Assembly: GCA_026988115.1 (NCBI GenBank)
Contig: JALSLV010000053.1
Coordinates: 1-64,000 of the forward strand
DNA from: Lysobacterales bacterium
GTDB taxonomy: Bacteria > Pseudomonadota > Gammaproteobacteria > Xanthomonadales > Marinicellaceae
Direction: 5' to 3'
Length of the DNA stretch: 64,000 nt
The notes beneath the pieces were generated by a model, which saw only the letters and a program-made list of their open reading frames with translations, ran no database searches and had not been told where the DNA came from. Below, piece by piece: positions 1 to 64,000 of this stretch. A program made the translations under genes and the position numbers. Numbering within the stretch: the stretch's first letter is position 1; every line of letters begins with the position of its first letter.

Positions 1-227
1 GTCACGATAAAGATATATTTTTTGATTGGTAATTGCAAGCATAAGTTTCCTCGATAGTAAATCTGAGAATTGTGCCTTTTTTGATTGAATATTTATAGAG
101 TGTGCTTTGGTTGACGCTTACGTATAATTCCACTTGCCACAGCCGCTATGGGCTGGTGTCCTCTTTATACGATTTTAGGTATTAAGACATGTCCAATGAA
201 AAAGGATTAAGCCAATGTATTTTATAA
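1..227. other. left-edge region, no gene recognised
   Basis: No convincing coding region was found. Two short open stretches run in from the left edge on the plus strand and stop at about 32 and 57. They are too short to identify. The rest is AT-rich and ends at the hairpin beginning at 228. I saw no match to 4.5S, 6S, tmRNA or tRNA consensus features. Confidence 0.4.
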
Positions 228-257
228 TGGAGTCCTTTACGGGCTCCATTTTTATAG
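228..257 (+). terminator. hairpin terminator (possibly bidirectional)
   Basis: The hairpin has arms ATGGAGTCC and GGGCTCCAT (one G-U pair) around a 5-base loop, followed by TTTTTAT on the plus strand. That orientation would end a transcript entering from the left edge. It also lies just beyond folA on the minus strand, where the downstream T-run is poorer. Confidence 0.6.
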
Positions 258-266
258 GATGGTGAT

Positions 267-758
267 TTATTTCTCAGTCATGCGTTCATAAGTTAAAAAG
301 CTATAATTGTATTTGTTTTTTTCATCGGCTTGATTATCAATTCTATCAATTAATTGCCAGTCTTTTTCATTCCATTCAAAGTGGGTGTCTCCGTTGAATT
401 GGTGGTGTATTTTGGTGATAAGAAGTTTCTTTACATAAGGCATGAGAATTCTGAAAATCATCGCGCCACCGATAACCATTATTTCATCATTTAGATGATT
501 TATAGAATCCATATTATGAATTAAATCAAAGCCTTGTCTTGAAAAATTAAGGTTTCTTGTCAGCACAATGTTTTTTCTTTTTGGTAAGACAAAAGGAAGT
601 GATTCACAGGTTTTACGCCCCATTAAAATGGTTTTATTGAGGGTTTTTTCTTTAAAGTATTTTAAATCAGCAGGAAGGCGCCAAGGTAAATCGTTGTTGT
701 TACCAATTAAATTATTTTCATCCATAGCTAAGATGTAAGTAAGTTTCTTTTTAATCAT
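267..758 (-). CDS. folA: dihydrofolate reductase
   Basis: This cytoplasmic enzyme reduces dihydrofolate to tetrahydrofolate with NADPH, replacing the folate oxidised by thymidylate synthase. The 163-residue length is typical of the bacterial family. The sequence shows the N-terminal AMDENNLIG strand and loop, the LPW substrate-loop motif, MGRKT (NADPH phosphate and adenosine region) and VIGGAMIF (nicotinamide-side glycine pair). Its start codon abuts the thyA stop codon with no spacer, so the two are translated from one minus-strand transcript and act in one cycle. Confidence 0.96.
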   Translation of the reverse strand: MIKKKLTYILAMDENNLIGNNNDLPWRLPADLKYFKEKTLNKTILMGRKTCESLPFVLPKRKNIVLTRNLNFSRQGFDLIHNMDSINHLNDEIMVIGGAMIFRILMPYVKKLLITKIHHQFNGDTHFEWNEKDWQLIDRIDNQADEKNKYNYSFLTYERMTEK

Positions 759-1553
759 TTACACCGCAACCTTGGCTTTTATGTGAGGGTGAGATTGGTA
801 GTTAATTAATTCAAAATCATCAATGCTGAAGTCAAATATACTTTTGATATCAGGGTTTATTTTCATTTGTGGTAAGTCATAAGGCTTTCGAGTGATTTGT
901 AATTGGGCTTGTTCAAGATGATTTGAATACAGGTGCGTATCGCCAAAAGTATGAACAAAATCTCCAGGCTCTAAGTCACACACTTGAGCCATCATTAGGG
1001 TAAATAGGGCATACGAGGCAATATTAAAAGGCACGCCTAGAAACACGTCAGCACTGCGCTGGTAAAGCTGACAGGATAACTTGTTGTCAGCTACGTAAAA
1101 TTGAAATAAACAATGGCATGGTGGTAATGCCATGTTTTCTATTTCTCCAACATTCCAAGCACTGACGATTATTCGACGTGAATCAGGAGTATTTTTAATC
1201 TGATTAACAATGTTTTGGATTTGATCAATGGTTTTACCATTAGCTGTTGGCCATGAACGCCATTGGTGTCCGTAAACTGGCCCTAAATTTCCATTTTCAT
1301 CGGCCCATTCATTCCAAATTCTGACACCATTGTCATTAAGGTATTTAATATTGGTATCACCTGCTATAAACCATAACAATTCATGGATGATGGATTTAAG
1401 GTGGCATTTTTTTGTGGTGATGAGAGGAAATCCTTTTGATAGGTCAAAGCGCATTTGGTGTCCAAAGATACTTTTTGTTCCAGTTCCTGTTCTATCCGTT
1501 TTGGTGGTTCCTGCTTCTAAAAGGTGTTGGAGTAAATGAAGGTAATTTTTCAT
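759..1553 (-). CDS. thyA: thymidylate synthase
   Basis: This enzyme makes dTMP from dUMP with methylene-tetrahydrofolate as carbon and hydride donor. At 264 residues it is the length of the E. coli enzyme. Visible motifs are TDRTGTGT near the N-terminus (phosphate and folate site), the catalytic [26 protein letters not shown] (dUMP binding) and the conserved C-terminal [10 protein letters not shown]. It is the upstream gene of a thyA-folA pair on the minus strand. Confidence 0.97.
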
Positions 1554-1628
1554 GAATTAAATTATGACAAGATAAGTTACCTTATTATATCAATCAAATC
1601 TACTTTTTGTGAAGAGAGGTTTAGAAAA

Positions 1629-2945
1629 TTAACCAAAAAGAACTTTACGAACTTGATCGCTTTGTTTTAGAGCGGTAGATAACTTTTCTTGAGTTAGGTT
1701 GATGGCCTCAGGCAATAATGCTTTTTTTACCATTGGTCTATCAACCTTTGACAAAAATGACCTTTTAGATAAATCAATTGTCTTTTTTGTGTTTAGGTTG
1801 TTCTTTTTACTGTCTTTAATTAAGAAAACCTCTGGTCTAAGTCTTTTCTCTGGATTGTGTGATACCACTAATGCAATTGAATTATCTGTTAATTCAACAA
1901 TAGTTCCTGCAGGGTATAATCCAATTGCCTGAATGAAATCTTCGATAATCTTGCTCGAAAACAATTTATCTTTTTGACTGTACAACCAATCCATGGCTTG
2001 AGCAGATGTCATTTGTTTGCCATAAGACTTTTTGCTAGTAATGGCGTCAAACACATCAACTAAACCTGCTATTTGTCCAAAGAAAGGTATTTCTGCTCCA
2101 ACTAATCCATAAGGGTAGCCACTACCATCAATTCTTTCATGGTGTGTTTCTACAATCACTAGAGTAGAGTGGTCAACATTTTTATCTGTGGCAAGCATTT
2201 CCACTCCAAGTTCTACATGACTCTTCATAATAATTTTTTCAGAATTGGTTAATTCTTTACTGCTATTAAGAAGGGTTCTTTGGATTTTGGTTTTGCCAAT
2301 GTCTGCAAGAAGAACTCCCGTTGCTAAGGAAACTAACTCTTCTTCACTTAATCCCAAGTAACGGCCAAAAACAATAGCAAGAATACTGGAACGAAGCGAA
2401 TGGTTATAAGTGTAGTCACCTTGATTTTTTAAGCGACTTAACCAAATCATGGTGTTTGGGTTTTTTATAACGCTTGCAACTACGGATTTTGCATGTGATT
2501 TAGTTTCAGTAATATTAAGTTTTTTTCCGACTCTTAAGTTGAAGCTGATTTGTTCAATCGAATGAGATAAATCAGAAAACAATATCTTGGCACTGTTAAT
2601 TTCTTTCTTGAATGGTTTGGTGTTTTTGTCGTATCGCCCAATATCCAATACAATCTTTTTTAAGTCAGAGGCAACAACATAAGAAGGTTTTGATTTCTTT
2701 TGTAACTTTTCGGCAACCAGTAACGGAGAGGGTTTGCTTATTTCGGATTCTTTATAAGGTTGTACGCCTTTTTCGCAATCTATAAAAACATAATCACAAA
2801 ATCTTTGAAGCTCTTGAATTTCATGTTTGGTTCGAACATAAAATCCCTGGAAAGCAAAAGGAGTTTCCACCCAAGGACGATCAAGTTTGTGTATGTACAT
2901 ACCAACTGTGATTTGACTAACTCGAATTTTTTCTTGGGCTAACAT
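1629..2945 (-). CDS. HD-GYP domain protein with N-terminal DUF3391
   Basis: The protein has 438 residues. Residues 1 to about 130 look like the DUF3391 module usual in gammaproteobacterial HD-GYP proteins (KIRVSQITVGMYIHKLDRPW, FIDCEKG). The HD-GYP domain spans about 175-345. It has NHS at 181-183, KSHVELG, HHERIDGSGYP at 268-278 and DVFDAITSKKSYG. HD-GYP enzymes hydrolyse cyclic di-GMP. The first metal-binding pair, normally HD in HDIGK, reads ADIGK (Ala214-Asp215), so a metal ligand is missing and catalysis is uncertain. DUF3391 relatives often vary here. The gene stands alone between rpsT and thyA. Confidence 0.88.
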   Translation of the reverse strand: MLAQEKIRVSQITVGMYIHKLDRPWVETPFAFQGFYVRTKHEIQELQRFCDYVFIDCEKGVQPYKESEISKPSPLLVAEKLQKKSKPSYVVASDLKKIVLDIGRYDKNTKPFKKEINSAKILFSDLSHSIEQISFNLRVGKKLNITETKSHAKSVVASVIKNPNTMIWLSRLKNQGDYTYNHSLRSSILAIVFGRYLGLSEEELVSLATGVLLADIGKTKIQRTLLNSSKELTNSEKIIMKSHVELGVEMLATDKNVDHSTLVIVETHHERIDGSGYPYGLVGAEIPFFGQIAGLVDVFDAITSKKSYGKQMTSAQAMDWLYSQKDKLFSSKIIEDFIQAIGLYPAGTIVELTDNSIALVVSHNPEKRLRPEVFLIKDSKKNNLNTKKTIDLSKRSFLSKVDRPMVKKALLPEAINLTQEKLSTALKQSDQVRKVLFG

Positions 2946-3116
2946 TTTATTTGTTTAATTTACTTATCTTCAATTATGTGAGTTTCGATTATAGACAAAT
3001 TTTGTTAAAAATATGTGAACAGCGTCAAAAAACTTAACTTTAATTCGTTTTATAGGTAAAAAACAGGGCAATTACTGTAATTTTGTGGACTTTGATGTGG
3101 CATTTGCTTTTTAAAG

Positions 3117-3152
3117 ATAAAGGAGTCTAGTTTTAAACTCCTTTATTTTTTT
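3117..3152. terminator. rho-independent terminator after rpsT
   Basis: A perfect 10-bp stem (ATAAAGGAGT with ACTCCTTTAT) has a 10-base loop and lies just past the rpsT stop. The longest T-run (seven T) is on the plus-strand side, while the minus-strand side reads ATCTTTAAAA, so it may work in both directions. Confidence 0.65.
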
Positions 3153-3175
3153 GTTGTTTTAGTTGGCTTAATAAC

Positions 3176-3439
3176 TTAAGCCATTGCCTTAATTTTGCTG
3201 TTCAAGCGGCTTTTATGTCTTGCGACTTTGTTTTTGTGGAAGATGCCTTTGTTTGCAACACTGTCAATAACAGGAACCATTTTTGTGTAAAGTTCTTGCG
3301 CATTTTTTTTGTCACCTGCTTCTATGGCTTTGACAACATTTTTAATGTGTGTTCTAGCATTTGAACGAAGGCTCATGTTATGAACGCGTCTTTTAGCTGT
3401 TTGTCTTACGCGTTTTTTTGCTTGTGCTGAATTAGCCAA
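3176..3439 (-). CDS. rpsT: 30S ribosomal protein S20
   Basis: The protein is 87 residues, very basic, with the N-terminus [13 protein letters not shown] and the internal [11 protein letters not shown] typical of S20. It binds 16S rRNA during 30S assembly. The start codon is TTG. It is preceded by GGAG seven bases upstream, and no in-frame ATG fits the family N-terminus. In E. coli, rpsT also begins with UUG, which is tied to weak, autoregulated translation, so the unusual start is probably functional. A terminator hairpin follows the gene and murJ lies divergently upstream. Confidence 0.96.
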
Positions 3440-3646
3440 TTTATTTCTCCAATAATTTGTTTGGTTAAAAATTTAAGGCGCGTATTATCACGATTTAGTT
3501 CTTTGTAGTCAATAATTTGCTCTTAAAATGCGTTAAATGGTCAATATCTGCCGATTTTAGCTGAAAAAAGTGATATTTTTAATAATACGTATGAATTTTA
3601 GCTTTTTATCAATAGAATTACGACTCTTTTTAATGTGCACTATTTA

Positions 3647-5203
3647 ATGAGTTTGTTCAAATCCACCGCAGTTGTTAGTTTGTTTACTTTTGCTTCGCGC
3701 ATCAGTGGTTTTGTGCGCGACCAAGTGATGGTAATATTCTTTGGTGCGACAGTATTGACAGATGCTTTTGTTGTGGCATTTAAAATTCCAAATTTTATGC
3801 GTCGATTGTTTGCTGAGGGTTCTTTTTCTATGGCATTTGTTCCAGTATTAAATGAGATTAAAGCGACGCAGTCAAAAGAGTTATTGAAAGAATTTATTGA
3901 TAGGGTTGCAGGCACGTTAATTTCTATTGTTTTAATTGTTTGGATGTTATTGGAAATTTTTGCGCCACAAGTGCTTTGGTTGACAGCACCTTCCTGGCAG
4001 AGCTCTGAGCCTGAAGTTTATATACAAGCGGTAGGTTGGTTGCGTTATACTTTGTTTTACTTCCCTTTTATAGTGATGGTTGCTTTTGCTGGAGGGATTT
4101 TAAATTCGCATAAGAAATTTGCCTTGCCAGCAGCGACTCCAGTCTTGTTGAATGTGTCATTAATATTAAGTGTTTTGTTTCTGCGTGATTATTTTGAAAT
4201 ACCCGAAAAATCTTTAGCCGTTGGTGTATTGATTGCTGGTGTTGTGCAGTTACTTGTGCAAATTCCTGCTTTGTTGAAGTTGGGTTTGTTTCCCAAGTTT
4301 AAATTCGGTTTTAAGGATGAAAAGGTTAAAAAAGTCATGAGACTCATGATTCCGACTTTATTTGGTTCGTCGGTTGCACAAATTAATGTTTTGCTGGATA
4401 CTATTATTGCTACTTGGTTGGTTGCAGGTAGCGTGTCGTATTTATACCTTTCTGAACGTTTGCTTGAGTTTCCTTTGGGGGTTTTTGCCATTGCGATTTC
4501 AACGGTTATTTTGCCTACTTTATCACGGCAATTTGCTAAAGAAGATAAGGGTGAATTTGTAAAAACCATGCGTTGGGCATTAAATTTAGGCTTTTTAATC
4601 GCTATTCCTGCCGCTGTTGGTTTAACCGTTTTAGCTCAACAGGTTGTCATAACTTTATTTGAGCATGGTAAGTTTACTCCTGATAAAACGCAAATGGTTA
4701 GTATCAGTCTCATGGCGTATATGTTGGCGTTGCCGGCTTTTATTATCAATAAAATTTTATTACCTGCTTATTATTCCCGCAAAGACACAAAAACACCTGT
4801 TAAAATTGGCATAATCGCCATGTTCTCCAATATGGGTTTTAATCTTATATTTGTGGGTATTCTTTGGTATTTAGATTTTTTTGCTTTACACGTAGGCTTA
4901 GCATTAGCCAGTGCGGTTTCGGGTTGGATGCAAACGGTTATGCTTTATCGTGGTTTGCGTCAAGTAAATGTTATACCCAAAGCTGTTATTGAATGGAGAG
5001 TGGTCACTAAAATTTTGCTAGCAAGTCTTCTGATGGCTTTGTCGTTGTATCTATTGGTGCAGCAGTTTGGTAATTGGTCGGATTTAACGTGGTATGGCAG
5101 GTTAGGGCGATTAAGTTTCTGTATTGGTTGTGGTGTTTTGGTTTTGTATGCCAGTTTGGTCGCAATGAAGGTGAGAGTTAAACAAATGCTGGTGCATCGA
5201 TGA
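3647..5203 (+). CDS. murJ: lipid II flippase MurJ
   Basis: MurJ is an inner-membrane flippase that moves lipid II to the periplasmic side for peptidoglycan synthesis. The 518-residue protein is hydrophobic with about 14 predicted helices. It begins MSLFKSTAVVSLFTFASRISGFVRDQ-like and contains ADAFVVAFKIPN-type and RRLFAEGSFSMAFVP motifs of the MVF family. A GTG four codons upstream (3635) would also give an open frame, but the ATG at 3647 gives the standard family N-terminus. Neither has a clear Shine-Dalgarno sequence. The stop overlaps the ribF start (ATGA). Confidence 0.95.
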   Translation: MSLFKSTAVVSLFTFASRISGFVRDQVMVIFFGATVLTDAFVVAFKIPNFMRRLFAEGSFSMAFVPVLNEIKATQSKELLKEFIDRVAGTLISIVLIVWMLLEIFAPQVLWLTAPSWQSSEPEVYIQAVGWLRYTLFYFPFIVMVAFAGGILNSHKKFALPAATPVLLNVSLILSVLFLRDYFEIPEKSLAVGVLIAGVVQLLVQIPALLKLGLFPKFKFGFKDEKVKKVMRLMIPTLFGSSVAQINVLLDTIIATWLVAGSVSYLYLSERLLEFPLGVFAIAISTVILPTLSRQFAKEDKGEFVKTMRWALNLGFLIAIPAAVGLTVLAQQVVITLFEHGKFTPDKTQMVSISLMAYMLALPAFIINKILLPAYYSRKDTKTPVKIGIIAMFSNMGFNLIFVGILWYLDFFALHVGLALASAVSGWMQTVMLYRGLRQVNVIPKAVIEWRVVTKILLASLLMALSLYLLVQQFGNWSDLTWYGRLGRLSFCIGCGVLVLYASLVAMKVRVKQMLVHR

Positions 5204-6162
5204 AACTTGTTCGGTATCCTCAACAACAGCCAATACCTTGCAAAACGGCACTAACTATCGGAAATTTTGATGGTGTTCATTTGGGGCATCAGGCATTGAT
5301 TAAGCGGGTTGTTGATTGCGCAAAAAAAAATGAGTTAAAATCTTGCGTGGTTTCTATGCAGCCCTTAGCCTCACAATACTTTATGGGAAAAGAGAATGTG
5401 CCTTTGTTGACGCCCTTTAAATGCAAGTACCATCTAATTAAGGCATTAAATGTGGATTATTATTGTTTGCTTAATTTTAATAAAAATCTGGCAGAATTAT
5501 CAGCGGTTGATTTTATTGAAGAAATACTGCTTAAAGGATTAAATGCGCAACACATCATTATAGGCGATGATTTTAGGTTTGGTAAAAACAGAGTTGGCGA
5601 TATTGCATTGCTTAAACAATACTGCCTGCCACGAGGTGTGACGGTTGCACACATCAATACTGTAGTGGAAAAAGACAATGCACGAATCAGTAGTTCACTG
5701 ATACGAAAACATTTGGATAAAAGTGAATTTGATTTTGTCGAGCATAGCCTTGGGCGACGATTTTCGATTCTTGGTCGAGTGAGCAAAGGCAAGCAATTAG
5801 GGCGGACTTTGGATTTTCCTACAATCAATATAAAATTGAAAAACAGGGCTGTGCCGATTAATGGGATTTTTTGCGTTAAAGTAAAGTTTTCTGATGCAGA
5901 AACTTACCTAGGAGCTGCCAGTATTGGTACAAGACCGACAGTCAATGGCGGGTCAAATTTGCTGGAAGTTTACATTTTAGATTTTAATAAACAAGTTTAT
6001 GGGCAAAATGTTGAAGTTTTGTTTTACCATAAAATAAGAAATGAAGTAAAATTTGATTCCTTAAGCGAATTAAAACAACAAATTTACGATGATGTGCTTA
6101 AAACACGTCATTTTTTTAACAACAAAAACAAAACAATAACGGAGCCATTGCGTGAGCAATAA
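5200..6162 (+). CDS. ribF: bifunctional riboflavin kinase / FAD synthetase
   Basis: RibF converts riboflavin to FMN and then FAD in the cytoplasm. The N-terminal nucleotidyltransferase domain shows TIGNFDGVHLGHQALI with the GxHxGH-type nucleotide site, and the GDDFRFG and SSSLIR motifs. The C-terminal kinase domain shows GKQLGRTLDFPTINI and GAASIGTRPTVNGG. At 320 residues it is normal length. It overlaps murJ by 4 bases and ileS by 11, so these genes are translationally coupled. The ribF-ileS-lspA-ispH order is common in gammaproteobacteria. Confidence 0.95.
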   Translation: MKLVRYPQQQPIPCKTALTIGNFDGVHLGHQALIKRVVDCAKKNELKSCVVSMQPLASQYFMGKENVPLLTPFKCKYHLIKALNVDYYCLLNFNKNLAELSAVDFIEEILLKGLNAQHIIIGDDFRFGKNRVGDIALLKQYCLPRGVTVAHINTVVEKDNARISSSLIRKHLDKSEFDFVEHSLGRRFSILGRVSKGKQLGRTLDFPTINIKLKNRAVPINGIFCVKVKFSDAETYLGAASIGTRPTVNGGSNLLEVYILDFNKQVYGQNVEVLFYHKIRNEVKFDSLSELKQQIYDDVLKTRHFFNNKNKTITEPLREQ

Positions 6163-8962
6163 TTACAAAGAAACACTAAATTTACCCAAAACTAAATTTT
6201 CAATGAAGGCTGGATTGGCACAAAAAGAACCCATGTGGTTAAAAAAGTGCGATGAAGAAAATTTATACCATAAGTTACTAGAAGCAACCAAAGATAGGCC
6301 GCAGTTTATTTTACACGATGGTCCTCCGTATGCAAATGGCTCTTTGCACACAGGTCATGCCTTAAATAAAATTTTAAAAGACATTATTATCAAGTCAAAA
6401 TTAATGTCAGGATTTTGTGCGCCTTATGTTCCTGGTTGGGATTGCCATGGCTTGCCGATTGAAATTCAAGTCGAAAAGAAATACGGCAAAGTAGGGCAGA
6501 AAATTGATGCCAAAACCTTTCGCCAAAAATGCAGGGAATACGCAAGTAAACAAGTTGAAATTCAAAAAGGTGAATTTAAACGCCTAGGTGTCATTGGTGA
6601 TTGGGATAACCCGTATTTAACCAAGGATTTTAAATACGAAGCCGATATGGTTCGTGCTTTGGGAAAAATTGTTGAAAATGGTCACGTAGAAAAAGGTGTT
6701 AAACCAGTTAATTGGTGTTTTGACTGTGGTTCGGCTTTGGCTGAGGCGGAAATTGAATACCAAGATAAAATTTCTCCAGCCATAGATGTGGCTTATGCTG
6801 CCGTTGATGCCGATGCGCTTTATGCCGCTTTTGGTGTTGAAAATCAAGGTAATAAAGTTGCAATTCCGATTTGGACAACAACACCTTGGACGCTGCCGGC
6901 TTCTATGGCAGTTTCATTGCATGAAGAGTTGGACTATTCACTGGTTAAAGGGCATAAAGATTATGTGTTGGTTATTGCCGCAGCTTTAGTTAACGAGGTA
7001 TGTAGCAAATATGGCATTGAAAATCCTGAAGTTATTGCTACTGTTGTAGGTAAAAATCTAGAAGGTTTAAAATTACAGCATCCATTTTATGCTGATAGAC
7101 AAGTGCCTGTGATTTTAGGCGAACATGTGACAACAGAGGCGGGTACTGGCGCGGTCCATACCGCTGGTGGACACGGCGTGGATGATTTTAAAGTGTGCAA
7201 TCAATACGGCATTGAAATTTATAACCCCATGGGAGGTAATGGTGTCTTTTTAGAAAGTACACCGATATTTGGTGGACAATACATCTGGAAGGCGAACAAG
7301 ACAATTGTTGAATTATTGAAACAAGAAAATGCCTTGTTAAATTTTGAAGAAATCAATCATTCTTATCCACATTGTTGGCGTCATAAATCACCAACAGCAT
7401 TTAGAACGACGCCGCAGTGGTTTATTAGTATGGATAAAAAAGGCTTAAGAAAGAAAGCTTTAGAGGAGATTCGGCATGTAAAATGGATTCCTGCTTGGGG
7501 TGAGTCTCGTATTTATTCCATGATTGAAACGCGTCCAGAATGGTGTATCTCTCGACAACGAACTTGGGGTGTTCCGATTACTTTATTTACTCATAAAGAA
7601 ACAGGAGCATTGCACCCGGATACTTTAGAAACGATGGAAAAAGTGGCTTTGTTGATGGAAAAATCAGGTATGGATGTGTGGTTTGACACCGATAGCAATG
7701 ACTTAATATCGGATGCTGAAAATTACGATAAAACCACGGATGTTTTAGATGTGTGGTTTGATTCGGGTGTTTCTCACTTTGCGGTTTTACGCGCACGTGA
7801 AGAATTGCGAGAGCCTGCCGATTTGTATCTTGAAGGTTCTGATCAACACCGTGGTTGGTTCCATTCCTCTTTGCTGACAGGTACGGCAATTAACAATCGA
7901 GCACCTTATAAACAAGTGTTAACTCATGGGTATGTGGTGGATAAAGACGGCAGAAAAATGTCAAAGTCTTTGGGTAATATCATTTCACCCAAACAGCTCA
8001 TTGATACCTATGGAGCTGATATTTTACGCTTGTGGTGTGCTTCAACGGATTATACCAAAGAAATCTCGGTTTCTGATGAAATCATGAAACGCGTTGCTGA
8101 CGGATATCGACGTATTCGCAACACTTCGCGCTTTTTTATTGGCAATTTAAACGATTTTGATGCAAGTAAGCAAATGCTTGAAGTGAAAGATTGTACCTTG
8201 TTAGACCAATGGGCAATCAGGCAAGCAGCGGCATTGCAAGAGGAAATTATTGCGGATTATAACACTTATCAATTTCACCAAATTTATCAAAAAATGAGCA
8301 CCTTCTGTTCTCAAGAAATGGGTGCATTTTACTTGGATGTTCTTAAGGATAGATTGTACACAGCTAAAAAAGATTCTAAGGCTCGCAAATCGGCTCAAAC
8401 AGCGATGCATCATATTTTGCAAGCATTGATTCGTTGGATGGCGCCAATCATGACTTATACTGCCGATGAAATCTGGAAACTCATAGGAAATGAAGAGAAT
8501 ATTCTTTTTGAACAATGGTATAACATTCCGCAAGTGGCAGAAAATTCGCAATGGACTGACAAGAAGTGGGATGCTATTAGAGAAATTCGTCATGCCAATA
8601 CTAAATTGTTAGAACAGTTGCGTATCGCTGGCGAAATTGGATCTTCCCTTGATGCGGATGTGACTATTTATGTTGACGGAGATAAGTTTAATCAACTTAA
8701 AGACATTAATGATGAACTGCGTTTTGTGTTGATTACCTCTGCTGCGAAATTGTTGCCGATTTCAGAAAAGCCTGAAGAAGCAATAGAGTGTGAGTTGGAA
8801 GAAGGTTCTGTCTTTATTGTTGCACAAGTTGCCAAAGGTGAAAAATGCATCAGGTGTTGGCATATACGTGAAGATGTTGGCTCCAATGCAACACACCCAG
8901 AACTGTGCGGACGTTGCATAATCAATGTGGATGGTGATGGCGAGCAAAGAGATTATGCTTAA
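6152..8962 (+). CDS. ileS: isoleucyl-tRNA synthetase
   Basis: IleRS charges tRNA-Ile. The 936-residue protein begins at a GTG inside the end of ribF. Class I signature motifs are HTGH (residues 66-69, the HIGH equivalent) and KMSKSLGN at about residue 603. The CP1 editing region includes WTTTPWTLPA, and WDCHGLPIEIQVEKKYG follows the HIGH motif. The C-terminal zinc finger is present (CIRCW and CGRC), as in E. coli-type enzymes. Confidence 0.97.
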   Translation: MSNNYKETLNLPKTKFSMKAGLAQKEPMWLKKCDEENLYHKLLEATKDRPQFILHDGPPYANGSLHTGHALNKILKDIIIKSKLMSGFCAPYVPGWDCHGLPIEIQVEKKYGKVGQKIDAKTFRQKCREYASKQVEIQKGEFKRLGVIGDWDNPYLTKDFKYEADMVRALGKIVENGHVEKGVKPVNWCFDCGSALAEAEIEYQDKISPAIDVAYAAVDADALYAAFGVENQGNKVAIPIWTTTPWTLPASMAVSLHEELDYSLVKGHKDYVLVIAAALVNEVCSKYGIENPEVIATVVGKNLEGLKLQHPFYADRQVPVILGEHVTTEAGTGAVHTAGGHGVDDFKVCNQYGIEIYNPMGGNGVFLESTPIFGGQYIWKANKTIVELLKQENALLNFEEINHSYPHCWRHKSPTAFRTTPQWFISMDKKGLRKKALEEIRHVKWIPAWGESRIYSMIETRPEWCISRQRTWGVPITLFTHKETGALHPDTLETMEKVALLMEKSGMDVWFDTDSNDLISDAENYDKTTDVLDVWFDSGVSHFAVLRAREELREPADLYLEGSDQHRGWFHSSLLTGTAINNRAPYKQVLTHGYVVDKDGRKMSKSLGNIISPKQLIDTYGADILRLWCASTDYTKEISVSDEIMKRVADGYRRIRNTSRFFIGNLNDFDASKQMLEVKDCTLLDQWAIRQAAALQEEIIADYNTYQFHQIYQKMSTFCSQEMGAFYLDVLKDRLYTAKKDSKARKSAQTAMHHILQALIRWMAPIMTYTADEIWKLIGNEENILFEQWYNIPQVAENSQWTDKKWDAIREIRHANTKLLEQLRIAGEIGSSLDADVTIYVDGDKFNQLKDINDELRFVLITSAAKLLPISEKPEEAIECELEEGSVFIVAQVAKGEKCIRCWHIREDVGSNATHPELCGRCIINVDGDGEQRDYA

Positions 8963-9458
8963 TCGCTTAACGCATAAATCTGGATTGTGGTGGTTGCCAA
9001 TTAGTGCCATTGTGTTCTATTTGGATCAACTAACTAAGTCCATGGCAACACAATCTTTGAAGATATACGAAGCCGTCCATGTGAATACTTATCTTAACTG
9101 GACATTAATGCATAACGAAGGCATGGCATTTAGTTTTTTAGCAGATCAATCGGGTTGGCAACGTTGGGTTATTGGTATAATTGCCATAATTATCGTTATT
9201 TGGCTGTTAATTTGGCTAACAAAAACTAAGTTAAATCAGAAGTTTCTAAACTTGGGATTGGTCTTTATTATTGGTGGTGCTTTAGGTAATATCTATGACC
9301 GTCTTAGCTTGGGTTACGTGATTGATTTTATTGAAGCGCATTATAATGAACATTATTGGCCTGCCTTTAATGTTGCAGACACCGCCATAAGTATTGGGGC
9401 TTTGTTTTTGATTTTAGATTTGCTATTTGGACAAGAAGATGAAAATCACTCTAGCTAA
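8955..9458 (+). CDS. lspA: lipoprotein signal peptidase (signal peptidase II)
   Basis: LspA cleaves signal peptides of diacylglyceryl-modified prolipoproteins at the inner membrane. The 167-residue protein has four hydrophobic segments. The two catalytic aspartates sit in [16 protein letters not shown] and FNVADTAIS, and [14 protein letters not shown] matches the conserved N-terminal motif. I chose the ATG at 8955, which overlaps the ileS stop and has an AAAGAGA element upstream. Earlier in-frame starts at 8925-8937 add residues not seen in the family. Confidence 0.94.
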
Positions 9459-10389
9459 CCCACGTGGTTTTTGCGCTGGTGTTGATCGCGCTATTGAAAT
9501 TGTTAATCGTGCTATTGAACTTTTTGGCGCACCAATTTACGTTAAGCACGAAGTGGTGCACAATCGTTTTGTCGTTAATAACCTCAAAGATAAAGGAGCT
9601 ATATTCGTTGAAGAACTTGATGAAATTCCCGATGATACCATTGTCATATTTTCAGCACATGGTGTTTCACAAGAAGTGCGAAGAACAGCTAAAAAGCGTG
9701 GTTTAAAAGTATTTGACGCCACTTGCCCCTTGGTTACAAAAGTGCATATGGAAGTTATGCGCTATTGCAAGAGTGATTTTAATTTAATCTTGATTGGTCA
9801 TGAAGGTCATCCAGAAGTTGAGGGAACAATAGGGCAGTGGGATTGTGAAAAAGGCAGTGGAGCTGTTTTTATAGTTGAGTCAATTGGTGATGTTCAGAAG
9901 CTTAACTTAACTGATGATAAAGAGCTGGCTTACGTGACTCAAACAACACTGTCATTGGATGATACGGCAGGCATTATTTCAGCGTTAAAATTAAAATTCC
10001 CTAAGATTCAAGGCCCAAAACACGACGATATTTGTTACGCAACACAAAACCGCCAAGTTGCTGTAAAGGTATTGTCGCGAGATTGCGATTTGGTATTGGT
10101 TGTTGGCAGTGTCAATAGCTCCAACTCCAATCGTTTACATGAACTCGCCGAACGTCAAGGTGTTAAAGCTTACCTAATTGACGCCGCCGATTGTATTGAT
10201 TTAGATTGGTTTGAAAATGTAGATAAAATTGGCGTCACTGCGGGAGCATCAGCCCCTGAAAAATTAGTAAAAGACGTGTTGGATTTTATCGCGACTCATT
10301 GTTCAAATGTATCCATAAATGAATTGGCAGGGGAATCCGAAAGCATGGTTTTTGCCCTGCCAAAAGAGCTTAGATTGCACCAACTTTGA
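9439..10389 (+). CDS. ispH: 4-hydroxy-3-methylbut-2-enyl diphosphate reductase
   Basis: IspH makes IPP and DMAPP in the last step of the MEP isoprenoid pathway, using a 4Fe-4S cluster. The three cluster cysteines lie in [23 protein letters not shown] and CYATQNRQ. The catalytic-region Glu and His residues lie in HEVVHN and IGHEGHPEV. The ATG at 9439 gives the standard [14 protein letters not shown] start. A TTG four codons upstream is unlikely. It overlaps lspA by 20 bases and is the last gene of the operon. Confidence 0.96.
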
Positions 10390-10433
10390 CCGTTCATCCT
10401 AGTAAATTAACCGTTTGTCAAAATAATACACAT

Positions 10434-10439
10434 TATAAT
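10434..10439 (+). promoter_or_regulatory. candidate -10 element upstream of the minor pilin operon
   Basis: A consensus TATAAT lies 58 bases before the fimT start, in the 107-base gap after ispH. No good -35 sits at ideal spacing (TTGTCA is only 13 bases away), so the promoter call is tentative. Confidence 0.3.
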
Positions 10440-10496
10440 TGCGAGTAGTGAAATTTTCCTTATTGTGTCCTTGGTATACAAATAATTTAGATTTTC

Positions 10497-10997
10497 ATGA
10501 ATAAACACAACAGATTTATGTTCAAGAGATTAAGCCAAGGTTTTACAATGATTGAACTCATGGTTGCTCTTGCTATAGCAGGTATTCTTGTTTCCTATGG
10601 ACTGCCCGCTTATAGCCGTTTTGCACAAAGGCAATCACTATCTACTGAAACAAACAACCTATTATCTGATTTGAACTTTGCTCGAAATTTGGCTATTGAT
10701 AAAGGAACAAATGTTTCGCTCGTATCGAACAATGGTTCTGATTGGGAAGATGGCTGGATAATCACTCAAGACTTACCCACTAACCCAGTAACAACACAAA
10801 CAGTTAGAATAAAACAACAAGTTTCAGGAAATATTACTATTACCGAAAATGGAGGCTTGGATAGAGTAACCTATGATAGCCAAGGAGGAGCTTCTACTTT
10901 GGTTAACTTTACTATTCAAAAAACACCTAACTATCCAAATTTTATTGCCTTAACTGTTTCACCATCTGGTTTAGCATCATCCAATAGGAAACTCTAA
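10497..10997 (+). CDS. type IV minor pilin, FimT/GspH family
   Basis: A prepilin-type leader ends at QGFTMIELMVALAIAGILV, with cleavage expected between Gly and Phe by PilD and Glu at mature position 5. A GspH-like region follows (LSTETNNLLSDLNFARNLAI, then SDWEDGWIITQD). Minor pilins of this class prime type IV pilus assembly at the inner membrane. The protein is 166 residues. It is the first gene of a seven-gene cluster, and its TAA overlaps the next ATG. Either FimT or FimU naming would fit. Confidence 0.88.
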   Translation: MNKHNRFMFKRLSQGFTMIELMVALAIAGILVSYGLPAYSRFAQRQSLSTETNNLLSDLNFARNLAIDKGTNVSLVSNNGSDWEDGWIITQDLPTNPVTTQTVRIKQQVSGNITITENGGLDRVTYDSQGGASTLVNFTIQKTPNYPNFIALTVSPSGLASSNRKL

Positions 10998-11548
10998 TGA
11001 TAGAAACTTTACTTAAAAACAGGCAAATAAAACGTTCTCAAAACGGTTTCACCTTAATTGAAGCCATGATTGCAGTAGTCGTTTTTTCATTTGGATTACT
11101 TGGTGTAGCTGGGGTTATGATTGTTTCAGTTAAAAACAACCACAATGGCTATTTGCGTTCACAAGCCACATTTCTTGCGCATTCAATCATTGAGACTATG
11201 CGGATGAATTCCTGGGAGTTATGGAGAAATGCATACAATGGGAATTATGGCAATCCTGGTTCGATAGTGGATGTTTCAACAATGTGTACTGTATCAGCGC
11301 CTTGTGGTTGTAATGCCGGCGTAGCAGCTCGCGACACTCAGCAATGGAGCAATATGATTATCCAAACCTTACCCAATGGTAAAGGTTCAATTCAATGCAC
11401 TCCATCGGTTGCTATGTTAGCACCAGCTGCTTGTGATTTATCAGACGAGCCTTATTTGGGTATGTGTACCGTAACTGTTTCTTGGGATGAGTCTAATGAA
11501 ACGGACGCTTCTTCAGAACAACAAGTCGTTGTTATTGCTAATCCATAA
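10997..11548 (+). CDS. pilV: type IV pilus minor pilin PilV
   Basis: The 183-residue protein has a class III leader ending QNGFTLIEAMIAVVVFSFGLLGVAG, the PilV-type N-terminus. The LLGVAGVMIVSVKNNHNGYLRSQATFLA region is typical of the family. The middle is cysteine-rich (CTVSAPCGCNAG), so disulfides are likely in the periplasmic head. It works with PilW, PilX and PilE in the priming complex that carries PilY1. The start overlaps the fimT stop. Confidence 0.88.
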   Translation: MIETLLKNRQIKRSQNGFTLIEAMIAVVVFSFGLLGVAGVMIVSVKNNHNGYLRSQATFLAHSIIETMRMNSWELWRNAYNGNYGNPGSIVDVSTMCTVSAPCGCNAGVAARDTQQWSNMIIQTLPNGKGSIQCTPSVAMLAPAACDLSDEPYLGMCTVTVSWDESNETDASSEQQVVVIANP

Positions 11549-11559
11549 TTGTGAGTACT

Positions 11560-12840
11560 ATGAAAAATAAATACATAACTAGCATGCAAATAAAAAAGCA
11601 GGGATTCTCAATCGTTGAATTGATGATAGCATTGTTAATTGGGTTGATTCTTTTGACCGGCTTAGTAACGGTTTTTAATACCTCTTCAAAAATGAGCCGC
11701 ACGCAAAATGGTTTAGCTCGCATACAAGAAAATGGACGCTACGTTCTATCGTTAATGAGGGATCAAGTTTCACAAGCTGGTTACGCTTCATGCTTTGCAG
11801 AAAAAGAGGAGAGTCCAGTGCTCGGAGGTCCAATTAATCCATCGTTGCCCCCTCCACCAGCCGCCTTAGCATCAACTAAAATTGCTTGGAATATTCAATC
11901 TGCTAATTTTGTTCCAGGACTTCCATTAGAGACAACAGCATCTGGTCAAGTTGCCTTTGATCCAGGTTTTTTATTGTTTGGTCATGAATGTGACGCAAGT
12001 GGAAATTGTATTCCTGCTTTAACAGATCCGGGCGCTGACATAAGTGCTAATGTGCCTCCAGTTGGAACTGGAGACGGTGATCGCATTGCAGGAACAGACG
12101 TGTTAACGGTTCGATATTTACGTGGTGGAAGAGAAGTCGCTTTTGTTAACTCTTCAACTAATACTATAACTTTAACTGCATTTGCAAGCGCAAACCCTCC
12201 GAGTACAGTACCAACTTCAGGTCAAGTTTTATTGATGTCTTGCGAAAACATATCTCCTTCAGTTATGAATATTGTGTCAATTGGATCTGGAGTAATTACG
12301 ACAGCTCAAAGTCCGCCTAATATGAGTAAGTTACCTAAAATCTATAATTTGCAAAGAGACTTTGTTAATGTCACATATTACGTTGCCAACAATATTGTTG
12401 ATGGTCGCTCTATTCCAACTCTCTATAGTTCATTTAATGGAGCAACGAATGCTGTGATAGAAGGGGTGGATGCCTTTGATGTGATTTATGGCGTAAAAGA
12501 TGGTTTTTCAAATACCATGTACATTAATGCAGGAGAAGTGCAAAATGCACTTACGCCACTCAACTGTTGGCCCGCTCCTGAGTTGTTAGGAGGGGTTAGT
12601 GGGGCAACAGGTGTTATGACAAATGTTGCAGGTTGTGGCTGGCGCTCTGTGGCTACTGTTGAGATACATTTATTGTTAAATACGATTTATAACAGTAGCA
12701 CACAAGATGTTGCTTTTAGGTACAGTCAGTTTGGTTCTGGAGAGTATCAAACCTCTGACCTAGCATCTGCAATACCGCATTATAAAATGCACAGAAAAGA
12801 ATTTACTGCCACTATCGCATTAAAAAATATAATACACTAA
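11560..12840 (+). CDS. pilW: type IV pilus assembly protein PilW
   Basis: PilW is a large minor pilin of about 426 residues. The prepilin motif KQGFSIVELMIALLIGLIL is followed by RTQNGLARIQENGRYVLSLMRDQVSQAGYA, which is characteristic of PilW. The start is uncertain. GTG at 11551, ATG at 11560 and ATG at 11584 are all in frame, and the last would leave the short leader usual for prepilins. The C-terminus has the family ending (KMHRKEFTATIALKN). The gene lies between pilV and pilX. Confidence 0.88.
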   Translation: MKNKYITSMQIKKQGFSIVELMIALLIGLILLTGLVTVFNTSSKMSRTQNGLARIQENGRYVLSLMRDQVSQAGYASCFAEKEESPVLGGPINPSLPPPPAALASTKIAWNIQSANFVPGLPLETTASGQVAFDPGFLLFGHECDASGNCIPALTDPGADISANVPPVGTGDGDRIAGTDVLTVRYLRGGREVAFVNSSTNTITLTAFASANPPSTVPTSGQVLLMSCENISPSVMNIVSIGSGVITTAQSPPNMSKLPKIYNLQRDFVNVTYYVANNIVDGRSIPTLYSSFNGATNAVIEGVDAFDVIYGVKDGFSNTMYINAGEVQNALTPLNCWPAPELLGGVSGATGVMTNVAGCGWRSVATVEIHLLLNTIYNSSTQDVAFRYSQFGSGEYQTSDLASAIPHYKMHRKEFTATIALKNIIH

Positions 12841-12860
12841 CATCATAAAGAAGAATTATT

Positions 12861-13487
12861 ATGAAAAAAAATAAAATAAAATTTAACTCAAGATCAAAGC
12901 AAGGAGGTGTTGCCTTGGCTATTGGTATAATATTGTTATTAATAATATCGGTCATTGGTGTCAATTCGATGAAGTCCGCCTTGTTACAAGAAAAAATGGC
13001 AGGTGGGTTGTCCAATCGTAACTATGCCGATTCTGCGGCTTACACCTTATTAGTTAATGTGGAGCACTATTTATATGCTGCTTTTCAGCGCAATAATGGC
13101 ACCAGTAGTATTTGCGAACCTTATTGTAATGATGACCCTCGATCGGATGAATGGCATGACTTTATCACGCAAAAAAGCATGACAGGAGGAATGACTTATC
13201 CAGGTTCTCCTAATCCTTTAAGTGTATTAATGCCTTATTTGCATGATGAGCCAAGGTTTATAATGACTGATACATCCCTTACTTCTGGAGGCGGAAGTGC
13301 TAATTTTGCTAACACAGTTGGCGAACTCGATAACGGTTCGGCAGGGGGAACGGCAGGAAGTTCAGGCAGTAGCGGTAATTCCAGAACAGCAAAGCTAAAA
13401 ACTTATAGAATTACATCCAAAGCGAATGATAAAACCGGCAATTATTATGTGTTGTATGAATCAGTTTATGCCATGGTTGCTAACTAA
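12861..13487 (+). CDS. pilX: type IV pilus assembly protein PilX
   Basis: The PilX N-terminal motif is clear: QGGVALAIGIILLLIISVIG followed by NSMKSALLQEKMAGG and ADSAAYTLL. The position-5 Glu of ordinary pilins is replaced, as is usual for PilX. The 208-residue protein carries a Gly/Ser-rich stretch near residues 150-170. It caps the minor pilin complex together with PilY1, which lies immediately downstream. Confidence 0.86.
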   Translation: MKKNKIKFNSRSKQGGVALAIGIILLLIISVIGVNSMKSALLQEKMAGGLSNRNYADSAAYTLLVNVEHYLYAAFQRNNGTSSICEPYCNDDPRSDEWHDFITQKSMTGGMTYPGSPNPLSVLMPYLHDEPRFIMTDTSLTSGGGSANFANTVGELDNGSAGGTAGSSGSSGNSRTAKLKTYRITSKANDKTGNYYVLYESVYAMVAN

Positions 13488-13497
13488 GGAGATGAAA

Positions 13498-16400
13498 ATG
13501 AAAAAGAATAATATTAAAATTAAATCACTGATAGGCATTGCTTTATTATCCTCTTTATCGCAAGCCTTATCGATACCATTGTTGTTGAAAGATGAGCCTT
13601 TATACCTCAGTCAATCCGTACCACCTGCGCTAGCTATTACCTTTGATGATTCAGGTAGCATGGCTTGGGGTTTTATGCCGTCAGGTCGATCTTATGGTGG
13701 CAACAGAAGAAGTACGGCATCATCGGATTACAATGAAATTTATTACGATCCAAGTATTGACTATAAGCCACCGATTCGTTCGGATGGAACTTTATTTCCA
13801 AATTCAAATTACAATGCCGCTCAATTTGATGGTTTTTATTTGGGTGGTAATACGGCAACACGTCTGGGAAGCTTGACAAATTTAAGCAATAATTACCAAA
13901 TGGTTTGGGAGAGTTACCCAAACTACGCTACAGGAGGATCAAGTAGAAGTTTTCAGACTGCATCAAGACCAGCATCGCGTGAAGGGTATTATTATGAGTG
14001 GAATGGTCCTGGTGCTCCGACAAGAAATGGAGCTGCAGGTACTGGTCCTGGTCAGTATACCTTACATAGAATGAATTCGGCAACTGCACAGGAAAGACAA
14101 AATTTTGCCAACTGGTATACGTATTATAACACACGAGGCAAGTTAGCAAAATCAGCTGTTAGCCATGCGTTTGTTAATTTTGGGCCTGATTTTAAAATAG
14201 ATTGGCAGCAATTAAATAACCTATCGTATGTTGCAAGTGGTGCTAATATGGATTTATTTGCAGATGGACACCGTGATGATTTTTATGATTGGTTGTATTC
14301 AATTCCAGCTAGTGGTGGAACGCCATTAAGGTTGGCAACTCAAAGAGCGGGTGAATTATTTAGACAGGGTAGCTTAACTGATACGAACAGTCCCTATTAT
14401 GATGCTAATTTTGGCTCTGAATTATCGTGCCAACAAAATTTTCATATAGCCATATCTGATGGTGGGTGGAATAGCGCATCAGGAGCAACGACAAATTCTG
14501 ATAATTCAGCAACGACTTTTCCAGCATTAGATCCCACAGGAGTAAATTTAGTCTATAATTACAGTCCAACTAGTTTACCTTCCAGTATGTACGCAGCTAC
14601 TCAAGGTAACACTTTGGCTGATAAAGCCTTTGATTATTGGAGAAGAGATTTAAGAGCTTCTCTAGAGAACAGAGTGCCACAATATATCGAAGATTTTACG
14701 GATAGAAATGGTAATACAGTTGTTGTGCCTACGGGAAAACAGTGGTGGGAAGAGCCTGAGTTATTTTGGAATCCTCTTAATGACCCAGCTTCCTGGCAAC
14801 ATATGGTAAATTTTAATATTGGATTAGGCGTATTTGGTGCATTAAATCCAGCATCAAGTTTAGCGGGTATCAGAGATGGGACATTAACGTGGCCAGGAAC
14901 TGGTGCAACAGGAGGTTTAATTGATGATGTTTGGCATGCTTCTTTAAATAGTCGGGGTAAATTTTTTAGTGCAAAGGATCCAGCCGAACTCGCAACTGCA
15001 TTAAATAAAGTTGTTTCAAATATCATTACACGCAAAGGTAGAGCCAGTGCGGGTTCAGTTTCAGGTAATGTGGTGGGTTTAGATTCTTTTGTGTATAAGA
15101 CAGGATTTGATACATCTGACTGGTCTGGGGAGGTCACTGGGGCTATCTTAAATGCAGATGGAACAACCGGATCAGTACAATGGGATGCGAGTTGTAAATT
15201 AACAGGTGGTTTATGCCCTTCAACAGGATCTGTTGTAACAGCTTCTCAAACAGCAAGTTCTCGAAATATAATTACAACGGATGGCTATACGAAATTTAAT
15301 TTCACTAGTGGAACTTTGCCTTCAATTGCCATTGGAAAATTACTTAATACACAGTTTGTTATAGATTCAGCAGGCCTTATAAATTTAACTGATGTTGTTA
15401 ATTATTTAAGAGGCGATCAATCACAAGAAATTAAAAATGGAGGAATTCTAAGAGACAGACGTAGCCTTCTAGGTGATGTTATACACTCTGCACCTCTATT
15501 AATCCGTGGTCCTTCAGCTAACTACGATGATGAGGTATGGCCAGAATTATCACCAGAAAGAATAGCAGCTGATAATGGAGATGGCTATGCGGTTTTTCGC
15601 GACACTAATAAAAGCAGAAACAGTATTGTATTAACAGGAGCAAATGATGGCATGTTGCATGCTTTTGATTCTGGATTAAATAACCCTTCAAGTGGAGGTA
15701 ATGAACTATGGGCATTTATCCCATCATCTTCATTTGATCACATGGCAGAATTGCTGGATCCAACTTACCAACATAAATCCTTTGTGGATGCCGCTCCATT
15801 TGTGCGAGATGCATTTATAGGAAGTGATTGGGGAACTTATGCTTTAGGTAATTTACGCCATGGAGGAAAGCTTTTTTATGCATTGGATTTAGGAGAATCA
15901 CCTGAAGAAGAGCCAAATGTTTTATGGGAATTTTCGGATGTTCAAGAACCCGACGATATGGGGTATACCTATTCTGGCGGCATCATAGTTAGAGTCTACG
16001 ACCCGACAAGTCATGCTTCAAAATGGGTTGCAATTTTACCAAATGGATACAACAGCAATAACCAGAAATCAGTAATGTATGCTGTAGATTTAGAAACTGG
16101 AGTTTTATTACATAAATGGTTAGGTAATGGTGGTTCAAATGCAGAACCTAATGGCATGGGTCCTCCAGTAGCTGCCGATTTTGTTGCTTATGCTCCAAGT
16201 GATCCATCTACAACTTCTTATGCTGCAGACCAAGGAACTGATTTTATCTATGCAGGTGATTTACATGGAAATTTATACAAGCTGAATGCTTTAGATGTTT
16301 TCTCGTCAGGTACTAGTACTGCTGAGATTATATTTGATGGCAGTAAGGATCAGCCAATAACAACACCACCTCGTGTTTTCACACCAGGGGATGCAACTGA

Positions 16401-17001
16401 GGATGTATTAGTTATCTTTGGAACAGGAAAATACATTGAAACACCTGATAGGGATGTTAATACCACACCAACACAGTTTTTAATGGGCTTACGTGATGCT
16501 AAAGACTCCTATCCTCAGTACTCTAATTCAGACGTTAATGGAAGAATTGTTGAGCAAAATATTACAGAATCAACAACAGGGTTTAGGGAGGTAACTGACA
16601 ATTTAGTGAATTCAACTCAGAGTTGGATGACTCGTTTGCCTAGTCAGGGTGAAAGAATGGTCAATGTATTGGGTCGTGATAACAGAACAAAGACATTGTT
16701 ATCTTTGTCTATTATACCAACTGGCTTAGATCCATGCTTGCCAGGTGGACAAAGTTGGGTGATGTTATTAGATGCCCGTTCAGGTGGTAGAAGAGCTGAT
16801 CAACCATTTAGAAATGGCAACGCTGATGGTATTTTTGTGGCAGATTTAGTCTTAGGTGCAAATATTCTGACGACGCCAGGTGGAAATACCACGACATTAA
16901 ACCTTGATACAACAGGATCTGGAAGTGCTAGTTCCATAAATATCGAATTACCAACAAAAGTATGGGGCAGAAAAAGTTGGCACCGTATAATATTGGACTA
17001 A
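13498..17001 (+). CDS. pilY1: PilY1-type pilus tip adhesin / PilC family
   Basis: This is a large secreted protein (1167 residues) displayed at the type IV pilus tip and needed for pilus extension and adhesion. A signal peptide (KSLIGIALLSSLSQALS) leads into a von Willebrand A-like N-terminal part with the MIDAS-like AITFDDSGSM. The C-terminal half is the PilY1 beta-propeller, with SIVLTGANDGMLHAFDSG and FIYAGDLHGNLYKLNALD blades and ENVLVIFGTGKY-like motifs. The start at 13498 has AAGGAG seven bases upstream. The frame is open back to 13426, inside pilX. Confidence 0.93.
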   Translation: MKKNNIKIKSLIGIALLSSLSQALSIPLLLKDEPLYLSQSVPPALAITFDDSGSMAWGFMPSGRSYGGNRRSTASSDYNEIYYDPSIDYKPPIRSDGTLFPNSNYNAAQFDGFYLGGNTATRLGSLTNLSNNYQMVWESYPNYATGGSSRSFQTASRPASREGYYYEWNGPGAPTRNGAAGTGPGQYTLHRMNSATAQERQNFANWYTYYNTRGKLAKSAVSHAFVNFGPDFKIDWQQLNNLSYVASGANMDLFADGHRDDFYDWLYSIPASGGTPLRLATQRAGELFRQGSLTDTNSPYYDANFGSELSCQQNFHIAISDGGWNSASGATTNSDNSATTFPALDPTGVNLVYNYSPTSLPSSMYAATQGNTLADKAFDYWRRDLRASLENRVPQYIEDFTDRNGNTVVVPTGKQWWEEPELFWNPLNDPASWQHMVNFNIGLGVFGALNPASSLAGIRDGTLTWPGTGATGGLIDDVWHASLNSRGKFFSAKDPAELATALNKVVSNIITRKGRASAGSVSGNVVGLDSFVYKTGFDTSDWSGEVTGAILNADGTTGSVQWDASCKLTGGLCPSTGSVVTASQTASSRNIITTDGYTKFNFTSGTLPSIAIGKLLNTQFVIDSAGLINLTDVVNYLRGDQSQEIKNGGILRDRRSLLGDVIHSAPLLIRGPSANYDDEVWPELSPERIAADNGDGYAVFRDTNKSRNSIVLTGANDGMLHAFDSGLNNPSSGGNELWAFIPSSSFDHMAELLDPTYQHKSFVDAAPFVRDAFIGSDWGTYALGNLRHGGKLFYALDLGESPEEEPNVLWEFSDVQEPDDMGYTYSGGIIVRVYDPTSHASKWVAILPNGYNSNNQKSVMYAVDLETGVLLHKWLGNGGSNAEPNGMGPPVAADFVAYAPSDPSTTSYAADQGTDFIYAGDLHGNLYKLNALDVFSSGTSTAEIIFDGSKDQPITTPPRVFTPGDATEDVLVIFGTGKYIETPDRDVNTTPTQFLMGLRDAKDSYPQYSNSDVNGRIVEQNITESTTGFREVTDNLVNSTQSWMTRLPSQGERMVNVLGRDNRTKTLLSLSIIPTGLDPCLPGGQSWVMLLDARSGGRRADQPFRNGNADGIFVADLVLGANILTTPGGNTTTLNLDTTGSGSASSINIELPTKVWGRKSWHRIILD

Positions 17002-17016
17002 CTCAGGAGAATTTAA

Positions 17017-17397
17017 ATGTTAAATAAAAGTATAGTATTTATTGGATTATTAGTGTTATCAACATTGAGTTTTGCAGATGACCTTGTTTCCAGACAATCA
17101 ATTAAAGCGAAAGTAATAAATGTAGAAATAAAGAAAAATTCTCAGGGTGATAAAGACGTATTTATCTCTTTGGAAATTAACAAAGAAGTTAAGCGTTTCG
17201 GATTTAGCCCGTTTAGAGGTGAGAATGTATTTTATAAAGCCAATTTAACAACATTGCCAATTCAAAATATAAAAATTGGACAGGTTTATAATGTTGAATT
17301 GGGAAAGTTTTCAATGCCTAATAAGAATGATTTGATAGATAGGGTGTATTATATTGGAGAACCCTCATTCTCTTTTGGAGCATTTGAATCGTTATGA
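17017..17397 (+). CDS. unknown exported protein between pilY1 and pilE
   Basis: The protein has 126 residues with a clear signal peptide (KSIVFIGLLVLSTLSFA then DD). The mature part is beta-rich and basic, without recognised motifs or cysteines. An AGGAG element precedes the ATG, and the stop overlaps pilE (ATGA), so it is a real member of the pilin operon. The position suggests a periplasmic accessory factor for the minor pilin/PilY1 complex, but that is inference only. Confidence 0.75.
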   Translation: MLNKSIVFIGLLVLSTLSFADDLVSRQSIKAKVINVEIKKNSQGDKDVFISLEINKEVKRFGFSPFRGENVFYKANLTTLPIQNIKIGQVYNVELGKFSMPNKNDLIDRVYYIGEPSFSFGAFESL

Positions 17398-17819
17398 ATA
17401 AAGAAGAACAAGGTTTTACATTAGTTGAATTATTGGTTGTTATTGCAATAATTGGTGTGATTATGGCTTATGCTATACCTTCTTATCAAAGGCAAGTCAT
17501 TCGAAGCAAGAGAGTTCAGGCTCACAATGTGCTAACTCAAATATCAGCAAGGCAAGAGAAAAACAATTCTGTTTTTTTACAATATGCATCAACTATCAAT
17601 GCAGGTACTACACCCACAGCAACTGATTTAGGCTTTGCAGGGATAGATTTTATGAGTTCCCCTGATTATCTATATACTATGAACAATACTGATGGATATA
17701 CCATTACAGCTACCGCGCAAGGTTCAACACAAGTGAATGATAATTTTGGTCCAGATGATTGTACTGTGTTAACACTTAATTCTTTAGGTGAAAAAACACC
17801 GTTATCTTGTTGGCAATAA
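17394..17819 (+). CDS. pilE: type IV minor pilin PilE
   Basis: The 141-residue prepilin has a six-residue leader and EQGFTLVELLVVIAIIGVIM, with Glu at mature position 5. The PilE-type region AIPSYQRQVIRSKRVQAHNVL follows. It ends with a paired-cysteine C-terminal loop (DDCTVLTLNSLGEKTPLSCWQ) typical of PilE minor pilins. It is the last gene of the operon and overlaps the preceding gene by 4 bases. It is more probably the minor pilin than the major PilA because of its operon position. Confidence 0.9.
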   Translation: MNKEEQGFTLVELLVVIAIIGVIMAYAIPSYQRQVIRSKRVQAHNVLTQISARQEKNNSVFLQYASTINAGTTPTATDLGFAGIDFMSSPDYLYTMNNTDGYTITATAQGSTQVNDNFGPDDCTVLTLNSLGEKTPLSCWQ

Positions 17820-17834
17820 AGCTAAATAGGTTAA

Positions 17835-17863
17835 GAAAGAAAACAGTTTACCTGTTTTCTTTC
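17835..17863. terminator. bidirectional terminator shared by pilE and smpB
   Basis: A perfect 12-bp stem (GAAAGAAAACAG with CTGTTTTCTTTC) encloses a 5-base loop between the convergent pilE and smpB genes. The smpB stop codon (17848-17850) lies in the loop and its last codons form one arm. Confidence 0.7.
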
Positions 17864-18324
17864 AATAATCTTTGTTTATCTCTGCTCCAATCACGGTTTT
17901 TCTCGGTCATGCGTTTGTCATGAATATTTTTGCCTTTTGCTAATGACAGTTTAAGTTTGATTTTTCCCGCTTTCCAGTAGAGTTTTCGAGGCACTAAGGT
18001 TAATCCTTTTCGTTCAATAGCACCAATTAACCGTGTAATTTCTTTTTTATGCATTAATAATTTGCGAGGGCGCATTGGCTCTGTTTCAACATGAGTGGAT
18101 GCACTTAATAAAGGAGTGATATGGGTTCCAATCAAATAAGCTTCAGCATTTCTAATAAATACATAAGAATCATTAAACTGGACTTTTCCTTGTCTTAGGC
18201 TTTTGACTTCCCAACCTAATAAAGACAAACCCGCTTCAAAATCTTCTAGAAACGAATATTCATAACCCGCTTTTTTGTTAATTGCGATGACATTTGATGG
18301 TGTTTTTTTCTTTTTTTTACTCAT
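17848..18324 (-). CDS. smpB: tmRNA-binding protein SmpB
   Basis: SmpB carries tmRNA into stalled ribosomes for trans-translation. The sequence has AINKKAGYEYSFLEDFEAG, LLGWEVKSLRQGKV, PRKLLMHKKEI and the C-terminal LAKGKNIHDKR tail that enters the mRNA channel. The chosen ATG gives 158 residues beginning MSKKKKKTPSN. An ATG nine codons upstream (18351) is open but adds non-family residues. It is convergent with pilE and divergent from ratA, as in many gammaproteobacteria. Confidence 0.95.
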   Translation of the reverse strand: MSKKKKKTPSNVIAINKKAGYEYSFLEDFEAGLSLLGWEVKSLRQGKVQFNDSYVFIRNAEAYLIGTHITPLLSASTHVETEPMRPRKLLMHKKEITRLIGAIERKGLTLVPRKLYWKAGKIKLKLSLAKGKNIHDKRMTEKNRDWSRDKQRLLKENR

Positions 18325-18387
18325 GAGTGCAATTGTACTAAAATTTACCATAAAAGTTGTATAATAAGCTTTTTTTTAAACAAATCT

Positions 18388-18828
18388 ATGCACCAAGTAC
18401 ACCGACAAGCCATTGTCAGACATAATGCCAGACAAATGTATGATTTAGTCAACCTAGTTGAAGAATACCCACAATTTTTAAATTGGTGTCATGACTCTCA
18501 TGTAATTGAAAAAAATGAAAAATACATGGTCGCTGGAATGACCGTAAGTTTGGTTGGTATAAAACAAAAATTTACTACTAAAAATGAATTTTTCCAAAAG
18601 GAAAATGGCTTTAATATAGAATTAAGTCTAGTTAAAGGTCCTTTTGAAAAGCTTTCTGGAAACTGGGTTTTTACTCGCTTAACTTCAGATGCAAGCAAAA
18701 TAGAATTGCACCTCAATTTTAATTTTAAATCAGGTATACTTAATGGCGCATTTAAAAGAGCTTTTGGTACTATAGCGCAACAACTGGTTACTGATTTTGT
18801 TAGGAGAGCCAAGCATGTCTACAATTGA
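18388..18828 (+). CDS. ratA: RatA family START/COQ10-like protein
   Basis: This small START-like protein has 146 residues. The pattern ARQMYDLVNLVEEYPQFLNWC and the C-terminal GAFKRAFGTIAQQLVTDFVRRAK are typical of RatA/YfjG. E. coli RatA was described as blocking 70S association, while the wider COQ10 family binds ubiquinone and aids respiration, so the cellular role is uncertain. The smpB/ratA-ratB/bamE neighbourhood is the standard one. It overlaps ratB. Confidence 0.9.
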   Translation: MHQVHRQAIVRHNARQMYDLVNLVEEYPQFLNWCHDSHVIEKNEKYMVAGMTVSLVGIKQKFTTKNEFFQKENGFNIELSLVKGPFEKLSGNWVFTRLTSDASKIELHLNFNFKSGILNGAFKRAFGTIAQQLVTDFVRRAKHVYN

Positions 18829-19108
18829 AATAATTTATCCTACCTTAAAAAAACAAGAATCTCTTTTTGTAGAATTTAACAACGGCATGACGATCAAAGA
18901 GGCAATTGAAATGTCTGGTATTTTGCAGCAATTTAAAGAAATTGATTTAAAAATAAATCACGTAGGGATTTTTAACCAAATAAAAAAACTAAATGAAGAA
19001 GTAAAAGCAGGCGATAGAGTGGAGATATATCGACCACTCATAGCCAATCCTAAAGAAGTTCGGAGAAAACGAGCAGAAAAACAAAAAGAAGCTGGAATTA
19101 TTAAATAA
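18815..19108 (+). CDS. ratB: RnfH family protein (RatB)
   Basis: This is a ubiquitin-like beta-grasp protein of 97 residues from the ATG at 18815, which has TAGGAG upstream and starts inside ratA. IEIIYPTLKKQ, VGIFNQIKKLNEEVKAGDRVEIYRPL and the basic tail KEVRRKRAEKQ match the RnfH family. Its role is unknown. It is called an antitoxin partner of RatA by position only. Confidence 0.9.
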   Translation: MSTIEIIYPTLKKQESLFVEFNNGMTIKEAIEMSGILQQFKEIDLKINHVGIFNQIKKLNEEVKAGDRVEIYRPLIANPKEVRRKRAEKQKEAGIIK

Positions 19109-19115
19109 ACCTCAA

Positions 19116-19460
19116 TTATTCCGCTTCTTCAGATATTGTTGTGCTGTTTTTTTCAGGAAAATAATTGCCCTCTGTTTTTATAAGTTTGTTGTCTTTAAAA
19201 AAGAGTGTTAAATGTTTAACTTTATCGATTTTCCCTTTGATTTTGAATGTGTTGACATAATCCCATCTGTTTTGATTAAAGGGATCTGCAATTGCAGGCG
19301 TGCCTAGTATAATTGCAATCTGTCTCTTACTCATGCCTGGTTTGATTTGGTCTACATCAGTTTGGACTAAAACATTGCCTTGTTGTACTTGAGTTTTATA
19401 GATACATGCCGTTGTGAAGAATGCAATAAACAAGCTTAATAGAATTGTGTTGAATTTCAT
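19116..19460 (-). CDS. bamE: outer membrane assembly lipoprotein BamE
   Basis: BamE is a small lipoprotein of the BAM complex, which inserts beta-barrel proteins into the outer membrane. The 114-residue precursor has a signal peptide with lipobox TTAC at residues 16-19. The SmpA/OmlA fold motifs QGNVLVQTDVDQIKPGMSKRQ and LGTPAIADPFNQNRWDYV are present. It is convergent with ratB and divergent from fur, a classic arrangement. Confidence 0.95.
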   Translation of the reverse strand: MKFNTILLSLFIAFFTTACIYKTQVQQGNVLVQTDVDQIKPGMSKRQIAIILGTPAIADPFNQNRWDYVNTFKIKGKIDKVKHLTLFFKDNKLIKTEGNYFPEKNSTTISEEAE

Positions 19461-19551
19461 AATAATAACTAAATTTTTAACTGCTCGAATGATACAATAA
19501 TGCGCGTTAAATAGCTGTTAATTTCAGTCAAATAATTTAAATGAGAAAAAA

Positions 19552-19953
19552 ATGAAAGGTCAAGACATTAAGGATGCTGGTTTAAAGGTTACTTTGCCCC
19601 GTTTACAAATATTGGAATTTTTTGAAAAAAATCCAGGAAAACATTTTTCAGCTGATGATTTGTTTACACAGATTAGAAAATCAAATAATGAGATTGGGCT
19701 CGCAACAATTTATCGTGTTTTAAATCAGTTTGAATCGGCGGGTTTGTTAGTAAAACATCAATTTGATAATGCTCTAGCAATCTATGAATTAGATACAGGT
19801 GAGCATCATGACCATATGGTAGATGTGGATTCTGGCGAAGTTAAAGAATTTTATAATCAAGAACTTGAAGAGTTACAAGTCAAGTTAGTTCAATCCTATG
19901 GTTACGAATTAATCGATCATAATATGGTCTTATACGTTAAGAAAATTAAATAA
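19552..19953 (+). CDS. fur: ferric uptake regulator Fur
   Basis: Fur is an iron-responsive repressor of 133 residues. The N-terminal winged helix includes LKVTLPRLQILEFF and EIGLATIYRVLNQFESAGL. The dimerisation domain has the metal site HHDHM at residues 85-89. The CxxC that binds structural zinc in E. coli Fur is replaced: the positions read Asp91 and Ser94 (HHDHMVDVDSGEV). Some Fur proteins lack one or both of these cysteines and still work, so the call stands. It is divergent from bamE and followed without a gap by queD. Confidence 0.94.
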   Translation: MKGQDIKDAGLKVTLPRLQILEFFEKNPGKHFSADDLFTQIRKSNNEIGLATIYRVLNQFESAGLLVKHQFDNALAIYELDTGEHHDHMVDVDSGEVKEFYNQELEELQVKLVQSYGYELIDHNMVLYVKKIK

Positions 19954-20315
19954 TGGAAATTTATAAAGTATTCACAGTAGAGTCCGCGCATTGGCTGCCC
20001 AATGTTCCTGATGGACACAAATGTGGTCGTCTACACGGTCATTCAATTAAAATCATTATTTCATTAGCTGATAAAATAGGTGAAGAAACAGGTTGGGTTG
20101 CTGATTTTGCAGATATTAAATCGGTTTTTAAACCCTTATATGAAGAACTTGACCATAATTGTCTCAATCATATAGAAGGCTTGGAAAACCCCACGAGTGA
20201 AAACTTATGCATTTGGATTTGGCGTAAATTACAACCATTATTGCCAACTCTTTCTAAAGTGGAAGTTTGTGAGACATGTAATTCTGGCTGTATTTATTAT
20301 GGACCAATAGAATGA
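19953..20315 (+). CDS. queD: 6-carboxytetrahydropterin synthase QueD
   Basis: QueD converts dihydroneopterin triphosphate to 6-carboxytetrahydropterin in queuosine biosynthesis. The 120-residue protein has zinc histidines in ESAHWLP and HGHS, the catalytic Cys in HKCGRLHGH, DFADIKSVFKPLYEELDH, PTSENLCIWIW and the C-terminal ETCNSGCIYYG. The longer CxxxHGH spacing is QueD-type rather than eukaryotic PTPS-type. It is probably translated with fur and the following TPR gene (overlapping start and stop codons). Confidence 0.93.
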   Translation: MEIYKVFTVESAHWLPNVPDGHKCGRLHGHSIKIIISLADKIGEETGWVADFADIKSVFKPLYEELDHNCLNHIEGLENPTSENLCIWIWRKLQPLLPTLSKVEVCETCNSGCIYYGPIE

Positions 20316-21061
20316 ATGAAGTTATAACCAAAGCATTAGGTTTACAAATGAACGGCTTCCATACAGAAGCATTAAAAATTTTTCAAAAAGCCTTACAAAA
20401 AGAACCGATGCATTCAACTTTATGTGAATATTATGGCTCAACACTTTTGTCTCTTGGGCAAAACAATGAAGCTAAAAAATATTTAACCAGAGCACTAAAT
20501 CAAAATATTGAAAAGCCTCAAGTCTTAAATAACTTATCCACAGCTAATCGAGCTCTTGGTTTGTTCAATGAAGCCTTGTTAAATGCAAAATCCGCACTTA
20601 AATTCAAACCAGATTATCTGGATGCTTGGGTAAATCGCGCAAATATTCACATGGATTTAAGGCAATGGGGTGAAGCCATAGAAGCGTATAAAAATGCCAT
20701 TAATTTAGATAAAGACGACAAAGGACCTTATTTAAGTTTGGCGCGTGTTTATTTGTTTAATCATGAATACGATAATGCCTTAAAGCTGTATAAAAAATGT
20801 TATACGCGCTTTAATGATGTGGAGTTTTTAGTTGGTGAATTAATTTGCTATCGAGCAAAAAAGGATTACGCTAAAGCAGTGGATTTTTCTTATAAATTAA
20901 AAGAAAATTATGATAATGAACTCATGTGGTTTGAATGGATCCAGACTTTATGGATGGCAAATGACAAAAAACGTGTTAAAGAAGAGTCAAAAAAAGCAAT
21001 TGAAAAATTTGGAGAATATCCTGCGTTAATGAGTATTGTTAATTTACTTGAAGAAGATTAG
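20312..21061 (+). CDS. tetratricopeptide repeat protein
   Basis: The 249-residue protein has no signal peptide and is built of about five TPR units, for example EALKIFQKALQKEP, EALLNAKSALKFKPDYLDAWVNRANIH and EAIEAYKNAINLDKDDKGPYLSLARVY. It is probably a cytoplasmic scaffold. It overlaps queD by 4 bases, and a transglycosylase-like gene follows. I cannot assign a specific partner. Confidence 0.85.
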   Translation: MNEVITKALGLQMNGFHTEALKIFQKALQKEPMHSTLCEYYGSTLLSLGQNNEAKKYLTRALNQNIEKPQVLNNLSTANRALGLFNEALLNAKSALKFKPDYLDAWVNRANIHMDLRQWGEAIEAYKNAINLDKDDKGPYLSLARVYLFNHEYDNALKLYKKCYTRFNDVEFLVGELICYRAKKDYAKAVDFSYKLKENYDNELMWFEWIQTLWMANDKKRVKEESKKAIEKFGEYPALMSIVNLLEED

Positions 21062-21065
21062 CTTG

Positions 21066-21683
21066 ATGATTCGATATAGATTACAAAAAAGTAAGCTTAA
21101 ATTTTTTGTTTCTATCGTGTTGTTTTTTCTACTTCTTTATACATGGATTTCTATTTCATCTTGTGCACATAAAGTGCCTTCAAATCCTGATAATATATGC
21201 ACGATATTTGATGATAAATGGCGATGGCATAAACACGCTAAGAGGTCACAAAAAAAATGGGGTACACCTATTCACGTCCAAATGGCAATACTCAAACAGG
21301 AATCTGGCTTTCAATACGATGCAAAACCAGGGAGAAAAAAGCTATTGGGACTTATTCCATGGAAACGTAAATCAACTGCTTATGGCTACGCTCAAGTCTT
21401 AAATGCAACATGGAAAGAATACATAAAAGCAACTGGAAACAAAGGGGCTGATAGAGATAGTTTTAAAGATGCTATTGATTTTGTTGGGTGGTACACTAAT
21501 CAAAGCTATAAAAAAGCAAAAATATCAAAATGGGATACACGAAATCAATACTTGGCATATCATGAAGGGCAGGCAGGTTATTTAAAAAAGAGTTACAACG
21601 AAAAGAAATGGTTGCTCTTAGTAGCAAAAAAAGTAGATGCACAATCTAAAAAATACGCACAACAAATAAAATCGTGCCAATAA
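21066..21683 (+). CDS. lytic transglycosylase-like (SLT domain) envelope protein
   Basis: An N-terminal hydrophobic segment (FFVSIVLFFLLLYTWISI) ends at SSCAHK, a possible lipobox, so the protein is membrane- or lipid-anchored in the periplasm. The SLT-like domain has the catalytic-Glu motif AILKQESGFQYDA, then AYGYAQVLNATWKEY and YLAYHEGQAGY. It should cleave peptidoglycan glycan strands. I took the ATG at 21066, because the open frame reaches a TTG inside the TPR gene. Confidence 0.8.
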   Translation: MIRYRLQKSKLKFFVSIVLFFLLLYTWISISSCAHKVPSNPDNICTIFDDKWRWHKHAKRSQKKWGTPIHVQMAILKQESGFQYDAKPGRKKLLGLIPWKRKSTAYGYAQVLNATWKEYIKATGNKGADRDSFKDAIDFVGWYTNQSYKKAKISKWDTRNQYLAYHEGQAGYLKKSYNEKKWLLLVAKKVDAQSKKYAQQIKSCQ

Positions 21684-21720
21684 AGTTGAACTAATTGTTT
21701 TAAATGTTATCATAGGACTA

Positions 21721-22074
21721 ATGAAAACACAAAATCACAAAAAATTAATCGCTTTAATGCTGCTAATATTCGTTGGTCAAGTGTTTTCTGCGCCAATTTT
21801 TTCGTGTTCTCAACATCAGGAAGCTCAATCATCTGTAATGATGGACATGCATATGGACAGCATGGATTCTTCAGAAATGGATTCCATGAGTATGGATTGT
21901 TGTGGTAATCAGTGTGATTGTCCAGATGCGATGTGTTTTAGCCATGTTTTCATCAGCTCTATCGATGCCACTTCAAGTTACAATACGCCGAAAGCACACC
22001 TAATAATTACTCGGTCTATCTTAATTCAAAAGCACTTAATTAGTGCTATTTTTCACCCTCCAATTTTAAGTTAA
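21721..22074 (+). CDS. small exported Met/His/Cys-rich protein (copper island, left end)
   Basis: The 117-residue protein has a signal peptide (LIALMLLIFVGQVFSA). A Met/Asp/Ser-rich stretch (MMDMHMDSMDSSEMDSMSM) is followed by the cysteine cluster DCCGNQCDCPDAMC and a C-terminus ending HPPILS. The composition suggests periplasmic copper binding. It is the first gene before the CusCBA pump. A distant relative with the same CC...CxC layout and an RPPIL end lies at the far side of the island (40298-40636). The family has no name I can recall with confidence. Confidence 0.78.
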   Translation: MKTQNHKKLIALMLLIFVGQVFSAPIFSCSQHQEAQSSVMMDMHMDSMDSSEMDSMSMDCCGNQCDCPDAMCFSHVFISSIDATSSYNTPKAHLIITRSILIQKHLISAIFHPPILS

Positions 22075-22139
22075 CACAATATACCTACGTCTGAAATAAG
22101 GCGAAACTAATTTGTTACTTAAAATAATCGGAGGCAGAA

Positions 22140-23468
22140 ATGTCACTCAAAAAAATTCTGTTATTGGCGATATTGTCAATAACCCTCACTGATAAAGCAC
22201 AAGCCCAAAATGCATTGAGCTTAGAAAAAACCATAGCCATCGCACAACATAATGATTTGTGGCTGATAAACAATCGTTACCAACAAAAGGCAACCCAAAG
22301 TTTAAGCGTAGCATCTGGGCAATTGCCTGATCCTAAGGTCTCTTTGGCTTTTTTAAATTTCCCAACCGACACGTTTAATTTTGGGCAAGAACCCATGACG
22401 CAATTAAAAGTCGGTGTTTCACAAATGTTTCCACGGGGCAAAACCTTAGCGTTAAAACGTGAACAGTTAGAACTTAAAAGCGATATATTTCCTTTTCAAC
22501 GACTCAATCGCAGCGAAAAAGTCAAAGTGATTGTCTCAAAGTTATGGTTGGATGCTTATAAAGCCCAAGAAAGCATTGCCTTGATTGAAAAAAATCGTGC
22601 ACTTTTTGAGCAATTATCAGAGGTTGCAGAATCTTCTTACTCTTCTGCTTTAGGTCGAACATCACAACAAGATATCATCCGAGCACAACTTGAATTGACA
22701 CGCTTAGAAGATCGATTAACCATGCTGAGCCAGAAATACGACAGGGCTATTCAAAACCTCTCGGGCTGGATAAATGATTATTATCTTGAAAATTATCAAA
22801 ACCAGCAAGTCAGCAAAGGCATCAATAACAGTAACAACATTAAATTGAACAGCCAATTGCCTGATATTAAATTAAAAAACAAACTCTTAACCTTGGCATT
22901 GGATGATAAAAAAATTTTGCAATTATTTAAAAACCACCCTGCGGTTGTGGCATTGCAACAAAAATTAGCCGTCAGCGACAAAGGTATTGATTTAGCCAAA
23001 CAAAATTACAAACCAGGATGGGGTGTTAATGCCAGTTATGGTTATCGAGGCGAATCACCAAGCGGCATCAATCGAGCTGACTTTCTCACACTTGGTGTCA
23101 CTTTTGATGTGCCTTTATTTACCAAAAACCGCCAAGACAAAAAGCTCCAGGCTGCTGTTGCTCAAAGTGATGCCGTGCAAACTGAAGAGTTATTGCTGTT
23201 GCGGCAAATGTTGGCATCGTACAAGTCACTTGTCAGTCAATTAAAACGTTTGGATGAAAGGCAAAAACTTTACCAAAAAACCTTATTGCCGCAAATGAAC
23301 GAACAAGCCGTGGCTTCACTTTCCGCTTACACTAATGATACTGGTGATTTTGCAGAAGTCGTTCGGTCTCGAATTGCAGAATTAAACGCACAAATAGATG
23401 CATTAAGCATAGATGTTGATAGACAAAAAATTATCGCCCAAATTAACTACTTCTTTAAACAAGTATAA
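22140..23468 (+). CDS. cusC: outer membrane efflux protein, CusC/TolC family
   Basis: This is the outer-membrane channel of a heavy-metal RND pump (442 residues). A signal peptide ends near DKAQAQ. The mature protein has two OEP-type helical repeats: ALSLEKTIAIAQHNDLWLIN with ASGQLPDPKVSLAFLNFP, and GIDLAKQNYKPGWGVNASYG. It is poorly conserved by nature, so the assignment rests on these repeats and on the following cusB and cusA genes. GGAGG precedes the ATG. Confidence 0.9.
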   Translation: MSLKKILLLAILSITLTDKAQAQNALSLEKTIAIAQHNDLWLINNRYQQKATQSLSVASGQLPDPKVSLAFLNFPTDTFNFGQEPMTQLKVGVSQMFPRGKTLALKREQLELKSDIFPFQRLNRSEKVKVIVSKLWLDAYKAQESIALIEKNRALFEQLSEVAESSYSSALGRTSQQDIIRAQLELTRLEDRLTMLSQKYDRAIQNLSGWINDYYLENYQNQQVSKGINNSNNIKLNSQLPDIKLKNKLLTLALDDKKILQLFKNHPAVVALQQKLAVSDKGIDLAKQNYKPGWGVNASYGYRGESPSGINRADFLTLGVTFDVPLFTKNRQDKKLQAAVAQSDAVQTEELLLLRQMLASYKSLVSQLKRLDERQKLYQKTLLPQMNEQAVASLSAYTNDTGDFAEVVRSRIAELNAQIDALSIDVDRQKIIAQINYFFKQV

Positions 23469-23479
23469 GGAAAAAAACA

Positions 23480-24949
23480 ATGAAAAAACCAATAATAACC
23501 CTCATTCTTGGCATTGCCATAGGCTTTGCCGCAATGTTCGTATTCAATAAATTTCAATCACCTGCTGGCTCTGCAGCCACGGGTTCGGAAGAGAGTGCAT
23601 CAAAAGAAAAGAAACCCTTGTACTGGGTCGCCCCAATGGATGCCAATTATCGTCGTGATAAACCAGGTAAATCACCGATGGGCATGGACTTAATTCCTTA
23701 TTACGGTGATGAAGGTGGTGGCAATGATGCAGGGCCTGGCACAATTCGTATAAACCCTGATGTGGTTAATAATCTAGGTGTGAGAACCACAAAATCCATA
23801 AGAAAACCTTTGCATTTTGAAATCAATACTGTCGGTTACGTGGCTTATGATGAGGACAAGCTGGTGCATGTGCATTCACGTATTGAGGGTTGGATTGAAC
23901 AATTGTTTGTTAAAGCGGTAGGTGATAAGGTAGAAAAAGGTCAAGCCCTTTATTCAATATATTCACCGTCATTGGTCAATGCCCAAGAAGAATTATTACT
24001 GGCATTAAAACGCAACAATAAAGTGCTAATTAACGCTGCCAAAGACCGACTCAAGTCTTTACAATTGCCGCAATCCGCCATAAACAAACTGATTAAAACC
24101 CGCAAAGTGCAACAAAATATTACCTTTTTTGCCCCACAAGGTGGATTTGTGGACAAATTGAATATCCGTCAAGGATTTTTTGTTAAACCTGCCATGACTT
24201 TATTGTCAATTGGAGATATTGATAATGTTTGGGTCGAAGCAGAGGTCATTGAATCGCAGATTTCGCATATTTATCCCAATTTGCCCGTGAGTATGCAGGT
24301 TGATGCGATACCGACCCAATCATTTAATGGCAAAGTTGATTATATTTACCCAACTTTAGATGCAAAAAAACGCACCCTTAAAATTCGGATTAAATTTGCC
24401 AACAAAGACCATAGCCTAAAACCTAATATGTTTGCCACGATTCAAATCCACCATAACGAACAACAACCCTTATTGTTAGTCCCAAGTGAAGCAGTCATTC
24501 GTTCGGGTAAAGCCAGTCGTGTGGTTTTGGCCTTGGGTGAAGGGCAATTTAAATCCATTGAAGTCAAAACAGGCAGAAAAAGTGATGATTATATCGAAAT
24601 TTTATCAGGACTTGATGAAGGGGAAGAAGTTGTTACTTCTGCACAGTTCTTGCTGGATTCCGAATCTTCTAAAACTTCTGACTTTAAACGCATGAATCAT
24701 GAAGAAAGAGAAATTTCTTCGGCAACTGTTAATGGCACAATTAACTCTATTATGCAAGACATGAGAATGGTCAATATCAGCCGTGAAGCGATTGAAAAAT
24801 GGGGCAGGGATGCGGCTACTTTGGATTTTTTAGTTGATGATACTGTTGGCATGTATGGTTTAAAAGCTGGCATGAAAGTCATGTTTACTTTTGAAATACG
24901 TGAACAAGGGTTTGTGATAACTAGTATCATGGACATGGGAGAAAAATAA
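23480..24949 (+). CDS. cusB: RND efflux periplasmic adaptor CusB with fused CusF-like domain
   Basis: This membrane-fusion subunit (489 residues) has an N-terminal signal anchor and then a heavy-metal-binding module at about residues 47-78 (YWVAPMDANYRRDKPGKSP, MGMDLIPYY). The HlyD barrel-sandwich and helical hairpin follow (GWIEQLFVKAVGDKVEKGQALYSIYSP). The last 75 residues (TVNGTINSIMQDMRMVNISR, GMKVMFTF) look like a CusF copper/silver chaperone domain fused in cis. The next gene starts inside its stop codon. Confidence 0.93.
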   Translation: MKKPIITLILGIAIGFAAMFVFNKFQSPAGSAATGSEESASKEKKPLYWVAPMDANYRRDKPGKSPMGMDLIPYYGDEGGGNDAGPGTIRINPDVVNNLGVRTTKSIRKPLHFEINTVGYVAYDEDKLVHVHSRIEGWIEQLFVKAVGDKVEKGQALYSIYSPSLVNAQEELLLALKRNNKVLINAAKDRLKSLQLPQSAINKLIKTRKVQQNITFFAPQGGFVDKLNIRQGFFVKPAMTLLSIGDIDNVWVEAEVIESQISHIYPNLPVSMQVDAIPTQSFNGKVDYIYPTLDAKKRTLKIRIKFANKDHSLKPNMFATIQIHHNEQQPLLLVPSEAVIRSGKASRVVLALGEGQFKSIEVKTGRKSDDYIEILSGLDEGEEVVTSAQFLLDSESSKTSDFKRMNHEEREISSATVNGTINSIMQDMRMVNISREAIEKWGRDAATLDFLVDDTVGMYGLKAGMKVMFTFEIREQGFVITSIMDMGEK

Positions 24950-27900
24950 TGATTGCCAATATTATCCGTTGGTCTGTAGGCAACCGATTTTTCGTTCTGC
25001 TTGGGACTTTTATGTTGGTTGGTGTGGGTTTGTTTGCCTTAAAAAATACACCGGTTGACGCCATTCCAGATTTGTCCGATGTGCAAGTTATTATTAAGAC
25101 ATCTTATCCCGGACAAGCCCCACAAGTGGTACAAGATCAAGTCACCTACCCAATGACCACCGCCATGTTATCGGTACCTGGTGCGGTCACGGTTCGGGGT
25201 TATTCGTTTTTTGGTGATTCTTACGTTTATGTAATTTTCGACGAAAAAACCGACTTGTACTGGGCACGTTCGCGTGTTTTAGAGTATCTTTCCCAAGTGG
25301 CTCCAACTTTACCAGCCGCTGCCAGACCGCAATTAGGGCCTGATGCCACAGGTGTGGGTTGGGTTTATATTTATTCATTGATTGATAAAACAGGCAAAAA
25401 CGACCTGTCGCAATTACGCAGTTTACAAGACTGGTTTTTGAAGTATGAACTGCAAACAGTTCCTGGTGTTTCTGAAGTCACTGCTGTTGGTGGTATGGTT
25501 AAGCAATACCAAGTGCAAGTTGATCCTGAAAAATTACGTGCCTACAATATTCCTTTGTCCCATATTGGCATGGCGATTAAAAAAGGCAACCAAGAAATTG
25601 GTGCATCGGTGATAGAAATGGCAGAAGCTGAATACATGGTGCGCACCACAGGTTATCTCAAAAACACCACCGATATAGGCAATATTCCCCTTGGTACAAA
25701 TGTCAATGGCGTGCCATTATTACTCAAAGATGTTGCCGATATTGGCACAGGTCCGCAAATGCGTCGCGGTATTGCCGAACTCAATGGCGAAGGTGAGACA
25801 GTTGGCGGTATTATCGTTATGCGTTTTGGTGAAAATGCCCAAAAAGTCATTGATGGTGTCAAAGAAAAACTCGAACAACTCAAAAAAGGCCTGCCAGAAG
25901 GCGTAGAAGTGGTTACTGTCTATGACCGCAGTGGATTAATTGAAAAAGCAGTCGAAAACCTGTGGCATAAACTACTCGAAGAATTTGCCGTAGTGGCATT
26001 GGTTTGTATGATATTTTTGTTCCATATTCGTTCTTCGCTTGTGGCAATATTCAGCTTGCCAGTTGGTATCTTATCCGCCTTTATGATTATGCATTTTCAA
26101 GGACTCAATGCCAATATTATGTCATTAGGAGGGATTGCCATCGCTATTGGTGCGATGATTGATGGGGCGATTGTGCTGATTGAAAACATGCACAAACACA
26201 TGGAGGCAACCCCGATTACCAAAGAAAATCGCTGGAAAATTGTGGCAGATTCTGCTGCCGAAGTGGGTCCGGCTTTATTTTTTAGTTTGTTGATTATTAC
26301 CGTCAGTTTTATCCCCGTTTTCACTCTCGAAGCCCAAGAAGGACGCATGTTTGCACCGTTGGCATTTACCAAAACCTACGCTATGGCAGCCTCAGCTTTT
26401 TTAGCCATCACTTTAGTGCCCGTACTTATGGGTTATTTTATTCGAGGTAAAGTTTTACCCGAGCATAAAAATCCCATCAATCGCTTTTTAATCGCCATTT
26501 ATCTGCCTGTGTTAAAAACCGTGTTGCGTTTTCCAAAAACCACACTTTTAGCGACATTATTGGTGTTAATTGTGGGCATGTATCCTGTTAATAAAATCGG
26601 TGGTGAATTTATTCCTCCATTGGATGAAGGCGATTTAATGTACATGCCAACCACTTATCCAGGTATTTCTATTGGTAAAGCCCGCGAGTTATTGCAACAA
26701 ACCGATAAACTGATTAAATCAGTTCCAGAAGTCATCACCGTATTTGGCAAAGTCGGGCGAGCAGAAACAGCCACCGATCCCGCACCATTGACCATGATTG
26801 AAACCTTTATACAGCTCAAACCAAAAAGTGAATGGCGAGAAGGCTTGACCAAAGAGGATTTGAAAAAAGAACTCGATGGTTTGGTTAAATTACCCGGAGT
26901 CACCAATGCTTGGGTTGAGCCTATAAAAACCCGTATTGATATGTTAGCCACAGGCATCAAAACCCCAGTTGGGATAAAAATTGCTGGCCCTGAACTCATT
27001 GAAATCGAAAAAATTGGTAAAAGACTGGAGGAAATCCTCAAAAATGTGCCTGGAACTGCTTCGGTTTATTCCGAACGTGTCGCAGGTGGTCGCTATATCA
27101 AGGTCGACATTAAACGTGCAAAAGCCGCACGTTATGGCATGAGTATTGCCGATATTCAACAAGTGGTAGCATCAGCCATTGGTGGCATGAATGTCACGCA
27201 AACGGTCGAGGGTTTGGAGCGTTATCCAGTCAATGTCCGTTATCCACAAGATTACCGCAATTCACCTGAAACATTAGCCCGATTACCCATAGTTAACAAC
27301 ATGGGTCAAACCATATCACTGGGCGATGTCGCCAATATCTTTGTTGAAGATGGACCACCAGGCATAAAATCTGAAAACGCTCGCTTAAACGGTTGGTCAT
27401 TTATTGATATTGATGGTGTGGATGTCGGTACCTATGTGGTGGATGCACAAAAAATCGTTCAAGAGCAACTGAAATTACCTTCGGGTTATTCAATTACATG
27501 GTCAGGACAATACGAATACATGCAACGTGCCAAAGAAAAACTAAGCTATGTTGTACCTTTGACTCTCGCTATTATTGTAATTTTATTATTTATGAATTTT
27601 CGTAATTTCATTGAAGTAGCCATCATTATGGGAACGCTTCCTTTGGCAATGGTTGGAGGTATTTGGTTGATGTATATTCAAGGTTATAACTTCTCAGTCG
27701 CCGTGGGTGTTGGTTTTATTGCTCTTGCTGGTGTGGCAGTAGAAATTGGCGTGATTATGCTGGTTTACCTCAATCAAGCCTATCAAAAAATGCAAAAAGA
27801 TTTCAAAAATAAAACCATCAAATTAGATGATTTACGTCACGCAGTCACCCAAGGTGCTGGTATGCGGGTACGCCCAGTAATGATGACCGCTGCCGCCATT

Positions 27901-28089
27901 ATCGTTGGTCTATTGCCGATTTTATACGGAACAGGCACAGGTTCAGAGGTCATGAGCCGAATTGCTGCCCCTATGGTTGGTGGCATGGTCACAGCGGTTA
28001 TCTTAACCTTATTGGTTGTGCCATCAGTGTTCTTTTTGTGGCGAGCGCAAGCAGTAAAGAAAAATTTAAAATTAATTAAAAGTAAATAA
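24949..28089 (+). CDS. cusA: copper/silver RND efflux pump CusA (HME family)
   Basis: The inner-membrane proton-driven pump subunit has 1046 residues. Heavy-metal RND features include NTPVDAIPDLSDVQVI near the N-terminus, the first TM block AVVALVCMIFLFHIRSSLVAI, GAMIDGAIVLIENMHKH with the proton-relay acidic residues, and the second block PLTLAIIVILLFMNFRNFIE. Together with cusC and cusB it should export Cu(I) or Ag(I) from the periplasm. The CusA assignment over Czc rests on the neighbouring copper genes and the fused CusF domain. Confidence 0.94.
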   Translation: MIANIIRWSVGNRFFVLLGTFMLVGVGLFALKNTPVDAIPDLSDVQVIIKTSYPGQAPQVVQDQVTYPMTTAMLSVPGAVTVRGYSFFGDSYVYVIFDEKTDLYWARSRVLEYLSQVAPTLPAAARPQLGPDATGVGWVYIYSLIDKTGKNDLSQLRSLQDWFLKYELQTVPGVSEVTAVGGMVKQYQVQVDPEKLRAYNIPLSHIGMAIKKGNQEIGASVIEMAEAEYMVRTTGYLKNTTDIGNIPLGTNVNGVPLLLKDVADIGTGPQMRRGIAELNGEGETVGGIIVMRFGENAQKVIDGVKEKLEQLKKGLPEGVEVVTVYDRSGLIEKAVENLWHKLLEEFAVVALVCMIFLFHIRSSLVAIFSLPVGILSAFMIMHFQGLNANIMSLGGIAIAIGAMIDGAIVLIENMHKHMEATPITKENRWKIVADSAAEVGPALFFSLLIITVSFIPVFTLEAQEGRMFAPLAFTKTYAMAASAFLAITLVPVLMGYFIRGKVLPEHKNPINRFLIAIYLPVLKTVLRFPKTTLLATLLVLIVGMYPVNKIGGEFIPPLDEGDLMYMPTTYPGISIGKARELLQQTDKLIKSVPEVITVFGKVGRAETATDPAPLTMIETFIQLKPKSEWREGLTKEDLKKELDGLVKLPGVTNAWVEPIKTRIDMLATGIKTPVGIKIAGPELIEIEKIGKRLEEILKNVPGTASVYSERVAGGRYIKVDIKRAKAARYGMSIADIQQVVASAIGGMNVTQTVEGLERYPVNVRYPQDYRNSPETLARLPIVNNMGQTISLGDVANIFVEDGPPGIKSENARLNGWSFIDIDGVDVGTYVVDAQKIVQEQLKLPSGYSITWSGQYEYMQRAKEKLSYVVPLTLAIIVILLFMNFRNFIEVAIIMGTLPLAMVGGIWLMYIQGYNFSVAVGVGFIALAGVAVEIGVIMLVYLNQAYQKMQKDFKNKTIKLDDLRHAVTQGAGMRVRPVMMTAAAIIVGLLPILYGTGTGSEVMSRIAAPMVGGMVTAVILTLLVVPSVFFLWRAQAVKKNLKLIKSK

Positions 28090-28135
28090 TAAAATAGGTT
28101 ATACGAGTGAAAACATTAACTCAGTATCAAATTAG

Positions 28136-28206
28136 ACTGGATCCCCGCATTCGCGAGGATGACATTTGTGTCTCTTTTGTCATTCCCGTGAAAACGGGAA
28201 TCCAGT
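28136..28206. repeat. palindromic intergenic repeat (ctggattcccg / cgggaatccag type)
   Basis: The 71-base element has outer arms ACTGGATCCCC and GGGAATCCAGT and inner hairpins CCGCATTCGCGAGG-like and TTCCCGTGAAAACGGGAA, with GATGACA and TGTCATTC inside. It resembles the common proteobacterial TGGATTCCCG repeat family. It sits between cusA and the next gene and could act as a terminator or mRNA stabiliser. Confidence 0.7.
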
Positions 28207-28264
28207 TTCAATTAAGCGCTGGATTTCAGAGTTTGCGTAGATAACTAAACAACAGGAGAAAAAA

Positions 28265-28807
28265 ATGAAACACGTAAAATTATTAATCTTAACAACTGTA
28301 GTAGTGATGTTCTCAACAACAGTCAATGCACATGGTGACAAAAACCATGATAAAGAGGCTCATGATAAAGAGGCTATTTTAAAAATTATTGATGGCATTA
28401 AATACGGCTGGGAAAATGGCGATGGAAAACCATTCCGCCAAAACTTTTTAGATTTCAAAGGTGCCAGATACATTGAATCTGGTGGGCAAAATGCGGGACT
28501 TGATAGCTTGGTTACTCACCATGTCGAGCCAGAAAAAGACGCTCTAGAATACTTAAAGCTCGATTTTTCAGATATTGAAGTCAATTTTGAAGGTGATTTT
28601 GCATGGGCTGTAGCCACGACAAGAGTCAAAGGTAAAGTGAGAAATTCAGAACGCACTTTTGACAAATCAGGCTATCAGACATTTTTGTTTCGCAAAATCA
28701 ACGACCAATGGAAAGTGGTACATACCCATTCTTCATCGCGTGATTATAAACCAAAAAAGCAGCAAGTAAAATCCGAAAAGCACGATTCAAAAGATCACAA
28801 GCATTAA
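28265..28807 (+). CDS. periplasmic NTF2/SnoaL-like protein with His-rich ends
   Basis: The 180-residue protein has a signal peptide ([15 protein letters not shown]). His-rich segments lie at both ends ([15 protein letters not shown] and KHDSKDHKH). The core ([46 protein letters not shown]) fits a DUF4440/SnoaL cone fold. The termini suggest copper binding, and the gene lies 12 bases before copA. The catalytic role is unknown. Confidence 0.82.
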
Positions 28808-28819
28808 GAGTATAGGACA

Positions 28820-30667
28820 ATGAAAGAGATTATTAACAGCCCTTTAAATCGCCGCAAGTTTGTTACTGGCGTTGCCGCTGGTGGACTACTTTATGGACTT
28901 GGTGGTTTTTCAAACAGTTTTGCAAACACTCAAGCCCAAGCAAAATTTCACCACCATCCAACTTTAAAAGGCAAGCAGTTCAACCTTGATATAGGCTATA
29001 TGCCCGTTAATTTTACTGGTAAACAACGTTTGGCAACTGCCGTTAACGGTTCAGTTCCTTGTCCGACATTGTACTGGCAAGAAGGGGATGAGGTAACACT
29101 GAGGGTGAGTAATAAACTCAAACACTCTAGCTCAATTCATTGGCATGGCATTATTTTAGATACGCAAATGGATGGCGTGCCTGGCTTGAGTTTTGATGGA
29201 ATTGATGCTGGGAAAACATTTGTCTATAAATTTAAAGTCAATCAAAGTGGAACTTATTGGTACCACAGCCATTCAGGTTTTCAAGAACAAACTGGTATGT
29301 ATGGGGCGATAGTCATTTATCCCAAAGAACCCGACCCAGTAAGCTATGACCGTGAACACGTGATTGTTTTATCGGATTGGTCGGATGAAAAACCTGAGAA
29401 AATTTATAGAAAGCTCAAAAAAATGAGTGACTATTATAATTTCCGTGAAAGAACCAGTTTAGACTTGTTTGAAGAAATCAAATCCAAAGGCGTCAAACAG
29501 ACCTACAAAGACCGCAAAATGTGGAATAAAATGCGCATGAGTGACCGTGATTTATCTGATGTTACGGGTTATACATACACTTACCTCATGAATGGCATAA
29601 CGCCTGATGAAGGCTGGAAGGGTCAATTTAAGAAAGGCGAAAAAGTTCGCCTTAGAATAATTAACGCCTCAGCCATGACGTTATTTGATATAAGAATTCC
29701 AGGCTTAAAAATGAAAGTTGTGGCAGCCGATGGGCAAAATATCGAGCCTGTTACGGTTGATGAATTTCGCATGGGTGTGGCAGAAACCTATGATGTTATA
29801 ATCGAGCCAAAAGAAGACTCTGCTTATACCATTTTTGCTCAAAGTATTGATAGAACAGGCTTTACTCGTGGAATATTAGCACCCAGTGCAGAACTCAATG
29901 CACAGGTTCCAGCAATGGATCCCCCTCCTTTACTAGGCATGCGAGACATGGGAATGGCGGGCATGATGAATATGAAAGGGATGGATATGAAAAATATGAG
30001 CATGAAAAGCATGGATAGGAAAGGCATGGATATGAACCACAGCAAAATGAAAGGCATGGATCATGCAAAAATGTCAGGTATGCAAGTCAGTCATGATGAG
30101 ATGAAAACATCAGGAAAAGCGGGTTTTGGTAGCCAAACAAAACCAACCCATGTCAAAACAGAATTCGGCCCACACGTAGATATGCGTGCCATGAGTCCAC
30201 AAAGTGGATTAAATGACCCTGGCATAGGCTTGCGGAATAATATGAAATTATATGGTCGAAAAGTATTAACTTATGCCGATATTTGTGGCTTAGCTGAAAC
30301 TGAAGACAAGCGCGATCCAAGTCGCGAAATTGAACTGCACTTAACCGGAAATATGAGTCGATATATGTGGTCGATTAATGGCATTAAATTTGCCGATGCC
30401 GATCCCATACAACTTAAATACGGTGAACGGGTACGAATTACTATTTTCAATGACACCATGATGACTCACCCGATACACTTGCATGGTATGTGGAGTGAAT
30501 TAGAAACCAATGAGCCCAAATACATTCCTAAAAAACACACCATTAATGTACAAACAGGTTCAAAAATTAGTTATTTGGTAACAGCCGATGCCAGAGGTCG
30601 TTGGGCTTACCATTGTCACTTGTTGTACCACATGCCTGGTATGTTCCGAGAAGTGCGTGTCAGTTGA
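28820..30667 (+). CDS. copA: copper resistance multicopper oxidase CopA (Tat-exported)
   Basis: This periplasmic oxidase of CopA/PcoA type has 615 residues. A Tat signal is present (NRRKFVTG at residues 10-17). All four copper-ligand motifs are intact: SSIHWHG, YWYHSHSGF, THPIHLHG and YHCHLLYHMPGM. A Met-rich insert at about residues 373-425 (MKGMDMKNMSM pattern) probably binds Cu(I). It should oxidise Cu(I) in the periplasm. copB follows directly, as in the plasmid copAB and pcoAB systems. Confidence 0.95.
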   Translation: MKEIINSPLNRRKFVTGVAAGGLLYGLGGFSNSFANTQAQAKFHHHPTLKGKQFNLDIGYMPVNFTGKQRLATAVNGSVPCPTLYWQEGDEVTLRVSNKLKHSSSIHWHGIILDTQMDGVPGLSFDGIDAGKTFVYKFKVNQSGTYWYHSHSGFQEQTGMYGAIVIYPKEPDPVSYDREHVIVLSDWSDEKPEKIYRKLKKMSDYYNFRERTSLDLFEEIKSKGVKQTYKDRKMWNKMRMSDRDLSDVTGYTYTYLMNGITPDEGWKGQFKKGEKVRLRIINASAMTLFDIRIPGLKMKVVAADGQNIEPVTVDEFRMGVAETYDVIIEPKEDSAYTIFAQSIDRTGFTRGILAPSAELNAQVPAMDPPPLLGMRDMGMAGMMNMKGMDMKNMSMKSMDRKGMDMNHSKMKGMDHAKMSGMQVSHDEMKTSGKAGFGSQTKPTHVKTEFGPHVDMRAMSPQSGLNDPGIGLRNNMKLYGRKVLTYADICGLAETEDKRDPSREIELHLTGNMSRYMWSINGIKFADADPIQLKYGERVRITIFNDTMMTHPIHLHGMWSELETNEPKYIPKKHTINVQTGSKISYLVTADARGRWAYHCHLLYHMPGMFREVRVS

Positions 30668-30675
30668 GGAGGATA

Positions 30676-31389
30676 ATGATGAAAACAACAACTAAATTAA
30701 TCATTATTTCATTGATTTTGCAAATATCAACAAGTTTTGCAGGAGCCAAAGACGACCCTTTTATCAGTAAATTTATGTTTGATCAATTGGAAAGCCGAAA
30801 TGCCGATGGCAGCAATCCTTTTGTTTTGTCCGGGCAGTTTTGGTTTGGTCACGATTTAAAAAAATTGTGGATAAAAACCGAATTTGAACGCACAGGCGGT
30901 GAAACCGAAGAGGCTGAAATTCAAGCACTGTTTAGCAAAGCCATTGCTCCTTATTGGGATATGCAAATGGGTATACGTTCAGATTTAGGTATTGACGCTT
31001 TAACCAACAGAAATTGGGCAGTGCTTGGCTTGCAAGGTTTAGCACCTTATTTTTTCGAAATAGATACAGCCTTTTTTATTGGAGAAAATGGCAGAACCGC
31101 CCTAAGATTTGAAGCGGAGTATGAGCTGTTATTTACCCAAAAATTAATTTTAACACCAGAAATCGAGGTTAACTTTTATGGCAAAGATGACCCACAAACT
31201 CGTGTTGGCTCAGGCTTGTCGGATAGTGAAATAGGGCTAAGACTGCGTTATGAATTTAGACGTAATTTTGCACCTTATATAGGCTTGGTCAAGACAAATA
31301 CATTTGGTCAAAGTGCAGAATATTTACGCACAGAAGGTCAAGCGGTTAGCGATTCACAATTTGTAATCGGAATCAGATCATGGTTCTAA
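30676..31389 (+). CDS. copB: copper resistance protein CopB (outer membrane)
   Basis: A signal peptide ([15 protein letters not shown]) precedes a beta-barrel of the CopB/PcoB family. Visible motifs are [56 protein letters not shown] and the C-terminal FVIGIRSWF. The Met/His-rich N-terminal region of longer CopB proteins is absent. Two adjacent ATGs (30676 and 30679) follow GAGGAGG at the end of copA, and the frame remains open back into copA. CopB may hold or pass copper at the outer membrane. Confidence 0.93.
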
Positions 31390-31417
31390 ACACAACAATA
31401 AACAGGAGAAAAACACA

Positions 31418-33859
31418 ATGAAAGATCCAGTTTGCGGCATGAATGTCGATAGGCAAGCACAATACAGCAGTCAATTTGATGGCGTTGAATACTATTTTTG
31501 CAGTGAAAAATGTTTCAGTAAATTTACCGCAAGCCCTCAAGCCTTTTTAGAAAAGTCGAAAAGCGATTGTTGTGGTCATTGCGATACTAGCCCCAAGTCT
31601 AATGCTATAACCGAAGAGCTTATAGCAGTTGATGCCATCTACACCTGTCCGATGCACCCAGAAATCGAACAAGTGGGACAAGGTTCGTGCCCTAAATGTG
31701 GTATGGCGTTAGAACCCAAAGATATTCCACTGGCAACTACTGAAACAAAATACACCTGTCCGATGCATCCTGAAATCATTAAGGATGAACCAGGTTCTTG
31801 CCCAATTTGCGGCATGGCTCTAGAATCCATGACGGTTGATGTTGAAGAAGATAATCACGAACTTAACGACATGAGCAAACGCTTTAAAATCAGTACGATT
31901 TTAGCTATTCCCGTATTTGTTTTAGCCATGATTGCAGACTTGGTACCGTCGTGGTTGCCAGATGGCTTATCCATGAAAACGGTTCAATGGATAGAATTTG
32001 TACTGGCAACTCCTGTGGTTTTGTGGGGTGGTTGGCCATTTTTTGTGAAAGCCATTGCTTCCTTCAAAACCATGAATCTCAATATGTTTACTTTGATTGG
32101 TATTGGCATAACTGCCGCTTGGGTTTATAGCATGGTAGCCATGTTGTTTCCGCATTTATTTCCACAAGACATGTTACATGAAGGTGTTATTCCCGTCTAT
32201 TTTGAAGCGGCAGCGGTTATCACTGCCTTGGTTTTGCTAGGGCAAGTGTTAGAACTACGTGCCCGCTCACAAACCAATGAAGCTATAAAATTATTATTGG
32301 GATTAGCACCCAATACAGCACGAATTATTAAAGACAATGGCGAGGAAGTCGATATTCCCATGGAGCATGTCAAGGTCGGTGATAAATTACGCATCCGTCC
32401 AGGTGAAAAAGTCCCTGTTGATGGTGTGGTAATAGAAGGCTCAAGCTTAATTGATGAATCCATGGTTACTGGTGAACCCGTTCCCGTTACTAAAAAACCA
32501 GGTGATAAAGTCATTGGAGCAACAGTCAATGGCACCAGTTCTTTGGTGATGCAAGCCCAAAAAATTGGTTCAGATACCTTGCTTTCTCAAATTGTGCAAA
32601 TGGTCGCTCAAGCCCAACGCTCACGTGCTCCTATTCAAAAAATGGCAGATACAGTCTCAGGCTTCTTTGTTCCTATAGTTGTGTTGTGTGCTATTTTGGC
32701 TTTTGCCGCATGGTATTTCTGGGGTCCTGAACCACAATTAGCCTATGCCGTAGTGAGTTTTGTATCGGTATTGATAATCGCTTGTCCTTGTGCACTGGGC
32801 TTAGCAACACCCATCTCTATCATGGTAGGAACTGGACGGGGAGCCTTAGAAGGCGTGTTAATTAAAAATGCTGAATCGTTAGAAATTTTAGAAAAAGTGG
32901 ACACGCTTGTTGTTGATAAAACAGGAACATTAACCGAAGGCAAGCCCAAACTCACAGAAATCATAGCCGATGGTGGTTTTGATAGTGAACAAATTTTGGG
33001 CTGGGTGGCATCAATAGAAAAGTACAGTGAGCATCCTTTGGCTGAGGCTATTGTCGAAGGCGCAAAAGAACAGAATATTGCCACCACCGATGTGGATGAT
33101 TTTCAATCAGTCACAGGTAAAGGTGTTACCGCCCAGATTGATGGCAAGAAAATGGCTTTAGGCAATGCCAAAATGATGAGACAAGCAGATACAGAAATAA
33201 GTGATTTCTTTGCTCAAGCTGATAAGTTACGAGAAGAAGGTCAAACCGTTATGTTATTTTCGGTTGATGGTAAAGCTGCTGGTCTTATTTGTGTCGCAGA
33301 CCCAATCAAACAATCGACACCAGATGCCATTGCACAACTGCATAAGCAAGGATTAACCGTGGTCATGCTCACAGGCGATAACGCCAAAACTGCACAATCT
33401 GTTGCCAGCCAATTGAATATTGATCGCGTCGAAGCCGATGTGATGCCCGATCAAAAAGCAGCCATTGTTAAGCAATTACAAGCCGATGGTAAAATTGTTG
33501 CCATGGCAGGTGATGGTATCAATGATGCACCTGCTTTGGCTCAATCCCAAGTTGGTATAGCCATGGGAACAGGCACAGATGTAGCAATGGAAAGTGCTGG
33601 CGTAACCTTGGTCAAAGGTGATTTGCGAGGCATTGTCAAAGCCATTGGTCTAAGTCGGGCGACCATGAAAAACATCAGGCAAAATCTATTTTTTGCCTTT
33701 ATTTACAATGCCGTTGGCGTGCCCATCGCCGCTGGTGTTCTTTACCCATTTTTTGGTGTCTTACTTTCACCCATGATAGCCGCTGCTGCCATGAGCTTCA
33801 GTTCTGTCTCGGTGATAGTCAATGCACTTCGATTAAAAAAAGCGAAAATTACATCGTGA
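31418..33859 (+). CDS. copper-translocating P-type ATPase with YHS and two HMBD modules
   Basis: This P1B-ATPase has 813 residues. The N-terminus carries a YHS domain ([17 protein letters not shown]) and two heavy-metal-binding modules (YTCPMHPEI with [10 protein letters not shown] and [10 protein letters not shown]) in place of the usual HMA domains. The core has the membrane CPC site in [13 protein letters not shown], the phosphorylated [11 protein letters not shown], the HP motif SEHPLAEAI and [12 protein letters not shown]. It should pump Cu(I) from the cytoplasm into the periplasm, upstream of CopA and CusCBA. SilP, CopA or ActP names could apply. Confidence 0.95.
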
Positions 33860-33902
33860 AATATTTATATTTAATTAACACTTTAAACTATAGGAAAAAA
33901 CT

Positions 33903-34400
33903 ATGAATAACTTTAAAACATTATTAATAACAACGGCAGTTGCCTTAACATTTAACGCCAATGCACATGATCCAAGTATGCACGCCAAAAAAGCTGCCAA
34001 ACTTGATTGTTCAGGCTATAAAAAAATGGTAGCCAGTGGCACGAAGATGGATATGTCCGATCCTGTCATGCTGGCTATGATGAAAAAATGCAAAAACAAA
34101 ACAGCCGAACATGATAACGCCGATGGTCATCATGATACCGAAAAAGCAGGCGGCAAATGCGATGACATGAGCGATGGTCAGCATGACAAAAAAGAAATGA
34201 AGTGCGGTGATATGACTTCCGAAGCCACCGAAAAAATGAGCAAAGGTAAGTGCGGCGATATGAGCGACGGACACCACGACAAAAAATCTGATAAGAAGTG
34301 CGGTGATATGAAAGCCTCTGGTGATGATAAAAAAGGTGAGATGAAATGCGGTAACATGGATTCTAGTGCTAAAGGCTCTGATTCAAAATGTGGTAATTAA
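33903..34400 (+). CDS. periplasmic Cys/Met/His repeat protein, putative copper buffer
   Basis: The protein has 165 residues. A signal peptide (ITTAVALTFNANA) leads to a short ordered part with DCSGYKKMVASGTKMDMSDPV-like sequence. A low-complexity tail follows with six KC motifs (KCDDM, KCGDM three times, KCGNM, KCGN) separated by His-rich SDGHHDKK-like spacers. This spacing of Cys, Met and His looks like a metallothionein-like metal sponge. I do not recognise it as a named family. Confidence 0.78.
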   Translation: MNNFKTLLITTAVALTFNANAHDPSMHAKKAAKLDCSGYKKMVASGTKMDMSDPVMLAMMKKCKNKTAEHDNADGHHDTEKAGGKCDDMSDGQHDKKEMKCGDMTSEATEKMSKGKCGDMSDGHHDKKSDKKCGDMKASGDDKKGEMKCGNMDSSAKGSDSKCGN

Positions 34401-34408
34401 TCACGACT

Positions 34409-34450
34409 TAGTTGTCATTCTCACTTCTATAAGAATGACAACTACTTTCT
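34409..34450 (+). terminator. hairpin after the Cys/Met/His repeat gene
   Basis: A 13-bp perfect stem (TAGTTGTCATTCT with AGAATGACAACTA) has a 10-base loop and is followed by CTTTCTC. The T-run is weak, so it could be an attenuator or a repeat-derived stem rather than a full terminator. Its TGTCATTC core resembles the repeat at 28136. Confidence 0.5.
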
Positions 34451-34471
34451 CAAACCAACAGAGGGCAAACT

Positions 34472-35005
34472 ATGAAAACAATTAAAACACTAATACTTTT
34501 AGGCATTCTTGGTATTATCGTCGCAACAGGAGTGATTTATTCGGGTATTTATCCCATCGGTGCAGATGTACCACACAACAAATTCACTTATTGGATTTTA
34601 GAACAAGCCAGAGAACGCTCAATAAGTCGCGCATCTGCTGACATATCGGTTCCAGATTTAAGCTCTGCTGACATGCTATTATCAGGTGGGGCAGATTACA
34701 ATGATATGTGTTCGTCTTGTCATTTAAAACCAGGACAAAACGAAAGTGACATGACCATTGGGCTGTATCCAAAACCACCCAACCTATCCTTAGCAGAACA
34801 TGAGGAGGAACACGGTGGTGACGATGATGAAACAACAGAGGCACAAAAAATGTTTTGGACCATCAAACATGGCATCAAAGCATCGGGTATGCCTGCTTGG
34901 GGAAAAACCCATGATGATGACCGTATTTGGGCAATGGTGGCATTTATCAAAAAAATGCCTGAATTAACCGAAGATCAGTACCAAATATTAACCAGTAGAG
35001 AATAA
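34472..35005 (+). CDS. membrane-anchored monohaem cytochrome c
   Basis: The 177-residue protein has an N-terminal hydrophobic anchor (LILLGILGIIVATGVIY). One haem-binding motif CSSCH lies in DYNDMCSSCHLKPG and the likely axial Met in KASGMPAWGK. The helical C-terminus (DRIWAMVAFIKKMP) is typical of class I cytochromes c. An acidic, His-containing loop (HEEEHGGDDDE) may bind metal. It lies in the copper island after the metal-buffer gene, so a redox role with copper is plausible but unproven. Confidence 0.88.
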   Translation: MKTIKTLILLGILGIIVATGVIYSGIYPIGADVPHNKFTYWILEQARERSISRASADISVPDLSSADMLLSGGADYNDMCSSCHLKPGQNESDMTIGLYPKPPNLSLAEHEEEHGGDDDETTEAQKMFWTIKHGIKASGMPAWGKTHDDDRIWAMVAFIKKMPELTEDQYQILTSRE

Positions 35006-35058
35006 GTTTTAAACTTAAAGGGGGATTTAAATTTAAACGTAACAATTGTTAACAAATC

Positions 35059-35091
35059 TATTAATATATATTAATATCAATGAGTTATAAT
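35059..35091 (+). promoter_or_regulatory. 18-bp palindrome and -10 element before the PAS gene
   Basis: A perfect 18-base AT palindrome (TATTAATATATATTAATA, 35059-35076) lies ten bases before a TATAAT (35086-35091), about 30 bases before the PAS gene. A -35 element would fall inside the palindrome, so it could be an operator. An AT-rich chance match is possible. Confidence 0.35.
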
Positions 35092-35119
35092 CTAGCAATA
35101 TTAGATAGAGGAGAGAGTA

Positions 35120-36076
35120 ATGGGTTTGAAATTATTAGAAAAATTAGTAACGATAGGCAATAAGCATGATGATACGAGTGTTGATAAATTAAATCAAAGT
35201 TTAATGATTTATATCGGTTTAGCCTTAACATTTGGAGGTTTGATTTGGGGAGGAATATGCTTAAAATTTGATTTGCCTATTCAAGCCAGTATTCCATTGG
35301 GCTATGGTGTGTTAACGGTCATTAATTTCATTGTTTTTGGCTTTACAAAATCTTTTGTTTTTGCCAGAACTGTGCAAATTTTCATCAGTGTCATGTTGCC
35401 ATTTTTATTTCAATGGAGTTTGGGAGGCTTTGTGCCCAGTGGAGCAGCGATGTTATGGGCAATGGTAGCACTTATCAGTATGATTACAATCCAAAGTACC
35501 AAGCATAATGTTTTCTGGCTTTTAGTTTATGTGGGTTTAACTGTTATAAGTGGAGTTATCAATACTAAAGTTGCGAATTATGTAAGTTATGTTGATATCC
35601 CCGAATTTTTATCAACCGTGTTCTTTGTATTAAATATTTCTATTATTTCTTTGTGTGCTGTTGGTTTAAATATCTATTTTGTTAAACGTCATGAAATGTT
35701 ACAACACGATTTAAAGTCCTCTGAAACCAAATTAAAATCTATTGTGGAATACATTGGCAAAGCTATTATCAATGTAGATAGAAATGGAATTATCCAGTTT
35801 GTTAATAAAAACAGCAGTGAAATCTTCGGATACCAAGAACATGAACTTATTGGAAAACACATTTGTGATATTTTAATGCAAAAACAAAGACAACAGAATA
35901 ATCAAATAATGCGTAACAATGAACCTTTTATTCAAAATTTATTACTCAATGTAAAAGAACACTCTGGTAAGAATAAGAAAAATAAAATATTTCCTCTTGA
36001 TGTCAATTTTTCACTGGTATCAATAGAAAATGAAAAAAATTATGTTGGTGTTTTTAACTCCAGTTATGCAAATTAA
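35120..36076 (+). CDS. multi-helix membrane protein with C-terminal PAS domain, no output domain
   Basis: In this 318-residue protein, residues about 28-195 form five or six membrane helices (LMIYIGLALTFGGLIWGGI, PSGAAMLWAMVALISMITI). A short linker helix and one PAS domain follow (KLKSIVEYIGKAIINVDRNG, VNKNSSEIFGYQEHELIGK). The protein ends right after the PAS strand GVFNSSYAN, with no kinase, GGDEF or methyl-accepting module, and no frame in the 62-base gap continues it. It has AGGAGAG before the ATG and precedes the paired oxidase genes. A redox or ligand sensor with a separate partner is possible. Confidence 0.8.
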   Translation: MGLKLLEKLVTIGNKHDDTSVDKLNQSLMIYIGLALTFGGLIWGGICLKFDLPIQASIPLGYGVLTVINFIVFGFTKSFVFARTVQIFISVMLPFLFQWSLGGFVPSGAAMLWAMVALISMITIQSTKHNVFWLLVYVGLTVISGVINTKVANYVSYVDIPEFLSTVFFVLNISIISLCAVGLNIYFVKRHEMLQHDLKSSETKLKSIVEYIGKAIINVDRNGIIQFVNKNSSEIFGYQEHELIGKHICDILMQKQRQQNNQIMRNNEPFIQNLLLNVKEHSGKNKKNKIFPLDVNFSLVSIENEKNYVGVFNSSYAN

Positions 36077-36138
36077 TCAATATGTTAGTTGAAACTAAAT
36101 TAGAACATGCTAATATATTTCAAAACAGGTGAATTAAT

Positions 36139-37107
36139 ATGAGAACATTTTCTTTTTTAGGTTCCAATACAGCCGCTTTGACTGTTAGTATGGATGGTTC
36201 AACAACAATGTCGGATAACAATACGTTAACTACTTGGTATTTTGGAAATGGATTTAATGACGATCGACTTGTTCCAAGTCCGGTGATTGAATGCATTGAA
36301 GGGCAACAAGTTAATGTCACACTTACCTCTATGCGAGCACATTCTATTCATTTTCATGGATTGGACGTTGATCAAGCCAATGATGGAGTAGGGAGCACTT
36401 CAGGCTATGTTTCGCAATCTCCAACAGGAGGTAATTTGGGACGTGTCGATGGTTATACGCGTTTTCCCTCTCCTCATGTTTATACATTTACCGCACCTCA
36501 TGCGGGTACGTATATGTACCATTGCCACATAGATACTGTTTTGCATATTGAACAAGGCATGGTAGGAACTGTTATTGTACGACCTCCTAGTGGTTCAACT
36601 ACTCAAGCGTGGACTAGTGGACCAAGTTTTGATCGAGAACACGTTTGGCATTTACATACTTTTGACAGCTCGTGGCATGGTGAAACAATAAGTGGAGTGG
36701 TTACCAATCGTTATCGTCCAGATTACTTTATGCTTAATGGCAAAGATGGTGTTAATGCCATAGATGACACAACTTGTGCCATTACCGCTGACTATGGCAC
36801 TAAAGTGCTTATTCGAGCTAATAATGTTGGTTATCAACCCGCACTAATAAACCTAGGTGGCATTACTTTCCAAGTCATTGCCAGTGATGGTCGTCCATTG
36901 CCAACACCATTAAATGTGACAGAATTGTTGGTTACCGCTGGTGAACGCTATGATATTTTATTGACAATACCTGGGGCTTTTGATGGATTTGCTACCATTT
37001 CTTATAAAGACATACGTAATCGGATTACATTAGGAACAGTACAAACTCGGATCAAGGACACATCGAATGATTTTGTCTTTGCAAGTGGTTTTGAGGCAGG
37101 AGAATAA
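36139..37107 (+). CDS. split two-domain multicopper oxidase, subunit A (type 1 site in domain 1)
   Basis: The protein has 322 residues in two cupredoxin domains. Domain 1 is intact: HSIHFHG gives His68 (type 1), His71 and His73, and YHCHIDTVLHIEQGM gives His128, Cys129, His130, His136 and axial Met141. Domain 2 has lost its ligands, with the HxH position reading PALINLGG. It therefore carries a complete type 1 copper site but only half of the eight trinuclear histidines. There is no signal peptide, and an in-frame stop (36130-36132) blocks a longer start. The C-terminus FVFASGFEAGE resembles an FxxGFE tail. Subunit B starts two bases after its stop. Confidence 0.85.
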   Translation: MRTFSFLGSNTAALTVSMDGSTTMSDNNTLTTWYFGNGFNDDRLVPSPVIECIEGQQVNVTLTSMRAHSIHFHGLDVDQANDGVGSTSGYVSQSPTGGNLGRVDGYTRFPSPHVYTFTAPHAGTYMYHCHIDTVLHIEQGMVGTVIVRPPSGSTTQAWTSGPSFDREHVWHLHTFDSSWHGETISGVVTNRYRPDYFMLNGKDGVNAIDDTTCAITADYGTKVLIRANNVGYQPALINLGGITFQVIASDGRPLPTPLNVTELLVTAGERYDILLTIPGAFDGFATISYKDIRNRITLGTVQTRIKDTSNDFVFASGFEAGE

Positions 37108-37109
37108 GC

Positions 37110-38102
37110 ATGAAAACTCGTAAAACAAACAGTAAAAAACAAAACTTTTCTTCCAGTCGTAGAAATTTACTCAAAGCCAGTGCCACAGGTGCTGCGTTAT
37201 TTTCACTCAGTGGCTTGACACTTTTTTCTCCTCGCGCTAGAGCAGCTACCATAACTTATAATTTTGTTGCAGAAAGCTATACAAAAACCATGGTTGATGG
37301 TGTTGATATAACTGCATGGCGTTTTAGAGATTTAAATGGTGCAAATTCTGGACCAGGAGAATTATCTGCTGGAATAGTGGCTCAAGAGGGTGATAATATT
37401 GTGATAAATCTAACCAATAATCTCAATACATCCATTCAGTTTGATATTCCTGGGCTTGTTGAAAATCAAGGCTTGTTAAATTCTGGGGCTTCTGCCACAA
37501 TTAATTTTGCAGTGCCACAAGCAGGCAGTTATTTATTTCGCGATAATAAAGTTTCGGAATTTGGACAAGCCATGGGTTTAACAGGGCCAATGATTGTTAT
37601 GCCAGGAGATGGTTCACAAACCTTATACACAGGCGGTCCTGCATTTGATCGGCAATACACTTTAGTCCTTAATGATTTTGATGACCGACTCAATGCAGCC
37701 ACAGCCAGTGGACAAAGTTATAACCTTGATAATTTTGAGCCGAATTATTATTTTGTTAATGGTTTATCCTACCCAAATACCGCAAGTGATGCCGATACAA
37801 AGGTTGCAATGAGTTTGGGTGAAGACATTGCTATTCGGTTTGTTAATGCAGGTTTATTAACCCATTCAATGCATTTTCATGGGTATCATGTTCGAGTCAT
37901 TAGTCGAAACCGAGTTCCTGTAACAGATATTATTGATAAAGATACGGTTGTGGTTAATCCCAGCGAGTGTGTGGATATTATTTTACCCGTTAATCAATTA
38001 GGTAAATTTCCATTACACACCCATTATATTCCTGCAGTAACGGCTAATGGTGTTTATGTTAATCCCTATGGTGGTTCCCTGTTAATAGTGGAGGCCACTT
38101 AA
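37110..38102 (+). CDS. split two-domain multicopper oxidase, subunit B (Tat signal, domain 2 ligands)
   Basis: The 330-residue protein has a Tat signal (SRRNLLK at residues 16-22, then a hydrophobic stretch ending ARA). Domain 1 has lost its ligands (IQFDIPG where HxHG should be, FRDNKVSEFGQAMG where HCH should be). Domain 2 keeps HSMHFHGYH (His255 and His257) and LHTH (His303 and His305), with Thr in place of the type 1 Cys. These four histidines complement the four of subunit A to give eight. It is likely exported with, and assembled onto, the preceding subunit. Confidence 0.85.
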   Translation: MKTRKTNSKKQNFSSSRRNLLKASATGAALFSLSGLTLFSPRARAATITYNFVAESYTKTMVDGVDITAWRFRDLNGANSGPGELSAGIVAQEGDNIVINLTNNLNTSIQFDIPGLVENQGLLNSGASATINFAVPQAGSYLFRDNKVSEFGQAMGLTGPMIVMPGDGSQTLYTGGPAFDRQYTLVLNDFDDRLNAATASGQSYNLDNFEPNYYFVNGLSYPNTASDADTKVAMSLGEDIAIRFVNAGLLTHSMHFHGYHVRVISRNRVPVTDIIDKDTVVVNPSECVDIILPVNQLGKFPLHTHYIPAVTANGVYVNPYGGSLLIVEAT

Positions 38103-38106
38103 GAAA

Positions 38107-38150
38107 AGCCCAGAAGAATAGATATTAAATTCTACTCTTCGGGCCTTCTG
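38107..38150. terminator. bidirectional terminator between subunit B and the dihaem cytochrome c
   Basis: The imperfect stem AGCCCAGAAGAATAG with CTACTCTTCGGGCC has an AT-rich loop and lies between two convergent genes. It is followed by TTCTGTTCC on the plus strand. Confidence 0.6.
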
Positions 38151-38162
38151 TTCCTATTCTTG

Positions 38163-38774
38163 TTATTGACTAAAGTTATCTCGAATGTAACTTAACACAT
38201 TCTTAATGTCTTGTGTCGTTAATGCCGAATTTCCTCCTTTTGCTGGCATTGCCATTGGTGAGTCTGGTGTTTGAAAACCATTGGTAATATTTTTCACCAG
38301 CTCATCATCACTTTTAGAAAGCGGAGAGTTTTTACTAGGAAAATTCGGAGCACCAGGAACCATTCCTTCACCATTGGCGCCATGGCAAGCAATACAGGTT
38401 TGGGAATAAATTTCTTTACCTGACAAACCTAAACTTACACTGTTTTTTCCAATTTTAACTTTTTGAACTTCAGAAGTTTGTGAAGACTTATTATTGGATT
38501 GTTGTAAAAAAGTAATAATGTCTCGAGTTTGTTGTCCAGTTAATCCTGCACGCATGCGCATATGAAAAACGGTGGTTATCCATTGGTCATCACGCAGGTC
38601 TTTGGGGTCACGCATGTTGTGACATCGCGAGCAGTTATCTGCCCATGATTGAGCGCCTTTGGCAAAATCACCAGGTTTTGGATAAGTTTCAGCATTGATA
38701 GGAGACAACATTATTGTCATTAATATGAGAGTAATGGCTGTAAATAAGTTTCTATTGTTAATTAAATATTTCAT
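38163..38774 (-). CDS. periplasmic dihaem cytochrome c
   Basis: The 203-residue protein has a signal peptide (ITLILMTIMLSPINA) and two haem motifs, CSRCH in NCSRCHNMRD and CIACH in TCIACHGANGEG. The second domain has the axial-Met type region PMAMPAKGG. The C-terminal domain is a classic class I cytochrome c. It is convergent with the split oxidase and divided from it by a terminator, and probably shares a transcript with the porin gene. It is a candidate electron partner. Confidence 0.88.
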   Translation of the reverse strand: MKYLINNRNLFTAITLILMTIMLSPINAETYPKPGDFAKGAQSWADNCSRCHNMRDPKDLRDDQWITTVFHMRMRAGLTGQQTRDIITFLQQSNNKSSQTSEVQKVKIGKNSVSLGLSGKEIYSQTCIACHGANGEGMVPGAPNFPSKNSPLSKSDDELVKNITNGFQTPDSPMAMPAKGGNSALTTQDIKNVLSYIRDNFSQ

Positions 38775-38786
38775 GATAATTCTCCT

Positions 38787-40160
38787 TTAAAAGCCATAAG
38801 CCAGTTGTAATAACCAACGATTTTCATCGGTTGGTAAACCCAATAACCCATCATTGAATTCATAAGTGAATTTTCCGATGACACTTGAAGTAAATTGATA
38901 ATCTAAACCCAATGCCAGTTGTTCTTGTGAACCCGAGGCTTCTGGGGCAGTAAAATCAGTATACCTAATTACAGGTTCCCATTTTGTTTGTGGGATTAAA
39001 TAGGATGCTTGAGTATACCAAGATTTCCAACTAGCCCCTTCTGAAGCAGTGATACCATTTGTGGCATCACCAATCTTAGTGCGAACATATTCGCCTCGTA
39101 ACTGGAAGTTATTATGTCTATAAGCATAGTCAAAACCTAAGACATCATAATCTCGTGCCTGCTCATCATGTAATGAAACAGCAGGTTCACTTGCATTTTT
39201 TAAAGTTGGCGATAACCCGACATCAATAAATCTTTGTTCGTGACCACCGTCCCCAGCTTCAATACTGGTTATTGTTGCCTTACCTGTGGCAGCTGATACG
39301 CCAATTTCTAATCCAGCAAATGGAATGATACCCAATCGCCCACCCAAGGTTTTTTCGTTATCAGTATTTCGACCAAATCCCTCGGCATCAATTCCTTCTA
39401 AAACATATTCACCTTCTGATTCTTCAGCAGCAACCAATTCAGGTCCATTACTGATATAAAAGGCATAATTGGTGTTTATTCCAGCTAACTCAAAACCACC
39501 TCTGAGTTGAAAGCCCATTTCGGAGACAGGAGCTGCTCCATCATGACCAAAACCTGGTGCTGCTGAGACAATTTTATTAATCCAAGAGGGGTGCATGTTT
39601 TGTCTAAATTGCCCAATTGGACTAAGAAATCGCCCACCAATAAATGCAACATAATCATTCAAAAATATATCAATAGTGGCGTATTCTAGTCCAACGGCTG
39701 TAGAGCCATCTCCTTCAATTTCTAATTCTAATTCAGCTTCTAACATGACCAAGTCTCGGTATTGGTAATGAAAGATAGGTGAAAAAGTTCCTACTTTGAA
39801 ACTGTCAGAATCTGAAGAATACCCAATGTCTGCATATCCCGACATATGGATTAATGTATTGGGTTCGCGCCATTCATTTGCGGCATTAATGTCTTTCTGA
39901 ATTTCAGTAATTTCTTTAGTCTCTAGTTTACTTTGAGCGACTTCTTTGCTTAATTCAGTAACTTGTTTTGTATTCTCAACTGATTTTTGTTCGTATTGTT
40001 TAAGTACTAATTGTACTTGATTTAGTTGCTGCTGTAAGGCTTCAACGTGTGCTTTTAACTCATCGTACTTTTGATCAGCAGAAGCTGATAAAGGCATAAT
40101 TGATGCCACGATAGCAAATGTTAAAAGAGTTTTATGTGATTGTTTATTATTTGCAATCAT
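38787..40160 (-). CDS. outer membrane porin with N-terminal coiled coil
   Basis: The 457-residue protein has a signal peptide (LLTFAIVASIMPLSASA). A coiled coil follows (residues about 30-95, ALQQQLNQVQLVLKQYEQKS). The rest is a beta barrel rich in aromatic and alternating residues (SGYADIGYSSDSDSFKVG, GRFLSPIGQFRQNMHPSW) that ends LQLAYGF, a terminal aromatic residue for BAM recognition. It resembles phosphate-selective-type porins (OprO/P). The substrate is unknown. It lies just upstream of the cytochrome gene on the same strand. Confidence 0.85.
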   Translation of the reverse strand: MIANNKQSHKTLLTFAIVASIMPLSASADQKYDELKAHVEALQQQLNQVQLVLKQYEQKSVENTKQVTELSKEVAQSKLETKEITEIQKDINAANEWREPNTLIHMSGYADIGYSSDSDSFKVGTFSPIFHYQYRDLVMLEAELELEIEGDGSTAVGLEYATIDIFLNDYVAFIGGRFLSPIGQFRQNMHPSWINKIVSAAPGFGHDGAAPVSEMGFQLRGGFELAGINTNYAFYISNGPELVAAEESEGEYVLEGIDAEGFGRNTDNEKTLGGRLGIIPFAGLEIGVSAATGKATITSIEAGDGGHEQRFIDVGLSPTLKNASEPAVSLHDEQARDYDVLGFDYAYRHNNFQLRGEYVRTKIGDATNGITASEGASWKSWYTQASYLIPQTKWEPVIRYTDFTAPEASGSQEQLALGLDYQFTSSVIGKFTYEFNDGLLGLPTDENRWLLQLAYGF

Positions 40161-40297
40161 TTGATTTTCTCCGATTGTAATATTAATTTACTTGATGAAA
40201 CCCTTGCGTTTTCTTAATGAATTTTAGGCAACGGTCTCAATTTAGTGCATATAAGCGGTTATAAGTGCTTATTTAAGACGCACCAACGCTGAGGCAG

Positions 40298-40636
40298 TTA
40301 AATTAATATTGGAGGGCGAAAATGACTGTTTTGAGATTCTGAATAGATAAAAGGTTTAAGTGAAATCACAAGAGCTGAGGTCAAGCGTAGCAATGGAGGT
40401 ATTTTAAAGGAGGTGGTTTCAGCAAAACTTGTCATTACACAACCGCATTGACAATTATCTTCAAGGCAACACATTTCTTCGCAGCTGACCTCTTGTTGTA
40501 CTGAATCCTTTTTTAAAAGCACTCTGTTAGTGTGTGAACTCTCATGACCATTAGTGTTTGGATACAATCCATGACTGCTCGCATCAAAAGATGCCAACAG
40601 TAAAATAAAAAACACTAAATAACAAAATGATTTCAT
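40298..40636 (-). CDS. small exported Cys/His-rich protein (copper island, right end)
   Basis: The 112-residue protein has a signal peptide (YLVFFILLLASFDASS), then His residues (HGLYPNTNGHESSH) and the cysteine cluster SCEEMCCLEDNCQCGC. The C-terminus is NSHFRPPILI. The cluster and terminal PPIL match the layout of the 117-residue protein at 21721-22074, so the two are probably distant paralogues. It faces the porin gene on the same strand after a 137-base gap. Confidence 0.75.
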   Translation of the reverse strand: MKSFCYLVFFILLLASFDASSHGLYPNTNGHESSHTNRVLLKKDSVQQEVSCEEMCCLEDNCQCGCVMTSFAETTSFKIPPLLRLTSALVISLKPFIYSESQNSHFRPPILI

Positions 40637-40971
40637 GCCATCATTATAGACCTAATTTTTCTTTTTAAAATTGATTTGAATCAAATTTCTCTCATAAAAC
40701 CATTCAGGTACAAACTGCATTCGTAACAATGTTAATCTAAGCTATTGAAGTATATGATAAATATACCTGTTTTGTGCTATTTATATAAAATGTTCAGTTT
40801 AGCTTAATTTAGTAAATTTATGGTATAGCTATTTTGCATTAATTTATTCTCGGACAAGTTCCTAGTGCAGAGAGAAAAAGCCATAATGGTATTTTGAGCG
40901 TGGTACTTTGGCTTGTAATTGGATAGGAAAAGTTGTTAAAATAGCCGTTATGTTTGTTTTAGGAAGAAATA
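40637..40971. other. 335-base intergenic region with solo repeat end and promoter candidate
   Basis: No gene was found. Bases 40845-40862 read TATTCTCGGACAAGTTCC. This matches the terminal inverted repeat of the MITE-like element at 63246-63406 in 16-17 of 18 positions, depending on which end is compared. It looks like a solo remnant. A promoter candidate at 40913-40942 lies downstream. Confidence 0.5.
40913..40942 (+). promoter_or_regulatory. candidate promoter for the BspA-type gene
   Basis: TTGTAA and TAAAAT are separated by 18 bases and lie 30 bases before the start codon at 40972. The match is moderate and has no other support. Confidence 0.35.
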
Positions 40972-43725
40972 ATGAAAAATTCACTTGTTCAGATTTTACT
41001 CTCGATTGTAGCCTTATGTGCAGTTCAAGCTGTTCCTGCAGCGCCTTTAGATGATTTTATTATCACGGTAAAAACCGATAATAACGGTGTATCAGCCAAT
41101 AATCAATTTACTATTCCAACCATAGGAATAGGGTATAAATACTCAGTTGACTGTAATAATGATAGCATTAATGAAATAAATAATACCAATGGAAATTATA
41201 CCTGTAGCTATTCCACTGCTGGCACTTATACCATTCGGATTAAGCATAATAACTTAACAGGAGAAGGTTTTCCGCGTATTTATTTTAATTTTTCAGGGGA
41301 TAGACTAAAAATACTTTCCCTCGACCAATGGGGCACAGGGCATTGGACTTCATTTGCAAATGCTTTTAATGGATGCAGCAATATGTTGACTTTAGCAACT
41401 GATAGCCCAAACCTCGTTTCTGTTGCTTCAATGAGTCTAAGGAATATGTTTAGAAATGCCAATGCAGCTAACCCCGATACCAGTGGCTGGGATACTTCGC
41501 AAGTAACGGATATGAGTGGTATGTTTGCAGATGCCACAGCTGTAAACCCCGATACCAGTGGCTGGGATACTTCGCAAGTAATGGATATGAGTTCTATGTT
41601 TACATTTGCCAGAGCTGCAAACCCCGATACCAGCGGCTGGGATACTTCGAAAGTAAAGGATATGTTTGCTATGTTTCAAGCTGCTACTGTTGCAAACCCC
41701 GATACCAGTGGCTGGGATACTTCGCAAGTGACGGATATGCGTGCTATGTTTGATGGAGCCACTGCTGCAAACCCTGATACCAGTGGTTGGAATACTTCGC
41801 AAGTAATGAATATGAGTCGTATGTTTCGTATTGCCACTGCTGCAAACCCCGATACCAGTGGCTGGGATACTTCTCAAGTGACGAATATGAGTGCTATGTT
41901 TGTTAGAGCAACCTCTGCGAATCCTAATACCAGTAATTGGGATACTTCGCAAGTGACTGATATGAGTGATATGTTTTTATATGCTACATTAGCCAATCCA
42001 GATACAGGTTCATGGAATACATCCAAAGTGACTAGTATGTTTGTTATGTTTGCAGGAGCAACTTTAGCAAACCCTGATACAAGTAGTTGGAATACTACGA
42101 ATGTGACTAATATGGGAGGTATGTTCAGAAACTCTGTTCATGCTAATCCCAATACAAGCAGTTGGATTACTACAAATGTAACTTACTTTCATAGTATGTT
42201 TTTAGGAGCAATCTCTGCTAACCCTGATACATCTAATTGGGATATTGTCAATGTCTTAAGTATGGACCTTATGTTTGATTTAGTTACTTTGCCAACGGTT
42301 GATTATGATGCTTTATTAATTGATTTTAATAACAAGCCACACCAAGCCACTGTGTCTTTTTCTGGTGGGTTTAGTCTTTATTGCAGTACCAGTGCGCAAA
42401 TGGCGCGTGCAGAATTGATTGGTTCTGATGGTTGGGTTATTAGCGATGGAGGGTTGTGCGCACCTGTTGTGGCTGATTTAGTAGCGGCAAGTGATTCAGG
42501 ACTTTCAACAACGGATGATATAACCAATGATAATACTCCAGAGTTGGCAGTTGGTTGTAGCTTGGCAGGCAATGAAATACAATTGTACAGTGATAATGCC
42601 GTAATTGCGACGCATACCTGTGCGGGAGTAGGGTTTGAGAATAGCACCTCAACGGTGGTTTTGTCCGATGGTGTTCATCAAGTCAGCTACCAACAAAGAA
42701 ATATAGGCGGACAATTCAGCGCCCTAGCGGTGGCTTTACCCATTACTATTGATACAATGCTTGCGACTCCTGTTTGCACCACTAGCCCTGCCAATGCCCA
42801 ACAAGGCACAGCGGTGACAACAACATGCACTGCAGTTGAACAAGGGGCTTTACTCACCATTGACCATATGAATTGTTTGCCAATCTCTGCACCCGCATCA
42901 GGGGTTGTAAACTGCAATGGAGTCGTTGGCTTAAATGCGGGTGAAGTGGTGCAATCAAATGACACGGTGATGACAGTTGATGTCGCAGGTAATGTCAATA
43001 ATAACGCCACTACCGGTTTGCTCATTAACTTTTTACCACAAGCTTTGGATGATGTTGTTACACTAAACGAAGATGCAGCGATGCAAACAATTGCAGTATT
43101 GAGTAATGATTCTGATATTGAGGGCGATAATTTTGTTATTGTATCGGTTAACCAACCAAGCAATGGAATGGTTGTTAATAACACAACTAACTTAAGTTAT
43201 ATACCCAATGCAGATTATTGTAACAATGGTATAACAACCGATGACTTTAGCTATGAAATTACTGGAGGAGCAGTGGCAACAGTTTCGGTGACCGTCAACT
43301 GTGTCAATGATGCGCCAAGTTTTGTGCCGACTTGCAGTAATATAGATGCCAGTGCTTATGCAGGAGTGAACAATAATAATGCACAATTTTATAACTTTTC
43401 ACTGTTGACTTTGGGACCAATAAATGAAAACAGTCAAAACATTCTTGGTTTTACCCTTAACTTAACTGATCCACAAGGGGTGATTTCTCAGCTTAGTATT
43501 GATGGTGATGGGTATTTATCAGTTGGATACAGTCTGCAAACAGGGGTGGCAACATTAGGAATTACTATCCAAGATGATGGTGGCATCGCTTTGGGTGGAA
43601 ATGATACATCACTTGAGCAAGAGTTTTTCTTGAGCTATTCCGATTTAAGCAACAGTACCGATAGAATTCTAAAAAGTAGTTTTGAATTTAGCTGTGAGTC
43701 AGTTTCCTTGGATATAGTGCAGTAA
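40972..43725 (+). CDS. BspA-type (DUF285) repeat surface protein
   Basis: The 917-residue secreted protein has a signal peptide ending AVPAAP. Residues 167-441 hold eleven exact-length repeats of 25 residues with the pattern NPDTSGWDTSQVTDMSxMF, the bacterial surface-protein 26-residue-type leucine-rich repeat (DUF285). A partly degenerate unit precedes them. The C-terminal half has Ig/cadherin-like modules, including VTLNEDAAMQTIAVLSNDSD. The end carries RILKSSFEFSC, similar to an FxxGFE sorting-type tail. A role in adhesion is suggested by family only. Confidence 0.88.
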   Translation: MKNSLVQILLSIVALCAVQAVPAAPLDDFIITVKTDNNGVSANNQFTIPTIGIGYKYSVDCNNDSINEINNTNGNYTCSYSTAGTYTIRIKHNNLTGEGFPRIYFNFSGDRLKILSLDQWGTGHWTSFANAFNGCSNMLTLATDSPNLVSVASMSLRNMFRNANAANPDTSGWDTSQVTDMSGMFADATAVNPDTSGWDTSQVMDMSSMFTFARAANPDTSGWDTSKVKDMFAMFQAATVANPDTSGWDTSQVTDMRAMFDGATAANPDTSGWNTSQVMNMSRMFRIATAANPDTSGWDTSQVTNMSAMFVRATSANPNTSNWDTSQVTDMSDMFLYATLANPDTGSWNTSKVTSMFVMFAGATLANPDTSSWNTTNVTNMGGMFRNSVHANPNTSSWITTNVTYFHSMFLGAISANPDTSNWDIVNVLSMDLMFDLVTLPTVDYDALLIDFNNKPHQATVSFSGGFSLYCSTSAQMARAELIGSDGWVISDGGLCAPVVADLVAASDSGLSTTDDITNDNTPELAVGCSLAGNEIQLYSDNAVIATHTCAGVGFENSTSTVVLSDGVHQVSYQQRNIGGQFSALAVALPITIDTMLATPVCTTSPANAQQGTAVTTTCTAVEQGALLTIDHMNCLPISAPASGVVNCNGVVGLNAGEVVQSNDTVMTVDVAGNVNNNATTGLLINFLPQALDDVVTLNEDAAMQTIAVLSNDSDIEGDNFVIVSVNQPSNGMVVNNTTNLSYIPNADYCNNGITTDDFSYEITGGAVATVSVTVNCVNDAPSFVPTCSNIDASAYAGVNNNNAQFYNFSLLTLGPINENSQNILGFTLNLTDPQGVISQLSIDGDGYLSVGYSLQTGVATLGITIQDDGGIALGGNDTSLEQEFFLSYSDLSNSTDRILKSSFEFSCESVSLDIVQ
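41470..42294 (+). repeat. eleven tandem 75-bp coding repeats
   Basis: Eleven consecutive 75-base units begin with AACCCCGATACCAGTGGCTG or close variants. The first six or so are nearly identical at DNA level, and the later units diverge. They encode the 25-residue repeats of the BspA-type protein. Recent local amplification at the 5' side is likely. Confidence 0.9.
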
Positions 43726-43735
43726 TGATAGAGTA

Positions 43736-43980
43736 GGGGTTCGGACTTTAGTCCGTCTTTTTAAACACCGGGACTGATGTCCCTGCCCCAATGAGCTCGG
43801 GGTTCGGACTTTAGTCCGTCTTTTTAAACAACGGGACTGAAGTCCCTGCCCCAATGAGCTCGGGGTTCGGATTTTAGTCCGTCTTTTTAAACAACGGGAC
43901 TGAAGTCCCTGCCCCAATGAGCTCGGGGTTCGGACTTTAGTCCGTCTTTTTAAATCAAACGGGACTGAAGTCCCTGCCCC
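43736..43980 (+). repeat. tandem array of four 63-bp double-hairpin repeats
   Basis: Units start at 43736, 43799, 43862 and 43925. Each contains two short hairpins, CGGACTTTAGTCCG and GGGACTGAAGTCCC, separated by TCTTTTTAAAC and followed by TGCCCCAATGAGCTC. The last unit has a slightly longer spacer. Related units in opposite orientation lie at 51211-51320. The stems with T-runs could also terminate transcription. Confidence 0.9.
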
Positions 43981-44228
43981 TAGTGGCTAGCCGTTGATTG
44001 CACTCTAAATTTCGATGATATATCGGAATTTAGGTTTATTAAACCTGATTGAGTTTAAAAACATTCAATAATCTGTCCTATTTTGTTACTTAATTTCGTA
44101 TTGACTAGTAAGGTGTCTATATAAAAGTTGAATAGACACAAAATTTGATTAAATTAAGTGACAGTGGTCACAAAAAATATAAAAATACATTTTTTATGTG
44201 GGATTAATTCGGGCAAATGGTTATTGTA

Positions 44229-44387
44229 GTGCCTGACCGAGAAAGGAATCGTAACGAGGGAAAGTCTGGTTTGAAGCAAGATATTTCATTATTTGAGGAG
44301 AATAGCTCGCTATTTGACGAGAATAATGGGATATTTTGATCAAATCCAGCTTTTCCGCAGTAGATTACTTCTTTCTAGGTCAGGCAC
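44229..44387. mobile_element. MITE-like element, copy 1, with 7-bp target duplication
   Basis: The 159-base non-coding element has terminal inverted repeats GTGCCTGACC and GGTCAGGCAC, extending imperfectly inward (GAGAAAG with CTTTCT). It is flanked by direct repeats TATTGTA at 44222-44228 and 44388-44394. The interior (CGAGGGAAAG, TTTGAGGAGAATAG, CTATTTGACGAGAAT, CTTTTCCGCAGTAG) is shared with the copy at 63246-63406. There is no transposase gene. Confidence 0.8.
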
Positions 44388-44539
44388 TATTGTAAGTGAA
44401 ACGTTAAAAGTCAAGGTACATAGTGTTCAATTGGCTCTTACAATAAAAATAACACAGTATTTGTAGGAAATTTGCCATAGTCACGCCACATAAGGTCAGT
44501 GTATAATGAATACCAATTTACTATTGATGGGGAATATCG

Positions 44540-47500
44540 ATGAAAAAAATTATAATTAAACTATTACTTATTTGTTATTTGAGTGCCACAACTTTAGCCG
44601 TGAATGCTATTGATTTAGAGATAACTAATGCTTCAATATCACCTAATCCTTTGGTTGCAAATATGCCTTATGTTATTTCAGCTACTTTTGAGAACTTAAG
44701 CGGGGCAAGTTCACCTCAAGATGCACAGCTTGTAGTTGTTTCTATTACAGGTTTTAATCCGACTAATATTGATATTGGTAGTCCTATTGCTGCTAACCCA
44801 ACTGGTTGGGGTTGTGCTTATGATGCAACATTTAATAGTATTGATTGTTCAAAGATATTTAACACAGGTGATTTTTCGCCAGGTACCACTCAGGCTTTTA
44901 GTGTACAGATAAATCCAGGATCAACTGTACTTAACCCAGATAATTTTCATATTGAAATGGTTGATGATATACTTGGAGATGAAACGTTTCCAAATCAAAT
45001 AGATGTTCCTGTTGGCGGAGCTCCATCTCTATCATTTACAAGTGGCTCAGTTGCTCCCGATGTAACAATAGGTGTTGAAACAACAGCTGTAATTAATTAT
45101 CAAATTACAAATGTTAGTGCAGCAAATGTACTGAAAGATCAAATGGATTTATTTGTGTCTTATGATGCACCTGACTTTGCCTTTGATGCGACAGTAACAA
45201 ATGCAAACTTACCTGTAGGCTGGAGTTGTAACAATGCAAACCCTTTAGTCTGTACACATACAGGCGGAGGAAATCTGGTCACTAGCGGAGTCATAAATTT
45301 TCCTTTGACATTTAATATAGCACAACCTCCAAACCCTCCAACTGTAGGCAATCATAATTTTGATGCGACTACTCACCTAGCATCAGTAGTTGAAGATACA
45401 CAAACAATTACATTGAATGTACTTTCGGCTCCCGCACCGCCAAATTTACAATTTGATGCTGTTGCAAATCCTACTCCAATTACTGTGCTTGCATCAAGTG
45501 CCAGTGTTCCTTTTTCTATTATAAACAATGATGTTATTGCAACTGCATTTGAAGGCGATGTTGCCTTAAAAGTAACTTTCGGTCCTGAATTTACTTTAAA
45601 TAGTTCGACTCCAACTGTTTTACCTAGTTCTAATTGGACTTGTTCTGGAACTACATCGCCTATCATTTGTAGTTGTCTAAATGCAACATTGTGCGCAAGT
45701 GGAATCATCACTGGACAAACATTTGATTTTGATTTGTCATTTAATACGGTAGCTAGCGTTACTCAAGCTGGCAATTATCCATTTCAAGCAGAGATTATTT
45801 ATCAAAATGATGCTGCAAACCCATTGGCTACAACAACACAAAACCTAGCAGTTAATCTAATACCTACTAACTTGTCAATTCTTAAATCTTCTACTGATAG
45901 CTCAGGAGCTCTTCAAAATACTTTTAATTCAGGTGATAATTTCACATACAAATTAACAGTAGCCAATAGTGGAAATGACATTCCAGCAAATCAAATCGTA
46001 GTTAATGATACTTTGCCATTAAATGTGGATTTTGTTTCTGTGCCAGTGTTGGCTGGATGGACATGCACCAGTTCTGGTGTAGGTGGAAGAGTTATAGAAT
46101 GCATTAATACAGGAGCTGTATTGATTTCAGGTACATCTGTTGTTATTGACATTCCTGTAATAGCAGGTAATACTGTGGGTTCTTTTGATAACACCGCGAC
46201 AGTGGGAATAAACCCATTAGTTACTGCAATTATTGATGATATTGATACTAGTGGGGTTAATGTTGATTCACAAAATGTAACAATCAATGCACCAGCAGCA
46301 GGTGCTGTAAACATTACAAAAACTGCTTCTAGCCCAACCTATACGGTAGGAGACAATGTGGTTTATACTATTTTGGTGGAAAATACGACGGCTGCTTTAT
46401 CTGTCTTAGATATGGAAATTAACGATGTATTACCCATTGCCAATTTAGATGCAGCCACTGTCAGTGTCAATGCAACAACGCTAGTGGGTTCAAGTACTTA
46501 TTCGTGTTCATTTGATGCGGTTGATACCGTTTCGTGTGCGAATACATCCACTTTACCGTTTGTCATTGGGGATAAACTGGAAGTTATTATCTCAGTTGAT
46601 GCCTCAACAGCAGGAACTAATATTTCTAATATTGCCACGGCAACAAGCTTACAATTAGGCTCGTTAGGCAGTTCATTACCTGCGGTTATTTCAATTAATT
46701 CAGGCACTCCTATTATTCAACCAACATCACTATCTGTGCAAAAGAGCGTATCCCAAAATGGCGTACAGGTCAGTGAAATTGAAAAAGGCTCGTCTTTCCA
46801 ATACGAGGTTGTGGTGACTAATACGGGTAATTCTGCCCTCTACAGTTTCTCGGTTATTGATTCTATGCCTCAGGGAGTTGTTGTGGATAACATTGTGACA
46901 CCTGTTGGCATGACCTGTAATAACCAAGGGCAGACCTATTCGTGCAATTATCCACAGCCATTAGCAACGAATTCTTCTTTACAAATCATTTATCAAGTCA
47001 CGGATGCGAGTGATGCTAATACAACTTCTTTGTTAAATACAGTCAGAGTCGTTAGTTTTAATGCTCAGGAAAAATCAGATGAAGCTCTCGTGATTTTAAC
47101 GGGTTCAAACCCAAATCCAAACCCTAACCCTAATAATAATTACACACTAGAAATAAAAGATGATGTTGATCCCGTCCAACAAGGAGAGGATTTTAATTAC
47201 ACGGTTACTTTAAAAAACACTGGATCCGTAGCACTTAATGCAATTGATATTAACCTTATGTTGCCGCCAGAGTTACAAGTCAATTCAACCCAGACTAATG
47301 GCGTAAGTTGTTCTACAGTTAGCACTGGATTGCATTGCATCGCCAGTGGCGGATTAGTCGTCAATGCAGGGCAACAATTGGATATATTGACGGTTAATGT
47401 TGTTTCTAATGACTTTTTTGGAGATGTCTTAGCGCAAGTGATTGCAAATAATACAGGTTCTACAAGCATATCTGCTGATGAAACCACCACCATACTTGAA

Positions 47501-49183
47501 CATATAATTATACCTAAAACAGATTTGTCCGTCACTGTTGGCAATACTCAAATTGCGAATCAAGGAGGACAAACAAGTTTTGATGTAAGAGTTGAGAATT
47601 TGGCTGCATCCGCAATTAAACCACGATTACAGGTGAGTTTGTCTGGATTAATTGATGCAACTCAAGTATCAGCAAATGAATTCTGGGATTGTGATGTTGC
47701 TGGAGTCAATGTGAGCTGTGTCTATAGGGGAGCTTCTATGCCTTCTGGTCAAGTGACAAGCATCCAGTTTAACCTGGTGTTAACTCAAATCAGTGTTGAA
47801 GCCGAGAATATAGTGGTGGTAGCTAGCATAGAGTCGGATACCGAGGATGAGTTTATAGCAAACAATACAACAACAGCGACAATTAATGTTAATCCAACAC
47901 CAACAGAGGGCGAGATTTTATCGGCACTTCGCTCTGCACTTGATGGAAAGGCAAATCAACAGGTTAACCGTGCTATTCAAAATGTGGCTAGCTACTGTGA
48001 AGTTTCCTATTTCATGGCACTAGAAGGCATGTGTGAAGACTTGTATCAGAGTGCACTAAATGGTGACGGCGAAACAATTAATACAGTGATGGAACAAATT
48101 ATTCCCAATGAAGTCATTGGTCAGTCAACTTCCATTGCAGAAATTGCAACAGCACAGTTTAGAAACATTGGTTCTCGACTGTCTCAATTAAGAGCAGGTG
48201 GGGGCAGTGGATTTAGTTCTGCAGGATTAAATGCAACTTATGGGAATGGTAGTTTACCACTTGGAATGTTAGCATATTTAAATAAGTCAGTTGATGAATC
48301 ATCAAATATTGATGTGAATAATGATTTCATTTCACCTTGGGGATTTTTTGTAAACGGTACCATCTCTATGGGTACTCGTGATGCCACAGGTAGAGAGCTT
48401 GGCTTTGATTTTGATTCTTATGGATTAACCGCTGGAGTTGATTATCGTTTGTCTGCTAATAAAGTTGTTGGTGTGGCTTTGGGTTACGCTAATTTTGATT
48501 CGGATATTGATGGGCAAGCCAAATTAAAATCAACAGGTGTCACTCTTACGGGTTATGGATCCTTTTATGTCAATGATAATTTTTATGTCGATGCTCGTAT
48601 TAGTGTAGCCAAGCCTGACTTTGATCAGTCTAGAAAAATAGAATTTACTCTTGGAGATACAACAGTCTCAAGGGTGGCAAATGGTTCGACTTCAAGTAAT
48701 CAATATTCCGTTGCCATGAGTGCAGGGTATAACTTCTACAAAAATTCTTGGAATATTACGCCAAATGGCTCTTTTCGATACATCAAAACATCAATTGATG
48801 GCTTTACCGAAACTGGAGCAGGGGGATTTAATTTTAATTATTCTAATCAAGATTTAGAATCCATGATTTGGTCGGCAGGTATTAGGGTATCAAAAGCAAT
48901 AAGTTTAAAAAATGGTGTAATAACACCTCAGTTTGATTTTGATTATAATTACGAAAGCTTAAATGATGGTAACGATATAGAAGCACGTTTTGTTACAGCA
49001 CCATTAAATGAAGTGTTTATTATAGAAACCGATTCACCTGATAGAACTTATGGCTCTGCAGGTCTTGGTTTTGCCTATATTTCATCCAATGGCAAACAAG
49101 CTTATATAAATTACAGAAGTGTGCTTGGACTAGAAGGATTTAGTCGAGGAACATTTAATCTGGGTGCAAGATTTGAATTTTAA
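44540..49183 (+). CDS. DUF11-repeat autotransporter
   Basis: This is a secreted protein of 1547 residues. A signal peptide (LLLICYLSATTLAVNA) is followed by about nine Ig-like/DUF11 modules with cysteine pairs, for example FNSGDNFTYKLTVANSGND and TYTVGDNVVYTILVENTT, and a PNPNPNPNNN linker near residue 860. A helical segment at about 1130-1220 leads to a C-terminal autotransporter beta barrel of about 280 residues starting near SPWGFFVNGTISMGTRD and ending NLGARFEF. It is a type V secretion passenger-barrel fusion. The next gene, 34 bases on, encodes a caspase-like protein. Confidence 0.9.
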   Translation: MKKIIIKLLLICYLSATTLAVNAIDLEITNASISPNPLVANMPYVISATFENLSGASSPQDAQLVVVSITGFNPTNIDIGSPIAANPTGWGCAYDATFNSIDCSKIFNTGDFSPGTTQAFSVQINPGSTVLNPDNFHIEMVDDILGDETFPNQIDVPVGGAPSLSFTSGSVAPDVTIGVETTAVINYQITNVSAANVLKDQMDLFVSYDAPDFAFDATVTNANLPVGWSCNNANPLVCTHTGGGNLVTSGVINFPLTFNIAQPPNPPTVGNHNFDATTHLASVVEDTQTITLNVLSAPAPPNLQFDAVANPTPITVLASSASVPFSIINNDVIATAFEGDVALKVTFGPEFTLNSSTPTVLPSSNWTCSGTTSPIICSCLNATLCASGIITGQTFDFDLSFNTVASVTQAGNYPFQAEIIYQNDAANPLATTTQNLAVNLIPTNLSILKSSTDSSGALQNTFNSGDNFTYKLTVANSGNDIPANQIVVNDTLPLNVDFVSVPVLAGWTCTSSGVGGRVIECINTGAVLISGTSVVIDIPVIAGNTVGSFDNTATVGINPLVTAIIDDIDTSGVNVDSQNVTINAPAAGAVNITKTASSPTYTVGDNVVYTILVENTTAALSVLDMEINDVLPIANLDAATVSVNATTLVGSSTYSCSFDAVDTVSCANTSTLPFVIGDKLEVIISVDASTAGTNISNIATATSLQLGSLGSSLPAVISINSGTPIIQPTSLSVQKSVSQNGVQVSEIEKGSSFQYEVVVTNTGNSALYSFSVIDSMPQGVVVDNIVTPVGMTCNNQGQTYSCNYPQPLATNSSLQIIYQVTDASDANTTSLLNTVRVVSFNAQEKSDEALVILTGSNPNPNPNPNNNYTLEIKDDVDPVQQGEDFNYTVTLKNTGSVALNAIDINLMLPPELQVNSTQTNGVSCSTVSTGLHCIASGGLVVNAGQQLDILTVNVVSNDFFGDVLAQVIANNTGSTSISADETTTILEHIIIPKTDLSVTVGNTQIANQGGQTSFDVRVENLAASAIKPRLQVSLSGLIDATQVSANEFWDCDVAGVNVSCVYRGASMPSGQVTSIQFNLVLTQISVEAENIVVVASIESDTEDEFIANNTTTATINVNPTPTEGEILSALRSALDGKANQQVNRAIQNVASYCEVSYFMALEGMCEDLYQSALNGDGETINTVMEQIIPNEVIGQSTSIAEIATAQFRNIGSRLSQLRAGGGSGFSSAGLNATYGNGSLPLGMLAYLNKSVDESSNIDVNNDFISPWGFFVNGTISMGTRDATGRELGFDFDSYGLTAGVDYRLSANKVVGVALGYANFDSDIDGQAKLKSTGVTLTGYGSFYVNDNFYVDARISVAKPDFDQSRKIEFTLGDTTVSRVANGSTSSNQYSVAMSAGYNFYKNSWNITPNGSFRYIKTSIDGFTETGAGGFNFNYSNQDLESMIWSAGIRVSKAISLKNGVITPQFDFDYNYESLNDGNDIEARFVTAPLNEVFIIETDSPDRTYGSAGLGFAYISSNGKQAYINYRSVLGLEGFSRGTFNLGARFEF

Positions 49184-49217
49184 GTCAAATCACCCACTTT
49201 TAACCAAGGGGAACACT

Positions 49218-51185
49218 ATGAAAAAAAAGAAAATAAACACAAATAAATTGTCCGTGATTAGTTTACTTATGCTGGTAATTGTTGGCAGTGGAGCGCCTAT
49301 TGAACAATCGTTCGCCAGAGGTAAAATTACACCTGACCAGTTGTATATTGTGGATTGTTTGTTGCCACCTCAAGTGAGACAATTGGGCTCAAACTATACT
49401 TATTTGGCTCCACGAAAACCGGCTCGGTTAAGTGCGCGTGATTGCGCGGTTAGAGGTGGAGAATACGTGGCGTACGATAAAGCCAGTTTTTCCAGTGTTG
49501 CTAAAATGTGGTTGCCAGAAGCACAAGGCGGAAACCCAAAAGCTCAATCCTACCTCGGTGAGTTGTATGAGAAAGGTTTGGGTGGAACACCTGATTATAA
49601 AGCTGCTGCGATGTGGTATCAAAAAGCGGTGGAACAAGGTTATACGCCAGCCATGTTGAATTTGGGTAATTTATACGAGCAAGGTTTGGGTGTAGAACAA
49701 GATAAAACAAAAGCCATTAACCTTTACCGACAAGCCTCAGGGATTACGGATTCAAATTTAGAGATTGTTACCGAACAAAACTTAAGAGACAGAAGGGCAA
49801 AAGAACACCAAAGAATTCAGTTGCTCAAACAAGTCTCTGGACTAAGAAAACAATTGTCAGAAGTAAAAAGTGATTACGACTTAACTAAACGTTATGTTGA
49901 ACAATCAAATATAAAACTCAAAGATTTACAAGCACAGCTAAAAAACAATAAAGGCAATAACTCAATTTTGCAAAAAATTGCTGAATTAAAGGCAGAATTA
50001 AATAATAAAAACAATGAGTTATCTAAACAAAATAAAGTAATAAATACCTTGGTTTCTAAAGTGAGTGAACAAGCAACGCGTGATGATGTGGCACAAAATA
50101 CCAAAGAATCAGGCATTAGTATTCTAAATCCAGATGTGTTTTTAACACGTGGTATTAACACAATGGCAATGCCTGCAGATGCAGTTAAATTTAAGTTTAT
50201 GGCAAGTGTCACCCCTCCAGAAGGCGTTGTTGCTCTAAAAGTTAATAATCAAGACTACACAAAAACCATGACGGATGGAGGTGTTTTTGAAAGCACAGTT
50301 GAACTAAAAAATGGAGATACACCTGTAAGTATTGTTGCTATCAGAAAAGATGGCACACGAAACATCGAACAGTTTGTTGCAATAAGGAATCAGTTCAAAC
50401 CAGTAAAATCTCGTAAATTTGATGAGTTATTTACTCGACGTTTACGCAATGATTTGGGTGATTATTTTGCTTTAGTTATTGGTAATGATGAATACAATAA
50501 TTTGGATAACTTACAAACCGCATCATCTGATGCCAAGGAAATTGCGAAAATATTAAAGAAACGTTATGGATATAAGGTTAAATTATTAATTAATGCCGAC
50601 AAAATGACGATGCTAAAAGCATTAACTGATTACAATAAAAAATTAGGTAAATTTGACAACTTAATGGTTTATTACGCAGGTCATGGTTTAATTGATGAAA
50701 AGACAAAGGAAGGTTATTGGATTCCAACAGATGCATCCAAGACGGATAAATCAACATGGATTGCAAATAAACGCGTTAGTGATTTTATGGCTAATATGAA
50801 AGCTAAGCATGTTATGGTTGTTGCAGATTCTTGTTATTCGGGTACGTTATCTGGCTCTGCAATTTCGCCGTTACCTGATGATATTGAAAGTGAAGACATT
50901 TTATTTACTTCGCGTGTAAAAGCTCGTACAGTATTAACTTCAGGTGGCTTGCAACCAATCTTAGATAGTGGTGGCAATGGACATTCAATATTTGCCTCAG
51001 CTTTTATTGATACCTTAAATGAAAATGATGGTGTTATGGAAGGATACCGTTTGTATAAAGCCATGAGTCAGCAAGTTAAATTACGTTCAAGCTTAGCGGG
51101 TTTGGAACAAGTTCCTGAATACAGTGCAGTTAAACACGCAGGGCATGAGGGCAGTGAGTATTATTTCTTACCAAAGAAAATTTGA
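49218..51185 (+). CDS. secreted caspase-like (peptidase C14) protein with Sel1 repeats
   Basis: The 655-residue protein starts at the ATG with AAGGGGAAC upstream. A signal peptide (SVISLLMLVIVGSGAPIEQS, then FA) precedes two Sel1 repeats (NPKAQSYLGELYEKGLG, YTPAMLNLGNLYEQGLG). A coiled coil lies at about residues 195-285. A beta domain follows, then a caspase fold from about 413. The catalytic dyad is present as His489 in YYAGHGL and Cys539 in ADSCYSG, with FALVIGNDEY at the first strand. The protease should prefer basic or acidic P1 residues as in metacaspases or caspases, which cannot be decided here. It is probably co-transcribed with the autotransporter. Confidence 0.88.
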   Translation: MKKKKINTNKLSVISLLMLVIVGSGAPIEQSFARGKITPDQLYIVDCLLPPQVRQLGSNYTYLAPRKPARLSARDCAVRGGEYVAYDKASFSSVAKMWLPEAQGGNPKAQSYLGELYEKGLGGTPDYKAAAMWYQKAVEQGYTPAMLNLGNLYEQGLGVEQDKTKAINLYRQASGITDSNLEIVTEQNLRDRRAKEHQRIQLLKQVSGLRKQLSEVKSDYDLTKRYVEQSNIKLKDLQAQLKNNKGNNSILQKIAELKAELNNKNNELSKQNKVINTLVSKVSEQATRDDVAQNTKESGISILNPDVFLTRGINTMAMPADAVKFKFMASVTPPEGVVALKVNNQDYTKTMTDGGVFESTVELKNGDTPVSIVAIRKDGTRNIEQFVAIRNQFKPVKSRKFDELFTRRLRNDLGDYFALVIGNDEYNNLDNLQTASSDAKEIAKILKKRYGYKVKLLINADKMTMLKALTDYNKKLGKFDNLMVYYAGHGLIDEKTKEGYWIPTDASKTDKSTWIANKRVSDFMANMKAKHVMVVADSCYSGTLSGSAISPLPDDIESEDILFTSRVKARTVLTSGGLQPILDSGGNGHSIFASAFIDTLNENDGVMEGYRLYKAMSQQVKLRSSLAGLEQVPEYSAVKHAGHEGSEYYFLPKKI

Positions 51186-51210
51186 TTATAAGTTATATTA
51201 TTGGCATTAA

Positions 51211-51320
51211 AAGACGGACTAAATCCGAACCACGAACTTATTGGGGCAGGGACTTCAGTCCCGTTTGTTAAAAAGACGGACTAAAGTCCGAACCCCGAAC
51301 TTATTGGGGCAGGGACTTCC
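51211..51320 (-). repeat. inverted-orientation copy of the 63-bp double-hairpin repeat array
   Basis: This is one full and two partial units of the repeat seen at 43736-43980, here in reverse orientation (AAGACGGACTAAAGTCCG, GGGACTTCAGTCCC). The unit junction reads GAACTTATTGGGGC instead of the other array's GAGCTCATTGGGGC. It lies between the convergent caspase-like gene and lpd. Confidence 0.85.
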
Positions 51321-51359
51321 TTTTTATTATTCTTTTTTGATGGGTATATCCTAGAAACT

Positions 51360-52781
51360 TTAATTCATCTTATGAATTGCACGTTTATCAACACTTAATG
51401 CCGCTTCATGTACCGCTTCAGAAAGAGTTGGGTGCGCATGAATAATGCGTGCCAAATCCTCAGCACAACCTTGAAACTCCATAGTTACTACACATTCAGC
51501 AATCAATTCAGATGCGTTGGCACCAACAATATGAGCACCAAGTAAAGTATCTGTTTCTTTATCAGCCAACAATTTAACCATACCTTGCGGTTGGTTCATG
51601 GCAACGGCTCGACCAATAGCTGCAAACGGGAAAGTGCCGACGTTATATTCTACGCCTTCATCTTTAAGTTGTTGTTCTGTTTTACCAACCCACGCCATTT
51701 CTGGTTCAGTATAAATAACCCAAGGCACGGTGTTAAAATCAATGTGTCCGTGTTGTCCAGCTATACGTTCAGCTACTGCAATTCCTTCCTCTGAGGCTTT
51801 GTGTGCCAACATCGGACCACGCACAACATCGCCAATTGCCCATATGTTTGGGGCGGTTGTTTGGCATAAGTCATTGACTTGAATTTGCCCGCGATCAGTT
51901 AATTCAACACCGCAATTATCACTCAGTAAGTTTTCAGTATTCGATTTACGACCCACGGCAACCAATAGCTTATCGAATATTTCTGTGGATTGTTCGCCAT
52001 TTTTCTCAAAAGTTACTTCGACTTTACCATTGACAATGTTAGCCGCTTTGACAAATGTCTTTAAGCGAATATCCATTTTTTGTTTTTTAAATTCGCGTCC
52101 AGCTAATTTAGCGATGTCTTTATCTGCTGCGGCGAGCAGTGTATCCATTGCTTCAAATATAACTATTTGAGAACCCAAACGCCCCCAAACACTAGCCATT
52201 TCAAGTCCGATCACTCCTGCACCAATAATGCCAAGTTTTTTTGGTGTTTCATTGATATTCAATGCACCTGCATTATCTACGATTAAATCATTATCAATAG
52301 TAACATTTGGAATAGAAAAAGGAGTCGAGCCTGTTGCGATAATTATATTTTTAGCTGTTACTGTGGTACTTTTTTCGCCTTGGGTAAGTTTGACTTGATT
52401 TTTGCCTAATAAAGTAGCTGTTGCATGGGAAGCCTTAACTTTATTGGCTTTAAATAATCCCGCAATACCACCGGTAAATTGTTTAACAATGGCATCTTTG
52501 CGACCAATCATTTTATTTACGTCAATCTTTGCATTTTCAAAGCTTATGCCATGATTATGGTAATCGTGTTGCATGTGAGCAAAGTTTTTTGAGGAATCAA
52601 GCAAGGCTTTTGAAGGAATGCAGCCAACATTTAAGCAGGTTCCACCAAGGGCTGGTTTGCCATCTTTACCAATAAAATTATCAACACATAAAGTGCTTAA
52701 ACCCAATTGTGCAGCTCGAATGGCAGCAACGTAGCCACCTGGGCCTCCACCAATAACGACAACATCGTATTGTTCTGACAT
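51360..52781 (-). CDS. lpdA: dihydrolipoamide dehydrogenase (E3)
   Basis: E3 reoxidises the lipoyl arm of 2-oxoacid dehydrogenase complexes with NAD. The protein has 473 residues from the ATG with AGGAG upstream. An earlier in-frame start at 52844 would overlap sucB and is unlikely. Motifs are YDVVVIGGGPGGYVAAIRAAQ (FAD), the redox disulfide GGTCLNVGCIPSK, the NAD-binding GIIGAGVIGLEMASVWGRLG and the dimer-interface HAHPTLSEAVHEA. It is the last gene of sucA-sucB-lpd. Confidence 0.96.
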   Translation of the reverse strand: MSEQYDVVVIGGGPGGYVAAIRAAQLGLSTLCVDNFIGKDGKPALGGTCLNVGCIPSKALLDSSKNFAHMQHDYHNHGISFENAKIDVNKMIGRKDAIVKQFTGGIAGLFKANKVKASHATATLLGKNQVKLTQGEKSTTVTAKNIIIATGSTPFSIPNVTIDNDLIVDNAGALNINETPKKLGIIGAGVIGLEMASVWGRLGSQIVIFEAMDTLLAAADKDIAKLAGREFKKQKMDIRLKTFVKAANIVNGKVEVTFEKNGEQSTEIFDKLLVAVGRKSNTENLLSDNCGVELTDRGQIQVNDLCQTTAPNIWAIGDVVRGPMLAHKASEEGIAVAERIAGQHGHIDFNTVPWVIYTEPEMAWVGKTEQQLKDEGVEYNVGTFPFAAIGRAVAMNQPQGMVKLLADKETDTLLGAHIVGANASELIAECVVTMEFQGCAEDLARIIHAHPTLSEAVHEAALSVDKRAIHKMN

Positions 52782-52791
52782 GTTATTTCTC

Positions 52792-53961
52792 CTAAAGGTT
52801 AAGCAATAAACGAGCAGGATCTTCCAGCGCGTCTTTGATTGCAACTAAGAATAAAACAGCATCCTTTCCATCAATAATACGGTGATCATACGTCAAGGCT
52901 ATATACATCATTGGCCGAGCTACAATTTCACCATCAATAACAACGGGACGTTGTTTGATTGTATGCATGCCTAAAATAGCGCTTTGTGGTGCATTTAAAA
53001 TTGGTGTTGACATCAATGAGCCAAAGGTTCCACCATTGGTTATGGTAAATGTTCCGCCTTGTAAATCATCCATGCCTAACTTTCCATCGCGAGCGGCAAT
53101 GGCATAGTCCATGATTTGTCTATCAATATCGGCTAAGCCCATGGTGTCTGTGTATTTAAGTACCGGCACAACCAAACCACGTGGTGAGGCAACGGCAATC
53201 CCGATGTGATGATTTTTGTTGTAAATTATATCGGAACCTTCGGTTGCGGCATTTATGATTGGAAATTTCTTCAACGCTTCTGTTGCGGCTTTAACAAAGA
53301 AAGACATTAAACCAAGTTTTACACCATGTTTTGCAATAAACTCTTCTTTGTATTTTTTACGAATCGCCATGACCGCCTGCAAATCAACCTCATTAAAGGA
53401 AGTCAACATCGCCGCTGTGGATTGTGCTTCAATCATTCGGTTAGCCACCATTTGACGTAAACGACTCATTGGCACACGTTCTGTTGCTGGCGTGTTGGCA
53501 ACATCTAATGCATTGGGTTTTGTGATTCTTCCACCGCGACCAGTGCCTGTTATTTGTGATGCATCAATGCCGTTTTCACTCATTATTTTACGAGCAGCAG
53601 GAGAGGCTCCCGCAGTACTTGTGTTCGTTTGAGGGGTTGGAGCAGCTGCTGTTGGAGTTGGTGAGGAAGCAGCAGTGGCAGCAACTGGTGTAGCACTTTC
53701 TTGTGCTGCCTCAGCAGGTGCTTCACCTTCTTCAAACTTCGCTAATACTTGATCAGATAATACGGTTTCTCCTTCACCTTGGAATATTTCTTTTAAATAA
53801 CCATCGGCAGGGGCTGGCACTTCGAGTACCACTTTGTCGGTCTCTAAATCGACAATATTTTCGTCTCTGGCAACAAAATCACCAGGTTGTTTGTGCCATG
53901 TGGCAACGGTTGCATCAGCTACTGACTCAGGAAGAACAGGAACTTTAATTTCAATACTCAT
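52792..53961 (-). CDS. sucB: dihydrolipoyllysine succinyltransferase (E2 of 2-oxoglutarate dehydrogenase)
   Basis: The 389-residue E2 has an N-terminal lipoyl domain with the modified Lys in [13 protein letters not shown] and a Pro/Ala/Thr-rich linker. The peripheral subunit-binding domain is [20 protein letters not shown], with GRGGRITK next. The acyltransferase core ends with the catalytic [15 protein letters not shown]. It transfers succinyl groups to CoA in the citric acid cycle. It follows sucA with a 3-base gap. Confidence 0.96.
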
Positions 53962-53964
53962 TTT

Positions 53965-56814
53965 TTACTCCGCATCGATGTTGGAACCACGTTGCCCATT
54001 AATGGCTTCGTGAACTAATTGTGTTTGTTGTTTGGCATGCGCTTTTGATGAACCCACAGCAGGAGAGGGCGAATGCGCTCGTCCAGCATAATGTAAGAAC
54101 TTATTGCCATGCTTGTGATTTTTAATGCAATATTTTAAATGGTGGCGAATTTGGAACCATGCACCTTGATTGATGGGTTCTTCTTGGCACCAGATGAAGA
54201 CATTGCAATTCTTATAATTGTCTATGTAATTAATTAATAGTTTACGTGGGAATGGATAGAGTTGTTCTATACGTAAAACAGCGACCTTTTCATTTGGGTT
54301 GGCTTCTAACTCATTGATTATGTCATAATATACTTTGCCCGAACATAAAATAACACGTTCGACTTTATCATTGTTTACACGTCTATCAGGAATAACATTT
54401 TGAAACTCTCCTTCCAACAATTGGGACTTATCGGATGCAGCGCCTTTGTATCGCAACAGGCTTTTGGGCGTCATGACTATCAAAGGTTTGCGCACTTTTC
54501 GTAACATTTGTCTGCGCAACATATGGAACATTTGAGCTGGGGTTGAAGGTATGCACACTTGCATGTTATTAACAGCACACAATTGCAAATAGCGTTCCAA
54601 ACGAGCTGATGAATGCTCAGGTCCCTGGCCCTCAAAACCATGAGGTAAGAACATAACCAACCCACAAAAACGCCCCCATTTGGCTTCGCCAGAGGAAATA
54701 AATTGATCAATAACAACTTGTGCGCCATTAGCAAAATCACCAAATTGTGCTTCCCATACAATCAAAGCGTTGGGTTCAGATGTTGCATAACCGTATTCAA
54801 AAGCCAAGACAGCCTCTTCAGATAAGACGGAATTAATGATAGAAATACGTGCTTTGCCTTTTTCTAAACTTTTAAGTGGCATATAGGATTCATCTTGAGT
54901 AACATTATGAATCACTGCATGGCGGTGGAAAAAAGTACCGCGTTGTGAATCTTGACCATCTATTCGAATTTGATAGCCGTCATTTAAGATGCTCGCATAA
55001 GCCATGGTTTCGGCAAAGCCCCAATCCATTTTCAATTCTCCATTCATCATTTTTACGCGGTCTTGGTAGATTTTTTTAATGCGGTTATGGGGTTTAAAAT
55101 GCTCAGGTATGGCGGTAATGGCTTTTGATAAATGTGTAAATTTTTCGGTATTTATCGTAGTATCAACTTTGTCAGACAAGTGTCCTCCAATATAAGGAGA
55201 CCAGTCTACATGGTATTCGTCTTTGACCATGGCTTTAGAGAGTTCAACAACAGGGCGACCTTCATCCAGTGAATCGCGGTAACCTTCGACTAAAATTTCT
55301 GCGTGCTCTTTAAATATGACTCCCTCAGCTATTAATTTGTCCGCATAAATTTGACGTGGAGACGGGTGTTTTTTAATTATCTTATACATAATAGGTTGAG
55401 TTGCAGAAGGCTCATCCGCTTCATTATGACCATGTTTGCGGTAACACACCAAATCAATTACCACATCTTTGTGAAACTTCTTTCGGAAATCTGCCGCTAT
55501 TTTGGTAATATAAGCAACCGCTTCGGGATCATCTCCATTAACATGAAAAATGGGTGCCTGCACCATTTTGGCAACTTCGGTACAATAACCAATAGTGTCT
55601 TGGTCTAAAGCATGAGTGGTAGTAAATCCAATTTGGTTGTTGATCACAATATGTATAGTTCCGCCAACGAAATATCCCTCATCTTGTGACATGTTAAACA
55701 ATTCCATGTTAACGCCTTGTCCTTCAATGGCGGCATCACCATGAATTAAGACGGGTAACACTTGCTTACCAAAAACGTCATTATTACGTCTGAATTGGCG
55801 TGCTTTAGCCGAGCCCAATACCACTGGGTTGATGATTTCTAAGTGAGATGGATTAAACGCTAATGCGACATGCACATCGCCCGCTTCGGTAGGTATGTCA
55901 GAGGAAAAGCCCATGTGGTATTTGACATCGCCAGAATTAACATTGTCGTATTCTTTATCATAAATACCATCAAATTCTTTGAATAAATCTTGAGCAGATT
56001 TGCCTAAAGTATTAACCAGAACATTCAAGCGTCCACGATGCGCCATACCGATAACAATCTCTTTAATGCCTTGTTTACCAGCATGTAAAATAAGTTCATA
56101 TAGCTGCGGAATGAGTGAATCGCCACCTTCAAGTGAAAAACGTTTTTGACCAACATATTTTGTGTGAAGGTAACGTTCCATGCCTTCTGCTTTAGTGAGC
56201 TCCTCCAATAAACGGTGTTTTTCATCTTCATCAGTAGGGAATTTATCTTGTACTGACTCAATGCGTTGTTGAATCCATTCGCGTTGTTCAATGTCATTAA
56301 TATGCATATACTCATAGCCAACATGTTTGGTGTAAGTATTTTTAAGTACAGCAATAATGTCTTTAAGTTTCATGCGATTATCTGCAACAAGAGACCCTGT
56401 TGAAAAGGTGGTTTCCATATCCGAATCGACTAAATTATGATAGCTGGGATCCAAATCAGCAACGACTGGGCGAGGGCGGTAATGTATTGGATCAACATCC
56501 GCTTGTTTGTGCCCTGCCACACGATAGGAGTTAATTAAACGCAGTACAGCCGCTTCTTTTTGCATGTCTTCGGCAGAATGAATTGCAGATTCTACCATGG
56601 GTGGCAACTGTGCTGCGGCTTCAAATTGTTCGAGGATAGGTAAATGACGTATATCTTTACCGGTGTTGTCAGTTAATTTATCAAAAACTGCTTGCAGTTC
56701 TTTTGATACGCTGTTTCTATCGACCAAATAATCATCATAAAATGATTCGAGCCAACTCGAATTAGTACCAAAAAATTGCGAAGACTGTTGTTGTGTTTTT
56801 ATCCAAGATGTCAC
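53965..56814 (-). CDS. sucA: 2-oxoglutarate dehydrogenase E1
   Basis: The 949-residue thiamine-diphosphate enzyme decarboxylates 2-oxoglutarate and hands the succinyl group to SucB. It begins at GTG. The N-terminal segment NSSWLESFYDDYLVDRNSV binds the E2 core. Other motifs are GMAHRGRLNVLVN, the ThDP-binding GDAAIEGQGV with ...NNQIGFTT, YRKHGHNEADEPSATQP, and LPHGFEGQGPEHSSARLERYLQ. Confidence 0.97.
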   Translation of the reverse strand: MTSWIKTQQQSSQFFGTNSSWLESFYDDYLVDRNSVSKELQAVFDKLTDNTGKDIRHLPILEQFEAAAQLPPMVESAIHSAEDMQKEAAVLRLINSYRVAGHKQADVDPIHYRPRPVVADLDPSYHNLVDSDMETTFSTGSLVADNRMKLKDIIAVLKNTYTKHVGYEYMHINDIEQREWIQQRIESVQDKFPTDEDEKHRLLEELTKAEGMERYLHTKYVGQKRFSLEGGDSLIPQLYELILHAGKQGIKEIVIGMAHRGRLNVLVNTLGKSAQDLFKEFDGIYDKEYDNVNSGDVKYHMGFSSDIPTEAGDVHVALAFNPSHLEIINPVVLGSAKARQFRRNNDVFGKQVLPVLIHGDAAIEGQGVNMELFNMSQDEGYFVGGTIHIVINNQIGFTTTHALDQDTIGYCTEVAKMVQAPIFHVNGDDPEAVAYITKIAADFRKKFHKDVVIDLVCYRKHGHNEADEPSATQPIMYKIIKKHPSPRQIYADKLIAEGVIFKEHAEILVEGYRDSLDEGRPVVELSKAMVKDEYHVDWSPYIGGHLSDKVDTTINTEKFTHLSKAITAIPEHFKPHNRIKKIYQDRVKMMNGELKMDWGFAETMAYASILNDGYQIRIDGQDSQRGTFFHRHAVIHNVTQDESYMPLKSLEKGKARISIINSVLSEEAVLAFEYGYATSEPNALIVWEAQFGDFANGAQVVIDQFISSGEAKWGRFCGLVMFLPHGFEGQGPEHSSARLERYLQLCAVNNMQVCIPSTPAQMFHMLRRQMLRKVRKPLIVMTPKSLLRYKGAASDKSQLLEGEFQNVIPDRRVNNDKVERVILCSGKVYYDIINELEANPNEKVAVLRIEQLYPFPRKLLINYIDNYKNCNVFIWCQEEPINQGAWFQIRHHLKYCIKNHKHGNKFLHYAGRAHSPSPAVGSSKAHAKQQTQLVHEAINGQRGSNIDAE

Positions 56815-56891
56815 TTTATTGCCCTGTTTACAGAAAAGTTTTCAAAAGGCTATTATAACGAAATAAAAGATAGGATTAATTAAAAAGAGAT

Positions 56892-58499
56892 TTAATTGCA
56901 AAAATAATCCGATAATTCATCAGAAAAATAAATAAGGGCATTTTTGATTGGCAATGGGATTCCACCACCATGTGCGCACAAAGAGCCTTGTTCTAAAGTG
57001 TTGAGTAAATCAGTGAATAATTCTGCATCAATTTTTTGTTTATTTTTGATGGTATTAAGGAGTAATTCTTCACCGCGTTTTGTGCCTAATCGACAAGGAA
57101 AGCATTTGCCACAACTTTCATAAGCAGCAAATTCAAATAGGTGGTGCAGGTATTTAATCATTGGAAAATCAACAGGAATGCCGACAACAGAAGCATGACC
57201 CAGTAAAAAGCCATTATTAGAAAAAGATTCAAAGTCTAGTTGTAAGTCACTGATTTTATTTGTTGGAATGATGCCACCTAGCGGGCCTCCAATTTGCAAT
57301 GCTTTAATGTCTTTTGCAAAACCACTGCCACATTGTTCAAAAACATCAAGTAATGTTCTACCCATTTCCACTTCATAAATGCCTGGATGAGTAAAACAGG
57401 AATCCAGTGAAATCAATTTGGTTCCTTTAGATTTATCTGTGCCAATTGCGTTATAAAATTTGCCTCCTTTTGTGGTGATGCTGTAGAGACAGGCTAAGGT
57501 TTCCACGTTGTTGACAACCGTGGGTTTATTAAAGAGTCCTTGTTGAGTCGGGAAGGGTGGACGCACACGAACTTCAGGTCGTTGACCTTCGATAGAATTA
57601 ATTAAAGCGGTTTCTTCACCACAAATATAAGCCCCTTGTGCTGAGATAATTTTAAATTTAAAGTCAAAATTTATTGATTCAATATAAGGGGCAAGTTGGT
57701 CTATGTTGTTTTTGATGGTTGCGATTGACTCAGGGTATTCTGCACGAATGTAAAGTATTCCATGGTCAGCACCGATTATATAAGCCGAAGCCAAAATGCC
57801 AAATAAAACCAAAAGAGGTTGTTGTTCTAATAAATACCGATCCGAATAAGCACCCGCATCGCCTTCATCGGCATTACAGATGATGTACTTTTGATTTGAT
57901 TCAGCATTCATTGCTGAATCCAGTTTAAAGCTTATGGGAAACCCTGCACCACCTCGACCTCGCAAACTGGATATTTTGAGCTCTCCAAGAATCTCATTTT
58001 TGCCTTTAGTCATTAAGGCGTCAAAAGCGTTTATAAATTGGTCAATACTAATGGCTTTTCCTGTCAAAATTGGCGTGCCTAAACTTCCAACCCTGTAATT
58101 ATCTTTTATGGTATTTTTATTATCCATGACAGCATTAATTTCAGCAGAATCCAACCCTGAATAATTGCGACCTTGGTAATGGAAAGCTGAGTTTTCATGG
58201 CAACGGCCCAAGCAAGTCATGTGTCCAATTTGGGATGAATCAAAATGTTGTTCTAAGTGTTGTGTTAATTGTTTTTGTGTGCCCGCACACAAACAAGCCG
58301 AACCATTGCAGACATATACTTTTTTATCTCTATTTTCTGCTTTTAGAAAATCGTAAAAACTCACTGCACCATTAACCGAAGCTTTGCCAATTAAAAATTC
58401 GCGGGCAATTGCCTCTGTGTCAGGATTACCTGCTAAATTTTCAAATAAATTATTTTCTAAACCGTGTCGTGCGGATAATTCGGATAGATTCTTTGACAT
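56892..58499 (-). CDS. NuoEF-type fusion, NAD-dependent formate dehydrogenase beta subunit-like
   Basis: The 535-residue protein fuses a thioredoxin-like 2Fe-2S domain (VCNGSACLCAG, TCLGRC) to a NuoF-like diaphorase. That part has GRGGAGFPISFK and CNADEGDAGAYSDRYLLEQQP (FMN and NAD), GAYICGEETALINSIEG and a 4Fe-4S site (SCGKCFPCR with a later SLCAHGG). The layout is that of FdsB/HoxF-like subunits, which pass electrons to NAD. No catalytic molybdenum subunit is nearby, but fdhD is divergent from it, supporting a formate dehydrogenase role. It lies just upstream of sucA. Confidence 0.85.
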   Translation of the reverse strand: MSKNLSELSARHGLENNLFENLAGNPDTEAIAREFLIGKASVNGAVSFYDFLKAENRDKKVYVCNGSACLCAGTQKQLTQHLEQHFDSSQIGHMTCLGRCHENSAFHYQGRNYSGLDSAEINAVMDNKNTIKDNYRVGSLGTPILTGKAISIDQFINAFDALMTKGKNEILGELKISSLRGRGGAGFPISFKLDSAMNAESNQKYIICNADEGDAGAYSDRYLLEQQPLLVLFGILASAYIIGADHGILYIRAEYPESIATIKNNIDQLAPYIESINFDFKFKIISAQGAYICGEETALINSIEGQRPEVRVRPPFPTQQGLFNKPTVVNNVETLACLYSITTKGGKFYNAIGTDKSKGTKLISLDSCFTHPGIYEVEMGRTLLDVFEQCGSGFAKDIKALQIGGPLGGIIPTNKISDLQLDFESFSNNGFLLGHASVVGIPVDFPMIKYLHHLFEFAAYESCGKCFPCRLGTKRGEELLLNTIKNKQKIDAELFTDLLNTLEQGSLCAHGGGIPLPIKNALIYFSDELSDYFCN

Positions 58500-58516
58500 T
58501 ATAAATATCTCATTTT

Positions 58517-59365
58517 ATGATAGTTAAAATTATACAGGAATACTCATTGAATCACAATAAAATACGATTGATCAATATTGTCAAATACAATAATGAATTA
58601 GTTATTTCAAGAGAAGATTCAATCGCCATTGAATCTCCATTAGAAATACGTCTTGGTTATCATAAGGGTAGTTTTCAAACCCTTGCTATTACCTTATGTT
58701 CACCTGATGAAATTGTAGATTTGGTTTATGGTCAATTATACAGTGAAGGCATTATCTCCCATTGCAGTGATGTATTGAGTATTCAGGTGTTTGATAATGA
58801 ACTGGGCTTGATTGCAGAGGTAATTCTTTTAAAATCAATAGATTATAATAAATACTTAAATAAACGTCACGGTATGATTCATGCCAGTTGTGGGATTTGC
58901 GGCAAAACTGAAATTGATGATTTACTAACCTTTCAATACACAAAAAACAAACAGCCAATTAAAAGCTTATCCACACACGAAATTTGCATGTTACCTGAAA
59001 AACTTTGCCAATCTCAGCTCGCCTTTAAAGAAACAGGTGGCGTGCATGCTTGTGCTTTGTTTGATAAAACAGGAGAGTTGTTGTTGCTTAAAGAAGATGT
59101 CGGGCGGCACAATGCTTTGGATAAATTAATTGGTCGAGCCTTGTTGCAAAAATTGTTGCCATTATCCAATAAAACGATACTGCTTAGTGGGCGAGTTAGC
59201 TTTGAATTAGTGCATAAAGCATTGATTTCGGGAGTTACAACTCTTGCTGCCATTGGCGCACCTTCGTCCTTAAGTATTGAGATTGCGCAGGCAAATAATT
59301 TACGGTTACTTGGTTTTGTGAAAAACACTGGTTTTAATGAATATTGCAATGGTAAAATAAGGTAA
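58517..59365 (+). CDS. fdhD: formate dehydrogenase accessory sulfurtransferase FdhD
   Basis: FdhD moves sulfur from IscS to the molybdenum cofactor of formate dehydrogenase. The 282-residue sequence has IESPLEIRLGYHKG, DLVYGQLYSEGII, the sulfur-carrying ASCGICGK (CxxC), TGGVHACALF and EDVGRHNALDKLIG. The gene is divergent from the NuoEF-type fusion with a very short gap. Its stop overlaps the start of the next gene. A catalytic formate dehydrogenase subunit must lie elsewhere. Confidence 0.94.
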   Translation: MIVKIIQEYSLNHNKIRLINIVKYNNELVISREDSIAIESPLEIRLGYHKGSFQTLAITLCSPDEIVDLVYGQLYSEGIISHCSDVLSIQVFDNELGLIAEVILLKSIDYNKYLNKRHGMIHASCGICGKTEIDDLLTFQYTKNKQPIKSLSTHEICMLPEKLCQSQLAFKETGGVHACALFDKTGELLLLKEDVGRHNALDKLIGRALLQKLLPLSNKTILLSGRVSFELVHKALISGVTTLAAIGAPSSLSIEIAQANNLRLLGFVKNTGFNEYCNGKIR

Positions 59366-59946
59366 TGAAATTACAAATTAAATTGATAGTTGTTTTACTG
59401 ATTGTAAGTGCTTGGGTTGATGCACAACCTCGTGTGCAACCTGATAACTGGGCTCAGCTCATTATTAATGCAGAATTGGAAAATTTTTACCGAGTTTCTG
59501 ACAAGCTTTACCGCAGTGAACAACCCGATAAGAAAGCCTTTAAAGAATTACAAAGCATGGGCATTATGCAAGTGCTAAATTTACGCAAGCACCTTACTGA
59601 CAGAGATGAAGGCAGAAATACCGCAATTAAACTTTATCACTTGCGTATGAGTGCTCGAAAGCTAACAGAATCTCAAGTATTTGATGCACTTAAAGTTATA
59701 AAAGAATCCCAAGGTCCAATTCTTATTCATTGCTGGCATGGTTCGGATAGAACTGGGGTTGTTGCAGCGGCTTATCGCATGGTTTTTCAGAATTGGACTG
59801 CTGCTCAAGCCATTGATGAGTTTAAAAATGGTGGTTTTGGTTATCATGAGTGGGCATTTCCTAATTTAGAAGAGCTGCTCAATCAGTTAAATGTAAAAAA
59901 AATACAAATGGCATTAGCTTTAAATCCAAAAAACACTCAGAAGTAA
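59365..59946 (+). CDS. exported dual-specificity/tyrosine phosphatase-like protein
   Basis: The 193-residue protein has a signal peptide (IVVLLIVSAWVDA). The phosphatase domain has YRSEQPDKKAFKELQSMGI, VLNLRKH and the catalytic P-loop HCWHGSDRTG (Cys-x5-Arg). It is probably periplasmic. Comparable proteins are annotated as dual-specificity phosphatases or phytase-like, and the substrate is not evident. It overlaps fdhD by one base and is followed by a membrane protein gene 7 bases on. Confidence 0.85.
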   Translation: MKLQIKLIVVLLIVSAWVDAQPRVQPDNWAQLIINAELENFYRVSDKLYRSEQPDKKAFKELQSMGIMQVLNLRKHLTDRDEGRNTAIKLYHLRMSARKLTESQVFDALKVIKESQGPILIHCWHGSDRTGVVAAAYRMVFQNWTAAQAIDEFKNGGFGYHEWAFPNLEELLNQLNVKKIQMALALNPKNTQK

Positions 59947-59953
59947 TAAAACT

Positions 59954-60631
59954 ATGTTTGAAAAAATAAAACAAAAAATACAACAATCCATTGAAAACGC
60001 TATCGATTTACAACAAAAAACACAAGCAAAATTAGCCGAACATTATAATGATGAAATCGCATCCAAAACCCAATGGTCAGCCTTAAAAAAAGGAGGGACA
60101 AACTTTAAAACACACAAGCTAGTTCAACAATCTTCAAGCGTGTTAAAATACCAATTATCAACTGGAGGTCTATTGTTTATCGGTGTATTTGGAGTGATTG
60201 GGGCAGGTGTTATGATTGCAGGATTATATGTGTTATTCACCACTTCTGAAATGTCGAGTTTATTTTTGGTGCTTTTTGGCTTAATTTTTTTTAGCGTTGC
60301 TGTTGTGATGTATTTGACTATGGGGAAAGCAATCTATTTAGATCGTTCAATCGGCATGATGTATAAGGGCAACAACCCGCCTAAACTTTCAGGAATGCAA
60401 GATGAAAATGATAACGTGTACCTTAACAATATCCATGCTGTTCAAATTATAAAAGAATACGTGCGCTCGAATAAAAGCAGTTATTACAGTTACGAAATAA
60501 ACTTAGTCATGAAAGACGCAACTCGGGTTAATGTTATTGATTTTGGCAATTATAAACAGATTAAAAAAGACGCTAAAATTATTTCACAATTTTTAGTTAA
60601 ACCCCTTTGGGATTCAGTTGAATTAAGTTAG
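59954..60631 (+). CDS. unknown membrane protein with two helices
   Basis: The 225-residue protein has an amphipathic, Gln- and Lys-rich N-terminus (KIKQKIQQSIENAIDLQQ). Two adjacent membrane helices follow (GGLLFIGVFGVIGAGVMIAG and LFLVLFGLIFFSVAVVMYL). The soluble C-terminal domain is beta-rich (YSYEINLVMKDATRVNVID). The layout resembles proteins that carry a PH-like or photosystem-assembly-type domain after two helices, but I cannot name the family. It is likely co-transcribed with the phosphatase gene. Confidence 0.75.
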   Translation: MFEKIKQKIQQSIENAIDLQQKTQAKLAEHYNDEIASKTQWSALKKGGTNFKTHKLVQQSSSVLKYQLSTGGLLFIGVFGVIGAGVMIAGLYVLFTTSEMSSLFLVLFGLIFFSVAVVMYLTMGKAIYLDRSIGMMYKGNNPPKLSGMQDENDNVYLNNIHAVQIIKEYVRSNKSSYYSYEINLVMKDATRVNVIDFGNYKQIKKDAKIISQFLVKPLWDSVELS

Positions 60632-60641
60632 GGTTAATCAA

Positions 60642-60959
60642 TTATTCAACTAGAACAATATAGCTTAAATAGATACCAAGTGGAAGCAAAACAAGGTAGA
60701 TATTAATTGCTTTTTGGTAGGATTTTTTTAAATTTTTATCTTCAATATTAACGCGCATGCTGTTAAGCCAAATTAATTCCATTATTTGTAAAAACACCAC
60801 TAATAAAATAAAAACAGTAGAAAATATACCGAGCAGATAGGCCCAATCTTCACCCTTGAAAAAATAGGCAATAGTTGCTGTAATAATGGCAATGATGATA
60901 AAAATCATTAAGGCTGCACGTAGCGGTGTAAAGGCTGTTTTTATTGTGTTATTTGACAT
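60642..60959 (-). CDS. small unknown membrane protein, three helices
   Basis: The 105-residue protein has three predicted membrane segments (ALMIFIIIAIITATIAYFF, LLGIFSTVFILLVVFLQIM, AINIYLVLLPLGIYLSYIV). There are no recognisable motifs and no cysteines. It is convergent with the preceding gene and 85 bases beyond the end of the ABC transporter gene on the same strand. Confidence 0.65.
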   Translation of the reverse strand: MSNNTIKTAFTPLRAALMIFIIIAIITATIAYFFKGEDWAYLLGIFSTVFILLVVFLQIMELIWLNSMRVNIEDKNLKKSYQKAINIYLVLLPLGIYLSYIVLVE

Positions 60960-61044
60960 ACAAGGGTTTTAGTTAGCTCATTAAAAGCGAATTTTAACAC
61001 AATGTGATACGGGAATTGTAGCGATGAGAATTAAATACTGAATT

Positions 61045-62820
61045 TTATATTTTGCCAGTCTGAATATGCCACAGTTTGTGGTAAATGCCTTTGTTTTTAA
61101 GTAATTCTTGATGAGTGCCGCTTTCAATAATTTGACCTTTTTCTAGAACATAAATGCAGTCGGCTTTGACGATTGTTGAAAGGCGGTGAGCAATGACCAA
61201 TAAGGTGCGATTTTTTGCAATGTGTTTCATGGAGCGTTGAATAGCCGCTTCTGTTTCGTTATCCACTGCTGAAGTGGCCTCATCTAAAATCAAAATTGCA
61301 GGGTTTTTTAAGATAGCGCGCGCCAAAGAAATACGTTGACGTTGCCCACCTGAAAGTTTCATGCCTCTTTCACCCACTAATGTTTCGTATGAGTTTGGTA
61401 GCTCATTTATGAATTCATCGGCTTCAGCCAGATGTGCCGCTTGTTTTATTTCGGCGAGAGTAGCGGCATCTTTACCGTAGGCGATGTTGTCTTTTATTGT
61501 GCCATCAAATAGAAAAATATCTTGTGAAACCAGTCCAATTGATTCTCTTAAGTTACTGATTTTAATCTTGTTTATATTTACATGTCCAATGGTGATTTCA
61601 CCATTTTTTGGACTGTAAAATCGCAGCAATAATTTCATTAAGGTGCTTTTACCTGAGCCAGTTTGACCAACAAAAGCAGTGACTTGGGATTTTTTAATAG
61701 TGAGATTAATAGAGGATAACACCTGTTGTGATTGTTTTGAATAGGAAAAATCGACACCTTTAAACTCAATATCCTGTGTCATGTCAGCAGAGAGTGTGTC
61801 TTTTTCATCTCGAATCTCAATAGGAGTTTCGAGCAAGTCCAGAATGCGACGTACCGATGCCATGGCGCGTTCGTACAAGTCCATTGTTACGGCTAATGAG
61901 GTAAAGGGCCATAATAAACGCTGGGTTAAAAAAACCAACATGCCATAAGAGCCAACGGTAATTACACCATCCAGTGCATCAAAACCTCCAATAATAAAGG
62001 TAGCAAGAAAACCCGTTAATATTGCCATACGAATAATAGGAGTAAAGGCAGCACTGACTTTTATGGCTTCTTTATTGGCATTTTGATAGTTTAAGCTTAA
62101 TTCTTCTAAGTTTTGCAGCTCTTGTGGTTCACGAGTAAAGCTTTTAATGGTCGCTATACCCATAATTTTATTACTAATTGCGGTGGCTAATATTCCCGTT
62201 TGTTTGCGCACTTCGGTATACCGAGGTTGTGCCTTTCTTTGGAAGAAAAAAGCACCAAATATAATCAATGGAATAGGTAAAAATGCAAATAGAGCAATTT
62301 TGGCAGAGATATAAAAGAAAACAGCACCCACACCAATAACCGAAACAATCACTTGAATAAAGTCATTGGCACCCACATTTAAAAACCGTTCTAGTTGGTT
62401 AACATCATCATTTAGTATGGAAGTTAGGTTGCCACTGGTTTGATTTTCAAAAAAAGACATATCCATTTGTTGCATGCGATTATAGGTATCTAGGCGCATT
62501 TTATGTTGTAGGTTTTGCGCTAAATTTCTCCATAAAAGTGTGTAAAAAAACTGAAACACCGATTCACCAAGCCAAATAACAAATGTTAGAACAGCTAGCA
62601 CAATCAATTGAGTCTTTTGTTCGGTATATCCAAAATAAGATAAAAATGATTCTTGTCCACTAACAACCACATCAATGGCAATACCAATAAGAATTTCGGG
62701 GGCAATATCAAAAAGTTTATTGATAACCGAACAAACACTTGCCAAAGTGATTTGTAAACGCATGCCTTTTGCGTATTTTAATAAACGAATAATTGGTTTG
62801 CTATTATTCATCAATTTCAA
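61045..62820 (-). CDS. ABC exporter, fused permease and ATPase (MsbA-like)
   Basis: The 591-residue protein is a half-transporter with six membrane helices in the first 320 residues. The nucleotide-binding domain has Walker A GQTGSGKST, the Q-loop region GLVSQDIFLFDGTI, signature LSGGQRQRISLARAI, Walker B AILILDEATSAVD and H-loop VIAHRLSTI. It works as a homodimer or with a partner in lipid, drug or peptide export. The substrate is not evident. An alternative start is the ATG at 62811. It overlaps the upstream DUF3301 gene by 17 bases. Confidence 0.92.
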   Translation of the reverse strand: MKLMNNSKPIIRLLKYAKGMRLQITLASVCSVINKLFDIAPEILIGIAIDVVVSGQESFLSYFGYTEQKTQLIVLAVLTFVIWLGESVFQFFYTLLWRNLAQNLQHKMRLDTYNRMQQMDMSFFENQTSGNLTSILNDDVNQLERFLNVGANDFIQVIVSVIGVGAVFFYISAKIALFAFLPIPLIIFGAFFFQRKAQPRYTEVRKQTGILATAISNKIMGIATIKSFTREPQELQNLEELSLNYQNANKEAIKVSAAFTPIIRMAILTGFLATFIIGGFDALDGVITVGSYGMLVFLTQRLLWPFTSLAVTMDLYERAMASVRRILDLLETPIEIRDEKDTLSADMTQDIEFKGVDFSYSKQSQQVLSSINLTIKKSQVTAFVGQTGSGKSTLMKLLLRFYSPKNGEITIGHVNINKIKISNLRESIGLVSQDIFLFDGTIKDNIAYGKDAATLAEIKQAAHLAEADEFINELPNSYETLVGERGMKLSGGQRQRISLARAILKNPAILILDEATSAVDNETEAAIQRSMKHIAKNRTLLVIAHRLSTIVKADCIYVLEKGQIIESGTHQELLKNKGIYHKLWHIQTGKI

Positions 62821-63121
62821 TGTGGTCAGGGTGAAAAAACTGGATACTCAGGACCTGATAACTTAATAACTCAATTTTGCCATCATAACGTTGAAAATCA
62901 GATTCATTGTATTCAAAAGCATAACTTCGATAAAACCCAAGCTTGCCATTGATTCGTTTTATTTTCATGGATTTCATTGCAATGGAGTCATCCAACAAAA
63001 CGCCATTGCGTTTTATGGTTTCACGTTTGGCGTAAGCTCGTGCGACATCTCTCGCTTTACTGTTTGTAGCGATGAAAAGGATAAATAAACCCGTTAACAG
63101 TAATAAAGGAATTTCAGTCAT
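62804..63121 (-). CDS. DUF3301 family membrane-anchored protein
   Basis: The 105-residue protein from the ATG at 63121 has one N-terminal helix (PLLLLTGLFILFIA). The DUF3301 pattern follows: ARDVARAYAKRETIKRNGVL, LLDDSIAMKSMKIKR, GKLGFYRSYAFEYNESDFQRYDGKI and SYQVLSIQF. Function is unknown. The open frame runs back to 63202, but those residues do not fit the family. It is coupled to the ABC exporter gene. Confidence 0.85.
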   Translation of the reverse strand: MTEIPLLLLTGLFILFIATNSKARDVARAYAKRETIKRNGVLLDDSIAMKSMKIKRINGKLGFYRSYAFEYNESDFQRYDGKIELLSYQVLSIQFFHPDHIEIDE

Positions 63122-63245
63122 AAATTGGTTGCAATTGCGGTAGAAATTTATAATATGGTAGGTCGCTTTAAAAATAAAGACTATTGGCTCATAATAAATC
63201 AAATAAATTCATAGAAATGTAACTTATAATCATTACATTTGGCTA

Positions 63246-63406
63246 GGAGCTTGTCCGAGAATAGGAGCCATAGCGAGGGAAAGGTAATTTGAGGCAAGTT
63301 TTTGCATGATTTGAGGAGAATAGTTGCCCTATTTGACAAGAATCAGGTGATAAATTGTCCAAATCCACCTTTTCCGCAGTAGGTTATCTATTCTCGGTCA
63401 AGCTCC
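63246..63406. mobile_element. MITE-like element, copy 2
   Basis: The 161-base element has inverted ends GGAGCTTGTCCGAGAATAG and CTATTCTCGGTCAAGCTCC. The interior shares GCGAGGGAAAG, ATTTGAGGAGAATAG, CTATTTGACAAGAAT and CTTTTCCGCAGTAG with the element at 44229-44387. No clear target duplication is visible. It lies between the DUF3301 gene and ppnN. Confidence 0.78.
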
Positions 63407-63464
63407 AAGTAAAAAAATAAATAAGAGGCTTTCATAGGGAAAGCTCTCAACAACAGGAGATTAC

Positions 63465-64000
63465 ATGAACTGTAACAAAGAAAAAACAATCGACAAATGT
63501 GTTATTGCTGCCCGTGGTGGCATGACCTTATTGTCTCAAGATGAAATTAATAAAATAATGAACATGGGCAAGGGCTCGGTTCACGCATTGTTTAGAAAAT
63601 GCTGCTTAGCGGTATTAAATTGTGATGCAAAAGAAGACGATGCGATGGCTGTATTGTCTCGTTTTCCTGATTTTGAAGTTAAACTTTTACCAAGAGAGCG
63701 AGGCATCCATTTAGAATTTGTCAATGCACCAGCGGCAGCTTTTGTTGATGGTAAGATGATTTCTGGCATACGCGACTCAATTTTTTCCGTCTTACGTGAT
63801 ATTATTTTCCAATCATCAGAACATAATGATGGAAATTTTGATGAGTCGACTCTTTCTGGTATATCAAACATGGTTTTTGAAATGCTTAGACGAGGAGAGG
63901 TTTATCAATTTGGCAAAGAGCCGAATTTAGTGGTGTGCTGGGGTGGTCATTCAATTAATAAGGTGGAATACCAATACACAAAAAATGTGGGTTACCAGTT
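63465..64000 (+). CDS. ppnN: nucleotide 5'-monophosphate nucleosidase PpnN (5' part)
   Basis: The frame is open from the ATG (CAGGAG upstream) to the window edge, giving 178 residues so far. It matches the N-terminal half of PpnN/YgdH: GGMTLLSQDEINKIM, LFRKCCLAVLNCD, LLPRERGIHLEFVNAPAAAF, VDGKMISGIRDSIFSVLRDI and VVCWGGHSINKVEYQY. PpnN splits purine and pyrimidine nucleoside monophosphates to base and ribose 5-phosphate and binds (p)ppGpp in E. coli. The catalytic C-terminal half lies outside the window. Confidence 0.93.
   Translation, partial: MNCNKEKTIDKCVIAARGGMTLLSQDEINKIMNMGKGSVHALFRKCCLAVLNCDAKEDDAMAVLSRFPDFEVKLLPRERGIHLEFVNAPAAAFVDGKMISGIRDSIFSVLRDIIFQSSEHNDGNFDESTLSGISNMVFEMLRRGEVYQFGKEPNLVVCWGGHSINKVEYQYTKNVGYQ

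Follow-up and report, generated by a model that had tools for sequence, protein, structure and literature searches.

Can two adjacent genes, the products of which each lack the copper ligands that the other one retains, together encode a single multicopper oxidase (MCO)? The question is raised by a gene pair in a 64,000-nucleotide stretch of DNA (here called the window) from a bacterium of the Lysobacterales. A sequence-only reading had proposed two neighboring genes for proteins of two cupredoxin domains each, and both are present as open reading frames on the forward strand: gene A at 36139-37107 (322 aa) and gene B at 37110-38102 (330 aa), separated by 2 bp. A matches the Pfam families Cu-oxidase_3, Cu-oxidase_2 and Cu-oxidase (PF07732, PF07731 and PF00394) above their curated cut-offs, and B matches PF07731 and PF07732. 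Two-domain MCOs of “type C” are by definition those in which, of the two cupredoxin domains, the first alone has a type 1 copper site (PMC13151041); in two-domain MCOs the trinuclear cluster lies between protomers and takes its ligands from domain 1 of the one and domain 2 of its neighbor (PMC13151041), and the enzymes are described as homotrimers (PMC13151041, PMC3192119).

All ligand residues named in the following for A and B were verified codon by codon. Domain 1 of A carries the motif HSIHFH (36340-36357, forward strand like all features of the pair), which aligns with PHTIHWH of the type C structure 3G5W, is kept in 105 of 105 A proteins, and contains His68 of the type 1 site as well as the trinuclear ligands His71 and His73; the second motif, HCHIDTVLHIEQGM (36520-36561), invariant in the A alignment, contributes His128 and His130 to the trinuclear site and Cys129, His136 and Met141 to the type 1 site. 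In the alignment with 3G5W, the type 1 ligands and all four trinuclear histidines of domain 1 are present in A, whereas the four histidines of domain 2 are all missing; there, PALINLGG (36838-36861) stands at the position of the HxH motif of type C enzymes, and SYKD (37000-37011) lies in the region of the second HxH motif, its exact register being alignment-dependent. B is the reverse: the same alignment leaves no ligand in domain 1, where IQFDIPG (37434-37454) and FRDNKVSEFGQAMG (37536-37577), the latter without HCH and without the type 1 Cys, replace the motifs, and retains all four histidines of domain 2, namely His255 and His257 in HFHGYH (37872-37889), which also contains the invariant His260, and His303 and His305 in HTH (38016-38024). 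The full domain 1 and ligand-free domain 2 of A, and the ligand-free domain 1 and four domain 2 histidines of B, had been read from the letters before, and codons and alignment agree with this. A Thr in place of the type 1 Cys in domain 2 of B had been pointed out as well; Thr304 is indeed present, but it is no loss in itself, as 3G5W reads HDH at this place. Because no type C enzyme has a type 1 Cys in its second domain, domain 2 of B is complete and undamaged for a type C protein, and the loss that matters in B is the one in domain 1. Neither chain contains the eight trinuclear histidines together with the type 1 Cys and two His; A and B jointly have the full set.

By sequence and predicted fold, A and B are two-domain MCO paralogs nearest to the homotrimeric type C enzymes 3G5W and 2ZWN. 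The best PDB match of A is 3G5W, both by sequence and by its AlphaFold2 model (Z 27.0, rmsd 2.7 Å over 259 residues); for B, the best sequence matches are 2ZWN and 3G5W, and its model superimposes on 3G5W with Z 27.3 and an rmsd of 2.3 Å over 258 residues. The models were made from single chains, A and B separately (mean pLDDT 85 and 83), and each chain forms a complete two-domain fold. The feature that defines type C, a sole type 1 site in domain 1, is also found in the pair, with the site present in domain 1 of A and absent from domain 2 of B as in 3G5W. Matches to the profile of the copper-resistance MCO CopA (TIGR01480; 41.4 bits for A, 45.1 for B) are below the cut-off of 478.95. Profile searches of the PDB returned no solved heteromeric relative closer than 3G5W and 2ZWN; PDB entry 9CCK, considered as a heteromer on account of its two chain lengths, is by its title one MCO from Nitrosopumilus maritimus, and its chains match at the same positions.

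It is proposed that A and B are the subunits of an obligately heteromeric two-domain MCO, split once by opposite loss, with its O2-reducing site at the interface between domain 1 of A and domain 2 of B, and exported as one; the probability of this reading is put at about 0.86. That one active enzyme needs A plus B, the halves of the trinuclear site being divided between paralogs, was the core of the sequence-only reading and is supported by the adjacency of the genes and the reciprocal ligand losses. Going by the ligands, a homotrimer of A alone or of B alone could not supply eight histidines; only domain 1 of A set against domain 2 of B could, and as the ligands are divided between two paralogs at most one kind of interface would be live. 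It had been argued that a ring of three cannot alternate A and B, which is correct; nevertheless, A2B, AB2, an AB dimer and A3B3 would each still give at least one live interface. A three-membered ring would have one live site and two dead interfaces out of three, and a simple AB dimer or A3B3 would be equally possible. That electrons arrive at the type 1 copper, cross the Cys-His bridge and reduce O2 at the cluster is established chemistry of the superfamily. Substrate electrons would accordingly be taken up by the type 1 copper in domain 1 of A (His68, Cys129, His136, Met141) and pass via His128 and His130, which flank Cys129, to a trinuclear cluster held by His71, His73, His128 and His130 of A and His255, His257, His303 and His305 of B; at the interface, this shared cluster would reduce O2 to water. 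We infer the physical complex of A and B, its loading with copper, the reduction of O2 and the hitchhiking export described below.

The pair is widespread. A scan of approximately 85,000 species genomes with A returned at least 80 loci, nearly all with a B-like gene beside A. Matches to the A family are present in 14 of 229 gammaproteobacterial genomes, with B adjacent wherever the contig permits, and the split pair in 32 of the 150 genomes searched from the order of Brumimicrobium; it also occurs in Bacteroidota and Sulfurimonas, and the plasmids searched yielded two pairs, both of Indioceanicola profundi (B on one of these plasmids is annotated by NCBI as a hypothetical protein). After deduplication there are 96 adjacent pairs across at least six phyla; both genes are found in Pseudomonadota, Aquificota, Campylobacterota, Planctomycetota, Krumholzibacteriota and Bacteroidota, although many of the genomes are draft metagenome bins and single placements may be wrong. 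Split pairs of a divergent sub-family (L094-L101, L187, L188) occur in Gammaproteobacteria and, twice, on two plasmids of I. profundi; their motifs are of the type HTIHHHGIEP in A and HxHxNH...HxHxEMxQT in B.

Ligand retention was counted in an alignment of 105 A, 102 B, seven canonical type C and five unsplit proteins, which are related sequences, so that the counts are not independent events. All seven domain 1 ligand columns tested are intact in 105 of 105 A, and the HxH of domain 2 is intact in none; conversely, the four domain 2 histidines are intact in 101 of 102 B (the sole exception is a frameshifted B in a draft genome), and the type 1 Cys is present in 0 of 102. Because the same pattern recurs in these homologs, that of the window is not due to chance. 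The dead positions hold stray single or paired histidines at most, and regained ligands were found in none of the 105 A or 102 B. The four trinuclear histidines are among the few invariant residues of A and of B (13 in B), with pairwise identities down to approximately 20-30%. Mean identity among A proteins is 50% in domain 1 versus 33% in domain 2 (domain 1 higher in 99% of pairs), and among B proteins 39% in domain 2 versus 24% in domain 1 (domain 2 higher in 97%); in both subunits the live domain evolves more slowly than the dead one.

A and B are adjacent and on the same strand at 96 of 96 paired loci, with a median gap of -4 bp and stop and start often overlapping; the order is B-A at 92 and A-B at four. 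Tandem arrays occur as A-B-A (L007) and B-A-A (G095), and the A-B order of the window could derive from an array like these. A natural fusion of A and B was not seen among the loci examined. In the genus of the window, the genes occur in five of 11 genomes, the same ones for A as for B, and genomes that are 99-100% complete are found both with and without the pair. Constant co-occurrence with reciprocal losses, by which the sequence-only reading was to stand or fall, thus holds with one apparent exception: in L065 (5700-7056), A is intact, but B appears to have been removed cleanly from between flanks that are otherwise colinear with those of L063 and L075. This draft genome was not found to contain B elsewhere, and the lone A may reflect a true loss of B or else a gap in the assembly. 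Other candidates for lone genes were dismissed. The B and A genes of G095 are on separate contigs, the ends of which overlap in sequence (the ends of L190 and L123); at L092 the B is present but frameshifted; and G309 and G008 are cases of contig ends, the contig of G008, which belongs to the genus of the window, beginning where only B remains visible.

Conserved neighbors that could give a clue to the substrate were not found in general; a histidine kinase, a tRNA methyltransferase, molybdenum cofactor synthesis genes and others vary by locus, and it is therefore the A/B pair that is the conserved unit. About ten loci of Flavobacteriales, and none elsewhere, have just upstream of B a gene for a protein of approximately 227 aa with a type IX sorting tail (e.g., L025 3038-3721).

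The export signals of the two subunits are one-sided. B of the window begins with a Tat signal peptide, SRRNLLKASATG...SPRARA (37110-37244, cleavage site approximate), which matches TIGR01409 (TAT_signal_seq) with 17.9 bits against a cut-off of 16.7 and shares the twin-arginine motif and hydrophobic stretch with its orthologs. A has no hydrophobic N-terminal stretch, and as an in-frame stop lies only two sense codons before its ATG, a longer N-terminus with a signal peptide is not possible. With a Tat signal on B and none on A, folding and assembly of the two proteins most probably take place in the cytoplasm, after which they would pass the inner membrane as one. Outside Bacteroidota, 25 of 27 pairs have the twin arginine and hydrophobic stretch in B and no hydrophobic stretch in A; in the remaining two (L020 and L102), A and B alike carry Sec-type signals. 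In Bacteroidota, hydrophobic N-terminal signals are present in 69 of 70 A and 69 of 70 B, and it is the type IX sorting tail (PF18962) that distinguishes the partners, being above threshold in 24 of 33 A versus 0 of 33 B; its Asn-Pro and Gly are invariant in all 33 A, and B ends approximately 22 residues past the last His motif. For two unrelated export systems, therefore, only one partner bears the address, with the roles swapped (Tat on B, type IX tail on A), and co-export of a preformed complex would explain the one-sided labels in both. One-sided labeling is not universal, since in G095 the two tandem A copies have Tat-like signals of their own together with a lipobox-like Cys, the first copy also having a long Thr/Ser-rich linker. 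Hitchhiking through Tat with mutual dependence of the partners is known for PaoABC (PMC4273604).

As each chain forms a complete two-domain fold, A has a complete type 1 site, and L065 has A without B, the two proteins might also act separately, A as a blue-copper electron carrier or storage protein and B as a copper-binding or structural protein, without any trinuclear site. This is improbable. A lone cupredoxin has no reason to keep trinuclear histidines, so their retention in nearly every A and B argues for a shared site; strict adjacency and the joint presence or absence in the genus of the window point the same way, and the one-sided export labels would strand one partner unless A and B bind each other.

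A heteromer with a chemistry other than the reduction of O2 to water, for instance with a copper site at the interface like that of nitrite reductases, is less probable still. The fold is common to copper nitrite reductases (Z 24-26), and both proteins give weak matches to TIGR02376 (40.2 bits for A, 28.4 for B), far below its cut-off of 296.3. Copper nitrite reductases, however, have one type 2 copper with three histidines at the interface, whereas the pair keeps all eight histidines of the trinuclear MCO site, and the solved structures closest to it, in sequence as in fold, are those of type C enzymes that reduce O2. SufI/FtsP is a dead homolog of MCOs. Given this precedent and that of factor V (PMC3600357), the pair could be imagined as a decaying or pseudogenised laccase retained as an inactive structural heteromer, but this is hardly credible, as the losses in A and B are opposite and not shared, the ligands that survive have not changed over a very long divergence, and the live domains are the slower-evolving ones.

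How the heteromeric enzyme favored here may have arisen can be approached from the phylogeny. With canonical type C enzymes as the root, A forms one clade of the tree and B another, and both stand when all four ligand motifs are cut out (support 99/91 and 100/99, and 100% of bootstrap trees). The distance matrices of A and B correlate with r = 0.90 (best permutation 0.14), and the copies of Aquificota and Campylobacterota nest at matching positions in the A half and the B half of the tree; such mirrored trees are also expected from shared species history. Unsplit relatives carrying all ligands exist (L028/L161, L162-L165 and L189, the last from Deinococcus ficus); the Trueperaceae protein L161 groups with A and B, and the remaining unsplit proteins of Deinococcota fall outside. 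The simplest history to be read from these sequences would start from a homomeric type C enzyme with a trinuclear site spanning protomers, the gene for which was duplicated once; opposite losses followed, of the domain 2 ligands in A and of the domain 1 ligands in B, and then joint inheritance and joint transfer.

Within the genus of the window, genes for copper efflux and resistance (CusCBA-like, CopA-like MCO, CopB, metal P-type ATPase) are clustered ahead of the pair. In the window itself, this island lies directly upstream (22140-33859) and contains efflux genes like those for CusC, CusB (with a CusF domain) and CusA, as well as CopB, a P-type ATPase with YHS and HMBD domains, and a separate CopA-like three-domain MCO (28820-30667). 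A role of the pair as Cu(I) oxidase or in copper tolerance is plausible for this genus; it is suggested only by these neighbors, which differ elsewhere. Further genes nearby encode an exported-looking 165-aa protein of repeated Cys-Gly-Asp-Met / His-Asp-Lys-Lys units without a Pfam match (33903-34400), possibly metal-binding, and c-type cytochromes on either side of the pair (34472-35005 and 38163-38774), the first of which is retained beside A in near relatives (L004-L006). At 40972-43725 follows a 917-aa protein consisting mostly of repeated units like NPDTSGWDTSQVTDMSGMF, and then of other repeat-like domains.

It seems quite likely that such pairs constitute a widespread, ancient and overlooked class of obligately heteromeric MCOs, in which the interface site was divided once between paralogs and assembly became tied to co-export, through Tat via B in several phyla and through the type IX system via A in Bacteroidota. 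If so, the class would have been overlooked because genome surveys discard chains that do not have all four copper motifs. An earlier description of heteromeric or split two-domain MCOs was not found in the literature, of which open-licence papers were covered, so that this is weak evidence of novelty. The pair would be a long-lived natural example of how complementary losses make an obligate heteromer out of a homomer, one that can still be compared with living unsplit relatives. It also allows an export question to be tested, namely whether a protein that bears no more than a Sec signal can pass through the type IX system with the help of its partner.

Among known systems, the type C enzymes 3G5W (BCO of Nitrosomonas europaea) and 2ZWN (a metagenomic laccase) resemble the pair in having two cupredoxin domains, a type 1 site in the first and trinuclear histidines in both; they are homomers with all ligands in one chain, whereas in the pair these are divided between paralogs. 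The unsplit Deinococcota MCOs (L028/L161-L165, L189) likewise have all ligands of both domains in a single chain, and also a C-terminal plastocyanin-like domain, in which they differ from the pair; L161 has the HGLDVDQANDGVP loop in common with A and scores far above canonical type C enzymes with the profiles of both A and B. The Tat hitchhiker complexes HybOC hydrogenase and PaoABC share with the pair a Tat signal on one subunit and a partner without (PMC4273604), but these enzymes are unrelated to it, and for A hitchhiking is deduced from the signals. The six-domain MCOs, that is, ceruloplasmin, hephaestin and bacterial six-domain proteins, are like the pair if it forms a three-membered ring, with at most one trinuclear center and the other equivalent interfaces dead (PMC3600357); there, however, the ring is one covalent chain, while the pair consists of separate subunits and its type 1 site is placed differently.
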